The position numbers and the translations under genes are program-made. Shown here in pieces: positions 1 to 46,255 of a stretch of 46,255 nucleotides of DNA. The notes beneath the pieces were generated by a model. It saw nothing but the letters and a program-made list of their open reading frames with translations, was not told the DNA's origin and made no database searches. How positions within the stretch are numbered: the first letter of the stretch is position 1; every line of letters begins with the position of its first letter. The stretch covers positions 1 to 46,255 of the forward strand of contig CADAER010000026.1 of the NCBI GenBank assembly GCA_902787025.1, written 5' to 3'. Source of the DNA: Oscillospiraceae bacterium (GTDB taxonomy: Bacteria; Bacillota; Clostridia; Oscillospirales; Acutalibacteraceae).

Positions 1-1379
1 GATGTTTCCGGCTCGGGAGTTTCCGCCTGAGGGACTGTGCTTTCGGTATAGTAAGCGGTAGTAGGGTCGTAAACCGTGTTTTCGATTATTTCCGGAGTTA
101 CCGTTTTTGCGGTTGTTGTTTTCCCGCCTGCCGTTGTCCGTTCCGTTTTGGTTTTATCTTTTGCTTTCGCTTTTGTTACCGAGGTAACATCATTCTGAGT
201 TTTGGGTGCGGTTGTTCTGTGCGTTATTTCGCGTTTTGTTCTTGAAACGGGCTGTGTCGTTTTCGCGGCGGGCTGAGTCTGTTTTGTTGTCGCCGCCTTT
301 GTCGTGCCCGGAGTTACAGGCGCTCCGCCGCCTGATGACGCGGGCTTTGCGGCTGTTGTCGGTTTCGCCGTGACCGGCGCCGTTGTCTCTTCTGGAATAA
401 CAACTTTTACTCCCGCGTTGAGGTCGTAGAGTCTTCCCATACCGTTTTGCATACGGTAAATCGAAACAAGCGAATAGAGAACCTGCGTTGTGGCGGAAAG
501 GTTATACGCTCCGCCCGATGTATGAGAAAAGCCGTGATCCGTCGCTTTGTATGAAAGCATAAAATCAACGGCTGAATTTTCGTTTTTGATAAAGCGGCTG
601 TCGGTCATGGGGTTTATGCCGAGAGAGGTCAGCGCTACTATGACCTGCGCCGCGCTTTCGGGGTTTTTGTCGCTGTAATAGCTTTTGTATCCGCCGTCGT
701 CATACTGCTTTGACGAAAGCAGAGCGAGCGCTTTATCAACGGCGGCTTTTACCGACGAATTGCTTTTGTAATAAGGCGCGAGGCACTGCACGGTCATTGC
801 CGTTATGTCAACATCCGAGGTGCCGACAGTAGTATTGAGAGCCCAGCCGCCGTCGTCATACTGCTCCGAGAGCAGTTTTTCAATCACTTCATCCGCCGTG
901 TATTTCGAGGATGAATAGCCGTTTGTGATAAGGTGAAGCCCGAAAATATTGCTCATTATTCCGAGCTCGCCGATTTCCTCATTTACGGTTTTTTTGACAT
1001 ACGCGCGGTTTGTTCCCATCGCCGCGAAATTGAGTGCGTAGCGCTCCTTTGTGGTGGGTGAGGAGGAAACGCCTTTCTTTTTAAGGGCGGCGGCGTAGTC
1101 TGTGTAATCGTATTTGCCGCCCGCATACTGAATAAGAGAAAACACATACCAGTCTGTGGTTGAGCCCGCGTTTTCCGAGTAAACGCCGTCAACAAGGCTC
1201 TGGACGGAATCAACTCCGTTCGCTTTCATCTCGCCGCGCAGAACAGAGGTGATTTCGTCTTCGATATTCTGCCCGGAAACAGCATAAGCCCGGGTGCAAA
1301 AAGCCCCGGGCGCAGCCGTCATAATTATTGAGATTAAAACGAGTATGAGGGATAGGACCTCAACGGGTTTTCTCTTCAT
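1..1379 (-). CDS. Secreted prenyltransferase/squalene-cyclase-fold repeat protein (partial, 3' end outside window)
   Basis: An open frame runs from an ATG at 1379 off the left edge, about 459 codons. It starts with a signal peptide (MKRKPVEVLSLIL followed by a hydrophobic run, ending near AYA). Residues about 40-300 carry alpha/alpha-toroid repeats with the QYDDGGW and QYDDGGY motifs typical of the prenyltransferase/squalene oxidase repeat family. After about residue 310 comes a Thr/Ala/Lys/Pro-rich linker, so another domain probably lies beyond the window. The start is 10 bp after the stop of the DUF4430-like gene and has no strong Shine-Dalgarno, suggesting translational coupling. The toroid is the fold of the alpha domain of transcobalamin and intrinsic factor. 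With the neighbouring beta-domain protein and upstream riboswitch, I infer corrinoid binding. A different small-molecule or glycan role is possible. Confidence 0.75.
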   Translation of the reverse strand, partial: MKRKPVEVLSLILVLISIIMTAAPGAFCTRAYAVSGQNIEDEITSVLRGEMKANGVDSVQSLVDGVYSENAGSTTDWYVFSLIQYAGGKYDYTDYAAALKKKGVSSSPTTKERYALNFAAMGTNRAYVKKTVNEEIGELGIMSNIFGLHLITNGYSSSKYTADEVIEKLLSEQYDDGGWALNTTVGTSDVDITAMTVQCLAPYYKSNSSVKAAVDKALALLSSKQYDDGGYKSYYSDKNPESAAQVIVALTSLGINPMTDSRFIKNENSAVDFMLSYKATDHGFSHTSGGAYNLSATTQVLYSLVSIYRMQNGMGRLYDLNAGVKVVIPEETTAPVTAKPTTAAKPASSGGGAPVTPGTTKAATTKQTQPAAKTTQPVSRTKREITHRTTAPKTQNDVTSVTKAKAKDKTKTERTTAGGKTTTAKTVTPEIIENTVYDPTTAYYTESTVPQAETPEPET

Positions 1380-1389
1380 AATTCATAAA

Positions 1390-2169
1390 TTATTGTGCAA
1401 AAAGTCCTTTGATAAGGTTTACAATGTAGTTGAAGTAGTAAGAAAGGATGTTGCCGATATTGAGCTTTGCGTTTACGGAGCAGGCGGGAGGAGTGATAAT
1501 CATACCCTCTGTTGCCGAAACAGCGGAAATAACGCCTTTGCCGACAGCGGTAACGGTAATTGTAGCTTTGCCGTCTTTGTCGGTGATAACGTCGGTGCCT
1601 TTGCCGTTTACAAGGATTTCTGCGCCTTCAACGGGAACGCTTATGGGATTATAGTTTTCATCCCAGCCGATTTTGCTTAAAGTGAGTTCCATTTCGGAAT
1701 AAGAATCGACTTCGGCTTCCTTCTTGTCAAAGAAAGCGTAATTGTCCGAATAAGTGTCGGCATCCTTATATGAGAAAGCGTAAACATAGTCGCCGTCCGC
1801 TACGGGATCCGCAAGAGACCAAGCCATATTGTCGTTTACATAATAGCCGAGGCTGCCTTTGTTTGTGTCGCCCCAGAGCATAACGAGGCTGATGCCCGCG
1901 TAATCGCCGGTTGTTACTGTTGATTTGTAGCCTTTTTCCGCGCCGCCTTCATAGAACTGCTCGTGAGCGCAGTAAAGAGCGTCGTTGATTGTAATGGAAT
2001 TGTCTTTGTCAACATCCGTTACGCTGACGATTTCATTGACAACAACAAGGCTGCCTTTGTCCGAGATGGTAACTGTTACATTTGTGGCTCCGTCGCCGCC
2101 CGCGAACGCAACAGTGCATACGCCGAGCGCCATAATGAGCGCGAGAATGAGAGACATTGTTTTTTTCAT
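1390..2169 (-). CDS. Secreted DUF4430-like (transcobalamin beta-domain-like) protein
   Basis: 259 aa with a clear signal peptide (residues 1-23, ending AFA). Residues about 45-80 hold a dockerin-like stretch, VDKDNSITINDALYCA, with Ca-binding type spacing. Residues about 95-150 match the DUF4430 pattern: a Gly-Ser/Gly-Tyr-Tyr-Val-Asn core and then a Gly-Asp before an aromatic strand. Residues about 175-225 look like a beta-sandwich with DVITDKDGKATITV. The last about 25 residues form a hydrophobic aromatic tail (SYYFNYIVNLIKGLF). DUF4430 is the family of the C-terminal domain of transcobalamin and intrinsic factor. The gene has an AAGGAG ribosome site and sits between a 66-aa ORF and the toroid protein in the riboswitch-led operon. 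Assignment of DUF4430 is by motif only. Confidence 0.65.
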   Translation of the reverse strand: MKKTMSLILALIMALGVCTVAFAGGDGATNVTVTISDKGSLVVVNEIVSVTDVDKDNSITINDALYCAHEQFYEGGAEKGYKSTVTTGDYAGISLVMLWGDTNKGSLGYYVNDNMAWSLADPVADGDYVYAFSYKDADTYSDNYAFFDKKEAEVDSYSEMELTLSKIGWDENYNPISVPVEGAEILVNGKGTDVITDKDGKATITVTAVGKGVISAVSATEGMIITPPACSVNAKLNIGNILSYYFNYIVNLIKGLFAQ

Positions 2170-2192
2170 TTTTTCTTTCTCCTTTTTATATT

Positions 2193-2393
2193 TTACTCCG
2201 CGGAATTGTTTTTTTCAATCTTCCGCTGAGTTTTTTTACGCTTCTGATTAATCCGCTGCTGTTTTTTCTTTTCGAGCCTTTCGGGATCCGCCTCTTTTAT
2301 GCCTCTCGCGGGGAAGCGGTTTTCTCCCGAGTTTCTGAGTTCTTCGTATTTTCCGCAAAGCATGCGGATACAGTCTTCTTTTGAATAGTTCAT
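2193..2393 (-). CDS. Small basic hypothetical protein, first gene after the cobalamin riboswitch
   Basis: 66 aa, no signal peptide or membrane segment. The N-terminal 20 residues could form an amphipathic helix with two Cys (DCIRMLCGKYEEL). The rest is strongly charged and rich in Lys, Arg, Gln and Glu. An AGAGGTG ribosome site lies 7 nt before the ATG, the same leader style as the 78-aa gene at 9002. It is the first reading frame after the riboswitch terminator at 2420-2456 and lies 23 bp before the DUF4430-like gene. I do not recognise the family. It could be a regulator of the locus or an incidental cytoplasmic protein. Confidence 0.6.
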   Translation of the reverse strand: MNYSKEDCIRMLCGKYEELRNSGENRFPARGIKEADPERLEKKKQQRINQKRKKTQRKIEKNNSAE

Positions 2394-2419
2394 TTCACAC
2401 CTCTTCTTATCAGGACAAA

Positions 2420-2456
2420 TAAAAAAGCGCTCATTCAGAAAAACTGAACAAGCGCA
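2420..2456 (-). terminator. Rho-independent terminator of the cobalamin riboswitch expression platform
   Basis: On the minus strand a stem pairs 2451-2455 with 2427-2431 and the adjoining CTGAA/TTCAG bases around an A/T loop, followed directly by six U residues (2425-2420). It lies about 60 nt after the riboswitch core and 27 nt before the first ORF, the expected place for transcriptional attenuation. Confidence 0.8.
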
Positions 2457-2475
2457 ACTGTTTAAATGCCTTTAC

Positions 2476-2517
2476 GAAAAGTGCAACACGCAAAAACATA
2501 AAACGGCTGCACTTTTC
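2476..2517 (-). promoter_or_regulatory. Perfect 10-bp inverted repeat between riboswitch aptamer and terminator
   Basis: 2476-2485 (GAAAAGTGCA) is exactly complementary to 2508-2517, with a 22-nt loop. It has no U-tract and lies between the aptamer and the terminator stem, so it may be part of the switching region rather than a terminator. Confidence 0.45.
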
Positions 2518-2519
2518 AT

Positions 2520-2680
2520 TCCCAAAAAATGCTGCGGCCTTAACCGCACCAGAAACAAACGCACTGCGGGTATTCCGACTTGACGGCTTAAAGCCGCATA
2601 CGGTAATGGAAGTTGCGACGGATTCTCACCGAACTTGCCCCTTATCCCCTTAGCGGGGAGCAATACGCTTTTGAATTGTC
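2520..2680 (-). ncRNA. Cobalamin riboswitch
   Basis: Reading the minus strand, the leader contains GGTGAGAATCCGTCGCAAC (class-typical GGTG-x-AA-TCC), then a variable arm with the AAGCCGCATA/TTAAGCCG region, then AAGTCGGAATACCCGCAG at 2581-2564. This last segment matches the conserved B12 box AAGyCaGgAtACCtGCC. Order and spacing agree with cobalamin riboswitches of the smaller class. A promoter lies just upstream (2687-2715) and an intrinsic terminator downstream (2420-2456), so transcription control of the three genes to the left is likely. Outer boundaries are approximate. Confidence 0.85.
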
Positions 2681-2686
2681 AACTTG

Positions 2687-2715
2687 TATATAACATATTT
2701 CACGGTAATTGTCAA
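2687..2715 (-). promoter_or_regulatory. Sigma-A promoter of the riboswitch operon
   Basis: Minus strand TTGACA (2715-2710), exactly 17 nt, then TATATA (2692-2687). Predicted transcription start is near 2680, just before the aptamer. Confidence 0.75.
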
Positions 2716-2726
2716 GGCGCAACAGG

Positions 2727-2755
2727 TTGAAATTATACGCTTTAACAGTTATAAT
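2727..2755 (+). promoter_or_regulatory. Sigma-A promoter for the zinc-ribbon gene and perhaps the thi region
   Basis: TTGAAA (2727-2732), 17-nt spacer, TATAAT (2750-2755). It diverges from the riboswitch promoter, with -35 boxes only 11 bp apart, and would give a leader of about 255 nt before the ORF at 3018. Confidence 0.65.
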
Positions 2756-2773
2756 ATGATAGCAGTTAAATAA

Positions 2774-2806
2774 TTGACATAAACAGGTCAAGGAAAACGC
2801 GTTTTC
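2774..2806 (+). promoter_or_regulatory. Two adjacent palindromes in the leader (operator-like)
   Basis: TGAC-N8-GTCA at about 2774-2790 is followed at once by the perfect 14-bp palindrome GAAAACGCGTTTTC at 2793-2806. Both lie just downstream of the predicted plus-strand start site, where a repressor would act. Confidence 0.4.
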
Positions 2807-2851
2807 AGACTATATATGAGAGGACTTTTTCGCGATTGCGGATAACCGTTA

Positions 2852-2939
2852 CCGGAAATCCCGTCCCGGAAAATCCCGCGCCGGAAAAACCCGCACGGGA
2901 AAAACCCGTATGGGAAAATCCCGCGCCGGAAAATCGCGG
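2852..2939 (+). repeat. Six 15-bp tandem repeats
   Basis: Six consecutive units of 14-15 bp of the form CCGGAAAAxCCCGCx begin at 2852, 2866, 2881, 2896, 2911 and 2926. Units differ mainly at one or two positions and each is partly self-complementary (CGGG/CCCG). An A-rich direct-repeat stretch with AACAACAAAxTACTTAA-like words follows to about 2999. The array lies in the 5' leader of the zinc-ribbon gene and codes for nothing visible. Confidence 0.8.
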
Positions 2940-3017
2940 ACAACTAAATACTTAAAAACAAATTACTGAACAACAAAATACTTAACAACAAATATATACT
3001 GGACGGAGAAAATTCTT

Positions 3018-3248
3018 ATGAGTGATCTTTACAGAGACGGATATGTTGCGAGATGCCCGTTCTGCGGCGGCACGGAATTTATTGAGACATTTCAGTCGGC
3101 ATACGGAGCAGTTTCATCGACAAGCAACAAGCTGGGCGGATGCACGCTTTATCACTCGGTCTGCCGCAAATGCGGAAGCGTTGTGAGAAGCTATGTGAAA
3201 GAGCCCGAAAAACTGCTGAAAAAGAAAGACAGAAGAATTACGGACTGA
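3018..3248 (+). CDS. Small zinc-ribbon protein
   Basis: 76 aa. Two CxxC knuckles, C13/C16 (CPFCGG) and C49/C52 (CRKCGS), define a single zinc ribbon of the kind found in small nucleic-acid or protein-binding proteins. The C-terminus is Lys/Arg-rich. An ACGGAG ribosome site precedes the ATG. It lies after a long repeat-bearing leader and before the AT-rich HNH gene. No specific family is recognised. Confidence 0.7.
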   Translation: MSDLYRDGYVARCPFCGGTEFIETFQSAYGAVSSTSNKLGGCTLYHSVCRKCGSVVRSYVKEPEKLLKKKDRRITD

Positions 3249-3294
3249 TATTGTCTTTTCGCAAGTTTAAAATGTTTTAAGAACGGAGCTAATA

Positions 3295-4221
3295 ATGGTA
3301 TATATCAACAATTTTACTGTTTCCCGAGAAATACACGAAATAGAATATATGTATAATAATTGCAAAAGCACTAATATCAATTCGATGTTAGAGAGTTTTC
3401 AAGACGGAAATACAGTATGGTCTGTGCCAAAGAAAACGGTTCCGGGTGATGTTGTGATTTTTCTTTGTGCGAAGTCTGCCTACAAAAATATCAGTGCAGC
3501 GTCATCTCACCTTTCCGACTGTTACAGCAAAGATTTTTTTGATTTTATCAATGAACAAAAAAAGTTATATAAGCAATACAGCGGTTATCTTCTCGGATAT
3601 GGTGTTGTAAATTCAATACCGTATTATGATGATGAAGACAACAGATGGTATTCCGTTATTGACCGGTTGCAAAAAATTGAAACTCCCGTTCACTTTGACG
3701 ATTTCAAAATGTTTATTGCAATAAACAAATTCGCCTCTGTTACCATTCTTAAAGACGAACAGTGGGAAAGATTGAAATGGCTGATAAATCAAAACAATCC
3801 CGACTTGTTTCCTAATGCTTCCGCACCCGATATCAAAGCACTTGAACAAGAGTTCAGGGAAGCAGTCCGAAAAGAAGAAAGCAAGCCGTTGGAACAATTA
3901 AAAAAGGAAGCAAAAAAGAAAAGTTCTCAGCCCTCCGCCTATAATGTTTCGACAAAAGTATATTTTCGAGACCCTACCATAGCCGCTTATATAAAAAAGA
4001 GGGCTGACGGCTATTGTCAGTTATGCGGTCAGAAAGCGCCTTTCAACGACAAAAACGGCGAGCCGTATCTTGAAAGTCACCATATTGACTGGCTATCAAA
4101 AGGTGGTATGGATTCAGTTGACAACTGCGTCGCTCTGTGCCCCGACTGCCACAGAAAAATGCACATTCTCAATGATACAAACGATATAAAGCATTTAAAA
4201 ACAAAGATTTTACAGGAGTAA
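3295..4221 (+). CDS. HNH endonuclease with N-terminal EVE/PUA-like domain (restriction-like)
   Basis: 308 aa. The C-terminal third (about 230-300) is an HNH nuclease: CQLCG, then SHHIDWLSKGG, then NC-x3-CPDCH-x3-H, with both zinc-binding cysteine pairs and the catalytic His present. The N-terminal part (about 35-125) has a GDVVIFLCA and GYLLGYGVV pattern reminiscent of EVE/PUA-like readers of modified bases; this is a weak fold guess. A charged Lys/Glu-rich linker lies at about 185-225. The gene is clearly AT-richer than its neighbours, suggesting transfer. Its function is probably DNA cleavage in defence, possibly dependent on base modification. It ends 2 bp before the TfoX-N gene. Confidence 0.7.
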   Translation: MVYINNFTVSREIHEIEYMYNNCKSTNINSMLESFQDGNTVWSVPKKTVPGDVVIFLCAKSAYKNISAASSHLSDCYSKDFFDFINEQKKLYKQYSGYLLGYGVVNSIPYYDDEDNRWYSVIDRLQKIETPVHFDDFKMFIAINKFASVTILKDEQWERLKWLINQNNPDLFPNASAPDIKALEQEFREAVRKEESKPLEQLKKEAKKKSSQPSAYNVSTKVYFRDPTIAAYIKKRADGYCQLCGQKAPFNDKNGEPYLESHHIDWLSKGGMDSVDNCVALCPDCHRKMHILNDTNDIKHLKTKILQE

Positions 4222-4223
4222 TT

Positions 4224-4541
4224 ATGGCATCAAGCAGGGAATATCTTGATTATGTTCTGGAACAGCTGTCGGGAGTTGACGGCATAACATACAGAGCGAT
4301 GATGGGCGAATATATAATCTACTGTCAGGGCAAGGTCATCGGCGGAATATATGACGACAGGTTCCTGATAAAGCCGACTCAATCGGCAGTGAAAATGATG
4401 CCCGACGCTCCTTACGAACTGCCTTATGAGGGCGCGAAGGAAATGCTCTCGGTTGATGTTGACCACCGCGAACTGCTCTGCGGGCTTATCCCCGCCGTCG
4501 CCGCTGAACTCCCCGCTCCGAAACCGAAAAAGAAGAAATAA
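4224..4541 (+). CDS. TfoX N-terminal-domain family protein
   Basis: 105 aa. It matches the TfoX/Sxy N-terminal domain: early RAMMGEYIIYCQGKVIGG and DDRFLIKP strands, a PYEL-x-YEGAKEM segment, and a helix containing LCGLIPAVAAELPAPKPKKK at the end. The separate TfoX C-terminal domain is missing, as in many Firmicutes. These stand-alone domains are widespread and poorly understood; a competence role should not be assumed. Spacing of 2 bp before and 11 bp after suggests it is in the same transcript as thiE. Confidence 0.8.
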   Translation: MASSREYLDYVLEQLSGVDGITYRAMMGEYIIYCQGKVIGGIYDDRFLIKPTQSAVKMMPDAPYELPYEGAKEMLSVDVDHRELLCGLIPAVAAELPAPKPKKKK

Positions 4542-4552
4542 CGGGTAAAAGT

Positions 4553-5200
4553 ATGAAAATCAGCAAAAAAGATATGCTCCTTTACGCCGTGACGGACAGA
4601 TGCGGTTACTCTTATGACGAATTCATCTCCCGCGTTGAAACGGCTCTCGGAAGCGGTGTCACCTGCCTTCAGTTGCGTGAAAAAGGACTTGATTACTCCG
4701 TTTTTCTCGAGGAAGCGAAAACGGTGAAAGCGCTCTGCGAAAGATACGGAGTGCCGTTTATCATAAATGACAATGTCGGGCTCGCCCTCGAATGCGGCGC
4801 TGACGGCGTGCATGTCGGGCAGGATGATATGAACGCCATTGACATAAGAAAAGAAGCGGGAGACAGACTTATAGTCGGTGTTTCTGCGCATAATGTTGAG
4901 GAGGCGCTGAATGCGCAGGCGGCGGGAGCGGACTATCTCGGCTGCGGCGCGGTTTTCACGACCTCCACAAAAGCCGATGTAACGGCTCTCGGCTATGATG
5001 AACTTAAAAAAATCTGCGCGAGTGTTGACATCCCCGTTGTTGCGATAGGCGGCATAAACGCGGGCAATATATTAAATCTTACGGGCAGCGGAATAAGCGG
5101 AATTGCAGTTGCTTCCGCGATATTCGGCGCGGATGATATAAGCGCGAAGTGCAAAGCGCTCAGAGAACTCGGTGAAAAGGCGGTAAACGGAATTGAATAA
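4553..5200 (+). CDS. thiE: Thiamine-phosphate synthase
   Basis: 215 aa, full length for ThiE. The enzyme joins HMP pyrophosphate and hydroxyethylthiazole phosphate (or the carboxy form) to thiamine phosphate in the cytoplasm. Visible motifs are LLYAVTDR at the start, TCLQLREK, FIINDNVGLALECGADGVHVGQ, GVSAHNVEEA, DYLGCGAVFTTSTK, and the phosphate-binding VVAIGGINAGNI followed by GIAVASAIF. It overlaps the HAD phosphatase by 8 bp and lies in a thiE-HAD-thiD cluster. No TPP riboswitch is visible immediately upstream. Confidence 0.95.
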   Translation: MKISKKDMLLYAVTDRCGYSYDEFISRVETALGSGVTCLQLREKGLDYSVFLEEAKTVKALCERYGVPFIINDNVGLALECGADGVHVGQDDMNAIDIRKEAGDRLIVGVSAHNVEEALNAQAAGADYLGCGAVFTTSTKADVTALGYDELKKICASVDIPVVAIGGINAGNILNLTGSGISGIAVASAIFGADDISAKCKALRELGEKAVNGIE

Positions 5201-5834
5201 AAAATATGCGATTTTCGATATGGACGGCACCCTTCTCGATTCGATGGGCTACTGGAACAATCTGCTTGAGGAATTCCTGCTCTCGAAGGGAATCAAAGAG
5301 GATGTAACCGCCCTCATTCAGCAGGTAAAAACAATGACGGTGGAGCAGTCAAGCGTTATGCTCGCGCAAAGGTTTCCCTCGCTCGGCAACCCGCGCGATT
5401 TCGCTCAGGAAGCGGACAGACTTATGGCGAAACATTATCTTGAGGATATACCCGTAAAGGACGGCGTGAGGGAATACCTTGAAAAGCTTAAGGCGCAGGG
5501 TGTGAAAATGTGCGTCGCGACCATCACGGACCGCGCTCTGCTTGAAATGTGTTTCAGGCGGCTCGGAATCGACAAATATTTCGATTTTACTCTCTCCGCG
5601 AATGAGTGCGGCAAGGGCAAGGACGACCCCGAAATCTACCTCAGGGCCTGTGAGAAATTCGGCGCGCAGCCCCAGAATGTCGCAGTGTTTGAAGACGCTC
5701 CCTACGCGCTTGAAACGGCGAAAAAGGCAGGTTTCTACACCGTTGCCGTTTATGATGACGGTGAAAAGAACAACTGGGAAAAAGCGAAAACCTTGGCGGA
5801 TGAATTCATCGCCGACTGGACTGAGATTAAATAA
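5193..5834 (+). CDS. HAD-family phosphatase in the thiamine cluster
   Basis: 213 aa, starting with TTG inside the end of thiE. It is a HAD subfamily I, beta-phosphoglucomutase-like phosphatase: motif I DMDGTLLDS (nucleophile D9, D11), a helical cap at about residues 18-85, motif II in VATITDRALL, Lys in the KDDPEIYL segment, and motif IV VFEDAPYALETAKKAG. The substrate is not set by these motifs. Position between thiE and thiD points to a phosphate in vitamin B1 metabolism, for example thiamine phosphate or HMP phosphate turnover. This is inferred from context only. Confidence 0.85.
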   Translation: MNKKYAIFDMDGTLLDSMGYWNNLLEEFLLSKGIKEDVTALIQQVKTMTVEQSSVMLAQRFPSLGNPRDFAQEADRLMAKHYLEDIPVKDGVREYLEKLKAQGVKMCVATITDRALLEMCFRRLGIDKYFDFTLSANECGKGKDDPEIYLRACEKFGAQPQNVAVFEDAPYALETAKKAGFYTVAVYDDGEKNNWEKAKTLADEFIADWTEIK

Positions 5835-5852
5835 AACAGAGGAATAAAGATT

Positions 5853-6659
5853 ATGAAAACGGCACTTACAATAGCGGGCAGCGATTCAAGCGGCGGCGCG
5901 GGTATTCAGGCTGATATCAAAACAATGACGATGAACGGCGTTTTCGCGATGAGCGCGATTACCGCCCTTACTGCGCAGAACACGACGGGTGTGAGCGGAA
6001 TCTCCGAGGTTGAGCCCGGTTTTCTCAGAGCGCAGATTGACTCGGTATTCACCGACATACGCCCCGACGCAGTCAAGACGGGTATGGTTTCATCGGCGGC
6101 ACTCATTGAGGTAATCGCCGAACGGCTGACTTTCTACAAAGCGAGGAATATTGTCGTTGACCCGGTTATGGTTTCGACAAGCGGCTCAAAGCTGCTTAAA
6201 GACGACGCGATTGACACGCTGAAAAGCAGACTTCTTCCCGTTGCCTGCCTTATCACGCCGAACATTCCCGAGGCTCAGATTCTTTCGGGGATGACCGTTG
6301 AAACAAAAGAGGATATGCAGGACTGCGCGAAGGCGGTCTTTGAAAAATACGGATGTTGCGTGCTTCTCAAAGGCGGTCACAGCATAAACGACGCGAACGA
6401 CCTGCTTTATGACGGCGTGAGCTTCGTTTGGTATGAAGGCAGACGCATAAACAACCCAAACACGCACGGCACGGGCTGCACGCTTTCCTCGGCGATCGCC
6501 GCGAACCTCGCGAAGGACTTTTCGCTTGACGAGGCGGTCAGAAGGGCGAAGGATTACATTTCGGGAGCACTTGAAGCGATGCTTGATTTAGGCGCGGGCA
6601 GCGGTCCGCTCAATCACGCGTTTAATCTTTCGGGCGAATTCGCGAAAGAGAAGGAATAA
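5853..6659 (+). CDS. thiD: Hydroxymethylpyrimidine/phosphomethylpyrimidine kinase
   Basis: 268 aa, normal ThiD length. It phosphorylates HMP to HMP-P and HMP-PP, the pyrimidine substrate of ThiE. Ribokinase-like fold with TIAGSDSSGGAGIQAD at residues 5-20, VDPVMVSTSG, the ITPNIPEA segment, LLKGGH, and the anion hole NTHGTGCTLSSAIAANL near residue 205. A ribosome site GAGGAATAAAG precedes the ATG. It ends the plus-strand operon, followed by a terminator at 6673. Confidence 0.95.
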   Translation: MKTALTIAGSDSSGGAGIQADIKTMTMNGVFAMSAITALTAQNTTGVSGISEVEPGFLRAQIDSVFTDIRPDAVKTGMVSSAALIEVIAERLTFYKARNIVVDPVMVSTSGSKLLKDDAIDTLKSRLLPVACLITPNIPEAQILSGMTVETKEDMQDCAKAVFEKYGCCVLLKGGHSINDANDLLYDGVSFVWYEGRRINNPNTHGTGCTLSSAIAANLAKDFSLDEAVRRAKDYISGALEAMLDLGAGSGPLNHAFNLSGEFAKEKE

Positions 6660-6672
6660 ATAATCAATATAA

Positions 6673-6712
6673 CACGGGGCTGTCTGACGACAACCCCGTG
6701 ATTGTTATTTTC
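6673..6712. terminator. Terminator between thiD and the convergent antiporter gene
   Basis: Stem 6673-6684 / 6689-6700 (CACGGGG arms pairing) is followed by ATTGTTATTTTC on the plus strand. The other strand is also T-rich after the stem (TTATATTGATTATTT), so it can serve both converging genes. Confidence 0.75.
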
Positions 6713-8039
6713 AGTTCTGAACTTTTTTGCCGTTTTTCTGCGCTTCGTCAAGTTTTCTTTCGCGGCGGTGAAGCGTTTCATCCGACTGCGGTCTGATATC
6801 GCCCGCCTTTGTGAGCGCCCACTTGGTAAGGCTGGGACCTACAAGCTGATTTATCAGCACGGCGAAAAGAACGATATTGCGTATCAAATCGCCGTCGCCC
6901 GGCAGTTCCGCGGCGGTCACGCACATTCCGAGCGCAACGCCCGCCTGAGGCAGAAGGGTTATGCCGAGATATTTCTCAATGTTTTTGTCACAACCCGACA
7001 GTCTTGCCGAATACTTTGTGCCGCAATATTTGCCGAAGGCTCTGAAAAATGTGTAGGCAAGACCGATTACAACCGCCATAATCTTTGCAAATACGGTAAG
7101 GTCAAGCTGAGCACCCGACAGTACGAAGAACAGTTCGAGTATAGGTCCCGTCCAGCCGTCCGCCACCTTCATAATCTCATCCGAAAGCGGACACATATTA
7201 CAGAAGACGCTGCCCAGCATCATACACACGAGCAGGGGCGAAAAACCGATTTTCACGGGACCCGCCTTGAATTTAAGCATTGAAATTGCGACGGTTAAAA
7301 AGACAAAGCTTATTGTCATAACAAGGCGGTTTGTGTTCGAATGGAACATTGCCTCGATTTTCGTCAGCGCAAAGCCCGCAACCGCTCCGAGAGCGAGCGA
7401 AACACCGATTTCAATGAGCGGGTCAACTATTATTGAGAATATATCGGGCGAGCCTGTTTTGAGCGCCTTCGCAATTCCGAAAGAGACGGCAAAAAGCACG
7501 AGACCAACCGCGTCGTCAAGTGCGACAATGGGCAGAAGAATATCGACTACCGGACCTTTCGCCTTATACTGGCGCACAACCATAAGTGTTGCCGCAGGCG
7601 CCGTTGCCGCCGCAATCGCGCCGAGAGTGAGCACTGCGGGTATCGACAGAACATCCGGTCTGAGAAAATGGATTATTATAAGCCCCGCATCTGTAACGGC
7701 CGTTGCCATGCAGGCCTGAACAATGCCGATTACGGTTGCCTGCCTGCCCGTTTCGCGAAGTTGCGAAAGGCGGAACTCGTTGCCGATTGAAAAGGCGATG
7801 AAGCCGAGAGCGACATCGGAAATAACGGAGATGCCGTCGAGCTCCTCATAGCTCTGAAAGCCCATACCGGGTATGCCGATAAAAGCGGTGAGCCTGCCGA
7901 AAATGCAGGGACCTATAAGAACGCCCGCAATAAGATATGCCGTGACATCGGGCAGATTGAATTTTTTGAAAACTTTAAGTCGCGTGAGAAGCAATCCCAC
8001 AGCCATGGCTATTGAGATTGACAGCAATGTGGTACTCAT
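6711..8039 (-). CDS. Cation:proton antiporter (CPA2/KefB-like)
   Basis: 442 aa integral membrane protein with about 12 hydrophobic segments. It shows the CPA2 N-terminal pattern (LPDVTAYLIAGVLIGPCIFGRL) and the conserved core around AATAPAATLMVV and LDDAVGLVLFA, where paired acidic residues bind the cation. There is a short charged cytosolic tail and no C-terminal TrkA-N domain, unlike KefB/KefC. It probably exchanges Na+ or K+ for H+. It is a single-gene unit with its own promoter (8087-8115) and a GAGGAAC ribosome site. Which cation it carries cannot be told from sequence. Confidence 0.85.
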   Translation of the reverse strand: MSTTLLSISIAMAVGLLLTRLKVFKKFNLPDVTAYLIAGVLIGPCIFGRLTAFIGIPGMGFQSYEELDGISVISDVALGFIAFSIGNEFRLSQLRETGRQATVIGIVQACMATAVTDAGLIIIHFLRPDVLSIPAVLTLGAIAAATAPAATLMVVRQYKAKGPVVDILLPIVALDDAVGLVLFAVSFGIAKALKTGSPDIFSIIVDPLIEIGVSLALGAVAGFALTKIEAMFHSNTNRLVMTISFVFLTVAISMLKFKAGPVKIGFSPLLVCMMLGSVFCNMCPLSDEIMKVADGWTGPILELFFVLSGAQLDLTVFAKIMAVVIGLAYTFFRAFGKYCGTKYSARLSGCDKNIEKYLGITLLPQAGVALGMCVTAAELPGDGDLIRNIVLFAVLINQLVGPSLTKWALTKAGDIRPQSDETLHRRERKLDEAQKNGKKVQN

Positions 8040-8086
8040 TTTTTGTTCCTCTTTTTATTATTGAAAGTATTTTCCGCAACGATTTA

Positions 8087-8115
8087 ATAATATAACAAAC
8101 GAGATGTAAAAACAA
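8087..8115 (-). promoter_or_regulatory. Promoter of the antiporter gene
   Basis: Minus strand TTGTTT (8115-8110), 17 nt, TATTAT (8092-8087), about 48 nt before the ATG. Confidence 0.5.
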
Positions 8116-8131
8116 TGACGTAAAACAAGAA

Positions 8132-8160
8132 ATCCCCGCCTTCCGGCGGGGATTTTTTAG
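8132..8160. terminator. Terminator after the HTH gene
   Basis: Perfect 9-bp stem ATCCCCGCC/GGCGGGGAT (8132-8140 / 8145-8153) with a TTCC loop. T6 follows on the plus strand and ATTTCTTGTTTT on the minus strand. It lies just downstream of the minus-strand gene ending at 8175. Confidence 0.8.
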
Positions 8161-8174
8161 GTATTATCACTGTT

Positions 8175-8690
8175 TTATCTGCCGCGCAGTTCTCTGAGTT
8201 TGTTTTCGTCAATGTTGCCGTCGGCTATTTTGCTGTCAACCCAGAGCTTGAGCGAGGCGGCGTCCGCGATAAGGCGCTCCAGCTCGTTCTGAATCGAAAC
8301 AAAATCCTTGAGTTCGGAGTCGTCGTCTATCTTGCCGTCGCAGGTTATTTCAATAAGTCTGTCTTTCTGGGAGTTGAGTTTGTTGTTGGCGGCGAGCAGG
8401 TCGAGAACTATCTCGGAGACGGGCTTTTCCTCAACCTCGCAGAAGCGGCTTTCCCTGCCTATCGCGCACTCTCGCGCGCAGTAGTAACTGCAAAGGTTGG
8501 GCTTTTTGTATGCCTTCTGCATGGCAACAACCTCCTCGGGAGTAGCCGGGGATTTGTCGCTTTCGATTTTCTCTATTCTGCTGTCGGATATCCACTCCAG
8601 CTTTTCGCTTGCCTGAGCGCGGGTGAGACCGCACGCCTCCCTGCAAAGCTGATACATATTTTTATTTGCCTTAGAAGACTGTCTGCCCAT
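8175..8690 (-). CDS. XRE-like helix-turn-helix protein with Cys cluster
   Basis: 171 aa from the ATG at 8690. That start is preferred because GGAGGAG lies 10 nt upstream and the promoter -10 box (8724-8729) would fall inside a longer reading. Residues about 8-55 form a Cro/CI-type HTH (LCREACGLTRAQASEKL, then SDSRIEKIES). Next come four clustered Cys (CSYYCARECAIG... FCEV), a possible metal-binding site. The last half is helical and acidic, rich in Leu, Asp and Glu, likely coiled coil. It probably regulates transcription in response to a ligand or metal. It has its own promoter but follows two small genes on the same strand. Confidence 0.75.
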   Translation of the reverse strand: MGRQSSKANKNMYQLCREACGLTRAQASEKLEWISDSRIEKIESDKSPATPEEVVAMQKAYKKPNLCSYYCARECAIGRESRFCEVEEKPVSEIVLDLLAANNKLNSQKDRLIEITCDGKIDDDSELKDFVSIQNELERLIADAASLKLWVDSKIADGNIDENKLRELRGR

Positions 8691-8723
8691 ATAAACAAAC
8701 TCCTCCGAATAGTTTATACGGGC

Positions 8724-8752
8724 ATTATAGCACATTATTATTCTTTTTTAAA
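8724..8752 (-). promoter_or_regulatory. Promoter of the HTH gene
   Basis: Minus strand TTTAAA (8752-8747), 17 nt, TATAAT (8729-8724) with an extended TGC before it. It fixes the HTH start at 8690. Confidence 0.65.
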
Positions 8753-8765
8753 GACTCAAATCATT

Positions 8766-9002
8766 TTATACGACAAAATAATCGCCGTCGTCGAATTCGG
8801 GTTCTTCAAAGCCGTCAAGAATTCCTGAGAGACGGAGTTCCTCGAGTTCAAATCTGTCGTTCTCGCTCAGGCAGGCATCGCCGTAAATCGAGTCGCTGTC
8901 AGAGAAACTGTCACCGAAGAGGCTGCGGTCGGTTCCCGCGTCGAAGCCGTAACCGCTCTCGCCGCAGCCGTAAATTGAATCATAAATTGCTTTATAAGTC
9001 AT
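8766..9002 (-). CDS. Small acidic hypothetical protein
   Basis: 78 aa, rich in Asp, Glu, Ser, Tyr and Gly, with repeated DSIYG words (residues about 8-12 and 37-41). It has no signal peptide or membrane span and the C-terminus is EFDDGDYFVV. AGAGGTG lies 8 nt before the ATG. It sits between a 39-aa Cys-rich membrane peptide and the HTH gene. I do not recognise it. Composition suggests an unstructured cytosolic protein. Confidence 0.6.
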   Translation of the reverse strand: MTYKAIYDSIYGCGESGYGFDAGTDRSLFGDSFSDSDSIYGDACLSENDRFELEELRLSGILDGFEEPEFDDGDYFVV

Positions 9003-9068
9003 TTTTCACACCTCTTTCTTTAAGATTAAAACTTTTTTTGTTTCTGTTATTTACTTGCAGTATTTTAT

Positions 9069-9188
9069 TCAATAGAAGAACACATATGCGGGCAGGAATA
9101 TTATTGCGAACAGCGAAAGAACAGCCAGGATGATAAAAGGCAGGCAACCGCATCCGCAGCCGCTGCAGCCGCAACCGTCGTTTCTCAT
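9069..9188 (-). CDS. 39-aa Cys/Gly-rich single-pass membrane miniprotein
   Basis: ATG at 9188, stop at 9069-9071. The N-terminus is MRNDGCGCSGCGCGC, with five Cys alternating with Gly, followed by a 22-residue hydrophobic segment (PFIILAVLSLFAIIFLPAYVFF). An AAAGGGGG ribosome site lies 7-8 nt upstream. The layout resembles the very short Cys/Gly-rich hydrophobic proteins of Firmicutes, such as the YjcZ type linked to sporulation, but this is only a resemblance. The Cys cluster could bind a metal or anchor the peptide by disulfides. It heads a minus-strand group with the 78-aa gene. Confidence 0.65.
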   Translation of the reverse strand: MRNDGCGCSGCGCGCLPFIILAVLSLFAIIFLPAYVFFY

Positions 9189-9335
9189 TGATATTCCCCC
9201 TTTCGTCTTACTGCACCTATATATTATCATCCGCGGACACGGTAATAAATGATTACAGAAGTGAAAAGGATTATTCTATTTTTGCTGTTCGGGAGAAATA
9301 AACGCTTTTATTTTTCGCCGCGGGAGAATATCGGC

Positions 9336-9364
9336 TTGAAATAAAGTATTTTATATGAGATAAT
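9336..9364 (+). promoter_or_regulatory. Promoter of the GDPD/beta-helix operon
   Basis: TTGAAA (9336-9341), 17 nt, GATAAT (9359-9364), about 40 nt before the ATG at 9404. The rest of 9189-9335 holds nothing I can assign beyond a weak minus-strand -10. Confidence 0.55.
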
Positions 9365-9403
9365 TATTATATTAAAACTGAAATTATACGGGAGATTTTC
9401 AAA

Positions 9404-10324
9404 ATGAAAAAAACGGTGTCGGTTTTTCTTGTATTCGCTATTATTATAAGCTGTTCCGTATGGGCGTTCGCAGCAAATCTCACGCCTTCCGTCTATTCGT
9501 CGAACATAATTCCGAGCGGCACAATGCGTATGATTGCGCACAGAGGCTATTCTGCGGTTGCTCCCGCCAACACCCTGCCCGCTTATGTCGCCGCGGGTAA
9601 ATCGGATTTCTGGGGCGCGGAGTGCGACATTCAGCGCACGAAGGACGGCGTCTGGATTCTTATGCACGACGACACGGTTGACGCAACGACAAACGGAACG
9701 GGTAAAATCTCCGAAATGACCTATGCCGAAATAAAAGAACTCAACATTGACGCGGGCAGCAATCTCGAAACATACCCGGACGAAAAGGTGCCGACGCTGA
9801 CGGAATACCTTGATGTATGCAAAGAATACAAGTTGCATCCCGTCATTGAGATTAAGGCAAACGCGGATCCCGCAGTCATAAACGAGGTGGCGGAAATACT
9901 CAGCGCCCGTGAAGAAAAGGATATGTTTGTCGTTATATCTTTCGGACGTGAAATCTGCGTGCGGATGAAGGAACTTATGCCCGAACTTCCCGTTTATTAT
10001 CTGATAGGTTTTGAGGGCGTTTCGCAGGAGGATATCGATTTTGCCGTTCAGAATCATCTTGACGGAATGGATATTCATGTTTTTCTGCCCGACGATTATG
10101 TGGAAGCGGTCAAGAAATCGGGTCTGGATATTTTTGTGTGGACCATTGACGACATCGGCAACGCGGAACGGTTTTACAAGCTGGGAATAAACGCGATAAC
10201 CACAAATTCCCTCACGCAGGAAAAGCCCGACGGCAATGTTTTTCAGCAGATCTGGTGGGCTCTGCGGGATTTCATATATAATGTGAAAGTGTTTTTCGTA
10301 AATCTTTTTGACAAAACGGCGTAA
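9404..10324 (+). CDS. Secreted glycerophosphodiester phosphodiesterase
   Basis: 306 aa. Signal peptide at residues 1-23 (hydrophobic core, cleavage after AFA). The GDPD TIM-barrel begins at MIAHRGYSAVAPANT, with catalytic His46/Arg47, metal ligands Glu73 and Asp75 (GAECDIQRTKDG), and the second His88 in LMHDDTVDATTNGTG. It hydrolyses glycerophosphodiesters to glycerol-3-phosphate and an alcohol, probably outside the membrane on lipid headgroups or teichoic acid. After the barrel (about residue 270) it ends in an aromatic, hydrophobic tail, WWALRDFIYNVKVFFVNLF, also seen in three other secreted proteins here. It is 24 bp before the beta-helix gene and likely cotranscribed. Confidence 0.9.
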   Translation: MKKTVSVFLVFAIIISCSVWAFAANLTPSVYSSNIIPSGTMRMIAHRGYSAVAPANTLPAYVAAGKSDFWGAECDIQRTKDGVWILMHDDTVDATTNGTGKISEMTYAEIKELNIDAGSNLETYPDEKVPTLTEYLDVCKEYKLHPVIEIKANADPAVINEVAEILSAREEKDMFVVISFGREICVRMKELMPELPVYYLIGFEGVSQEDIDFAVQNHLDGMDIHVFLPDDYVEAVKKSGLDIFVWTIDDIGNAERFYKLGINAITTNSLTQEKPDGNVFQQIWWALRDFIYNVKVFFVNLFDKTA

Positions 10325-10348
10325 CAGGCGGAAAAAGGAGAATTGTTT

Positions 10349-12529
10349 ATGATTAAAAAATGCTTCTCTGTTGTTCTGATAATTTCATTGATATTCGGGG
10401 CGGTGACTGTGGGAATGAACACTTACGCCGAAGAGGCAGACGCGATTTATGTTTCCGTTGACGGCAGCGATGAAAACGACGGAAGTATCGGGAATCCTCT
10501 CGCTACCTTAGCCGCGGCTAAAGAACTCGCGAAATCAAAAAGCGGCAATGTCACCGTTTATTTCAGGCAGGGCTCGTATTCTCTTTATGATACGGCCCGC
10601 TTCACACCGGAAGACAAAAGCGGGGTTACATACAGCGCCTATGAAAACGAAAAGGTGGTTTTCACGGCGGGCGTGCCTTACACGGGCTTTGAAAACTGCA
10701 CCGTAAACGGTATAAAGGCATTCAGGAAAAACGTCGGCAAGGACGCGGATTTCAACATTCTTTTCAATGAAAAAACCACGCTGAACCGCACAAGATACCC
10801 TGAGAGCGGTTATCTCTACATTAAGGGTGTTGATGAAAAATACTGCATAAATCCCGAGCTTGAAACAGACTCGAATTATCACAAGGGCTACACCGCGTTT
10901 ATTGCGGATAAAAAAGATATTCCCGAAATGAAAAACGCGGGAAGCGTTGTTGTGCGTGTGCTTCACTTCTGGAAGGATGAGATGCTCGGCGTTAAGAGTT
11001 ATGACTCCGCGACAGGGCTTCTGCAGTTCACAAAGCCCTCCGCGATGACCTTCCACAAGGACGAGCGGTATTTTCTTGAAAATGTTTTTGAGGCGCTTGA
11101 CAAACCAGGCGAGTGGTATTTAGACAAGAACGAAGGCGTGCTTTATTACATACCGCAGAAAGGCGAAGAAGCCGCGGACCTCACGCTGTGGGGCGGCGAG
11201 ACCGAAACGCTCATAAGCATTGACGGTGTCGATGACATCCGCTTTGAGAAAATCATATTCAGGGGAAACGGATTCAATGTGCCGGAGCAGAGAGATTTTT
11301 CGCAGGCGGCATACAACGCCCCGACCTGTGTTTCATGCGTAAACTCAAAAGGGTTTGAAATACAGAACTGCGAGTTCCGCGACATTGCCGCGTGCGCCGT
11401 GTTCATCGGTGAAAACACGCAGAACGCGACAGTTGACAGCTCGGTTTTTGAGAATATAGGTGCTCAGGCGGTTTACATAAGAGGCGAAAACCTTGAGGAA
11501 AGCAACCCTCGTGTAACAAAAAATATCACTGTTACGAACAATCTAATTTCGGGTTTCGGCAGGGTTTTCTACAACGCTGTCGGCATACTGATTATTCACG
11601 CGAACACCGTAAACGCGAGCAATAACGAAATTCACGACGGCTACTACACGGCGATTTCGGTCGGCTGGGTGTGGGGATACTCGCACAACATAACATTCAA
11701 CAACCGCATCTGCGACAACCTCATTTACAACATCGGTCAGGGCTGGCTGTCGGATATGGGCGGAATCTACACTCTCGGCAATCAGAAAGGCACGGTGCTG
11801 TCGGGCAATGTTATTCACAATGTCGCGGCGGACCCCGGTGAAGGCGGCTACGGCGGCTGGGGAATATACCTTGATGAAGGCTCGTCTTTTATTCTAGTTG
11901 AGAAAAATCTTTCATACGCGTGCGGGAGCGACGGCTATCATCTGCACTACGGCAGCGACAATATAATCCGCAACAACATTTTCGCGCTCAACGGCGAGTC
12001 TCAGGTAAGGGTTGTTTCAAATCTCAGCCGTGTTGAGGGCGGCAAGAATACGGCGGCATTTGAAAACAACATTCTGCTCTCGGACGGCAAGGCGATGACA
12101 TTCTCACACCTGCAGGACAAAGAGGCATTTACCGAAAAAGGCAACATTTTGTGGGATTTAACCTACGGCGACGACATTTATTTATGTGCCGACGGCGGCA
12201 GTAAAAACGCGATGAGCTTTGAAACCGCGAAACGAAAGGGCTGGATTGAAAACTCAACAGCCGCGGACCCGATGTTCAGAGACGCGAAGAATTTTGACTT
12301 TGAAATAAAAGACGGCTCCCCCGCGTTGGCAAACGGTTTTGAAAGATTTGATTACTCAGACGCGGGAACTAAGGCGGGCACGGTAATCGGGGTTTCTCTT
12401 GAAGGCGGAAAGACTCTCTACAATTCACAGTCGGCGGTTGTGGAATACACCGCTTCAAGAGAACCGTTTCATATTTTTTTGATGTTCTGGTATAAGATTG
12501 TTGATTTTTTCGGGAAGTTGTTTAAATGA
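10349..12529 (+). CDS. Secreted right-handed beta-helix protein, possible glycosidase (GH141/GH120-like)
   Basis: 726 aa from the ATG at 10349, 8 nt after AGGAG. Signal peptide to about residue 27 (TYAEE). The start AIYVSVDGSDENDGSIGNPLATL is the typical opening of secreted beta-helix enzymes. Residues about 70-330 have the insert pattern GEWYLDKNEGVLYYIPQ common in GH120/GH141-type proteins. Residues about 330-590 carry parallel beta-helix repeats with Asn ladders (NNLISGFG, NNEIHDGYYTAISVG, GNVIHNV). The tail is FHIFLMFWYKIVDFFGKLF, resembling those of the GDPD and the esterase. It probably cuts a plant or host polysaccharide. Exact enzyme class is not secure. Confidence 0.7.
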   Translation: MIKKCFSVVLIISLIFGAVTVGMNTYAEEADAIYVSVDGSDENDGSIGNPLATLAAAKELAKSKSGNVTVYFRQGSYSLYDTARFTPEDKSGVTYSAYENEKVVFTAGVPYTGFENCTVNGIKAFRKNVGKDADFNILFNEKTTLNRTRYPESGYLYIKGVDEKYCINPELETDSNYHKGYTAFIADKKDIPEMKNAGSVVVRVLHFWKDEMLGVKSYDSATGLLQFTKPSAMTFHKDERYFLENVFEALDKPGEWYLDKNEGVLYYIPQKGEEAADLTLWGGETETLISIDGVDDIRFEKIIFRGNGFNVPEQRDFSQAAYNAPTCVSCVNSKGFEIQNCEFRDIAACAVFIGENTQNATVDSSVFENIGAQAVYIRGENLEESNPRVTKNITVTNNLISGFGRVFYNAVGILIIHANTVNASNNEIHDGYYTAISVGWVWGYSHNITFNNRICDNLIYNIGQGWLSDMGGIYTLGNQKGTVLSGNVIHNVAADPGEGGYGGWGIYLDEGSSFILVEKNLSYACGSDGYHLHYGSDNIIRNNIFALNGESQVRVVSNLSRVEGGKNTAAFENNILLSDGKAMTFSHLQDKEAFTEKGNILWDLTYGDDIYLCADGGSKNAMSFETAKRKGWIENSTAADPMFRDAKNFDFEIKDGSPALANGFERFDYSDAGTKAGTVIGVSLEGGKTLYNSQSAVVEYTASREPFHIFLMFWYKIVDFFGKLFK

Positions 12530-12539
12530 CATAAAGAAA

Positions 12540-12581
12540 ACGGAGTTTGCTAAACGCAAACGCCGTTGATTTTTTGTTTTT
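12540..12581. terminator. Bidirectional terminator between beta-helix gene and MFS gene
   Basis: Stem ACGGaGTTTGC / GCAAACgCCGT (12540-12550 / 12556-12566) with T6GT5 following on the plus strand and TTTTCTTT on the minus strand. Confidence 0.75.
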
Positions 12582-14362
12582 CAACCCTCGGGGGCGGGTT
12601 CGAGTTCGTCACAGGTGACGGCGTAGATTTCCTCCTGGGAGGCGCCCGCGTTGGCGCGGCGTTCTCTCTCCTCAAGCACTCTGATAACCTGCCGGTGTTT
12701 TTCATCCGTGTAATCCCAGAACAGTATGTAGGGAATACAGCACAGGATATGGCCGATAAAGTCAAAGGCTATACTGATAACCATACACTTGCTTCTTATG
12801 TCGTCGCAGAAGAGTATGTCATAGTCGGAGGTAAAGCCGATGCGGTAGAAGAGAATGGGGATTATGAGCGAAATAATCGATGTGAACGGGCTTATGAACC
12901 AGTCGGTAATCGTACCCTGATAGTTTTCAAGACGCTCGCCGCTGAGATACATCTGATAGTCTTTGAGACGAACATCCATATCTCCCTGCGAAAGAGAGAT
13001 TGCCGAGTTGAGCATATCGCCCACGCACAGCGAAATGAGCATTACAAGGCCCGACATAAAGTAGTTGTCGGCAAACAGCGAGCAGGCGATTATATAGCCC
13101 GCCGACTGCCCCGCGAGGACAAGACGCTTAAAAACAATGAGCGTTCTGTATTGGAAACGTTTTCTTATCCACGGCGAGAGGAAGGCTCCGGGGTTGCCCA
13201 TCATAGCAATAAGATTCTTGACTATTACCATGACTATGCCTCTTTCGCGCCAGGTGTAAATAAGAATAACATCTCTGATTCCGAGACTGCCGTTACCGAG
13301 AGCGTCAATAAGGGCGCTAAGTGCGTTTATCCATATATATTTATTCTTGAAAATACCGTGCACGCCGTCCCAGAAGGGAATGTATTTTTTCTTCTCGACG
13401 GGAGGCTGCGGAATACGCTCTTTGATATTGCCGAGACCCGCGAACATAACAACCGTGCAGAACATCATCATAATCGGTATGATGTAGCGGTATGTGTTTA
13501 TGTGAGTAATGTCGCCGGTAAGTGCCGCGGCAAGTACGGGGAGCATCGACTCAACAAGAATGGAGTTGAGCAGATGGCTGAGTTTTTCGGGGTAAGCGCG
13601 CACAAGCATTCTTTCATGGGGGTTGGGCGAGATTGTGGATGAAATGCTGGTAGCACTGTTTGTGTAGCCGTAAATCGCGTAAAGCTGGAAAAGCAGGAAC
13701 AACTGCCATATTCTTTCGGTAAGAGGGTTGTTGTAAAGAGGAAGCCAGCAGATAAGCATAACGAGAATCATACAGGGAATAACATTGAAATAAGCGAAGA
13801 GCTTGTATCTGCCGAGTTTCGGAAGCCATCTTTTACGGATGAAAATGCTTCTCGCTCCGCCCCAGCCGACATTTATCCAGTGTGCCGCTATAAGTTTGAA
13901 AACTGTCTTGGTATTCATACCGGGCAGAGAGGTTATGTAATTGTTCACCGACGCGGGCAGAGGGATTATCACCGAAAAATCAAGCACAATGAACAGCACG
14001 CCCAGCGCCGCGAAAAACAGATAAAGCGTATATAGCAGCCGCTCCGTCCGTTTAGGCAGGAAGCCCAGATTGTCGCACACTATCATATTGATAAGCGCCC
14101 AGAATTTACCTTGAATCAGGAAAAGGACCGAAACTACCGAGAATGTGAGAACGGGGACTTCATAATAGAAGATTACAAGGAAGCACCACTGTGAAAACGA
14201 GATGTAGCCGAGAACTCTGGCGAGCGAATAGTCGCCGCCGACGGCGAGGAAGTCCCACAAATACTCTTTATAAGGCACATATTTGCCGGGCGCGGGAGTG
14301 TTCCAGTGAGTGGTGAACTCACCGAAAAATGATTTTAATTTTGCGCCTGCGTTTGAACTCAT
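12581..14362 (-). CDS. MFS/GPH-type transporter, long form
   Basis: 593 aa with about 12 membrane segments. It resembles the glycoside-pentoside-hexuronide (MFS_2) group, with the signature TISPNPHER in the first half followed by KERIPQPP before the second half. It has an extended cytosolic N-terminus (KSFFGEFTTHWNTPAPGKYVPYKEYL) and an Asp/Glu-rich C-tail. Its start overlaps the LRR protein stop by 4 bp, so the two are translated together. The closest relative in the window is the 506-aa transporter at 38312, which is likewise coupled to a membrane-anchored extracellular protein. The substrate is unknown; an envelope glycan or sugar is plausible. Confidence 0.75.
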   Translation of the reverse strand: MSSNAGAKLKSFFGEFTTHWNTPAPGKYVPYKEYLWDFLAVGGDYSLARVLGYISFSQWCFLVIFYYEVPVLTFSVVSVLFLIQGKFWALINMIVCDNLGFLPKRTERLLYTLYLFFAALGVLFIVLDFSVIIPLPASVNNYITSLPGMNTKTVFKLIAAHWINVGWGGARSIFIRKRWLPKLGRYKLFAYFNVIPCMILVMLICWLPLYNNPLTERIWQLFLLFQLYAIYGYTNSATSISSTISPNPHERMLVRAYPEKLSHLLNSILVESMLPVLAAALTGDITHINTYRYIIPIMMMFCTVVMFAGLGNIKERIPQPPVEKKKYIPFWDGVHGIFKNKYIWINALSALIDALGNGSLGIRDVILIYTWRERGIVMVIVKNLIAMMGNPGAFLSPWIRKRFQYRTLIVFKRLVLAGQSAGYIIACSLFADNYFMSGLVMLISLCVGDMLNSAISLSQGDMDVRLKDYQMYLSGERLENYQGTITDWFISPFTSIISLIIPILFYRIGFTSDYDILFCDDIRSKCMVISIAFDFIGHILCCIPYILFWDYTDEKHRQVIRVLEERERRANAGASQEEIYAVTCDELEPAPEG

Positions 14363-16020
14363 CCGTTTTCACCTCCTTCGTTTTCACCGTTTTCTTCGGA
14401 TAAAGCGTTATCTTCTTCCTTTTCTTCCGTCTCCGGCTGTCCGGCGGCGGATTCTTCTTCCGTTTCTTCTCCGGCGGGCTGTTCCTCCTGCGCGTTTTCG
14501 GCGGGAGCGTCAAACTCGCCGTTGACATATGCCTGATGGATTCTTTCGTTTTCCTCCTTGCGCTTCGCAAGTTTTTCCTTGCCGCGTTTTGTCATAAGGA
14601 AATCGTCCTTGAAAACATTGCGTACAATCTGAACGCCTATAAAGGCGAAGCAGGGAATGAAGCAGCCTATGAGCGCTATGAGCGCTTTTTTATTCATTCC
14701 GCCGACGGTGTCGGTCTGCTCTTTTGTCTGGGTATTATCAGATGCCTCTTTTGCCGCCTGCGTTTCGTCCTCGGCGTATTTTTCGCTGTTAAAATTATCG
14801 CAATCCTCTCTCAGACTGCCCCAGAGCGGTTCGTTCTTGGGCTTGAATGAGTTGTCGTTCCTCGGCTGCCATTTACCGCCGAGCTCAATGCCCGAAGCGT
14901 CTTTCGCGCCCATATAGAAGAGCAGATCCTCGCTGCATTTATAGAAGCAGTGGTGACCTATATGTTTTACGGAGGCGGGAATAAACATTGCGTATTTCAT
15001 ATTCTCGCAATAGCTGAACGCGTCGTCGCCTATTGTTTCGAGCCCGTCGGGCAGGTTTATGAGCGATGTTGCGTAGCATTTGAAAAATGTCATATCGCCT
15101 ATGCTTTTAACCGTTGACGGCAGTTTGATTGACACAAGACGGTCGCATTTGTAAAACGCTTTGTCCGCGAGTTTCGTAACGCCTTCGGGAACCTCGTATT
15201 TTTCATCGCAGGTCCAGAAGCGCTCGACGGTTATTGAAGAGCCCGTGTTCTCCGTTACAAGGTAATATGTGCCGATATAGGGCGCGTAAACCTTGTTGTC
15301 CATAAGCTCGCTGAATTCCGAAAATTCGTTGAGATAATCGAAATCGCCTGAGTAATTATTCTTTATATAAGTGCGGAAAGACGTAAAGAGAGTGCTTTTC
15401 GCTTCATCGCCCTTCGCGTAAACGCCGTCAACCGAAAAGCTTTCAACATTTTCTCTGCCTATGTTCGTAACCTCGCCGCCCGCCTTTACATCGTCAATGA
15501 CAATCTGCGTGCAGCGGCATATCGGGTATGAGATAAGCTCGGTCATATCCTTTGTATAAAGAACGCCGTCAACCGAGCAGTAATTCGGGTTGTTTTCATC
15601 AACATAAAACGCTCTGAGCGAACGGCAGTAAACGAACGCCTGGTCTTCAATATATTCGACGGTTGGACCGATATAGATATATTTTACGTATTCGTCGCTG
15701 TTTACCGTGAATTTCGAAACGGCTATGACATCGCCATCGGTTTCAACCCATTCGCCGTTCTGCTTTTCAAGGGGATGCTCAACACGCACCTCCGTTATGG
15801 AAGCGTTGCCGTTGAAGCCGTCAAAGACATAACCGCTTTTGCCTGTGCCGTTGTAGTTATCGGTAAATTTGAACTCATAGGTTTTTCTCGAAAGGGTGTT
15901 GAAGGAAAAACTTACCGATGCGCCTAAAACAATTATCAGAAAGATTGTGAAAGCGATACGGCCGGCCTTGCCCATAGTGCCGCCGACATCCGGCTTGGGA
16001 AGCGAGGACTGCTTGAACAT
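14359..16020 (-). CDS. BspA-like leucine-rich-repeat protein with two membrane segments
   Basis: 553 aa. An N-terminal membrane segment (about residues 20-40, IAFTIFLIIVLGASVSF) is followed by an extracellular region with LRR_5/BspA repeats. Examples are the EYIEDQAFVYCRSL copy near residue 125 and at least three copies at about 290-375 (KLADKAFYKCDRL, SIGDMTFFKC, TIGDDAFSYCENM, HIGHHCFYKC). A second membrane segment lies near residues 445-468, then a Glu-rich cytosolic tail. BspA-like repeats usually mediate binding outside the cell. Two-ended anchoring and the ATGA overlap with a transporter suggest a subunit or sensor for that transporter. It has a good promoter and AAAGGAG site. Confidence 0.75.
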   Translation of the reverse strand: MFKQSSLPKPDVGGTMGKAGRIAFTIFLIIVLGASVSFSFNTLSRKTYEFKFTDNYNGTGKSGYVFDGFNGNASITEVRVEHPLEKQNGEWVETDGDVIAVSKFTVNSDEYVKYIYIGPTVEYIEDQAFVYCRSLRAFYVDENNPNYCSVDGVLYTKDMTELISYPICRCTQIVIDDVKAGGEVTNIGRENVESFSVDGVYAKGDEAKSTLFTSFRTYIKNNYSGDFDYLNEFSEFSELMDNKVYAPYIGTYYLVTENTGSSITVERFWTCDEKYEVPEGVTKLADKAFYKCDRLVSIKLPSTVKSIGDMTFFKCYATSLINLPDGLETIGDDAFSYCENMKYAMFIPASVKHIGHHCFYKCSEDLLFYMGAKDASGIELGGKWQPRNDNSFKPKNEPLWGSLREDCDNFNSEKYAEDETQAAKEASDNTQTKEQTDTVGGMNKKALIALIGCFIPCFAFIGVQIVRNVFKDDFLMTKRGKEKLAKRKEENERIHQAYVNGEFDAPAENAQEEQPAGEETEEESAAGQPETEEKEEDNALSEENGENEGGENG

Positions 16021-16053
16021 AAGAATTCTCCTTTAAAAGAATATAACATTGTT

Positions 16054-16082
16054 ATTATATACTATTTAAGACTTGTTTTCAA
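16054..16082 (-). promoter_or_regulatory. Promoter of the LRR-transporter operon
   Basis: Minus strand TTGAAA (16082-16077), 17 nt, perfect TATAAT (16059-16054), 34 nt before the ATG. Confidence 0.75.
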
Positions 16083-16113
16083 TAAAATTTTGTATAAAAC
16101 GGCAAATAAGTGC

Positions 16114-16146
16114 AAAGAAACATCCACCCGCTGAGCAGGTGGATGT
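16114..16146 (-). terminator. Terminator of the transporter-TagB-esterase operon
   Basis: Stem ACATCCACC/GGTGGATGT (16120-16128 / 16138-16146), then TTCTTTG on the minus strand, 25 bp after the stop of the last gene. Confidence 0.75.
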
Positions 16147-16171
16147 CTGAATTTATTATTTCAGTTTAGAA

Positions 16172-17620
16172 TTATTCCGCTTCGGATGAGCCTCTGCGTT
16201 CGGCGAGGGCGGCTGAGATATCCGCTTTCTTTTTGCCGTAAAGGTCATATTTGAACATCGGGATAGCAGAGAGCAGGGCGAGGATGCCGGGCATTGCCGT
16301 ATAGGCGAAGAAAATCATATTCTTTGTCGACTGCGTGAACGCTTCGCCGTTCGCGAGAGCCTGGGAATAGCCCGACTTGCTGACGAAAATAAGTCCGAGC
16401 GCCGTGCCGAGAGCAAGGCAGACTTTGATTGTAAGTGAAAGAAGAGCGTAAACGGGGCCTTCTTTTCTCTTGCCTGTTTCATACTCATAGTAGTCAACGC
16501 AGTCCGCCGTCATAATCATAGGCATAAGCGTAACGGCGCTGAACTGAAGGCCGATGAGGAAGAGGAAGACATACATAACAATCTGATTCTGCGTGATAAA
16601 CGCGTAGATAACAAAGGCGAGAACCGAAACAACAAAGCCGTAAAACGAAAGAGCAAGGTAGGTTGTTTTTTCACCGAGCTTTTTGATAAGCATAGGAGTA
16701 ATCGCCATTGAAATCATTGAACCGATGGCGGTTGTGATGCCGAGGATGATTACGAGGTTCTGGCTGCCGATAAGGGCGTTTGCCGCCTGAACCTGAATAC
16801 CCATCGCCATCTGTCTGCCGAAGCCGAGGAAATATGAAACAATAACGAGCACAAGGGGTTTGTTGCCCTTGATGGCGTTTATCATATCTTTAAATGAATT
16901 CTTTTCGCCCGCTGTGTAGGGAACTCTCTCTTTGTTCCACATAACAATAAGGAGCATCAGCACACAGCCCGCTGCGGCTGTCGCGAGAGCCGACCAGAAG
17001 TATTCTGAGTTAATCATCGGTGTATCCGCTTCACCGGGCTTTACAAGAACCTTCGAGCCGCCTTTGATGATAAGGCAGATTACGGGAACTATTACAGCGC
17101 AGGCGGCGAAGCCTATCTGTTTCGCGGTGTTCGCTATTGAAACAACATTGGTTCTCTCCGTGGGATTGGGAGTGAGAACGGCGGCGATGCCCTGTGTGGG
17201 AACATCGGCAAGGGTCATACCCAGACACCAGATAAGGAAGGTTATGAAGATATAGACATAAAGCATATTGCCCGCATTTTCAAAATGCAGTTTTTCGATG
17301 TCAAGGAAGATTATCGCCGTGAATATAAGCAGGATGGGAATTGAAACGAGGATGAATGGCTTGAACTTGCCCATTTTGCTGTTTGTGCCCTCGATTTTGT
17401 TGCCGATAATCGGATCGAATATCGCGGAGACGATTTTCGCAACAAGGATGATTACGCCTACAATCGCGAGGCTTGCGCCCATAATCGAGCCGTAAAACTC
17501 CGCCTGGTAGGAGTTGAGAAGACCGACTATCGCCTGAAAGCCGAAAAGCCCCAGCGAATAAGCCAGAATCTCTTTGATGTTCATATGCTTCTGGGTGATG
17601 GTGTTTGCATTGTCGCTCAT
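16172..17620 (-). CDS. GPH-family (MelB-like) sugar:cation symporter
   Basis: 482 aa, about 12 membrane segments. Typical GPH features include LAYSLGLFGFQA at the start, IFDPIIGNKIEGTNSKMGKFKPFI (the conserved D-P-x-x-G and loop 2-3 region) and LADVPTQGIAAVLTPNPTERT. The second half begins after NKERVPYT, and YYEYETGKRKEGPVYALLS matches the conserved interdomain motif. These carriers bring in glycosides, pentoses or uronides with Na+ or H+. It is the last gene of a four-gene operon, 37 bp after the esterase. Substrate unknown. Confidence 0.88.
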   Translation of the reverse strand: MSDNANTITQKHMNIKEILAYSLGLFGFQAIVGLLNSYQAEFYGSIMGASLAIVGVIILVAKIVSAIFDPIIGNKIEGTNSKMGKFKPFILVSIPILLIFTAIIFLDIEKLHFENAGNMLYVYIFITFLIWCLGMTLADVPTQGIAAVLTPNPTERTNVVSIANTAKQIGFAACAVIVPVICLIIKGGSKVLVKPGEADTPMINSEYFWSALATAAAGCVLMLLIVMWNKERVPYTAGEKNSFKDMINAIKGNKPLVLVIVSYFLGFGRQMAMGIQVQAANALIGSQNLVIILGITTAIGSMISMAITPMLIKKLGEKTTYLALSFYGFVVSVLAFVIYAFITQNQIVMYVFLFLIGLQFSAVTLMPMIMTADCVDYYEYETGKRKEGPVYALLSLTIKVCLALGTALGLIFVSKSGYSQALANGEAFTQSTKNMIFFAYTAMPGILALLSAIPMFKYDLYGKKKADISAALAERRGSSEAE

Positions 17621-17657
17621 AGAGATTTCCCTTTCTTTGATGATTTAGATTATAAAA

Positions 17658-19577
17658 TTACAGCAAGCCGAAAACATTGCCGAATATTCCCCTGATGATA
17701 TTTATAAACATAACCAGCAGGTTATAGATGCCCATATCTTTAAGAAGCGTGCGCAGTCCCTCGGGCAGACCCGAAAGCGGAGTGACGAAATCGGTCGAAA
17801 CGAACGGCGTTGACGCGTCATAGGCGGGCGCTTCGCCGTTCATAAGCGTGAAACCGAAGACTCTTTCGCCCAGAGGAGTCATTCCCTCTGTTCTGTATGT
17901 TACCGTTACGGTTATTTTTGTTTTGCTCTTTTCGGGGACTTTACCCGTAAAGGGAATTGAGACGCTTTCGCCGGGTTTTATGTTGCCCGCGTTTTTGAGC
18001 CTGAATTTAAGATGAGCGCCGTCAACGGTTATGTTGATAACTCCGAGCGTGTATTCCTTCGCCGAAACATTTGTGATTACAAGAGCCGTGTCGTCGGATG
18101 AAAGATAGCCGGGCGCGCTCTTGTCAAATTCCGCGGTAAGCGCGTGAGAGCAGTTTGCGGAATAGCGGAACTGCGGAAAATCGGAGTTTGAGTAAACAGT
18201 CTGAATTGTGTCGGTAAACAGCGCTTTTTCAATGAGTTTTTTCGCGTTCGGGTCTTCAAATTCGCTGCCGTGGTAAAGGCGGTTGAAGAAGAATGTGTCA
18301 TCGGGCAGGAACGCCGTTGAAGCGTCAACCGTCATATCGGGCGAAACCTTGTAATTGCCGCCGCAATCGTTTACCTGTGTGTAGCCGTCGGAGAATCTTT
18401 CATCAAGAGGCGCGCAGGTTGAACCTGTTGAGCAATGGGTTGAAATGATGCCGTCGGAGTTCTGCCTCCAGCCTGAGCAGCAGCCCGAATCCGTACCGGC
18501 GACAATGGTGATGTTCACTCCGTATTCTTCCTGGCAGGCGGTGAGGTTTTCGGCGTAGTTTGCCATAACCTCGTTATGCATATAATCGCTCTTTTCGATG
18601 AGAAGCGCGTTCTCAACGGGGTCGAGCCATTTTTCCTTCATCTCTTCATAAACTTCGGGCGGGCAAAAATCCCAGATGCTGCCCCAGTAGCCGACCACTT
18701 TGAAAATCGGCGGCAGAATGCCCTGAATAATCCAGTCAACAAACTCGAGGTTTTCCGCCTCGAAAAGCCAGTGTATGTCTTCTTCAAGGAGCTCGGCGAA
18801 CTCAACGAAATAGAGGAGTTCAAGCTCGTCAAGGTTCGCTTCCTGAGTGAGCAGGTCATAGGCGAGACTCGCGCCGCAGAGCGCGGGAACATTGAGAACG
18901 GCGTTGTGAACCTTCTGCTTTTCGCCGTAAAGGCTCAGATAAGTCGCCGTAACCTGACCGCCGTGGCTTTCGCACACAATGTTGACCTTGTCACTTCCCG
19001 TATAATCGAGAACATCGTCAATAAAGGAGTCGAGTCTTGCCGCGCAGTCAACGGCGCCCATACGGAAATCGCACATAAAGCTGAACACTTCCGAGTCGGG
19101 CTTGTTGTAGGAGGCTATCATATCGTTGAGAACATAGCTGAAATAGCAATAGCTGCTGTCTTCGCCGTATTTTTCACGGATGTTCGCCCAGCAGGATTCC
19201 TCCGCCGTTTCGAGAAGGGGTTTTATATTGTATTTGCTTGTGCCGTCGGGATTGCAGACTATATCGGTTGTCAGATCGATAATCTCGTTGCCGATGATTG
19301 TCGAGAGACGGTCGGCGTTGCGGAAAGTGAGTTCGCCCACTCCCCTCGCAATGGGAACGATATATTCAAGAATATCGCCGCCCACTCCGCCGAGATTGAG
19401 CATCCATACCTGCTCTTCGGTGCCGTTGTCGCTGACTTTCATAAGCGTTGAAGCGCTGTAGCCGGGAACGACAACAAGCGGATAGCTGGCGGCATTGTCC
19501 GTCGCGCCGCGGACCGCGATAATGCAGGGCGTGACAACAAAAATGACTGCAAGAATGACCGAAAGAATTTTTTTCAT
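17658..19577 (-). CDS. Secreted LCAT/lipase-like alpha/beta hydrolase
   Basis: 639 aa. Signal peptide to about residue 25. YPLVVVPGYSASTLM at residues 32-46 is the LCAT-type oxyanion loop, and the nucleophile is Ser204 in VCESHGGQVTATYL, where the first Gly of GxSxG is Cys. A Ca-binding or lid region with Cys pairs (DSGCCSGW) lies near residue 365. A beta-sandwich at about 485-585 resembles an Ig or CARDB-like domain, and the last about 35 residues form the tail IYNLLVMFINIIRGIFGNVFGLL. It is likely an extracellular esterase or acyltransferase on lipids or glycolipids. It is 13 bp downstream of the glycerophosphotransferase gene in the same operon. Confidence 0.8.
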   Translation of the reverse strand: MKKILSVILAVIFVVTPCIIAVRGATDNAASYPLVVVPGYSASTLMKVSDNGTEEQVWMLNLGGVGGDILEYIVPIARGVGELTFRNADRLSTIIGNEIIDLTTDIVCNPDGTSKYNIKPLLETAEESCWANIREKYGEDSSYCYFSYVLNDMIASYNKPDSEVFSFMCDFRMGAVDCAARLDSFIDDVLDYTGSDKVNIVCESHGGQVTATYLSLYGEKQKVHNAVLNVPALCGASLAYDLLTQEANLDELELLYFVEFAELLEEDIHWLFEAENLEFVDWIIQGILPPIFKVVGYWGSIWDFCPPEVYEEMKEKWLDPVENALLIEKSDYMHNEVMANYAENLTACQEEYGVNITIVAGTDSGCCSGWRQNSDGIISTHCSTGSTCAPLDERFSDGYTQVNDCGGNYKVSPDMTVDASTAFLPDDTFFFNRLYHGSEFEDPNAKKLIEKALFTDTIQTVYSNSDFPQFRYSANCSHALTAEFDKSAPGYLSSDDTALVITNVSAKEYTLGVINITVDGAHLKFRLKNAGNIKPGESVSIPFTGKVPEKSKTKITVTVTYRTEGMTPLGERVFGFTLMNGEAPAYDASTPFVSTDFVTPLSGLPEGLRTLLKDMGIYNLLVMFINIIRGIFGNVFGLL

Positions 19578-19590
19578 ATTATCCCCCTCT

Positions 19591-20697
19591 TTATTTCATT
19601 ACGGTTTCGACAACTCTTTTTGCCGAACCGCCGTCACAACTTCCGAGATGGTATTCCTTGAAAGCCCGGTATTTTACGGAATCAACCTGCGGAGACTTCA
19701 AAGCCTCCAGCAATTCGTCGAATGTTCTTACGACAGGACCGGGCACATTTTCAAAATAGTCGGTAAACAGTTCTCTTCCCGCGGTGTATTGTTCATAATC
19801 GTACGGGTAGAAAATGCACGGCTTGTCGAGCAGAACATAATCCATAAAGACCGACGAGTAGTCTGTAATAAGCACGTCTGTAAGATGCAGAAGATTAATT
19901 ATATCGGGGTAATCCGTTACATCGACCGCTCCGCCGATTACCGCGGCAGAATGCACCTGCGGATGAAGCCTTATGAGAAGGGCGTATTCGTCCGCATAGC
20001 GCATGTTGAAAACACCGGTATCAAAATGCTCGGGAATCGCCCTGTCTTCATCGGGAAAATCGCGGAATGTGGGAGCGTAAAGCACGAGCTTTTTCCCCCT
20101 GCACTCAGGGTGCTGTTCATCAAACCGCGCCCTTGCGCTTTCATAGTCAAACTCCCTGAAATAAGCGTCTGTTCTCGGCGAGCCGAGCGGAAGAACATCT
20201 TTTTCATCCTTGTTGAAAGCCTGCGCCCAAAAAGGAATAACAGCGGGCGACGAAACAACGACATAGGTGTAGTTGCTGTAAACCTTTTTTTCGAGCCTTA
20301 CCACATCTTCGGGCAGATTGAGGGCAAGGCAGATTTTTTTAAGCGCGCCCTCGCCGTGCCAGAGCTGGGTTATGACCGTACCCCTGCGAAAATGCAGAAA
20401 CGCCATCGGCATAAAATTGTCGTTGAGAAAAATATATTTTGCTCGGGCAAGTTTAACCGGATTGATTATGAAGAATCTTACCGTTGCGGCAAAGGATTTC
20501 TCCGAGCGGATATCGGCTCCCGAAACGACGAGAAACCTGTAACCGCCCTTTTCTTCAAGAACTGATTTCACCTCGCCCAGAGAGTCATTGAGCGACGCAT
20601 TGTGCGGCGAAACAAGGGCAACGAGCCTGTCGTTTCCCGGCAGCAGCCTGCCGATGTGAAACATCAGAGCGTAAAAATAATAGAACAGTTTTTTCAT
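19591..20697 (-). CDS. CDP-glycerol:poly/glycerophosphate glycerophosphotransferase (TagB/TagF-like)
   Basis: 368 aa, short for TagF (usually 600-750 aa) but near TagB size. Glyphos_transf motifs are clear: the catalytic-His region VITQLWHGEGALKKI, VLPLGSPRTDAYF, LVLYAPTFRDF, and LLHLTDVLITDYSSVFMDYVLLDKPCIFYPYDYEQY. These enzymes transfer glycerol phosphate from CDP-glycerol onto a lipid-linked acceptor in teichoic-acid-like polymer synthesis, at the cytosolic membrane face. It lies 5 bp after a GPH transporter and before the secreted esterase. No polymer-specific linkage genes are nearby, so the product polymer is unknown. Confidence 0.88.
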   Translation of the reverse strand: MKKLFYYFYALMFHIGRLLPGNDRLVALVSPHNASLNDSLGEVKSVLEEKGGYRFLVVSGADIRSEKSFAATVRFFIINPVKLARAKYIFLNDNFMPMAFLHFRRGTVITQLWHGEGALKKICLALNLPEDVVRLEKKVYSNYTYVVVSSPAVIPFWAQAFNKDEKDVLPLGSPRTDAYFREFDYESARARFDEQHPECRGKKLVLYAPTFRDFPDEDRAIPEHFDTGVFNMRYADEYALLIRLHPQVHSAAVIGGAVDVTDYPDIINLLHLTDVLITDYSSVFMDYVLLDKPCIFYPYDYEQYTAGRELFTDYFENVPGPVVRTFDELLEALKSPQVDSVKYRAFKEYHLGSCDGGSAKRVVETVMK

Positions 20698-20702
20698 TAT
20701 TA

Positions 20703-22094
20703 TTATCCTACGGGTGTGTCATCGGCATATTTCGCGTTTATCGCTTCGATTATTTCCGCCTTGAGCGAGCCGTGAATCTTGTATTTTTTAATGAATATGC
20801 AAAGTGAAATGAGCATCATTACGGGAGGCACCGCAAACATAAGCAGCGAGATTCCTCTCTGAGCGACGGCTGACGCCGCTGCGGCGGACGAGGCCGTGAA
20901 GTCGTCATAGCCTGTGGCAATGAAGGTAGCGTACATTATAATGCTCTGGAAGGTGTAAGCCATCTTCTGCAAAAAGCCCTTCATTGAGAAGGTGAGCGCC
21001 TCGTTGCGTTTGCCCGTTGTGAACTCGCCGTAGTCAACAACATCGGAGAGCATTATTGTCTGGTTTACGAACATACTGCCCGTACCGATTGAAGCGATAA
21101 AGTAGAATATGCCGAGCGGAACAACGCCCGTATTGAGCGCGAGGCCGCAGAAAGCCATTCCGCAGTAGCCCGCGAGCGCGGCGGAAAGGCAGAAAATATA
21201 AATGCTGCGGTTTGACATAAACTTTGAAAATACGGGAACAACCAGTATTGCGAGAACGCTGCCGACCGTATTGAAAAGGTTGAAGGTCGACTGCAGAGCG
21301 ATATCACCCTTGACAACGGTGAAGTAGTAACTGCTGACGCCCGAAATCATATAGAAACCGGCGTTTGAAATCATCGCGAAAAGCATAAAGGTCAGAAGCT
21401 GATCGTTGCCGGTGATATTCTTGATTGCTTTCTTGAAAGAGAAGCTTTCTGTGGGTTTTACTATTCTGCGCTCTTTTGTAAACGAAACGGAAACGAGGGC
21501 GAACAGGACGAGGCAGACTGCCGAAATAATCGAAACAGTGCTGAAGCCCTGAGCCGTGGGATTGCCGTCCGTGCTGAGTTTTTTGAGGGCAATGGGAGTG
21601 AAGAGAGCGATTATTCCCTGACCCAGACCCGAGAAGGTTCTCGCTATTGTCGAAATGAGATTTCTCTCTTTTTCATCGCTGGTAAATGACGGAACCATTG
21701 ACCAGTAGGGAATATCGGCAAGGGTGTTGCTCATACCCCAAAGGACATAGAACACGGCGACATAGACATAAAGGGCGGTCGCGCCCGTGGCGAAACGGGA
21801 GGCGTTGAAAAGGAACGAAAGCACAATCGCGTTTGACGCCGCGCCTATAAGTATCCACGGTCTGCGCTTGCCGAATTTTGTGTTTGTGCGGTCAACTATC
21901 GCGCCCATCATCGGGTCGTTGACACCGTCCCAGAGTCTCGCGAGCGGGGCGAGAATAAGAAGAAATGCAGATTTTATTCCGAGAACATTGGTAAGATAAA
22001 TTGAAAGATAGGAATAAAAAAGTCCGTAACTCAAATCAAGCCCGGTAGCGCCGAAGCCGTAGCTGATTTTTTCTTTCCAGGGAATTTTCTGCAT
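20703..22094 (-). CDS. GPH-family sugar:cation symporter, first gene of the TagB operon
   Basis: 463 aa from the ATG at 22094, chosen because GGAAGG lies about 9 nt upstream; a longer frame to 22160 begins in the promoter. It has about 12 membrane segments and GPH signatures: KISYGFGATGLDLSYG, WDGVNDPMMGAIVDRTNTKFGKRRPWILIGA, LADIPYWSMVPSF, then FTKERRI and DYGEFTTGKRNEALTFSM in the second half. It resembles the carrier at 16172, which closes the same operon, so two symporters flank the glycerophosphotransferase and esterase. Substrate unknown. Confidence 0.88.
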   Translation of the reverse strand: MQKIPWKEKISYGFGATGLDLSYGLFYSYLSIYLTNVLGIKSAFLLILAPLARLWDGVNDPMMGAIVDRTNTKFGKRRPWILIGAASNAIVLSFLFNASRFATGATALYVYVAVFYVLWGMSNTLADIPYWSMVPSFTSDEKERNLISTIARTFSGLGQGIIALFTPIALKKLSTDGNPTAQGFSTVSIISAVCLVLFALVSVSFTKERRIVKPTESFSFKKAIKNITGNDQLLTFMLFAMISNAGFYMISGVSSYYFTVVKGDIALQSTFNLFNTVGSVLAILVVPVFSKFMSNRSIYIFCLSAALAGYCGMAFCGLALNTGVVPLGIFYFIASIGTGSMFVNQTIMLSDVVDYGEFTTGKRNEALTFSMKGFLQKMAYTFQSIIMYATFIATGYDDFTASSAAAASAVAQRGISLLMFAVPPVMMLISLCIFIKKYKIHGSLKAEIIEAINAKYADDTPVG

Positions 22095-22151
22095 ATAACC
22101 ATCCTTCCGAATCGCGTTTGTTTGATTTAATATATTTCGGTATAATAATTT

Positions 22152-22180
22152 ATTATACAATTATTTATTTATATAAACAA
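22152..22180 (-). promoter_or_regulatory. Promoter of the transporter-TagB-esterase operon
   Basis: Minus strand TTGTTT (22180-22175), 17 nt, TATAAT (22157-22152), in very AT-rich DNA about 58 nt before the start codon. Confidence 0.65.
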
Positions 22181-22194
22181 GAGTTTTATCCGCA

Positions 22195-22704
22195 TTATTT
22201 AAGCAGTTTTTCTCTTTCTTTGTAATCGGGCATATATTTTTCTATAAAAGCGTAAAATTGTTTGCCGTGGTTTTTGTGTTTTATGTGCGCGAGTTCATGA
22301 ACGACGACATATTCGACAGCCTCGCGCGGATAATCGACAAGCCTGTATGAAAAGGAAATTCTGTTCTTTCCGCTGCAGCTGCCGAACCTTGTTTTCGCGC
22401 TTGTTATTGTAACCGCTTCGGGTTTCACACCCATAAGAGCGGAGTATTTTTCAATCATCGGAGTTATGAGTTTTTTAAGTTCTTTTTTTGCCTCTTTTAT
22501 CTGTTCGGGCGTGCGCTCGATTTCGTTTTCACGCCTTTGCTGCTGTCTTGAAACAGCGTTTTCGAGCCACTTTCTGTGGGATGAAACAAACTTTTCTATT
22601 TCCGCCTCTTTCATTTTAAGAGGGGCGCGGACCTTTATTGTTCCGTCGCGGCTGACTTCAAGCGCGACGGTTTTTCTTTTTGAACGAATGATTTCGTATT
22701 GCAT
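22195..22704 (-). CDS. YgjP/SprT-like M48-type metallopeptidase
   Basis: 169 aa. The zinc site is complete: VVHELAHIKHKNHG with H136, E137, H140 and the third His in the HKNHGKQF stretch. Upstream are TRFGSCSGKNRISFSYRLVDYP and an N-terminal IIRSKRKTVALEVSRDGTIKVRAP, both typical of the YgjP family (DUF45). These proteins are often neighbours of type I restriction or DNA-repair genes. The physiological substrate is unknown. It follows the frameshifted zinc-finger remnant of the NERD gene by 10 bp and probably shares its transcript. Confidence 0.9.
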   Translation of the reverse strand: MQYEIIRSKRKTVALEVSRDGTIKVRAPLKMKEAEIEKFVSSHRKWLENAVSRQQQRRENEIERTPEQIKEAKKELKKLITPMIEKYSALMGVKPEAVTITSAKTRFGSCSGKNRISFSYRLVDYPREAVEYVVVHELAHIKHKNHGKQFYAFIEKYMPDYKEREKLLK

Positions 22705-22714
22705 AGGTTACCTG

Positions 22715-22837
22715 CTAATCTATATTCTCAATGTATCTGCATTTCGGAAAACCCGAACAGCCGTAAAATCTTTTCCCTGCGTTTTCACCTTTTTTAGCTG
22801 TTCTTAAAACAAGTTTCTGCCCGCATTTCGGGCAGAT
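22715..22837 (-). pseudogene. Out-of-frame topoisomerase-type zinc finger, the lost C-terminus of the NERD protein
   Basis: In the reading frame that differs by one base from the NERD ORF, codons from 22837 to 22715 encode CPKCGQKLVLRT, then GKRFYGCSGFPKCRYIE, then stop: 40 residues with the CxxC...CxxxxxxC pattern of zf-C4_Topoisom. NERD proteins commonly carry such a finger at their C-terminus. It has no start codon or ribosome site of its own. The NERD ORF reads past it in another frame and stops at 22804. The break lies near 22838 in a GAAGAATC context. Confidence 0.75.
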
Positions 22838-23490
22838 TCTTCATTATCCTGTTTCATTTCATCAGGCTTTTCCGAAAATCTTTTTTCAATACTGTCAATA
22901 TGAGCGGCTTTTGTCGCTTTGTCAACATTTGTTAATTCTTTTAGTTTTTCATATAACCGGGTAATCTGTTCAGCATCCAACGCATCATTTGTTTTGTCCC
23001 AGATATCACGAACAGTCGCGTAAGTTCTGTCACGCTTGATAACTTTTATTTCGGGAGTTTCAACATCTATTTTCTTCAGTTCACATCTTTCCGAAAAAAC
23101 AATTACGGAAAACAGCGGAACATCTTCTCCGATATAATTGCCAAGCCATTTCAAATGAGTTTTGTTTTGCTTTATGGGATTATAAAAACGATTTTTCTCT
23201 TTATTCGGCAGCATTGCAGTCCAGAATTGTGATTTTTCATCACCGAAAATCCATCCGGAGTAATTCTTGCTTTCAAACACAAAAATTCCTTTTTGAGTGA
23301 TATAAATCAAATCAATTTCAGAAGTTTCTCCGTTTTCTTTCGGAACATAAACATTTCTCAGCGTCATTCCTTTTCTTCCGAATAAACTGACCAGTTTAAG
23401 TTCTCTTTCTGTAAGTTTTTCGCCTCGTTTGCCTTTCCACTCATCATCCAATATGGAATCGACCAGTTTATCCAACAAACTCTTTGCCAT
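22804..23490 (-). CDS. NERD-domain protein (nuclease-related), frameshifted before its zinc finger
   Basis: 228 aa as read. A NERD domain occupies about residues 15-130. The restriction-like core is GKRGEKLTERELKLV, SEIDLIYITQKGIFVFESKNY (acidic Asp plus ExK), then FWTAMLPNKEKNRFYNPIKQNKTHLKWL. The last about 10 residues are an out-of-frame translation of the zinc-finger region. Restoring one base near 22838 would give about 255 aa ending in a complete zinc finger. The gene is AT-richer than its neighbours. NERD proteins are thought to process DNA, but roles are poorly defined. Whether the shift is a real mutation, a sequencing error or recoding cannot be told here. Confidence 0.8.
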   Translation of the reverse strand: MAKSLLDKLVDSILDDEWKGKRGEKLTERELKLVSLFGRKGMTLRNVYVPKENGETSEIDLIYITQKGIFVFESKNYSGWIFGDEKSQFWTAMLPNKEKNRFYNPIKQNKTHLKWLGNYIGEDVPLFSVIVFSERCELKKIDVETPEIKVIKRDRTYATVRDIWDKTNDALDAEQITRLYEKLKELTNVDKATKAAHIDSIEKRFSEKPDEMKQDNEESARNAGRNLF

Positions 23491-23523
23491 CGTTTACTCC
23501 TTTAAATGCCAAACTGCTATTAA

Positions 23524-23580
23524 CACCTCATCCGGTTTCGCCTTGCTCAACCACCTTCCCCTCGAAAGGGAAGGCTTAAA
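23524..23580. repeat. Intergenic repeat of the CCTCATCCG...CCTTCCCCTCGAAAGGGAAGG type
   Basis: A CACCTCATCCG start is followed by CCACCTTCCC and a stem CCTTCCC/GGGAAGG (23554-23560 / 23568-23574). From memory, this wording resembles dispersed intergenic repeats in many gut Clostridia. Only one copy is present in the window, so the repeat status is not shown by the sequence itself. Confidence 0.45.
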
Positions 23581-23604
23581 GAAGCCCGCTCTTTAAATTC
23601 TCAC

Positions 23605-23639
23605 TAAATAACGCAGGGCTGTCTTGCGGCAGCCCTGCG
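23605..23639 (-). terminator. Terminator of the SCP2-aminotransferase-transketolase operon
   Basis: Perfect 10-bp stem CGCAGGGCTG/CAGCCCTGCG (23612-23621 / 23630-23639), then TTATTTAG on the minus strand, 18 bp after the last stop. Confidence 0.75.
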
Positions 23640-23657
23640 AAAATAACTGTTGTTTTA

Positions 23658-24470
23658 TTACTGAACGTAACTGCCGACCGTAAGAAGGAATCCGCCGAAC
23701 TGCGCGCCGAACTCGGGGCCGCCGTCCATAACGATTCTGCCGTTCTTGGTGGCATCGAGCATATCGTCGGTTCCCAGAAGGGTGCCGAGAGCGCTCTTGA
23801 AGGAGTCGAAGCGCAGAGTGAAGAAAGGCATTGCTCTCTTGTATTCGCCTCTGCCGGCTCTTGATTTGCCCGCCTTGATTCTGATGAACGCGGAAACCTC
23901 GGGATGACCTTCAACTGCCATTGCATAAACGCGGTCGGGGCTGGGAGTAGTCCATGCCTTGACCTCTTCGTGGCCGTTTTTGTTGAGAGTGCTTATACCG
24001 CTTGTGAGCAGGTAGAAAAAGCACTTGACCATAAGTTTCTGTGTTTCTTCATCTTCGGGGGCTTCTTTTGCGGTGAGAAGAGAACTCATTTTAAGAAGCA
24101 CCATCATAAATGAAAGGAAGGTGCCGGGGTTCTTTACCACACCGTGCATTTTGGGAAGAGTCTTGGGACCGATTGTGCCTTTGAAGAAGGCGTTCATCTG
24201 CTCAATACTCTTGAATTCAAGCTCTATGTCGGTATGTTCTTTGTCACTTACCTTATCTGCGTGAACTACCCACTCGCCCGAATTGATGATGAAATGAGTC
24301 GCGTATTTGCCTTCGGGAGCAGAAGGGTCGTCTGCGCTTATCTGAATTACGGCGTGCGTGTTCTCAAACTTTTTGGCAAGGCTCGGAACATCGCCCGCTA
24401 TTGTTTTCATAAGCGGAAGAGCGCCACAGAGAAAAAGCTTGTTGGTAAATATGTCATCTCTTGAAGCCAT
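23658..24470 (-). CDS. SCP2-like (sterol-carrier fold) protein, last gene of the operon
   Basis: 270 aa, no signal peptide. Two SCP2-like halves can be seen. The first, about residues 35-130, contains THFIINSGEWVVHAD, then DIELEFKSIEQMNAFFKG and MHGVVKNPGTFLSFM. The second, about 180-268, contains FFTLRFDSFKSALGTLLG, then NGRIVMDGGPEFGAQFGGFLLTVGSYV. This matches the strand-helix-hydrophobic pattern of SCP2 domains, which bind lipids or other apolar molecules. It is paralogous in layout to the first gene of the operon (27751). Context with an aminotransferase and transketolase suggests a carrier or chaperone for a hydrophobic substrate. Assignment is by pattern. Confidence 0.6.
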   Translation of the reverse strand: MASRDDIFTNKLFLCGALPLMKTIAGDVPSLAKKFENTHAVIQISADDPSAPEGKYATHFIINSGEWVVHADKVSDKEHTDIELEFKSIEQMNAFFKGTIGPKTLPKMHGVVKNPGTFLSFMMVLLKMSSLLTAKEAPEDEETQKLMVKCFFYLLTSGISTLNKNGHEEVKAWTTPSPDRVYAMAVEGHPEVSAFIRIKAGKSRAGRGEYKRAMPFFTLRFDSFKSALGTLLGTDDMLDATKNGRIVMDGGPEFGAQFGGFLLTVGSYVQ

Positions 24471-24504
24471 ATGAATCTGTCCTTTCTGTTATTGCTCTTC
24501 TGTA

Positions 24505-25512
24505 TTAATATTCGTCGTCCCAGTTGTCGTCTTCTTCGAAGTCTTTCTTCATAACCTCACGGACTGCAGCGATGATGCCGTTTGCGTCGATACCGGCGTC
24601 AGCCATAATGTCTTCCTGGAGACCTATCATAGCGAAGCCCTGGTGACCGAGCATCTTGAAAGCGCAGGCTTTGCCGCTGTCAACAACAACTTCGGAAACA
24701 GCCGAGCCGAGACCGCCTGTTACGAGGTGATCTTCAACCGTGATGATTCTTCTTGTTTCCATAACGGCTTTGAGGATAGCTTCTCTGTCAATGGGTTTGA
24801 TTGTGTGCATATTGAGAACACGGACGCTCAGACCGTCGGCGTTTGAAAGGAATTCAGCCGCTTTCTTTGCCTGCGCAACGCAGGAGCCGCAGGCGATGAC
24901 TGTGATGTCTGTGCCTTCGTTTACTGTAACCGCTTTGCCTACTTCAAAGCCGTAATCCATTGTGGTGTTGAGAACAAGGTCGAAGCCGCGGTTGATTCTG
25001 ATATAGAACGGGCCTTCTGTTGCGTATGCCGCGTTGACCGCGTTTGCTGTTTCAACGCCGTCGGCGGGAACGATAACCGTAAGGTTGGGCATTGCTCTTG
25101 TGATTGCGAGGTCGGTGATTGCGTGGTGGGTTGAACCCGCCTGACCGAAGGATGTGCCTGAGTGAGTGGCAACGATTTTGACATTGGCCTTCTGGTAGCA
25201 GATGTCGGTGTGGAGCTGGTCGCAGGCTCTCATTGAACAGAACGCGGAGAAGCCCGAAACGAAGGGAACCATACCCGCTTTTGCCATACCTGCGGCAACG
25301 CCCATCATATCCTGCTCGGCGATACCGACGTTGATAACTCTTTCAGGGCAGACTTTAAGAACGTCGCCCAGTTTTGTTGATTTTGCAAGGTCAGCCGTGA
25401 TGGCGACAACCTTGGGGTCGTTAAGCATAATGTCGGCAATTGCTTTGCCGTAAATCTCCGCGGTTGCAACCTCGGTCTGATCTATTGCGTTATAAACAAA
25501 TCCGCCTGCCAT
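24505..25512 (-). CDS. Transketolase, C-terminal subunit
   Basis: 335 aa. It is the Pyr plus C-terminal part of a two-subunit transketolase: the catalytic Glu66 in NVGIAEQDMMGVAAGMA, FVSGFSAFCSMRACDQLHTDICYQ, THSGTSFGQAGSTHHAITDLAI, and a C-terminal ITVEDHLVTGGLGSAVSEVV. The enzyme moves a two-carbon ketol unit between sugar phosphates using thiamine diphosphate. The acidic C-tail (EEDDNWDDEY) is unusual. It is 2 bp after the N-terminal subunit, an obligate pair. Placement in a non-pentose-phosphate operon suggests a special substrate. Confidence 0.92.
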   Translation of the reverse strand: MAGGFVYNAIDQTEVATAEIYGKAIADIMLNDPKVVAITADLAKSTKLGDVLKVCPERVINVGIAEQDMMGVAAGMAKAGMVPFVSGFSAFCSMRACDQLHTDICYQKANVKIVATHSGTSFGQAGSTHHAITDLAITRAMPNLTVIVPADGVETANAVNAAYATEGPFYIRINRGFDLVLNTTMDYGFEVGKAVTVNEGTDITVIACGSCVAQAKKAAEFLSNADGLSVRVLNMHTIKPIDREAILKAVMETRRIITVEDHLVTGGLGSAVSEVVVDSGKACAFKMLGHQGFAMIGLQEDIMADAGIDANGIIAAVREVMKKDFEEDDNWDDEY

Positions 25513-25514
25513 TA

Positions 25515-26390
25515 TTATTCGCCCTCCTTTTCTGCGCGTTCAACGCGTTTTGCGTAGTAAGCGTCAAGCGCTTTCTTATATTCTTCGAATGTCGGGTCGT
25601 CAATCGCCATATAATGGCAGTGATAGTCGCCCGCTACGGGGAGACCCGCGCCCTTCTGCGTATCCATAAGGATGCAGGTGGGGTTGCATTTTTCTTTCAA
25701 TCTCTCGATAGCGATATCGGTCGCGTCGCAGAGTTCCTTTATGTTGTTGCCGTCAACGCAGATTGTGTTGAAGCCGAAAGCGGTGAGTTTGTCCGCCAGG
25801 GGTTCGAGCTTCATAACATCTTCAGTGTTGCCGTCTATCATGCAGTGGTTTCTGTCAATATAAACTATGCAGTTGGAAAGCTGATAATGATTCATTGTCA
25901 TAAAGCCTTCCCAGTTTGAGCCTTCACCGAGCTCGCCGTCGCCGGTGACCATATAGGTAAGGAAATCCTTGCCCTGAAGTCTTGCCGCGAGAGCGGTGCC
26001 TGCCGCGATGGATGCGCCGTGACCGAGGGAGCCTGTTGACGCGTCAACGCCTACAACCTTGTTGGAGTCGAGGTGCATACCCATTTTTGAACCGGAAAGG
26101 TTGAATGTCTTGAGCATTTCGGGATCATTGAAGCCCTTGTCGCAGAGGACGGGAGCGTATGCTATTGCCGCGTGACCTTTTGAAAGAATGAACCTGTCTC
26201 TGTCTTCCCACTTGGGATCGTCAACTTTGATGTTGAGATATTTGTAATACATAATTGTGAGAAGGTCCAGGACGGACATACCGCCGCCGAGGTGGCCGCT
26301 GCCTGCCCATACCGTGGTCTGAAGAGTGAGGTGACGGAGTTCGTGCGCCTTCTTTTCAAGAGCAAGCCATTCCTGTTTTGATAATGCCAT
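25515..26390 (-). CDS. Transketolase, N-terminal (TPP-binding) subunit
   Basis: 291 aa, usual size for split N-terminal subunits. The ThDP motif is GDGELGEGSNWEG (150-162) through N181. Also visible are GSGHLGGGMSVLDLLTIMYY, DRFILSKGHAAIAYAP and SLGHGASIAAGTALAARL. Strong ribosome site AAGGAGGC. It follows the aminotransferase by 65 bp; that gap holds a 7-bp stem (CAGGCAG/CTGCCTG) that may process or attenuate the message. It acts with the gene at 24505. Confidence 0.92.
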   Translation of the reverse strand: MALSKQEWLALEKKAHELRHLTLQTTVWAGSGHLGGGMSVLDLLTIMYYKYLNIKVDDPKWEDRDRFILSKGHAAIAYAPVLCDKGFNDPEMLKTFNLSGSKMGMHLDSNKVVGVDASTGSLGHGASIAAGTALAARLQGKDFLTYMVTGDGELGEGSNWEGFMTMNHYQLSNCIVYIDRNHCMIDGNTEDVMKLEPLADKLTAFGFNTICVDGNNIKELCDATDIAIERLKEKCNPTCILMDTQKGAGLPVAGDYHCHYMAIDDPTFEEYKKALDAYYAKRVERAEKEGE

Positions 26391-26428
26391 AGGGGGTTGC
26401 CTCCTTAAAAGTTATTAATATAATTCAG

Positions 26429-26453
26429 GCAGCCGGTGAAGACTGCCTGTTAA
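26429..26453 (-). promoter_or_regulatory. Intercistronic stem-loop between aminotransferase and transketolase genes
   Basis: CAGGCAG...CTGCCTG arms (about 26430-26436 / 26446-26452) with a 9-nt loop. On the minus strand it is followed by AATTATATT rather than a long U-run, so it is more likely an mRNA processing or stability element than a full terminator. Confidence 0.4.
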
Positions 26454-26455
26454 AT

Positions 26456-27736
26456 TCAGCGAAGTTCGGGATGATTCTTACGAAGAACATTGAACGCTTC
26501 TTCGGCGATATCGACTGTCTGCTTGATGTCGTCGTCGGTGAGTGACGCGTTCATGAAATGGTTGTGGTGGTTGGTGAAGAAAATGCCTCTCTTTACGCAT
26601 TCCGCAATCCATTCCTGGTGAAGAATAAGCGAATCATCATCGTGAAGCATAAGGTAGAACAGCGCGGGCTCACCTGAAACCGTCAGGTGGAAGCCGTTGT
26701 TCGAAGCGGCGGCTTTGAGGCCGTCTGCAAGCTGTATGCCCTGCTCACGGAACTGCTTGGGTGTATTGAGTTTTTTCATTTTGTTGATACAGGCGATACC
26801 TGCGGCGAAGGGAACGGCGCTCATCCAGTAGGATCCTGTGTATGACAGCGAACTTGCCGCGTCTTTGAGCCAGTCTTTGCCGCAGAAAGCGGAAACGTTC
26901 CAGCCGTTTGCAAGCGCTTTACAGAAGCAGATGATATCAGCTTCGAAGCCGTAGAAATGGTCGGAACCCGCAAGGTCAAGACGGAAGCCTGCGCGGACGT
27001 CGTCTATGATGAGAACAATGCCCTCTTTTGTGCAGAGGTCGCGGACTTTCTGCCAGTAGCCTTCCGCGGGAAGGATATTGTCAAAGAAGTTGCCGTGAAG
27101 GTAGGGCATCGCGATGAACGCGGCGATTTCGCCTTTGTTCTCTTCAACTACCTTCTGGAAGCCTTCGAAGTCGTTCCAGTCAACATAGAGGTTGTTGCAA
27201 ACATCTTCGGGAGTGATGCCGGGATAGTCTATCTTCTGGCACCAAGCCGAAACGCCGTGATAATAACCGCGAACGAAGATTATCTTCTTGCGGTGTGTTG
27301 CGGCTCTCGCGGTGAGAACGGCGCCTGAGGTCGCGTCGTTGCCGTTCTTTGCCATAAACGCCCAGTCTGCGCTTGCTACCGTGTCAACGAGGAGTTCAGC
27401 GAACTCAACGATTTTGGTTGAGGGGCAGGTAACGCAGTTTTCGATTTTTGCCTGTTCCATAGCGGCGGCGTCAACATCGGGGTCATTGTAACCGAGAACA
27501 TTGGGGCCGTATGCGCACATATAGTCGATGAATCTGTTGCCGTCAAGGTCCCAGAAATAGGAACCCTGTGCCTTCTGGCTGAAGAACGGGAATGCCGAAG
27601 TGGGAATGTAGCAGCCTTCAGCGGGGCCCTGGTGGCCGTAAAGACCTGAGGGGATAACCTTGGTTGCTCTCTCGAACATTTCAACATTCTTTTCGTATGT
27701 GTAGGTTTTGAATTCTTTTTCTTTTTTAGTTGCCAT
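26456..27736 (-). CDS. Class III PLP aminotransferase (glutamate-1-semialdehyde aminomutase-like)
   Basis: 426 aa, full length for the family. PLP-binding Lys273 lies in ADIICFCKALANGWN and the cofactor-ring Asp is in IVLIIDDVRAGFR. Also visible are the substrate entry motif SYFWDLDGNRFIDYMCAYGPNVLGYNDP, the phosphate-binding NGNDATSGAVLTARAAT and GYYHGVSAWCQ. Sequence type is near the GSA aminomutase/omega-aminotransferase group, but no haem genes are nearby. It probably converts a carbonyl (sugar-derived or lipid-linked) to an amine. It sits 14 bp after the first SCP2-like gene and before the split transketolase. Confidence 0.88.
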   Translation of the reverse strand: MATKKEKEFKTYTYEKNVEMFERATKVIPSGLYGHQGPAEGCYIPTSAFPFFSQKAQGSYFWDLDGNRFIDYMCAYGPNVLGYNDPDVDAAAMEQAKIENCVTCPSTKIVEFAELLVDTVASADWAFMAKNGNDATSGAVLTARAATHRKKIIFVRGYYHGVSAWCQKIDYPGITPEDVCNNLYVDWNDFEGFQKVVEENKGEIAAFIAMPYLHGNFFDNILPAEGYWQKVRDLCTKEGIVLIIDDVRAGFRLDLAGSDHFYGFEADIICFCKALANGWNVSAFCGKDWLKDAASSLSYTGSYWMSAVPFAAGIACINKMKKLNTPKQFREQGIQLADGLKAAASNNGFHLTVSGEPALFYLMLHDDDSLILHQEWIAECVKRGIFFTNHHNHFMNASLTDDDIKQTVDIAEEAFNVLRKNHPELR

Positions 27737-27750
27737 TGATTCCGCCCCCT

Positions 27751-28509
27751 TTATGCAAGATAAACAGCTACTCTGTCAAGCAGTCTGTTCAGGTTGTCGA
27801 GCATGGAAATCATGCCCTTCATTGTGATTTCGCCTCTGCCGATGCAGGCAACGGCGTTGACCTTGCCGTCAAAGAGGTCTCTGGCAAGTTTTATGTCACG
27901 GAATTCCATCTTTGCTCTGAAATTGTCGCACGGGCATTTAAGCGCAACAAGGCGGTGGTCCTTGCAGCGGAGTGTCGCGCCGGGGCCGTCTTTGATGCTG
28001 AAAGCGATGTTGCCGTCAACAATGGCGCTCGCGGTGAACTTGCCGATTTCATCGTTGTTGGCAATCTGAGCGATCGCAACGGCGATAACGTCAAGCATAA
28101 GCTCAGTGCTGATGTTGAAGAAATCCTCATCTTCAAGGTCCGCGGGATCGGGTCTCATATATTTGTTGAGGAGATCCGTGAGAGCGGTGAAGTCCTTGAG
28201 AAGGAAATTGATGTGAGTGAAGCCTTTTGAGGGGATGGGAGTTACCGTGCCGTCAATAAGACCGTTGAATTTTTCACAGGAGCTGAACGGAAGTTTAACA
28301 TCAACTTTCTTGCAGCCCTGATCCATTCTGCATTTGCCGTTTTTGAAGGTGAGAGTCGCGCTGGGACCGCCCTTGACATCAAAGCCTATTCTGATGGGCT
28401 TTTTGTTTGTGAGAAGCGAAGGAGCCTCCGGTGCAAGCTCGCAAAGGTTCTCGAGTGCGCCCAGTATTGCATACATATTGATGTATGCGAGGGTTTTCTG
28501 ATCAATCAA
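27751..28509 (-). CDS. SCP2-like protein with two repeats, first gene of the operon
   Basis: 252 aa from a TTG at 28509, chosen because a perfect AAGGAGG (28524-28518) lies 8 nt upstream. A longer ATG reading to 28584 has no ribosome site and begins in the promoter. First half (about 30-125): IRIGFDVKGGPSATLTFKNG and VDVKLPFSSCEKFNGLIDG. Second half (about 150-250): IAFSIKDGPGATLRCKDHR, AKMEFRDIKLARDLFDGKVN, then the classical SCP2 ending AVACIGRGEITMKGMISMLDNLNRLLDRV. It likely binds an apolar ligand. It is paired with the similar gene at 23658 around one aminotransferase and one transketolase. Confidence 0.65.
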   Translation of the reverse strand: MIDQKTLAYINMYAILGALENLCELAPEAPSLLTNKKPIRIGFDVKGGPSATLTFKNGKCRMDQGCKKVDVKLPFSSCEKFNGLIDGTVTPIPSKGFTHINFLLKDFTALTDLLNKYMRPDPADLEDEDFFNISTELMLDVIAVAIAQIANNDEIGKFTASAIVDGNIAFSIKDGPGATLRCKDHRLVALKCPCDNFRAKMEFRDIKLARDLFDGKVNAVACIGRGEITMKGMISMLDNLNRLLDRVAVYLA

Positions 28510-28574
28510 CTGAAATTCCTCCTTAGTCTGATTTGAATATTGCCTCAATTTTGCTTTGCAAGAATATTCAATTA

Positions 28575-28603
28575 ATATTAACAAAATAATTATTAAATGT
28601 CAA
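28575..28603 (-). promoter_or_regulatory. Promoter of the SCP2-aminotransferase-transketolase operon
   Basis: Minus strand TTGACA (28603-28598), 17 nt, TAATAT (28580-28575). The next start codon is the TTG at 28509. Confidence 0.7.
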
Positions 28604-28651
28604 TAAAGAACAACGCGTTTCGGCAAAAATATTGTTAAAAATTCACATAAA

Positions 28652-28686
28652 AGAAAAATCGGCGGACCGTATTATACAGTCCGCCG
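28652..28686. terminator. Terminator of the 33-aa miniprotein unit
   Basis: Perfect 8-bp stem CGGCGGAC/GTCCGCCG (28660-28667 / 28679-28686), followed on the minus strand by ATTTTTCTTTT. The plus side is also T-rich. Confidence 0.75.
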
Positions 28687-28706
28687 TAATTTTGTTGTTT
28701 TTCGGG

Positions 28707-28808
28707 TTATCTCATTGAGGCAATGGCGACCGTCACAACGCTCAGGACGAGCAGAGCGACAAGCACAATCGCAACAATTCTGATAATCAGGGAACGCTTT
28801 TTATTCAA
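28707..28808 (-). CDS. 33-aa single-pass membrane miniprotein (TTG start)
   Basis: TTG at 28808, stop at 28707. The product starts with a basic MNKKRSLIIR and continues as one hydrophobic helix of about 22 residues (IVAIVLVALLVLSVVTVAIA), ending SMR. GGAGGG lies 8 nt before the TTG, a consensus promoter lies at 28841-28869 and a terminator at 28652-28686, so the unit is complete and contains nothing else. Similar tiny membrane proteins are common in Clostridia and lack a known role. Confidence 0.65.
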   Translation of the reverse strand: MNKKRSLIIRIVAIVLVALLVLSVVTVAIASMR

Positions 28809-28840
28809 CTCATTTACCCTCCGTGTTTTTGTTCGCCGTT

Positions 28841-28869
28841 ATTTTACGCCGTTTTTTCCGTTATGTCAA
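28841..28869 (-). promoter_or_regulatory. Promoter of the 33-aa miniprotein
   Basis: Minus strand TTGACA (28869-28864), 17 nt, TAAAAT (28846-28841). Confidence 0.7.
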
Positions 28870-28886
28870 CAAACACATTTTATTTG

Positions 28887-28915
28887 TTGTAATAAATTGC
28901 CTTTTATGGTAAAAT
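28887..28915 (+). promoter_or_regulatory. Promoter of the CE15-like esterase and rlmD
   Basis: TTGTAA (28887-28892), 17 nt, TAAAAT (28910-28915) with an extended TGG before the -10. Confidence 0.6.
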
Positions 28916-28945
28916 TACTTGATAAACAACAAAAAGGAGTTTGTT

Positions 28946-29986
28946 ATGAAAAACATCAATCTGCCCGAAGTAATCAGAGACGGAATATTTGACCGCGAAA
29001 GCGCGGCGCAGCTTCTGTGGAAATACGAATACGGCACGCCTCTGCCGATGCCCGATGAAATAAAGTTTGAAGACGGCGAATATGAAAACAGATTCTGTGC
29101 GGGAAAAGCCGACCTGAAAACGGTTAAGGCAACGGTTACCGTCAACGGAAAAAGCGCTTCTTTTCCGATGAAGGTCTGTTATCCGTCACAGCCGGGCAGA
29201 TACCCGACGGTTGTTTTTCTCAACTTCCGTCCCGGTGTTCCCGACAAATATCTTCCCGCGGAGGAAATAACCGACAGAGGTATAGCTTTCATTTCAATTT
29301 ACTACTGCGATGTCGCGGGTGATGACGACGATTTTGAGAGCGGAATCGCGTGGCTCTTCAACATCGACAGAACTCAGCCTTCGGCGCCCGGTAAAATAAT
29401 GCTCTGGGCTCTTGCCGCGAGATGCGCCGCCGACTATCTTGAAACCTGCGATTTTGCCGATATGAAAAATCTTGCCGTGGCGGGACATTCGAGACTGGGG
29501 AAAACCGCACTTGTAACGGGCGCGCTCGACAGCAGATTCAGATTTGTTTACTCAAACAACGCTGGATGCTCCGGCGACGCTCTTTTCAGGGGAAAAGAAA
29601 GCAGAAGCGAGCATATCGCGGACATCACGAAAAACTTTCCCTACTGGTTCTGCCCCGCTTTCAAAGCTTTCGCGAACCGCGATGACGAGGTTCCGTTCGA
29701 CCAGCATTTTCTTCTCGCACTCAACGCGGACAGAAACATTTATGTAACCTCGTCAATGGAGGATATATGGGCAAATCCCGAAGCGCAGCTCGCGTGCTGT
29801 GTCGCGGCATCACCCGTATGCAGGCTTTACGGCAGAACGGGAATTGACGAGAGTGAAATAAAGGAAATGCCCTTCTTCACTCATTCGGGCAGCATAGGCT
29901 ATCACGCGCGCCCGGGAGTTCACTATCTGAGCAGATACGACTGGAATTTATTTATCGATTATCTTAACAAACACAAAAATGCTTAA
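28946..29986 (+). CDS. CE15-like (glucuronoyl esterase family) alpha/beta hydrolase, cytoplasmic
   Basis: 346 aa from the ATG at 28946 (AGGAG 6 nt upstream). Catalytic Ser182 lies in VAGHSRLGKTALVTGALD, which fits the CE15 G-x-S-R-x-G-K consensus. The catalytic His is probably H326 in YHARPGVHYLSRYDW. Also visible are DYLETCDF and NNAGCSGDALFRG. Glucuronoyl esterases cut ester bonds between lignin and glucuronoxylan and are normally exported, but no signal peptide is seen here. The enzyme therefore likely acts on imported small esters. Its last 8 bp overlap rlmD. Confidence 0.8.
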   Translation: MKNINLPEVIRDGIFDRESAAQLLWKYEYGTPLPMPDEIKFEDGEYENRFCAGKADLKTVKATVTVNGKSASFPMKVCYPSQPGRYPTVVFLNFRPGVPDKYLPAEEITDRGIAFISIYYCDVAGDDDDFESGIAWLFNIDRTQPSAPGKIMLWALAARCAADYLETCDFADMKNLAVAGHSRLGKTALVTGALDSRFRFVYSNNAGCSGDALFRGKESRSEHIADITKNFPYWFCPAFKAFANRDDEVPFDQHFLLALNADRNIYVTSSMEDIWANPEAQLACCVAASPVCRLYGRTGIDESEIKEMPFFTHSGSIGYHARPGVHYLSRYDWNLFIDYLNKHKNA

Positions 29987-31343
29987 AAAGAACGATATTG
30001 TAAAACTGAATATCGAAAACTGCACCCTTCAGGGCAGCGGTGTGGGCAGGCACGACGGTCTTGCCGTTTTTGTGCCGATGACCGCGCGGGGCGATGAAAT
30101 CGAGGCTCATATTCTCAAGGTCAAACCCAACTGCGCTTTCGCAAAAGTTCATTCCGTAACAAAGCCCTCGCCCGACAGAGTTGAGCCCGACTGCTCCGCT
30201 TATTCAAAATGCGGCGGCTGTGTGTTCCGCCATATAACCTATGAGGCGGAGACGAAGATAAAGCAGCAGTTTGTTGTTGATTCGTTTAAAAGAATCGGCG
30301 GTATTGACATTGCTCCCGAACACATAATCGCCGCGCAGGGAAGGACCGGCTACCGCAACAAGGCTCAGTTTCCCGTTGAAAAAGATGGAAACGGTCTGAA
30401 AATCGGGTTTTTCTCTCCGCACAGCCACAGGGTTGTCGAGTGCAGAAACTGCCCGCTTCAACCATCGGAATTTGAAAAAATACTCAACGCTTTTGAGAAA
30501 TATGTTATTGAAAACAACATAAGCGTTTATGACGAAACGGCGCACAGCGGTTTGCTCCGCCATATTTGCATACGCAGGGCGGCAGCCACGGGCGAGACAA
30601 TGGTCTGCGCTGTGATAAACGGCAAATCCCTTCCTCGCGAAGACGAACTTGTCAAAACTCTGACAGACTGCGATGAATCAATCAGAAGCATAGTTATTAA
30701 TGTAAATAAAGAAAAAACCAATGTCATTTTCGGCAAAATCTGCCGCAATATTTACGGCGACGGATACATCGAGGACATCCTCTGCGGGTGCAAATTCAGA
30801 ATCTCGATGCTCTCATTTTATCAGGTCAATCCCGTTCAGGCGGAAAGGCTTTATATGAAAGCCGCAGGATACGCGGGGCTGACGGGGAACGAAACGGTGC
30901 TTGACCTCTACTGCGGAACCGGCACGATAGGGCTGACGATGGCAAAAAAGGCGAAGAAAGTTATCGGAGTCGAGATTGTTCCCGATGCCATAGAAGACGC
31001 GAAAATCAACGCGGATTTAAACGGCGTTTCAAACGCGGAGTTTATTTGCGCCGACGCCTCAAAGGCGGCTGAAAAGCTTGAAAAAGAAGGTGTCAGACCC
31101 GATGTTGTCGTTCTCGATCCGCCGAGGAAAGGCTGTTCAAAGGATGTTCTGCAGACCGTCGCGAAAATGAATCCCAACAGGATAGTTTATATCTCGTGCG
31201 ATCCCGCGACACAGGCGAGAGACTGCGTTGTTCTCAGTGAACTCGGTTACAGAGCCGAAACCGCCTGCCCCGTGGACATGTTTCCGGGCTGCGGGCATGT
31301 CGAGACAGTCGCTCGACTGTCTCGAAGCGATATGAATTCCTGA
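29979..31343 (+). CDS. rlmD: 23S rRNA (uracil-C5)-methyltransferase, RlmD/TrmA family
   Basis: 454 aa. It methylates uracil-C5 in 23S rRNA (position 1939 in the Escherichia coli numbering for RlmD). A TRAM domain covers about residues 1-60. [4Fe-4S] ligands are C72, C78, C81 (CSAYSKCGGC) and C158 (CRNCPLQ). SAM-binding motif VLDLYCGTGTIGL, LDPPRKGC, and the catalytic Cys in YISCDP. The usual end HVETV is followed by a short unusual sequence, ARLSRSDMNS, coded by the first hairpin of the downstream array. This suggests that the 3' end was remodelled by an insertion. Symbol by family; RlmCD-type specificity is possible. Confidence 0.92.
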   Translation: MLKKNDIVKLNIENCTLQGSGVGRHDGLAVFVPMTARGDEIEAHILKVKPNCAFAKVHSVTKPSPDRVEPDCSAYSKCGGCVFRHITYEAETKIKQQFVVDSFKRIGGIDIAPEHIIAAQGRTGYRNKAQFPVEKDGNGLKIGFFSPHSHRVVECRNCPLQPSEFEKILNAFEKYVIENNISVYDETAHSGLLRHICIRRAAATGETMVCAVINGKSLPREDELVKTLTDCDESIRSIVINVNKEKTNVIFGKICRNIYGDGYIEDILCGCKFRISMLSFYQVNPVQAERLYMKAAGYAGLTGNETVLDLYCGTGTIGLTMAKKAKKVIGVEIVPDAIEDAKINADLNGVSNAEFICADASKAAEKLEKEGVRPDVVVLDPPRKGCSKDVLQTVAKMNPNRIVYISCDPATQARDCVVLSELGYRAETACPVDMFPGCGHVETVARLSRSDMNS

Positions 31344-31506
31344 CGGAATTCACGATATGTTATTATGAAACGCAAGATGCCGCAAGCGGCGCGAGATGTC
31401 CTGCGGGACAAGTAAGGAAATTCATATCATATCGCACACGAACGAAGTGAGGGTATATCGCATTTGCAAAGCAAATATATCGCATCGCTGAGCAGCGATA
31501 TATCGC
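31301..31506 (+). repeat. Hairpin array with four ATATCGC direct repeats
   Basis: At least six short stem-loops follow one another: 31301-31311/31314-31324 (CGAGACAGTCG), 31334-31340/31345-31351 (GAATTCC), 31379-31383/31386-31390 (GCCGC), 31397-31401/31406-31410 (TGTCC), 31462-31467/31471-31476 (ATTTGC) and 31484-31489/31494-31499 (ATCGCT). ATATCGC is repeated at 31429, 31455, 31477 and 31500, one copy between each of the last hairpins. The array starts inside the end of rlmD and stops 15 bp before the four-helix-bundle start. Confidence 0.85.
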
Positions 31507-31521
31507 AGAAAGGAAATGAAA

Positions 31522-31866
31522 ATGAACAAAATGACTATAAAAGAGCTTGCAGTTGAATTGACTGTGGAACTTACTGAACTTTGTGATTCAATAAAAGCAA
31601 GATCTATTTACACAAACCAATTGCTTCGCTCATGCTCATCAATTGGAGCAAATGCACATGAAGCAAAATATGCCCAGAGCCGCGCAGATTTTATTAGTAA
31701 ATTGGAAATATCCCTCAAAGAATGTTATGAATCAGAGTATTGGCTTGAAATTCTTTTTAAAGTTAATTCGATTCCGGAAGAACAGTATAAATACCTTTCA
31801 AACAAATTTGGAATATTACGAAGAAAGCTTATCGCTTCAATTACTACCGCAAAGAAAAATTCCTGA
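31522..31866 (+). CDS. Four-helix-bundle protein (S23/IVP, Avd-like family)
   Basis: 114 aa from the ATG at 31522 (AGAAAGG 8 nt upstream; an ATG at 31516 is too close). The family pattern is clear: MTIKELAVELTVELTELCDSI, YTNQLLRSCSSIGANAHEA, AQSRADFISKLEISLKECYESEYWLEIL, then a last helix GILRRKLIASITTAKKN. Relatives were first described as products of 23S rRNA intervening sequences and include Avd of diversity-generating retroelements; they bind nucleic acid or partner proteins as pentamers. No reverse transcriptase is nearby. It directly follows the hairpin array and is AT-rich. Confidence 0.85.
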   Translation: MNKMTIKELAVELTVELTELCDSIKARSIYTNQLLRSCSSIGANAHEAKYAQSRADFISKLEISLKECYESEYWLEILFKVNSIPEEQYKYLSNKFGILRRKLIASITTAKKNS

Positions 31867-31960
31867 AACTTTATAAAGTATGTTTTGAGACCAATTAGCG
31901 ATAAATACAAAAATTAATTTATATCAACAAACCTTCAAATTATGAATAAGGAGTATAACT

Positions 31961-32950
31961 ATGACAAACGAAGAAATCAGAGTGTGGGGAATTCATACAA
32001 GAAATGACAATTTGTTTCTAAAAGAAAACATTATTGCAATCGGATGGAAAGAAATGGGAAATCTCATTTTATTAGGCAAAAGCAGAGAAGATTTTAAAGA
32101 AAAATACATCCAAACATACCCAAATGAGAAAAAAGGTAGTTTTTCAACTTGTGCGGGTATGTTATATCGCTTTTGTTATGAAATGCAAATAGGCGATTAT
32201 GTTATTTTCCCTTCAAAAATAAATCGCGAGATAAATATAGGCATTATCGAGGGTGAATATTTTTACGATTCTTCTCAGTCTAATTATGTGCAGACAAGAA
32301 AAGTTAAATGGTTGAAGCACCTTCCCAGAACCTTTTTTTCTCAAGGTGCTCTTTATGAAATAGGTTCCGCCTTAACCTTGTTCTCTGTTAAAAACTATGC
32401 GGATGAATTTATTTTTGCATTAAGTAACAGTTCAAAACATAATATTTCGCTTGATTCAGATGATGAAAGTGTCGGTGCAACAGCTGGGGAAATAATTGAA
32501 AGCACAAAAGACTTTATCTTGAAAGAACTAAGCCGTCAACTTAAAGGCTATGATTTAGAAAACTTTGTCGCAGACCTTCTTCGGACTATGGGATATAGAA
32601 CTATTGTTTCTCCTCATGGTGGAGATAGCGGCATTGATATTACAGCATATAAAGACGAACTTCCGCCACGTATTCTGGTTCAAGTAAAAAGCCAAGACGG
32701 AGATATAAGAGAGGCAACTATACAATCTTTGAAAGGTGCTATGCGAGAAGGCGATTACGGATTGTTTGTAACGCTTTCAAACTACACTAAAAATGCTCAA
32801 AAGTATTTGGACAGCACACCGATTATTCGCGGTATAAACGGAACAGAACTCGTTGAATTAATATTGAAATATTATGATGATTTAAGTGATAAATATAAAA
32901 AAATGATTCCTTTGAAAATGGTTTATATTCCCGTTTTAAATGAAGAATAA
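31961..32950 (+). CDS. Mrr-like restriction endonuclease with N-terminal EVE/PUA-like domain
   Basis: 329 aa. The C-terminal Mrr_cat domain (about 190-300) has the full PD-(D/E)xK core: E200 in LENFVADLLRTMGY, D226 in SGIDITAY, and Q241-x-K243 in RILVQVKSQ. The N-terminal about 150 residues start RVWGIHTRNDNLFLKENIIAIGWKEMG and contain GDYVIFPSKINREINIGIIEG, resembling PUA/EVE-type readers. Enzymes of this kind cut modified DNA (type IV). It is AT-rich, 94 bp after the four-helix-bundle gene, with AAGGAG. It is probably a defence gene of the small island behind rlmD; no matching methylase is present. Confidence 0.82.
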   Translation: MTNEEIRVWGIHTRNDNLFLKENIIAIGWKEMGNLILLGKSREDFKEKYIQTYPNEKKGSFSTCAGMLYRFCYEMQIGDYVIFPSKINREINIGIIEGEYFYDSSQSNYVQTRKVKWLKHLPRTFFSQGALYEIGSALTLFSVKNYADEFIFALSNSSKHNISLDSDDESVGATAGEIIESTKDFILKELSRQLKGYDLENFVADLLRTMGYRTIVSPHGGDSGIDITAYKDELPPRILVQVKSQDGDIREATIQSLKGAMREGDYGLFVTLSNYTKNAQKYLDSTPIIRGINGTELVELILKYYDDLSDKYKKMIPLKMVYIPVLNEE

Positions 32951-32979
32951 AAACAACACTTTATTGAAAGGTAACCATT

Positions 32980-33639
32980 ATGTCAACCGATTTTGAGAAG
33001 CAGGTAATATCCGACCCGTCCGGGTTTGTTGTTCTGGCGGATTTTGTGCCGGGAATTATTCAGGAGATAAGATACCACTCAACATACAATTTCATAGGCG
33101 AAAGGATTGACGGCTACGAGGAGCCCTGCGCCCTGCTGACAATTGAGGCCGCGCGCGCGCTCAAATCAGCCGCGAACGAACTTAACGTGCGGGGCTACCG
33201 TCTTAAAATATTCGACGCATACCGTCCCGCGACGGCGGTAAAGCACTTTGTGCTGTGGGGAATTGAAGACACGGATATCCGTATGAAGCCGTATTTTTAT
33301 CCCGACCTCGCGAAGCAGGAGCTTTTCAGCAAAGGCTATATCGCGAAACGCTCTAGTCACAGCCGCGGCAGCGCGGTTGACCTCACTCTTCTCGATATGG
33401 CAACGGGCAGAGAACTCGATATGGGAAGTCCGTTTGATTTCTTCGGTCCCGTCTCTCATCCCGACTGCACCGACATCACGGACGAGCAATATGAAAACCG
33501 TCTGATTCTGCGAAAGGTTATGCTCCGCAACGGCTTTGCTCCGCTTGACTGCGAGTGGTGGCATTTTATGCTTGCGGACGAGCCTTATCCCGACACATAT
33601 TTCGATTTCCCCGTTTCCACGCAGTATCTTAAAAAATAA
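32980..33639 (+). CDS. VanX-type D-alanyl-D-alanine dipeptidase (M15D)
   Basis: 219 aa, usual length. The zinc site is H127 and D134 in SSHSRGSAVD and H195 in EWWHF, with E192 as base and Arg82 in FDAYRPATA. Members hydrolyse D-Ala-D-Ala and are used either in glycopeptide resistance or in peptidoglycan salvage. There is no VanH, VanA or VanRS nearby, so a house-keeping salvage role is more likely. There is no signal peptide, which fits cytosolic action. GC returns to the chromosomal level here after the AT-rich island. Confidence 0.9.
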   Translation: MSTDFEKQVISDPSGFVVLADFVPGIIQEIRYHSTYNFIGERIDGYEEPCALLTIEAARALKSAANELNVRGYRLKIFDAYRPATAVKHFVLWGIEDTDIRMKPYFYPDLAKQELFSKGYIAKRSSHSRGSAVDLTLLDMATGRELDMGSPFDFFGPVSHPDCTDITDEQYENRLILRKVMLRNGFAPLDCEWWHFMLADEPYPDTYFDFPVSTQYLKK

Positions 33640-33675
33640 ATCATCAACACTTTCTGTTTCAGACCGGAGTTTATT

Positions 33676-34818
33676 ATGGCAGCTTTAAGTAATTTCAGAA
33701 AAAGAATAATATCTTTCGCAATATGCGCTCTTATTCTGTTCAATATCTTTATTCCCGCGTCGGCAATGAGCATCAACAGCGGCATTTCCGCGCTGCGCGG
33801 TCAGTGGTCGCGCTCGGAAGGTCCCGAGGCGGGCGGAATGAGTCTTGAATACAGTTATTTCGTTCCTTCGGCGGAAGGTCCCTGTCCGCTTATTGTTCTT
33901 TTAGGAGGCGCGGGCGAGGGCACACCGTCAGGTCAGGAGCTCAAGGCGAACAATTTCGCCAACTGGTCAAGCGACGAGTATCAGTCGAGAGTCCCGAACG
34001 CGGGCGGAATGTATATACTGATTTTAAAAGCGCCCGAGCCCGTCTATTTTGACACCTGCCCTCTTGCGCCGATGTTTGCCGCAATCAAGGATTTTGCCGC
34101 GAAACACAACGTTGACAAAAAGAGAGTTTATGTCGGCGGCTGGTGCATAGGCGCGAGCGGAGCGTCAAGGCTTGCGACAAACCATCCCGATTTTTTCGCG
34201 GGGGTTATGCTGTTTTCACAGCGCACGATAATTACTGAATACGAAGCGAAGATAATGAAAAATATGAGAATATGGATTGTCGGCTGCAACGGCGACACAT
34301 ATTCGCCTTATTATACCTACGGCTACCCGTCATGGCAGAGCGTAATCAAAAACACGGCGGATAAAAGCAATGTGCGCTGCACGACCTGCGCCACCGCGCC
34401 GAGGGCGGATCTGCTTTTCAACCACGAAACCTGGAGACTTGCCGAGTTTGATTTTTCATCCTATGTGCTCGGCGATTACACGGACCTTAAAACGGTTGAC
34501 GGCTACGGCAACACGGTAAGCAGCCCGACAATGATAAGTTTTATGACTTCATACAGAGCGGGCGAAGCGCCGCCCGAAACGGAAACGGAAACCGAAACAG
34601 AAACCGAGACCGAAACGGAAACGGCAAGCGAAACCACCGTCAGCGAAACACAGGTTGCCGGAACAACGGCGGAAATTTTGACGGAGGAAAGCGAAACCGC
34701 TCCCGAAGAGCGGAATTCACGTCTGCAGAAGCCGCTTCTGCTTCTTATCGCGGTCGCCGCTACCGCGCTGATAGCGGGCGGAGTTGTGGCTGTTGAAAAG
34801 AGAAAGAAGAGAGGATAA
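33676..34818 (+). CDS. Membrane-anchored alpha/beta esterase (PHB-depolymerase/feruloyl-esterase-like)
   Basis: 380 aa. N-terminal signal segment at about residues 12-32. The hydrolase domain at about 55-290 contains LIVLLGGAGEGTPSG and the nucleophile region VGGWCIGASGASRLATNHPDFFAGVML (G-x-S-x-A). A Thr/Glu-repeat linker at about 302-345 (alternating Glu-Thr, coded by a 6-bp periodic repeat at 34577-34622) is followed by a C-terminal membrane helix and a KRKKRG stop-transfer. The enzyme is therefore tethered outside the cell. A PrsW-type protease gene follows after 3 bp. Substrate unknown. Confidence 0.75.
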   Translation: MAALSNFRKRIISFAICALILFNIFIPASAMSINSGISALRGQWSRSEGPEAGGMSLEYSYFVPSAEGPCPLIVLLGGAGEGTPSGQELKANNFANWSSDEYQSRVPNAGGMYILILKAPEPVYFDTCPLAPMFAAIKDFAAKHNVDKKRVYVGGWCIGASGASRLATNHPDFFAGVMLFSQRTIITEYEAKIMKNMRIWIVGCNGDTYSPYYTYGYPSWQSVIKNTADKSNVRCTTCATAPRADLLFNHETWRLAEFDFSSYVLGDYTDLKTVDGYGNTVSSPTMISFMTSYRAGEAPPETETETETETETETETASETTVSETQVAGTTAEILTEESETAPEERNSRLQKPLLLLIAVAATALIAGGVVAVEKRKKRG

Positions 34819-34821
34819 AAG

Positions 34822-35541
34822 ATGTTCTATTTTCTTATACCGACTTTGATGTCATACAACTTTTTCCTGATTGCCGCCGCGGTCATTCCCGCATTATTTC
34901 TTATGCTGAGGGCTTACCGCTCCGACAAGCTCGAAAAAGAATCCGGCGCTGTGCTGTGGAGTCTTACAAAAGCGGGTGTTTTCTCATCGCTCATCGCCCT
35001 TGTTGAAGAGCGCGTGCTCTGCTTTGTGCTTGACCGCACCGTTTCAAAAGAGAGTTTTCTTTACAATATAATTCTCTATTTCGGCATTGTCGCTTTCGCG
35101 GAGGAAAGTTCGAAATATCTTATGCTCAGGCGCCGTTCGTGGCGTTCGCGCGAATTCAACTGCCAGTATGACGGAGTTATCTACGCCGTTTTTGTTTCGC
35201 TCGGCTTCGCGCTGTGGGAAAACATAAGCTATGTTATGACTTACGGCGTCGGCACCGCCATTGTGCGCGCGGTTACGGCAATTCCCGGTCACGCCTGCTT
35301 CGGTGTGTTTATGGGCGTGTTCTACGGCTTCGCGAAAAGGTTTGAGCGCTCAGGCGATTCGTCTTTATCCCGCTTTTGCAGATGGCTGGCGGTAATCATT
35401 CCCGCCCTGCTTCACGGCGCTTACGATTATATCGCGACTTCCCAGACGGGCAATCTCTATTTTCTCTGCTTTGTCGCCGCGCTGTTTATTGTTTCGTATA
35501 TCCTTGTCGGGAAGATGTCAAAAAGAGACAGTTATATTTAA
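34822..35541 (+). CDS. PrsW-family intramembrane metalloprotease
   Basis: 239 aa, about 7 membrane segments. All PrsW motifs are present: AEESSKYLML (EE-x2-K), GFALWENISYV (F-x3-EN), IPGHACFGVFMG (PGH), and LLHGAYDY (H-x3-D). PrsW cleaves single-pass membrane proteins such as the anti-sigma factor RsiW. No sigma/anti-sigma pair is nearby. The only visible single-pass partner is the esterase just upstream, so it might trim or release that protein; this is an inference from a 3-bp spacing. Confidence 0.88.
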   Translation: MFYFLIPTLMSYNFFLIAAAVIPALFLMLRAYRSDKLEKESGAVLWSLTKAGVFSSLIALVEERVLCFVLDRTVSKESFLYNIILYFGIVAFAEESSKYLMLRRRSWRSREFNCQYDGVIYAVFVSLGFALWENISYVMTYGVGTAIVRAVTAIPGHACFGVFMGVFYGFAKRFERSGDSSLSRFCRWLAVIIPALLHGAYDYIATSQTGNLYFLCFVAALFIVSYILVGKMSKRDSYI

Positions 35542-35556
35542 ATCCGGAGAAAAAGT

Positions 35557-36348
35557 ATGAACACACTTGAACTTGCAAAAGAAAGAAGAAGCGTGCGGAC
35601 CTTTGACGGAAAGCCTCTGACCGTTCAGGACAGAGAGGCAGTCGCCGCTTTTATTGAATCGATACCCAATCCGTTCGGTCTGCCTGTTGAATTCATCTTG
35701 CTTGACGCGAAAGAAAACGGGCTTTACAGCCCCGTTATCAAAGGCGAAACGCTGTATGTAGCCGCGAAAACAGAGAAAGCGCCTCACAGCGAGGAGGCGT
35801 TCGGCTATTCATTTGAACAGCTTGTGCTGTTCGCGCAGTCGCTCGGAATAGGCACCACCTGGATAGGCGGCACTTTCAAGCGCGAGATTTTTGAGCAGGC
35901 GGCAAAGATTAAAGGTAATGAAAAAATGTATTGCGCAAGCCCTCTCGGCTACCCCGCCGCTAAAATGTCGATAATTGAAGCGACAATGCGCAAGGGAGTC
36001 AGGGCCGACAAACGAAAAGCCGCTTCCGAATTATTCTTTGAGAGGGATTTCTCAACTCCTTTCAAAACAGATGACAAAATTCTTTCGGACGCGCTTGAGG
36101 CGGTGAGAATCGCCCCCTCCGCGGTAAATATGCAACCGTGGAGAATTGTCAATGACGGCAGTGCTTTTCATTTTTATCTCAGTCACAAAAAGGGATACAA
36201 CCCTGACGGTGAGTGGGATATTCAGAAGGTGGATATGGGAATCGCGCTGTGCCATTTTATGAACATCGCGGGCGGAAATCTGACAGTTGAAAACCCCGGC
36301 ATAAACACGGAAAACGGTGTTGAATACATCGCTACCGTTACTATATGA
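35557..36348 (+). CDS. Nitroreductase-family flavoprotein (TM1586-like)
   Basis: 263 aa. It opens with LAKERRSVRTFDGKPLT, a standard nitroreductase FMN-binding start. A second domain-like half follows with DALEAVRIAPSAVNMQPWRI and DMGIALCHFMNIAGG, the layout of the TM1586 subgroup. It probably uses FMN and NAD(P)H on an unknown acceptor in the cytosol. The stop overlaps the ogt start by 4 bp (ATGA). Confidence 0.82.
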   Translation: MNTLELAKERRSVRTFDGKPLTVQDREAVAAFIESIPNPFGLPVEFILLDAKENGLYSPVIKGETLYVAAKTEKAPHSEEAFGYSFEQLVLFAQSLGIGTTWIGGTFKREIFEQAAKIKGNEKMYCASPLGYPAAKMSIIEATMRKGVRADKRKAASELFFERDFSTPFKTDDKILSDALEAVRIAPSAVNMQPWRIVNDGSAFHFYLSHKKGYNPDGEWDIQKVDMGIALCHFMNIAGGNLTVENPGINTENGVEYIATVTI

Positions 36349-36854
36349 AAATGGATTGCATTTCGTTTTATTCATCACCGCTCGGCAGAATAACTCTCGC
36401 CTCCGACGGCGAAAGTCTCACGGGGCTTTGGTTTGAGGGGCAGAAGCATTACGGTTCAACGCTGCGCGGTGTTTATGAAGAAAAAAATCTGCCCGTTTTC
36501 AGACAGACCGCCGATTGGCTGGATATTTATTTCGGCGGCGCAGAACCGGATTTCACTCCGCCTCTTAAATTGAGCGGCACGGAGTTTCAACTGCGCGTGT
36601 GGGAAACTCTCAAAACAATTCCTTACGGGCGGACTGTCACTTACGGCGAACTCGCGAAAACACTTGCAAAACAAAAGGGAGTCCTCCGTGTTTCCGCTCA
36701 GGCCGCAGGCGGAGCGGTCGGAAGAAATCCCGTTTCGATTATTGTTCCCTGCCACAGAGTAATCGGCGCAGACGGAAGTCTTAAGGGTTACGCGGGCGGA
36801 ATTGAGAAAAAAGAGTTTTTGCTTAATCTTGAAAAGAATAATAAAGCGGTCTGA
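36345..36854 (+). CDS. ogt: Methylated-DNA-[protein]-cysteine S-methyltransferase
   Basis: 169 aa. It repairs O6-alkylguanine by moving the alkyl group to Cys136 in IIVPCHRVIG. Other motifs are the helix-turn-helix region YGRTVTYGELAKTL and the C-terminal GSLKGYAGGIEKKEFLLNLE. It has the full Ogt/MGMT core, without Ada N-terminal regulatory domain. Coupled to the nitroreductase gene; 3 bp before the RACo-like gene. Confidence 0.93.
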   Translation: MKMDCISFYSSPLGRITLASDGESLTGLWFEGQKHYGSTLRGVYEEKNLPVFRQTADWLDIYFGGAEPDFTPPLKLSGTEFQLRVWETLKTIPYGRTVTYGELAKTLAKQKGVLRVSAQAAGGAVGRNPVSIIVPCHRVIGADGSLKGYAGGIEKKEFLLNLEKNNKAV

Positions 36855-36857
36855 ATT

Positions 36858-38249
36858 ATGTGTGAAATCAAAATCTGTGACCAAAACAGAATAAAAACCG
36901 TTCTTGCCGAAAGCGGAACGAGGCTTTCCGATATTCTTGCCGGAAACGGATTTTTTATTGATATGCCCTGCGGCGGAAGCGGAACCTGCGGAAAATGTGC
37001 CGTTACCGTAAACGGCAGGGAAGAGCCTGCCTGCCGTTATGTCATAAATAAGGATATAACGGTTGTTCTTCCGGAAAACCGCGATATTGTTTCCGATGAC
37101 GGCAACAGCGAAACAACCCCGAACGGGAAAATGTGCTTTGCTCTCGATATCGGCACAACGACGCTCGCTCTGGCTCTTGTTTCGCTCAACAGCGGAAAAG
37201 CGGTCAGGGTTATGACCTGTGTCAATTCGCAGAGGATGTCCGGCGCGGATGTTATGTCAAGAATCGAATACTGCCGTAAAAACGGTGTTGAAAAACTGCA
37301 CAAGGCGGTAATCCGTGACATAAACGGACTTATTGAACGGCTTGATATAAAAGAAAAAAATCCGCTTTTTGTCGCGGGAAATACCACCATGCTTCACATC
37401 TTTTTCGGTGTTGACTGCACTTCGCTAGGAACGGCTCCCTACACTCCCGCTTTTATTGAATCACAAAGGGCTGACGGCAGTTCGCTCGGGCTTAAAAAAG
37501 TTTCGGAAATTATTTCTCTGCCCTGCATTTCGGCGTTTGCGGGTGCTGACATTACCGCGGGACTTAATTATGTTTCTCTGCCTCGAGAGGGAAAATATAA
37601 CCTGCTTGTCGATCTCGGCACAAACGCGGAGATCTCTCTTTACAACGACGGCTTCTGCCTTTGCACATCAGCGGCGGCGGGACCCTGCTTTGAGGGCGCG
37701 AATATTTCGTGCGGGATGAGCGCGGTTGACGGCGCGGTATATGCTTACAGAGACGGTAAAGCTCAGGTAATCGGCAAAGGCTTTGCGAAAGGCGTGTGCG
37801 GCACTGGGCTTATTGACATTATCGCGTTTTTGCTTGATAAAGGAATTGTTGACAAATCGGGCTTTATGCAACGCGAAGAGTATGAAATCGCAGACGGTGT
37901 CTGCGTCACTCAGGCGGATATAAGGCAGTATCAGCTCGCGAAATCCGCTGTTTATTCGGCAATCGGAATTCTCGCTGACCGCTCCGGTGTTACTTATGAC
38001 AACATTGAAACGGTTTATGTTTCGGGCGGATTCTCGGAGGGCTTCAATGTTGAAAGCGCGGTTAAAACAGGGCTTATTCCGGGAGAACTTGCCGCAAAAT
38101 GCGTGCCCGCGGGAAACAGCAGTCTGCGGGGAACGGTAAAACACGCCTGCGGATGCGGTCTGCCTTCATTTATTGACAAGGTGGAATATATCGATTTGTC
38201 AACCGACACGGGCTTTTCAAAGGCGTTTATTGAGAATATGGAATTCTGA
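36858..38249 (+). CDS. RACo-like corrinoid-activation ASKHA ATPase with 2Fe-2S domain
   Basis: 463 aa. A plant-type ferredoxin domain with C38, C44, C47 and C59 (CGGSGTCGKC...AC) covers residues 1-75. An ASKHA/DUF4445 region follows: FALDIGTTTLALALVSL (phosphate 1), VAGNTTMLHIFFGVDCTSLG, LLVDLGTNAEISLY, CGTGLIDIIAFLL, VYVSGGFSEGFN and a final GNSSLRGTVKHACG. RACo proteins use ATP and a reductant to return oxidised Co(II) corrinoid proteins to Co(I). They are usually near methyltransferase genes; none is seen here. Together with the cobalamin riboswitch at the left end, it indicates corrinoid metabolism. Confidence 0.88.
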   Translation: MCEIKICDQNRIKTVLAESGTRLSDILAGNGFFIDMPCGGSGTCGKCAVTVNGREEPACRYVINKDITVVLPENRDIVSDDGNSETTPNGKMCFALDIGTTTLALALVSLNSGKAVRVMTCVNSQRMSGADVMSRIEYCRKNGVEKLHKAVIRDINGLIERLDIKEKNPLFVAGNTTMLHIFFGVDCTSLGTAPYTPAFIESQRADGSSLGLKKVSEIISLPCISAFAGADITAGLNYVSLPREGKYNLLVDLGTNAEISLYNDGFCLCTSAAAGPCFEGANISCGMSAVDGAVYAYRDGKAQVIGKGFAKGVCGTGLIDIIAFLLDKGIVDKSGFMQREEYEIADGVCVTQADIRQYQLAKSAVYSAIGILADRSGVTYDNIETVYVSGGFSEGFNVESAVKTGLIPGELAAKCVPAGNSSLRGTVKHACGCGLPSFIDKVEYIDLSTDTGFSKAFIENMEF

Positions 38250-38269
38250 TTTTATTTGCTTATAATTTA

Positions 38270-38310
38270 AAAAGGCAGAGGAAAAATCCTCTGCCTTTTG
38301 TGTTTGTTTT
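38270..38310. terminator. Bidirectional terminator between RACo-like gene and MFS gene
   Basis: Perfect 13-bp stem AAAAGGCAGAGGA/TCCTCTGCCTTTT (38270-38282 / 38287-38299) with an AAAA loop, followed by TTTGTTTTATT on the plus strand and T-rich sequence on the other. Confidence 0.85.
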
Positions 38311-38311
38311 A

Positions 38312-39832
38312 TTATGCTTCTTCGTTGACATCGAGGGTGTCGAGGTAGTTGCTGACCATACTGCTTCTGCGTTCGGAAAGCTCGTAATACATCTGTATTC
38401 TCTTCTTCTTCGAGATGGGCCAGAGCATTTTGGGAACGATGCCGAGTGCGCTTGTAACAAGCGGAACAACGGTGCAGAGATAGAACAGCCACTTTTTGGT
38501 TCTCGCATCCTGCGTGCCGACCTTGAGGCCCTGAACATAACCGACTCTCTTCATAACGAGGTTGTTGATTGTGCCCATAAAGATGCCCTGCATCTTCTGG
38601 ACAAGGCCTTTCGCTACGCCTGTGGTGGCCTCCATACGGTAGCCGTGCTTCCACTCGCAGTAGTCCATAGCCTCGTTCCACAGATCGGCGTTTATAACCT
38701 TGTTGACACCGAAGAGGAGTTTGCTTAAAAATTCGGTAATGCCGTAGCCCGTAAGCATGGGTTTGAGTTTTAAGTAGTTCTTGTTCGTTATACCGAGCAG
38801 GAAGAAACCGAAGGTTACAAAATCGCCATACATATCGGATCCTACCCACAGGAACTTTGATGAGAAACGCTTGCGTAAAGGAGCGACAAAGGCATAGGAG
38901 ATGCTGCCGACGGGGCCCGAAATGCCGCTGACCAGTGCTTTCAGTGTGTTTATCATTGAGTTCTGACCGAAGACATCTATCCAGTAATTGTCCTGGCTGG
39001 TGCCTACGCCGAAGCCCGCGAGGAAATCGGACAGACACATAAGCAGAACGGGATAGTTCGTGAAGATTGCCTTGAAGCCTTCTTTAATGCTCGGCCTCTC
39101 GATAGACTGCGGAACTCTCTCTTTTGAAACAAGGAAGAACCACAGCGTGAACGCCGATGAAATCAGCGCGCAACCGACGCCCATTCCCATAAATATGGTT
39201 CTGAGCTGGATTTTCCACTTGCCCGTGGTTACCATATCATACATAAAACCGAAGATGTAGCGCGGCATATCCTCGCCCATATATCCGGTAAGAAGCTCGG
39301 CGAGGGTAATCAGGCGGACACGCTCGTTCGGGTTCGGCGTAATCGTGCTCATATATCCGCTTCGCGCAACGCCCGTGAAGGTGCCTGCGGTTTCGGTGAA
39401 TACGCTGAAAATATAATAGAAAATCAGTTTGGGGATAAATGTTCCCGCCGTGTTCGGGAAGAAATAGGGAATAAACCAGTAAAGAAGACCGATCAAGGTC
39501 ATCGGAATCTGGAAACCGACGAGGTAAGGACGGAATTTGCCTATTCTTGTTCTGGTGTTGTCAACGATAGCCGAAATGAAGGTGTCGTTTATGATATCCC
39601 ACGCGCCTGTGAAGATACCGACGATGGCGGCTATGTTGAAGTCGATTTTGACAACATCCCAGATGAATCTCTGACTGTAGCCGTTTATGTTGAAGGTGTT
39701 GGACCAGTCGTTGAACAGATAGGCTATTGTCTCTTTTGTGCCGATGTAGTTAAAACTGCGGTATATGTTGTCATCCTGTTTGACTTCCTCGGCAGTGTTT
39801 ACCGCCGCCTGAGTGTTGAGATCATCAGCCAT
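38312..39832 (-). CDS. MFS/GPH-type transporter coupled to an Ig-like membrane protein
   Basis: 506 aa, about 12 membrane segments. It shows the TITPNPNERVRL motif in half one, KERVPQSIERPSIKEGFKAIF between halves, and YCEWKHGYRMEATTGVAKGL near residue 395, in the position of the GPH motif. It is closest in layout to the 593-aa carrier at 12581. The N-terminus is about 45 residues long and cytosolic. Its start overlaps the preceding gene by 8 bp. It is the last gene of a four-gene minus-strand operon and ends at a perfect terminator. Substrate unknown. Confidence 0.8.
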   Translation of the reverse strand: MADDLNTQAAVNTAEEVKQDDNIYRSFNYIGTKETIAYLFNDWSNTFNINGYSQRFIWDVVKIDFNIAAIVGIFTGAWDIINDTFISAIVDNTRTRIGKFRPYLVGFQIPMTLIGLLYWFIPYFFPNTAGTFIPKLIFYYIFSVFTETAGTFTGVARSGYMSTITPNPNERVRLITLAELLTGYMGEDMPRYIFGFMYDMVTTGKWKIQLRTIFMGMGVGCALISSAFTLWFFLVSKERVPQSIERPSIKEGFKAIFTNYPVLLMCLSDFLAGFGVGTSQDNYWIDVFGQNSMINTLKALVSGISGPVGSISYAFVAPLRKRFSSKFLWVGSDMYGDFVTFGFFLLGITNKNYLKLKPMLTGYGITEFLSKLLFGVNKVINADLWNEAMDYCEWKHGYRMEATTGVAKGLVQKMQGIFMGTINNLVMKRVGYVQGLKVGTQDARTKKWLFYLCTVVPLVTSALGIVPKMLWPISKKKRIQMYYELSERRSSMVSNYLDTLDVNEEA

Positions 39833-40925
39833 CTGTCGACACCTCCTTTTCCGTAATATATACAGTCAGGTCGTCCGTGTAGGTATGACCGTCGTATTCA
39901 AGAGTCATGGTCACGGTTATTTCTTTTTCGCCTTCGGCGTTAACCGTCATAACACCGTCTTCGTCAATGCTGACGGCACTCTTGTCGGACGGTTCAAAGG
40001 TCAGTTTGTAATCATCCTTGGTAGCTTCCGAATTGACCGTGACGGAAGCGGGAAGCGCCTTCATATCGCCTTTTTTGACCGCCATCGCGGGCTGAGTGAA
40101 CGCTGCGCCGTAATGGCTGAAACCGATGTGTTCGTTTGTTTTGTAAGGCATTGTAAACTCCGCGCTTTCGCCCGAAGCGAGAGCCTTGTAATCATCCGTG
40201 AAAGCGGCATCCGCTTTTACCGTATAAACAGTTGATGTGTCAACGGTAAGGATGCGGTCGGCAACGCGATCGATTTTGACGCTGATTGTCTGACTTTCAG
40301 CCGTGATTTCAACATTTTCGAGTTTCGCTGCGGGAGCGAGAGTTTCTTCAATCTTTTTGAATACATCGCTTTCGGTAAGAGAGGATGTATCGAGCGAAGC
40401 CGGATCAACGGTAAGGGTTATGAAATAGTAAGCGTCATCGCTGACATTGCCTTCTTCGTCGGTATGACCCTGTTCCGCCGTGTATTCGGAGATTTTTTCA
40501 GGTGAAACCTCAAGAGCCGGAAAATCTTCCGCTTCGGTCATAAGGACGTTTGAGGCGGAGGGATAAAACTCCGCTATTTTCCCCGACGCACCGCCTCGGA
40601 TAAAGTTGAGGAGCGACAAATCGGCTTCTTTCAGATCCGCTTTGATGTCTTCGTCAAGGTTTACGCTTGTGTTGAAGCTGCCTTCGACATCATCAGCCGA
40701 AACCTCGGCGGCGTAAAGTCTGTTGACATAAGAGCAGATTGCCGCTTTGTCTCCGGGAAGTTCGGTAACGCTCTCTGCCGCGGGCTGTTCGGGCATAACG
40801 AATTTGGGCTTGTTGAGCTGATTTTTCGCATAGATTGTAACCGTGAAGAAGCAGGCGCCTATAAGAACCGTTACAATGAGAGCAATAAGAATTATGTTTC
40901 TTTTATTATTACTTGGCTGACTCAT
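39825..40925 (-). CDS. Membrane-anchored extracellular protein with C-terminal Ig-like (BIG2-type) domain
   Basis: 366 aa. There is one N-terminal membrane helix (residues about 10-32, IILIALIVTVLIGACFFTVTI), so residues 33-366 are extracytoplasmic. The middle is acidic and strand-rich without a recognised fold. Residues about 290-355 look like a bacterial Ig-like domain (KDDYKLTFEPSDKSAVSIDEDGVMTVNAEG). It overlaps the transporter by 8 bp and the zinc-ribbon protein by 4 bp, so the three are made together. This mirrors the LRR-transporter pair at 12581-16020 with a different extracellular module. Confidence 0.65.
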   Translation of the reverse strand: MSQPSNNKRNIILIALIVTVLIGACFFTVTIYAKNQLNKPKFVMPEQPAAESVTELPGDKAAICSYVNRLYAAEVSADDVEGSFNTSVNLDEDIKADLKEADLSLLNFIRGGASGKIAEFYPSASNVLMTEAEDFPALEVSPEKISEYTAEQGHTDEEGNVSDDAYYFITLTVDPASLDTSSLTESDVFKKIEETLAPAAKLENVEITAESQTISVKIDRVADRILTVDTSTVYTVKADAAFTDDYKALASGESAEFTMPYKTNEHIGFSHYGAAFTQPAMAVKKGDMKALPASVTVNSEATKDDYKLTFEPSDKSAVSIDEDGVMTVNAEGEKEITVTMTLEYDGHTYTDDLTVYITEKEVSTDG

Positions 40926-41788
40926 AACTCTTTGCCCTCCTCTTCCACTTTAAGCGCTTCCCTGAGAGCTTTGAGTCTCTCTTCCTTCTCTTCTTCGCTT
41001 TCATAAACGGGGAGAGGAAGGGTGTCGATATCGACCTCGCCCGCGCGGACTTTTTTAAGCATCTCTTTGCGCTTCAGGTCGTTTTCTCTGTAAACAGGCT
41101 CTATGCCTTTGTTGAGAATAGCTTTGTTTATAAAGTAAACAATCAAATAAGCGGCAAGGCACACAAGAGCGCCGAAGCCCATTTTGAACTGTGATGTCGC
41201 CGAATCCTTTGAAAGGAAATTGAGAACGACGACCGCCGCCTGCACAAAAATCGAAATAATCGCGCCTGCAAGCGCCCAGTTTTTCATAACCCTGGCGCTT
41301 TTTGTAAGATTCATAAATCCGAGAGCATAAGCGCAGAAAATAATAAGGTCAATAAGGAAGCACACGATAATCAGGATAAACGCCACAAAAATCAGCGTTG
41401 TGTGCTGACCGAAAAGCGTGCTGCCGAGGAAAGCGGGCATTTTCATAATCGTTCCGCCCGTAAAGCCCGTGATTATTCCGATAAGACCGGCTGAAAACGA
41501 GCCGTCGAAAAACGGAACGGAATATTTGACGGACGCGAACGGCACAAGCAGCGCGCAGACACCGAGCAGAACAATAATCATACGCATTATCTGCAGTTTG
41601 CCGCCGATAAACTGCGCCTTGATTCTCGCAACCACCATACGGGCAACGGCACTTTCAAGCTCAGTGCGTTTGGCATCCCGCATAAGACCGTCGTTCTGCG
41701 TGTAATACATAATATTTACGCCGCAGTGCTTACAGTTGGGTTTGAGATCGTAAAACGCTATCTCGCCCCCGCATTTGGGACATTTCAA
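40922..41788 (-). CDS. Zinc-ribbon multi-pass membrane protein
   Basis: 288 aa. N-terminal zinc ribbon CPKCGGE...CKHCG (C3, C6, C19, C22 approximately), a helix, then about 5 membrane segments between residues 65 and 220. A charged cytosolic tail follows, rich in Lys and Glu (LKRKEMLKKVRAGEVD). The family is not recognised. Coupling with the Ig-like protein and transporter suggests a membrane assembly or regulatory role. The ribosome site (GGAG, about 13 nt before the ATG) is further away than usual. Confidence 0.65.
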   Translation of the reverse strand: MKCPKCGGEIAFYDLKPNCKHCGVNIMYYTQNDGLMRDAKRTELESAVARMVVARIKAQFIGGKLQIMRMIIVLLGVCALLVPFASVKYSVPFFDGSFSAGLIGIITGFTGGTIMKMPAFLGSTLFGQHTTLIFVAFILIIVCFLIDLIIFCAYALGFMNLTKSARVMKNWALAGAIISIFVQAAVVVLNFLSKDSATSQFKMGFGALVCLAAYLIVYFINKAILNKGIEPVYRENDLKRKEMLKKVRAGEVDIDTLPLPVYESEEEKEERLKALREALKVEEEGKEL

Positions 41789-41821
41789 TTTATCAACTCC
41801 ATTCTTGAATAGGGTGGGGTT

Positions 41822-42898
41822 TCATATTTTTTCGGAAAGAACCGTTTCGCCTTTGCTTGTGGTGAACTGAACGGTTATTCCGTCTTTTTCAAATGTTATG
41901 CCCGCTCCGCCGAGATAATCGTCGCGGCGCTCCGTTCCGACGACCGTCGGGCAGGGCGCGGGGAATCTGGCGTGTTTTGCGCCGTCGCGCATTATTTCGT
42001 AGGTATGCATATGGGCGGAAAAAATCGCTTCGGGCTTTATTTCGAAAAGCAGTTTCGCCCATTCGGAATAGGTTTCCTCTTCAATGGTGAAAAGTTTATT
42101 CATATCGCGGATAAACGGAATGTGCGAAACCACGATGCGGTGCTCAACACCCGGCGCATTATACTCGTTTTCAGCATCGGCGATTACTTTGCGGATAAAT
42201 TCTGTCTGCTCCTGCCTGAACGCGTGAAAACGCACGCTCGAGCCGTATTCGGGATGGTTATCCTCTTTATCTTCGCCGCAGTCAAGCACAAGCCCCCAGA
42301 TTGAGCCGAGACGGAAGGCGTAATAAGTTTTTCCGTTTTTCAGCGGGATATAGTCGAACATCAGTTCCGCCGCCGCTCCCCTGTTTTCGTGATTGCCTTT
42401 TGCGAAAACAACGGGAATCCTGCCGCCTGTAAGCTTTGCCGCTATATTGTGGGCTGTTTCAAAATTGCAGACCTTATCGCATTTGTTCGGTATGTCGCCG
42501 TTTACTATGAGAAAATCAAATTTTCCGAAGGTTTCAGCCGATTTGACGGCGCTTTCAATATCGCCGTGGGAGTCGCCTGTCATAAAAGCCCTGACCGTTT
42601 CGCCGATTATTACGGGACGGAAAATGAATTTTTTCTCCGTTGTTTTTATGATTTTTGTTCCGTATGCCGCGCGGGTGAGAATGTTCTGTATTACAAGCGT
42701 GTATTCGCCGCAACCTTCAAGGAGTGTTCTCGGCACGGAGATTTTACGCATCCCCTTTGCGGAGCGCATAACGCCGCAGACGCAGTCGTCAAACTCTCTG
42801 CCGCCTATTCGGATTTTCGCGTAAGCCTGACGGCGGACATAAAAAATAATCTGATATTCGTCTCCGACCGCATACACAACGGGAGTTGTTGAAAACAT
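41822..42898 (-). CDS. Calcineurin-like metallophosphoesterase with N-terminal beta domain
   Basis: 358 aa from the ATG at 42898 (a GTG at 42907 is also possible). The first about 105 residues are strand-rich, a purple-acid-phosphatase-like Ig module. The catalytic domain has all metal motifs: GDSHGD, VNGDIPN, KGNHENRG, VVSHIPF and SAHMHTYEI. No signal peptide is seen. It hydrolyses a phosphoester or diester; the substrate is unknown. It is the first gene of the operon with the zinc-ribbon, Ig-like and transporter genes, 33 bp upstream of them. Confidence 0.85.
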   Translation of the reverse strand: MFSTTPVVYAVGDEYQIIFYVRRQAYAKIRIGGREFDDCVCGVMRSAKGMRKISVPRTLLEGCGEYTLVIQNILTRAAYGTKIIKTTEKKFIFRPVIIGETVRAFMTGDSHGDIESAVKSAETFGKFDFLIVNGDIPNKCDKVCNFETAHNIAAKLTGGRIPVVFAKGNHENRGAAAELMFDYIPLKNGKTYYAFRLGSIWGLVLDCGEDKEDNHPEYGSSVRFHAFRQEQTEFIRKVIADAENEYNAPGVEHRIVVSHIPFIRDMNKLFTIEEETYSEWAKLLFEIKPEAIFSAHMHTYEIMRDGAKHARFPAPCPTVVGTERRDDYLGGAGITFEKDGITVQFTTSKGETVLSEKI

Positions 42899-43006
42899 CG
42901 CTCTCACTTCCGGTAATTACAGTTGATTTTCCGTGCAAATTGCATAGTTTTTTTCAATTATTATAAACCACTTTATATAATATTATATTTTATGAGGTTT
43001 GTAAAG

Positions 43007-43023
43007 TAACAATATTATTGTTA
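43007..43023. promoter_or_regulatory. Palindrome in the divergent metallophosphoesterase/GTPase spacer
   Basis: Perfect 7-3-7 inverted repeat TAACAAT-ATT-ATTGTTA in the AT-rich 235-bp spacer. It is separate from the promoter of the GTPase. No other gene is seen in 42899-43062. Confidence 0.4.
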
Positions 43024-43062
43024 ATTATCTGTTTTATTAAGATAAATATACAAACCGTTTGC

Positions 43063-43091
43063 TTGACTTTTAATAATACGGGTTGTATTAT
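43063..43091 (+). promoter_or_regulatory. Promoter of the COG0523 GTPase with overlapping operator-like palindrome
   Basis: TTGACT (43063-43068), 17 nt, TATTAT (43086-43091). A 7-5-7 inverted repeat ATAATAC-GGGTT-GTATTAT (43073-43091) covers the spacer and -10, a position and style fitting a Fur-family (Zur-like) repressor. The regulator identity is a guess. Confidence 0.6.
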
Positions 43092-43133
43092 ATAGCAGAT
43101 TTAAAATAATACACGCAGAAAAAGGAGTAAAAA

Positions 43134-44453
43134 ATGTTAAGGATACTGAACAACAAGAAAAAGCTTGTGCCCGTTTCACTTCTTACGGGCTATCTCGGCG
43201 CTGGCAAAACCACGCTTTTAAACCATGTTCTCTCAAACCAGGAGGGCTACAAGGTAGCGGTAATCGTCAACGACATAGGCGAAGTGAATATTGATGAAAC
43301 GCTTATTCAGAGAGGCGGTTCCGTTCAGGGCAACGACAGCCTTGTTCCCCTTTCAAACGGCTGTATATGCTGCACTCTCGCCACCGACCTTATGAACCAG
43401 ATAATCGACCTTGCGAGGAGCAAGAAATTCGACTATATCCTCATTGAGGCGTCGGGCATCTGCGAGCCCGCTCCGATTGCCAATTCAATCTGTATGCTTG
43501 ACGGCACGGATCCGAGCGTAAAAATACCCGGCGTTGCCTACCTTGATAACATCACAACGGTTGTTGACGCGAAACGCATGGCTGACGAATTCGGTTCCGG
43601 CAAGGCTCTTCTCAACGACAATCTTGACGAAGACGACATTGAAAACCTGCTTATTCAGCAGATTGAATACTGCACGACCATTATTCTCAACAAGCTCGAC
43701 CTTGTAACCGAGGAAGAGAAAAAGTCTGTGCTTGAAGTCATCAAGGCTCTTCAGCCCGAGGCGAAAATCATTGAGACCGAAAACGGTGTTGTCGATGTTG
43801 CCGATATTCTTTCAACAGGTCGTTTCGACTATGAAAAGATTTTCGAGAGCGCGGGCTGGATAAAAGCGTTTCAGGCGGAAGCCGAAGAAGACGACGATGA
43901 CGATGATGATGAAGATGAGCACGAACATCATCACCACGATGATGATGACGAGGATGAGCACGAGCACCATCATCACGACCACGACGATGATGACGATGAC
44001 GACGAGGATGAACACGAACATCATCACGACGGCCACCACCATCACCATCATCATCACGATGAGGGCGAGGCGGAGGAATACGGCATCGGCACCTTCGTTT
44101 ATCAGACCGTAAAGCCGTTTTCAAAGGATAAGTTTGAGGATTTTGTTTTCGGTCACTGGCCGGCAAATGTTATCCGCGCGAAAGGTCTTTTCTGGATTGA
44201 GGACGACCCGCAGACCGCTTACATCTTCGAGCAGAGCGGCAGACAGAAAACTGCGAGAGGCGATGGCAGCTGGATAGCCGCCTTCCCCGAAAAGGAAAAG
44301 AAAGAGATTCTGGCGCAGAATCCCGACATCGCCGCTTCGTGGGATCCCGTTTACGGCGACCGCTGCGTAAAGCTTGTTTTCATCGGCAGAAATATGGATA
44401 AAAAAGCCATTACTGATGCCCTTGACAACTGCATAGCAGATGATGTGATTTAA
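43134..44453 (+). CDS. COG0523 (CobW/ZNG1/YciC-type) GTPase metallochaperone with His/Asp-rich loop
   Basis: 439 aa. Walker A GYLGAGKTT (19-27), the family metal motif CICC (C77, C79, C80), the IEASGICEPAPI switch, and NKLDLV for guanine binding. Residues about 248-310 are almost only Asp, Glu and His in repeated blocks, a strong metal-binding insertion. The CobW_C domain follows, with FGHWPANVIRAKGLFWIEDD. Family members deliver zinc or other metals to client enzymes, often under zinc starvation. A palindrome covers the promoter. It may serve Zn; a link to cobalt or corrinoids cannot be excluded given the other corrinoid genes. Confidence 0.88.
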   Translation: MLRILNNKKKLVPVSLLTGYLGAGKTTLLNHVLSNQEGYKVAVIVNDIGEVNIDETLIQRGGSVQGNDSLVPLSNGCICCTLATDLMNQIIDLARSKKFDYILIEASGICEPAPIANSICMLDGTDPSVKIPGVAYLDNITTVVDAKRMADEFGSGKALLNDNLDEDDIENLLIQQIEYCTTIILNKLDLVTEEEKKSVLEVIKALQPEAKIIETENGVVDVADILSTGRFDYEKIFESAGWIKAFQAEAEEDDDDDDDEDEHEHHHHDDDDEDEHEHHHHDHDDDDDDDEDEHEHHHDGHHHHHHHHDEGEAEEYGIGTFVYQTVKPFSKDKFEDFVFGHWPANVIRAKGLFWIEDDPQTAYIFEQSGRQKTARGDGSWIAAFPEKEKKEILAQNPDIAASWDPVYGDRCVKLVFIGRNMDKKAITDALDNCIADDVI

Positions 44454-44466
44454 GTGAATAAACGGT

Positions 44467-44640
44467 GCGGACGGCCTTGGGCGGTCATTCGTAAACCAGT
44501 ATTGGTTTTCACGGAAAGCCAAAGCCGCATAACATCGTCAGATTTGCTTACCATACACAAAGTATGATTTCACAAGAAGGTCGCTCTTTGAGGCATTACT
44601 GTTTTATGAAGGACCGCCCTTTGCCGTCCGCTTTTATTTT
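44467..44640 (+). ncRNA. Long inverted repeat enclosing a structured 125-nt interior, with U-tract (giant terminator or small RNA)
   Basis: Arms GCGGACGGC-CTT-GGGCGGTC (44467-44486) and GACCGCCC-TTT-GCCGTCCGC (44612-44631) pair fully except for a 3/3 internal loop, and are followed by TTTTATTTT. The interior has smaller stems such as CATAC/GTATG near 44553-44567. It begins 14 bp after the GTPase stop, so it could end that transcript, or be a MITE-like or non-coding RNA element. Confidence 0.5.
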
Positions 44641-44652
44641 CGGGGATGGATA

Positions 44653-44682
44653 TTGTAAAAAACCGCTTCATTGTGGTATAAT
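44653..44682 (+). promoter_or_regulatory. Promoter of the XRE-membrane gene
   Basis: TTGTAA (44653-44658), 18 nt, perfect TATAAT (44677-44682) with an extended TGG. It lies inside a longer possible reading frame and so places the true start at the GTG at 44713. Confidence 0.65.
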
Positions 44683-44712
44683 AAATATATACTCGGAAAG
44701 GCAGGTGATTTT

Positions 44713-46146
44713 GTGACCGAGATTGCGAAAAACATAAAAAAGCAACGTTTGCTTTCGGGTATGAATATTGAGGAATTCGCGTCCCTTGCTGGTGTTGACG
44801 CTGTAACGGCTTCGGGCTGGGAGAGCGGCCGTGTTCTGCCCGACATAGAGGCACTGAAAAACATCGCCTCCGTTCTGGGCACCGACGCGGAAAGTCTAAT
44901 CTACGGTAAAAAGACAAAGCCTGCCGAAAACGCGGGCGCGGACAGAAACATTCTTATGACCGTGCTGACGGTTATGGGTTCGCTGCTCACGGTCGCGGGT
45001 CTTGTCATTCTGTTTGTGACGCTTTACAAAAAGCTTGACAAAATCAAGGATTTATTGTCGTTCATTCCCCTGCTTATCGGTTTTGCCTGCGCGTTTTTCG
45101 CGAAAACTAAAAAGAACGGCAGTGCTGTCTGGAACGAGGGCAGCGCGGCTGTATGGACAGCGGGTGCGATAATCACTTTGGCTCTCACATTCGGCTCGCG
45201 CAATTCGGGACTTGAATCCGACGCTATGCTCCTGCTTACAATGCTCTGCGTTCTGCCTGTTCTGCTTATTATGAAGGCCATCGTTCCGTTCCTGACCGAG
45301 ATTTACGCAGTTACGCATTTCGCGTTTTATCTGCAGTCATCGATGAAAACAGGTCAGGCGCTCGCAACCGGAATTGTTCACATAATCGTTCTTTCGCTGT
45401 TCTTTGTTTATCTTAAAAAATGTTTCCCGCAGGCGGATGTCAAAACGAAATTTCTCAAAGTCATAACCGTTGCCGTGGCGGCGGTTTCGGCGTTTATTCA
45501 CATCTGCATTTTCGCTTATAATATCGACTCTTATCTGAGTATTGAATACTTTGTTGTTATTCTGCTCGGCACCGTTTTCGCGGCGGCGGTAAACTTCGTC
45601 GGCTCTTTCAGACGCGACTTTTTCAATTTTGCCGAGGCAGGACTTGCGGTCTGCGTTCTTATTCTTTCGTTCTTCATCGCAAACGACAATTCCGTTGAGG
45701 GCAGAACCGCCATTTTCGTGTGTCTGTTTGTCTTTTCGGCTCTCGTGGTCGCGGGATGCGCTGTATATGCGTATTCGGCGGGCAGTTTCGGCGCTCTCAA
45801 CTGCGTTGAAGCGCTGTTCATTCCCGTGTTCGCGTTCATTGTTGTAATCTGCTGCGCGCTTGAAAGCACCGGCAGCACATTCACCGCGCTCACCATTGTT
45901 CTTTCGCTTGTTCTAGGCGCGCTGATAATTGTTTCGGGCGTGCGGACGGGTTCGCTTGTCAGAACAAACACGGGTATGCTGACGGTCTGCACGGTAGCGC
46001 TTTTCCTGATTGCTTTCAGCGACGCCCCGCCTGTATTCAAAGGGCTTTCGGTTATGGCGGCGGGTATTGTCATTCTTGTTATCAACAGCCGTCTTGTGCG
46101 TTCCTCCCGTAAAAACGCGGTAAAGGAGGGCGATGAAAATGCGTAA
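44713..46146 (+). CDS. XRE-type HTH fused to a polytopic membrane domain (DUF2157/DUF4401-like)
   Basis: 477 aa from GTG at 44713 (AGGTG just upstream). Residues about 3-60 are a Cro/CI HTH (NIKKQRLLSGMNIEEFASLAGVDAVTASGWESGR). Residues about 75-465 have about 12 hydrophobic segments with short loops, like the DUF2157/DUF4401 membrane proteins. A DNA-binding domain tethered to the membrane suggests a one-component sensor, or an HTH reused for protein binding. The last 8 bp overlap a small membrane protein, the usual arrangement for this family with GDYXXLXY-type partners. Confidence 0.75.
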   Translation: MTEIAKNIKKQRLLSGMNIEEFASLAGVDAVTASGWESGRVLPDIEALKNIASVLGTDAESLIYGKKTKPAENAGADRNILMTVLTVMGSLLTVAGLVILFVTLYKKLDKIKDLLSFIPLLIGFACAFFAKTKKNGSAVWNEGSAAVWTAGAIITLALTFGSRNSGLESDAMLLLTMLCVLPVLLIMKAIVPFLTEIYAVTHFAFYLQSSMKTGQALATGIVHIIVLSLFFVYLKKCFPQADVKTKFLKVITVAVAAVSAFIHICIFAYNIDSYLSIEYFVVILLGTVFAAAVNFVGSFRRDFFNFAEAGLAVCVLILSFFIANDNSVEGRTAIFVCLFVFSALVVAGCAVYAYSAGSFGALNCVEALFIPVFAFIVVICCALESTGSTFTALTIVLSLVLGALIIVSGVRTGSLVRTNTGMLTVCTVALFLIAFSDAPPVFKGLSVMAAGIVILVINSRLVRSSRKNAVKEGDENA

Positions 46147-46255
46147 AAAACTCTTTGTTGCCCTCGCATTTCAGATTGTTCTCACTCTTGTTGTTCTGCT
46201 TTCGCCCCTCGGAATAACAGAGCTTGTTGACAGATACGGCAGCGAGGCTGAATTC
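46139..46255 (+). CDS. N-terminus of a membrane protein, possibly GDYXXLXY-family (partial)
   Basis: Reads MRKKLFVALAFQIVLTLVVLLS then GITELVDRYGS up to the right edge. A GGAGG site 9 nt upstream supports the ATG at 46139 (an ATG at 46133 is also in frame). One N-terminal membrane helix is visible. GDYXXLXY proteins start similarly and are usually encoded directly after DUF2157/DUF4401 genes, but the diagnostic motif lies outside the window. Confidence 0.55.
   Translation, partial: MRKKLFVALAFQIVLTLVVLLSPLGITELVDRYGSEAEF

What the first reader, a model, noticed from the sequence alone, without database searches (positions are those of the whole stretch)
23605..28603. Unassigned operon: two double-SCP2 proteins, class III aminotransferase and split transketolase
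One promoter (28603-28575) and one terminator (23639-23605) enclose SCP2-like protein, aminotransferase, transketolase N, transketolase C and a second SCP2-like protein. SCP2 domains bind lipids. A transketolase would add or remove a ketol unit and the aminotransferase would set an amine. No known pathway that I can name uses this set. A working idea is assembly of an amino-polyol on a hydrophobic carrier, loosely like aminopolyol hopanoid side chains or aminosugar-derived units, but neither a cyclase nor an aminoshikimate gene is present.
Basis: partly seen in the sequence, partly recalled or inferred. Interest (0 to 1): 0.85.

Follow-up and report, generated by a model that had tools for sequence, protein, structure and literature searches.

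The report
Lipid-bound aminotransferase–transketolase operon
A conserved five-gene operon of gut bacteria pairs two lipid-carrier-like proteins with an aminotransferase and a transketolase remodelled at its substrate site, and probably breaks down (or makes) sphingolipid-type long-chain bases by a route I could not find described.

Summary
The operon is real and conserved. Of the 80 best relatives of its aminotransferase in public genomes, 54 show the same five genes in order, 10 run off a contig, and 16 have only the first two genes there. In 150 genomes of the family the aminotransferase (38), first SCP2 gene (37) and second SCP2 gene (36) are nested. The order recurs in the order of a Treponema MAG. 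Both end genes model as double SCP2 folds.

Congeners have a second transketolase. The operon's copy keeps the catalytic histidines but lost polar substrate contacts: E. coli D469 is Ala in 58 of 58, R91 is Asn in 60 of 60; 30 other family transketolases keep them, bar one at D469. The aminotransferase's nearest solved relative is FumI, which acts on a sphingoid-like base. In one locus serine-palmitoyltransferase-like and ketosphinganine-reductase-like genes follow it.

Best reading: the aminotransferase interconverts a long-chain 2-amino-1,3-diol and its 2-ketone, the transketolase cleaves or forms its C2–C3 bond against a fatty aldehyde, and SCP2 proteins hold the lipid. Breakdown is likelier than synthesis. 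Substrate and direction are inferred.

The parts
28575..28603 (-). sigma-70-like promoter TTGACA-17-TAATAT with TG before the -10
   Evidence: the -10 ends 65 bases before the corrected SCPA start
27751..28509 (-). SCPA: double SCP2-fold protein, probable TTG start, AAGGAGGA ribosome site at 28524-28517
26456..27736 (-). AT3: class III PLP aminotransferase nearest FumI; presumed PLP lysine K273 (77 of 77 full-length relatives)
26426..26449 (-). hairpin between AT3 and TKN (terminator-like, 9 pairs)
   Evidence: function not tested
25515..26390 (-). TKN: thiamine-diphosphate-binding half of a split transketolase paralog
24505..25512 (-). TKC: pyrimidine-binding and C-terminal half of the split transketolase; Ala at E. 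coli positions 469 and 358
23658..24470 (-). SCPB: second SCP2-fold protein, paralog of SCPA
23612..23639 (-). terminator-like hairpin after SCPB

Best explanation
A two-enzyme pathway on a long-chain lipid substrate. SHOWN: the five genes are one inherited unit; AT3 with SCPA can occur without the rest; both end proteins model as SCP2 folds; the transketolase differs from the family's other transketolases by an intact catalytic set with a de-polarised substrate site. INFERRED: AT3 interconverts a sphingoid-type 2-amino-1,3-diol with its 2-ketone (amino group to pyruvate, as in FumI, or back). The transketolase breaks the C2-C3 bond of that 1,3-dihydroxy-2-ketone, leaving a fatty aldehyde and a two-carbon ketol unit on thiamine diphosphate that passes to a small aldehyde or sugar. 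SCPA and SCPB hold the greasy chain for AT3 and for the transketolase, as UbiJ is thought to do for ubiquinone intermediates (recalled). I judge breakdown of sphingoid bases, taken up in the gut or rumen, likelier (about 60:40) than the same steps run backwards as synthesis.
For: Linkage: 54 of 80 loci with five genes in order; in 150 family genomes AT3 in 38, SCPA in 37, SCPB in 36, nested. Same order in L208, L209 and L211-L216, and in L210 up to a contig end. SCP2 fold. Transketolase site (E. coli numbering): R91 to N 60/60, G99 to I/M/V 60/60, R358 to A/S 58/58, D469 to A 58/58, against R 30/30, G 30/30, R 29/30, D 29/30 in 30 other transketolases of the family (the 30 best Pfam scorers); H26, H66, H100, H261, H461, H473, R520 kept. 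In 14 distant members R91N and G99M 14/14, D469A 13/13. In E. coli transketolase D469T raises activity on propionaldehyde fivefold, and removes salt bridges with R91 and H100 (passages of PMC6310800). AT3's best PDB match is FumI, 288 bits, next 161; FumI moves the C2 amine of hydrolysed fumonisin B1 to pyruvate (abstract and passages of PMC2933618). L057: AT3 followed about 40 bases on by SPT-like (536 bits) and ketosphinganine-reductase-like (229 bits) genes. L201: TKN-TKC-SCPB, Zn alcohol dehydrogenase, aldehyde dehydrogenase, SCPA, AT3 in one row, fitting disposal of an aldehyde. A transketolase plus a transaminase makes an amino-triol in vitro (passages of PMC5813273).
Against: FumI is a distant relative (identity not computed), and relatives at 35-40% identity on plasmids lie in varied clusters (14 records; 5 looked at), so FumI likeness does not fix the substrate. 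The SPT neighbour is seen in one locus, both its hits are below NCBI's curated cut-offs, and SPT beside a degrading enzyme is odd. L201's dehydrogenases are seen in one locus. A gene of the NAD-dependent epimerase family follows SCPB in 7 of 80 loci, and a ROK sugar kinase in 3, which could point to sugar chemistry. In 17 genomes searched, 11 have SCPA-AT3 and no SCPB, and one locus, L207, has SCPA without AT3. R358 is kept as R or K in 5 of 14 distant members, and H461 and R520, phosphate contacts as recalled, are kept. No ligand, cavity or activity was tested. A statistical link with ceramidase-like genes is not usable: most listed hits are near or below cut-off, relatedness is not controlled, and the own-genome copy seems to lack the catalytic serine (motif recalled).
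Confidence: 0.42

Rival explanations
1. Same two reactions run as synthesis: the transketolase adds a ketol unit (from a ketose phosphate, or from hydroxypyruvate made when AT3 takes its amine from serine) to a fatty aldehyde, and AT3 aminates the product to a sphinganine-type base, a route that needs no serine palmitoyltransferase.
For: The chemistry is that of engineered transketolase-transaminase cascades, one of which used L-serine as amine donor (passages of PMC5813273). In 150 family genomes none of the 38 with AT3 has an SPT-model hit at E<=1e-40; 12 others do, 7 of them SPT-grade above 510 bits (p 0.037 for the 12). Among 50 genomes (of 80) SPT-grade hits in 3 of 11 without and 1 of 39 with the TK module (p 0.03).
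Against: Family-level avoidance is not significant for the 7 SPT-grade genomes (p 0.19), and relatedness is not controlled. In 241 genomes of the Treponema MAG's order SPT-grade hits (37) and SCPA (26) overlap at chance level (4; p 1.0), and two genomes, G590 and G682, have the full operon and SPT. An aldehyde dehydrogenase in L201 argues for removal of aldehyde.
Confidence: 0.25
2. Another hydrophobic substrate: a long-chain alpha-hydroxyketone or aminoketone signal, a fumonisin-like compound, or another amino lipid, handled by the same enzyme pair and carriers.
For: Everything except the SPT neighbour fits any greasy aldehyde or ketone; FumI-type enzymes have varied contexts.
Against: SPT-like and reductase-like neighbours in L057. 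No further gene family recurs in more than 12 of the 80 loci, apart from an antisense-ORF artefact in 17; the neighbours were not all annotated.
Confidence: 0.22
3. Amino-polyol hopanoid or aminosugar assembly.
For: Class III aminotransferase plus ketol transfer could build an amino-polyol. After SCPB, 7 of 80 loci have an NAD-dependent epimerase-family gene (one of them, L022, scanned with NCBIfam: far sub-cut-off match to the hopanoid-associated HpnA model, 32 against 368 bits), and 3 have a ROK sugar kinase.
Against: The transketolase lost several polar contacts; AT3 resembles FumI; the epimerase-family gene is found in only 7 of 80 loci. A hopanoid-cyclase search was not run.
Confidence: 0.05
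4. Ordinary housekeeping split transketolase that happens to sit beside unrelated genes.
For: It is the only transketolase found in the window's assembly; split transketolases are normal in this family.
Against: Congeners G015 and G145 have a second one; operon and other copies differ at pocket residues; co-inheritance of AT3, SCPA and SCPB in fixed order with it.
Confidence: 0.02

Closest known systems
FumI, aminopentol (hydrolysed fumonisin B1) aminotransferase, PDB 6hbs
   Same: Nearest solved relative of AT3 (E 1e-84); shares MCAYGPN, KNG.DAT, DDVRAGFR, ANG and HN.F motifs
   Different: FumI is a detoxifying enzyme of Sphingopyxis; no transketolase or SCP2 partner is known to me (recalled, its cluster was not examined)
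Split transketolase of Carboxydothermus, PDB 6yaj/6yak
   Same: Same two-subunit layout; nearest solved relative of both halves
   Different: Operon enzyme lacks the polar residues at 91, 358 and 469 that other transketolases of its family keep
Engineered transketolase-transaminase cascades to amino-alcohols
   Same: Same two reaction types; product 2-amino-1,3,4-butanetriol (passages of PMC5813273)
   Different: Man-made, short polar aldehyde; here natural, with SCP2 partners
UbiJ, SCP2-domain accessory protein of ubiquinone synthesis, PDB 6h6o
   Same: SCP2 fold in a protein that serves soluble enzymes acting on a lipid (fold match; role recalled)
   Different: One SCP2 domain, different enzymes
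Sphingoid-base metabolism by serine palmitoyltransferase (synthesis) and sphingosine-1-phosphate lyase plus fatty aldehyde dehydrogenase (breakdown)
   Same: Would connect the same end points, sphingoid base and fatty aldehyde or acyl chain (recalled)
   Different: The proposed scheme needs neither phosphorylation nor lyase; SPT was not found in the incomplete window genome; a lyase was not searched for
PigD/PigE of prodigiosin synthesis
   Same: Thiamine-diphosphate enzyme plus class III aminotransferase on an alkyl aldehyde (recalled)
   Different: PigD uses pyruvate (recalled); the operon enzyme keeps transketolase histidines 100 and 261

Membership tests
SCP2 superfamily | SCP2 fold | tested here: met
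   AF2 pLDDT 94.4 and 93.3; Foldseek lists led by SCP2 proteins and alkylsulfatases, best E 6e-5 to 2e-4, probability 1.00, target TM mostly 0.45-0.67 for SCP2 proteins
SCP2 superfamily | Hydrophobic lipid-binding cavity | not tested
   No cavity calculation or ligand data
Transketolase | Catalytic residues H26, H66, H100, H261, H473 | tested here: met
   60 of 60 and 58 of 58 operon sequences
Transketolase | Sugar-phosphate and alpha-hydroxyl recognition (R358, D469, with R91) | tested here: not met
   A/S 58/58, A 58/58, N 60/60; but H461 and R520 kept, and R358 kept as R/K in 5 of 14 distant members
Transketolase | Sugar-phosphate ketol transfer activity | not testable with these tools
   needs assay
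FumI-type class III aminotransferase | PLP lysine and FumI-like motifs | tested here: met
   K273 77 of 77; motifs shared with 6hbs
FumI-type class III aminotransferase | Activity on long-chain 2-amino-alcohol | not testable with these tools
   needs assay
Glutamate-1-semialdehyde aminomutase | Reaches NCBI equivalog cut-off | tested here: not met
   198.7 bits against 527.3 for TIGR00713
SPT-based sphingolipid synthesis | Serine palmitoyltransferase in the genome | tested here: inconclusive
   none at E<=1e-40 in G000, but the assembly is 87.7% complete
Aminopolyol hopanoid synthesis | Hopanoid cyclase and HpnH/HpnG genes | not tested
   no genome search was run for them
1-deoxyxylulose-5-phosphate synthase | DXS-type residues at positions 100 and 261 | tested here: not met
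   a partial E. coli DXS aligns F at both, operon enzymes H; alignment of distant proteins

The most novel reading that the evidence does not exclude
A natural, SCP2-assisted transketolase-transaminase route that makes sphingoid bases without serine palmitoyltransferase, found in gut and rumen Clostridia, in the order of a Treponema MAG and in a Coriobacteriia MAG. In its boldest form AT3 takes its amine from serine and thereby makes the hydroxypyruvate that the transketolase uses, so that serine plus fatty aldehyde gives sphinganine plus CO2.
Probability: 0.25. Interest if true: 0.88.

Novelty: new variant of a known kind. Interest (0 to 1): 0.7.

Why it matters
Sphingolipids from diet, host and bacteria are abundant in the gut (a review passes on an estimate of about 1 g of bacterial sphingolipid in the gastrointestinal tract: passage of PMC11765627). 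If the reading holds, a group of gut and rumen anaerobes known here from metagenome assemblies has a new way to consume, or to make, sphingoid bases, and nature has a transketolase for long-chain aldehydes, whereas engineers have extended the E. coli enzyme to short nonpolar and aromatic aldehydes (passages of PMC6310800). It also gives testable roles to two SCP2-fold families, one of which (SCPB) Pfam hardly sees (4 of 45). The test is short: three purified activities and mass spectrometry.

Tried and rejected
Transketolase replaces SPT: predicted that operon genomes lack SPT. The family data fit (0 of 38; p 0.19 for 7 SPT-grade genomes, 0.037 for all 12 hits) but the Treponema-order data do not (overlap 4, chance level). 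Kept only as a rival.

Ceramidase link: PF04734 in 21 of 38 AT3-positive and 7 of 112 AT3-negative genomes (p 5.8e-10), but most listed hits are weak, relatedness is not controlled, and the own-genome copy has GDTGPR where the catalytic motif, recalled, is GD.SPN. Not used as support.

Two sub-units from co-divergence: pairwise identities tie TKN, TKC and SCPB together (0.84-0.90) more than AT3 to them (0.67-0.73), but SCPA correlates with SCPB (0.82) as well as with AT3 (0.78) (44 loci); so SCPA's tie to AT3 rests on loci that have those two alone.

RNA control: three sub-threshold Rfam matches only. RmuC near the operon in some loci is incidental (name recalled from the sequences). Sequence-profile search of PDB found nothing for SCPB and for SCPA only hits at E 0.085 and above, an SCP2 domain among them at 0.5. 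No plasmid-borne relative of TKC at E<=1e-70. Literature: searches, combining transketolase with SCP2, gene-cluster, sphinganine or sphingoid-base terms, returned 0 papers in the open library; subscription journals and preprints were not covered. Odds changed on checking: the novel case, first worded for both directions at 0.3, is now the synthesis form at 0.25 to agree with the rival.
Full report
WHAT IS THERE. Five minus-strand genes lie between 28603 and 23612. In order: SCPA (27751-28509; probable TTG start behind AAGGAGGA), AT3 (26456-27736), TKN (25515-26390), TKC (24505-25512), SCPB (23658-24470). Pfam gives class III aminotransferase, transketolase N, transketolase pyrimidine-binding and C domains, and SCP2 for SCPA; SCPB has no SCP2 match in the window copy.

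THE SCP2 CLAIM. AlphaFold2 models from family alignments (48 SCPA and 45 SCPB sequences) have mean pLDDT 94.4 and 93.3. Foldseek against PDB is led, for SCPA, by alkylsulfatases (which I recall as having an SCP2-like domain) and then SCP2 proteins, and for SCPB by an SCP2 protein and then the same mixture; the best E-values are 6e-5 to 2e-4, probability 1.00, and TM-scores on SCP2 targets mostly 0.45-0.67, since one domain aligns at a time. Profile comparison shows that SCPA is an internal duplication (96.4%) and SCPB its paralog (96.9%); SCPB's halves are not alike by sequence (0.3%). Lipid binding is not shown.

LINKAGE. A genome-contig scan with AT3 returned 80 loci, the best of 89. All five genes in order: 54; cut by a contig end but consistent: 10; SCPA-AT3 without the transketolase part at that place: 16. 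Of 17 genomes without it at the locus (those 16 plus the contig-cut L033), 6 carry SCPB elsewhere with TKN-TKC beside it and 11 show no SCPB. Outside the five, no gene family occurs in more than 12 of the 80 loci apart from an antisense-ORF artefact in 17. An NAD-dependent epimerase-family gene follows SCPB in 7 loci and a ROK sugar kinase in 3 (3 of the 7 and 1 of the 3 were scanned with Pfam). In 150 genomes of the window's family AT3 is in 38, SCPA in 37 and SCPB in 36, all nested; the missing ones, G083 (SCPA, SCPB) and G077 (SCPB), have AT3 near a contig edge, and in G022 the SCPB match is weak and on another contig. In 391 genomes of the class SCPA occurs only in the window genome, G511 and G520, and in the last two only SCPA-AT3 is seen at that place. 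In 241 genomes of the order of a Treponema MAG 26 have a SCPA-like match. I fetched 20 of those 26 regions, three of them with weak matches. Among the other 17, the five-gene order is present in 8 (L208, L209, L211-L216), L210 has it up to a contig end, L201 and L202 have both halves in other arrangements, and 6 lack the transketolase part there; one of these, L207, lacks AT3 too.

NOT THE HOUSEKEEPING TRANSKETOLASE. The window's assembly (87.7% complete) shows one transketolase, but its two congeners (97%) have two each.

A REMODELLED ACTIVE SITE. I aligned the 60 full TKN of 63 and 58 full TKC of 60 found with E. coli TktA and 30 other transketolases of the family, the best Pfam scorers. Histidines 26, 66, 100, 261, 461, 473 and R520 are invariant in the operon set. 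R91 is Asn in 60/60 (Arg in 30/30 others), G99 is Ile, Met or Val in 60/60 (Gly 30/30), R358 is Ala or Ser in 58/58 (Arg 29/30), D469 is Ala in 58/58 (Asp 29/30). Fourteen distant members keep R91N and G99M (14/14) and D469A (13/13, one cut); R358 is Ala in nine, Arg or Lys in five. In E. coli, D469T removes salt bridges with R91 and H100 and raises activity on propionaldehyde fivefold (passages of PMC6310800). I infer a non-phosphorylated, greasy aldehyde or ketone at this site; the kept H461 and R520 leave room for a phosphorylated partner. H100 and H261, which align to Phe in a partial E. coli DXS, suggest that ketol rather than acetyl transfer is kept.

THE AMINOTRANSFERASE. Best solved relative: FumI, 288 bits, against 161 for the best glutamate-semialdehyde aminomutase. 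FumI moves the C2 amine of hydrolysed fumonisin B1, a sphingoid-like base, to pyruvate (abstract and passages of PMC2933618). Caution: relatives at 35-40% identity on 14 plasmids lie in varied clusters in the 5 that I looked at.

THE SPHINGOID LINK. In L057, in whose genome no SCPB was found, AT3 is followed about 40 bases on by a serine-palmitoyltransferase-like gene (536 bits, cut-off 640) and a ketosphinganine-reductase-like gene (229 bits, cut-off 400). These two are neighbours in 9 of 11 SPT regions fetched. This adjacency to AT3 is one locus.

DIRECTION. For breakdown: FumI works as a deaminase; L201 has an alcohol and an aldehyde dehydrogenase between the two halves in one row; TetR-type genes abut SCPB in L208 and L215. 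For synthesis: engineered transketolase-transaminase cascades make such products, once with serine as donor (passages of PMC5813273); within the family SPT and the operon do not co-occur (0 of 38; p 0.19 for 7 SPT-grade genomes, 0.037 for all 12 hits); in 50 genomes, of 80, SPT is in 3 of 11 without and 1 of 39 with the module (p 0.03). Against synthesis as a replacement of SPT: in the Treponema order the overlap is at chance level and two genomes have both. I lean to breakdown at about 60:40.

VERDICT. The mechanism is an inference from three lines: SCP2 folds, a de-polarised transketolase site, and a FumI-like aminotransferase with one sphingolipid-type neighbour. Four searches of open papers found no description. 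It is a new variant of sphingoid-type lipid metabolism if correct.

Noticed in passing
window 28707-28808 (-): A 33-residue hydrophobic ORF with a promoter-like site (28869-28841) before it and a strong terminator-like hairpin (28686-28660) after it lies just upstream of the operon.
   Followed up: no
L177-L187; G001, G038, G065, G069, G074, G079, G104: SPT-grade genes (over 510 bits) in 7 of 150 genomes of this clostridial family, and SPT paired with a ketosphinganine-reductase-like gene in 9 of 11 regions fetched; SPT-grade hits also in 37 of 241 genomes of the Treponema MAG's order: possible sphingolipid makers outside the usual groups.
   Followed up: partly
L201 5034-7615: Zn alcohol dehydrogenase and aldehyde dehydrogenase between the transketolase and aminotransferase halves, all in one direction.
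   Followed up: partly
L022, L029, L038, L039, L040, L042, L043; L075, L079, L080: An NAD-dependent epimerase-family gene 11-149 bases after SCPB in seven loci, and a ROK sugar kinase 51-77 bases after it in three.
   Followed up: partly
L032 7067-8356, L065 5995-7197, L047 5968-7131: Beside SCPA-AT3 without transketolase: an MFS transporter in both Treponema MAGs and an iron alcohol dehydrogenase in a Lachnospiraceae MAG.
   Followed up: no
L225 5103-6416 and 28 of 150 family genomes: Ceramidase-like (PF04734) proteins are enriched in operon-bearing genomes, but weak hits and an apparently missing catalytic serine leave the meaning open.
   Followed up: partly
L217-L219: Distant aminotransferase (36-37%) with distant SCPA (23-25% in L218 and L219) and no transketolase: an older or different branch of the SCPA-AT3 pair.
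   Followed up: no
L231 2103-7218 (Shinella plasmid pShin-08): A FumI-like aminotransferase one gene away from a fused alpha-ketoacid dehydrogenase, another thiamine-diphosphate enzyme near this aminotransferase type.
   Followed up: no
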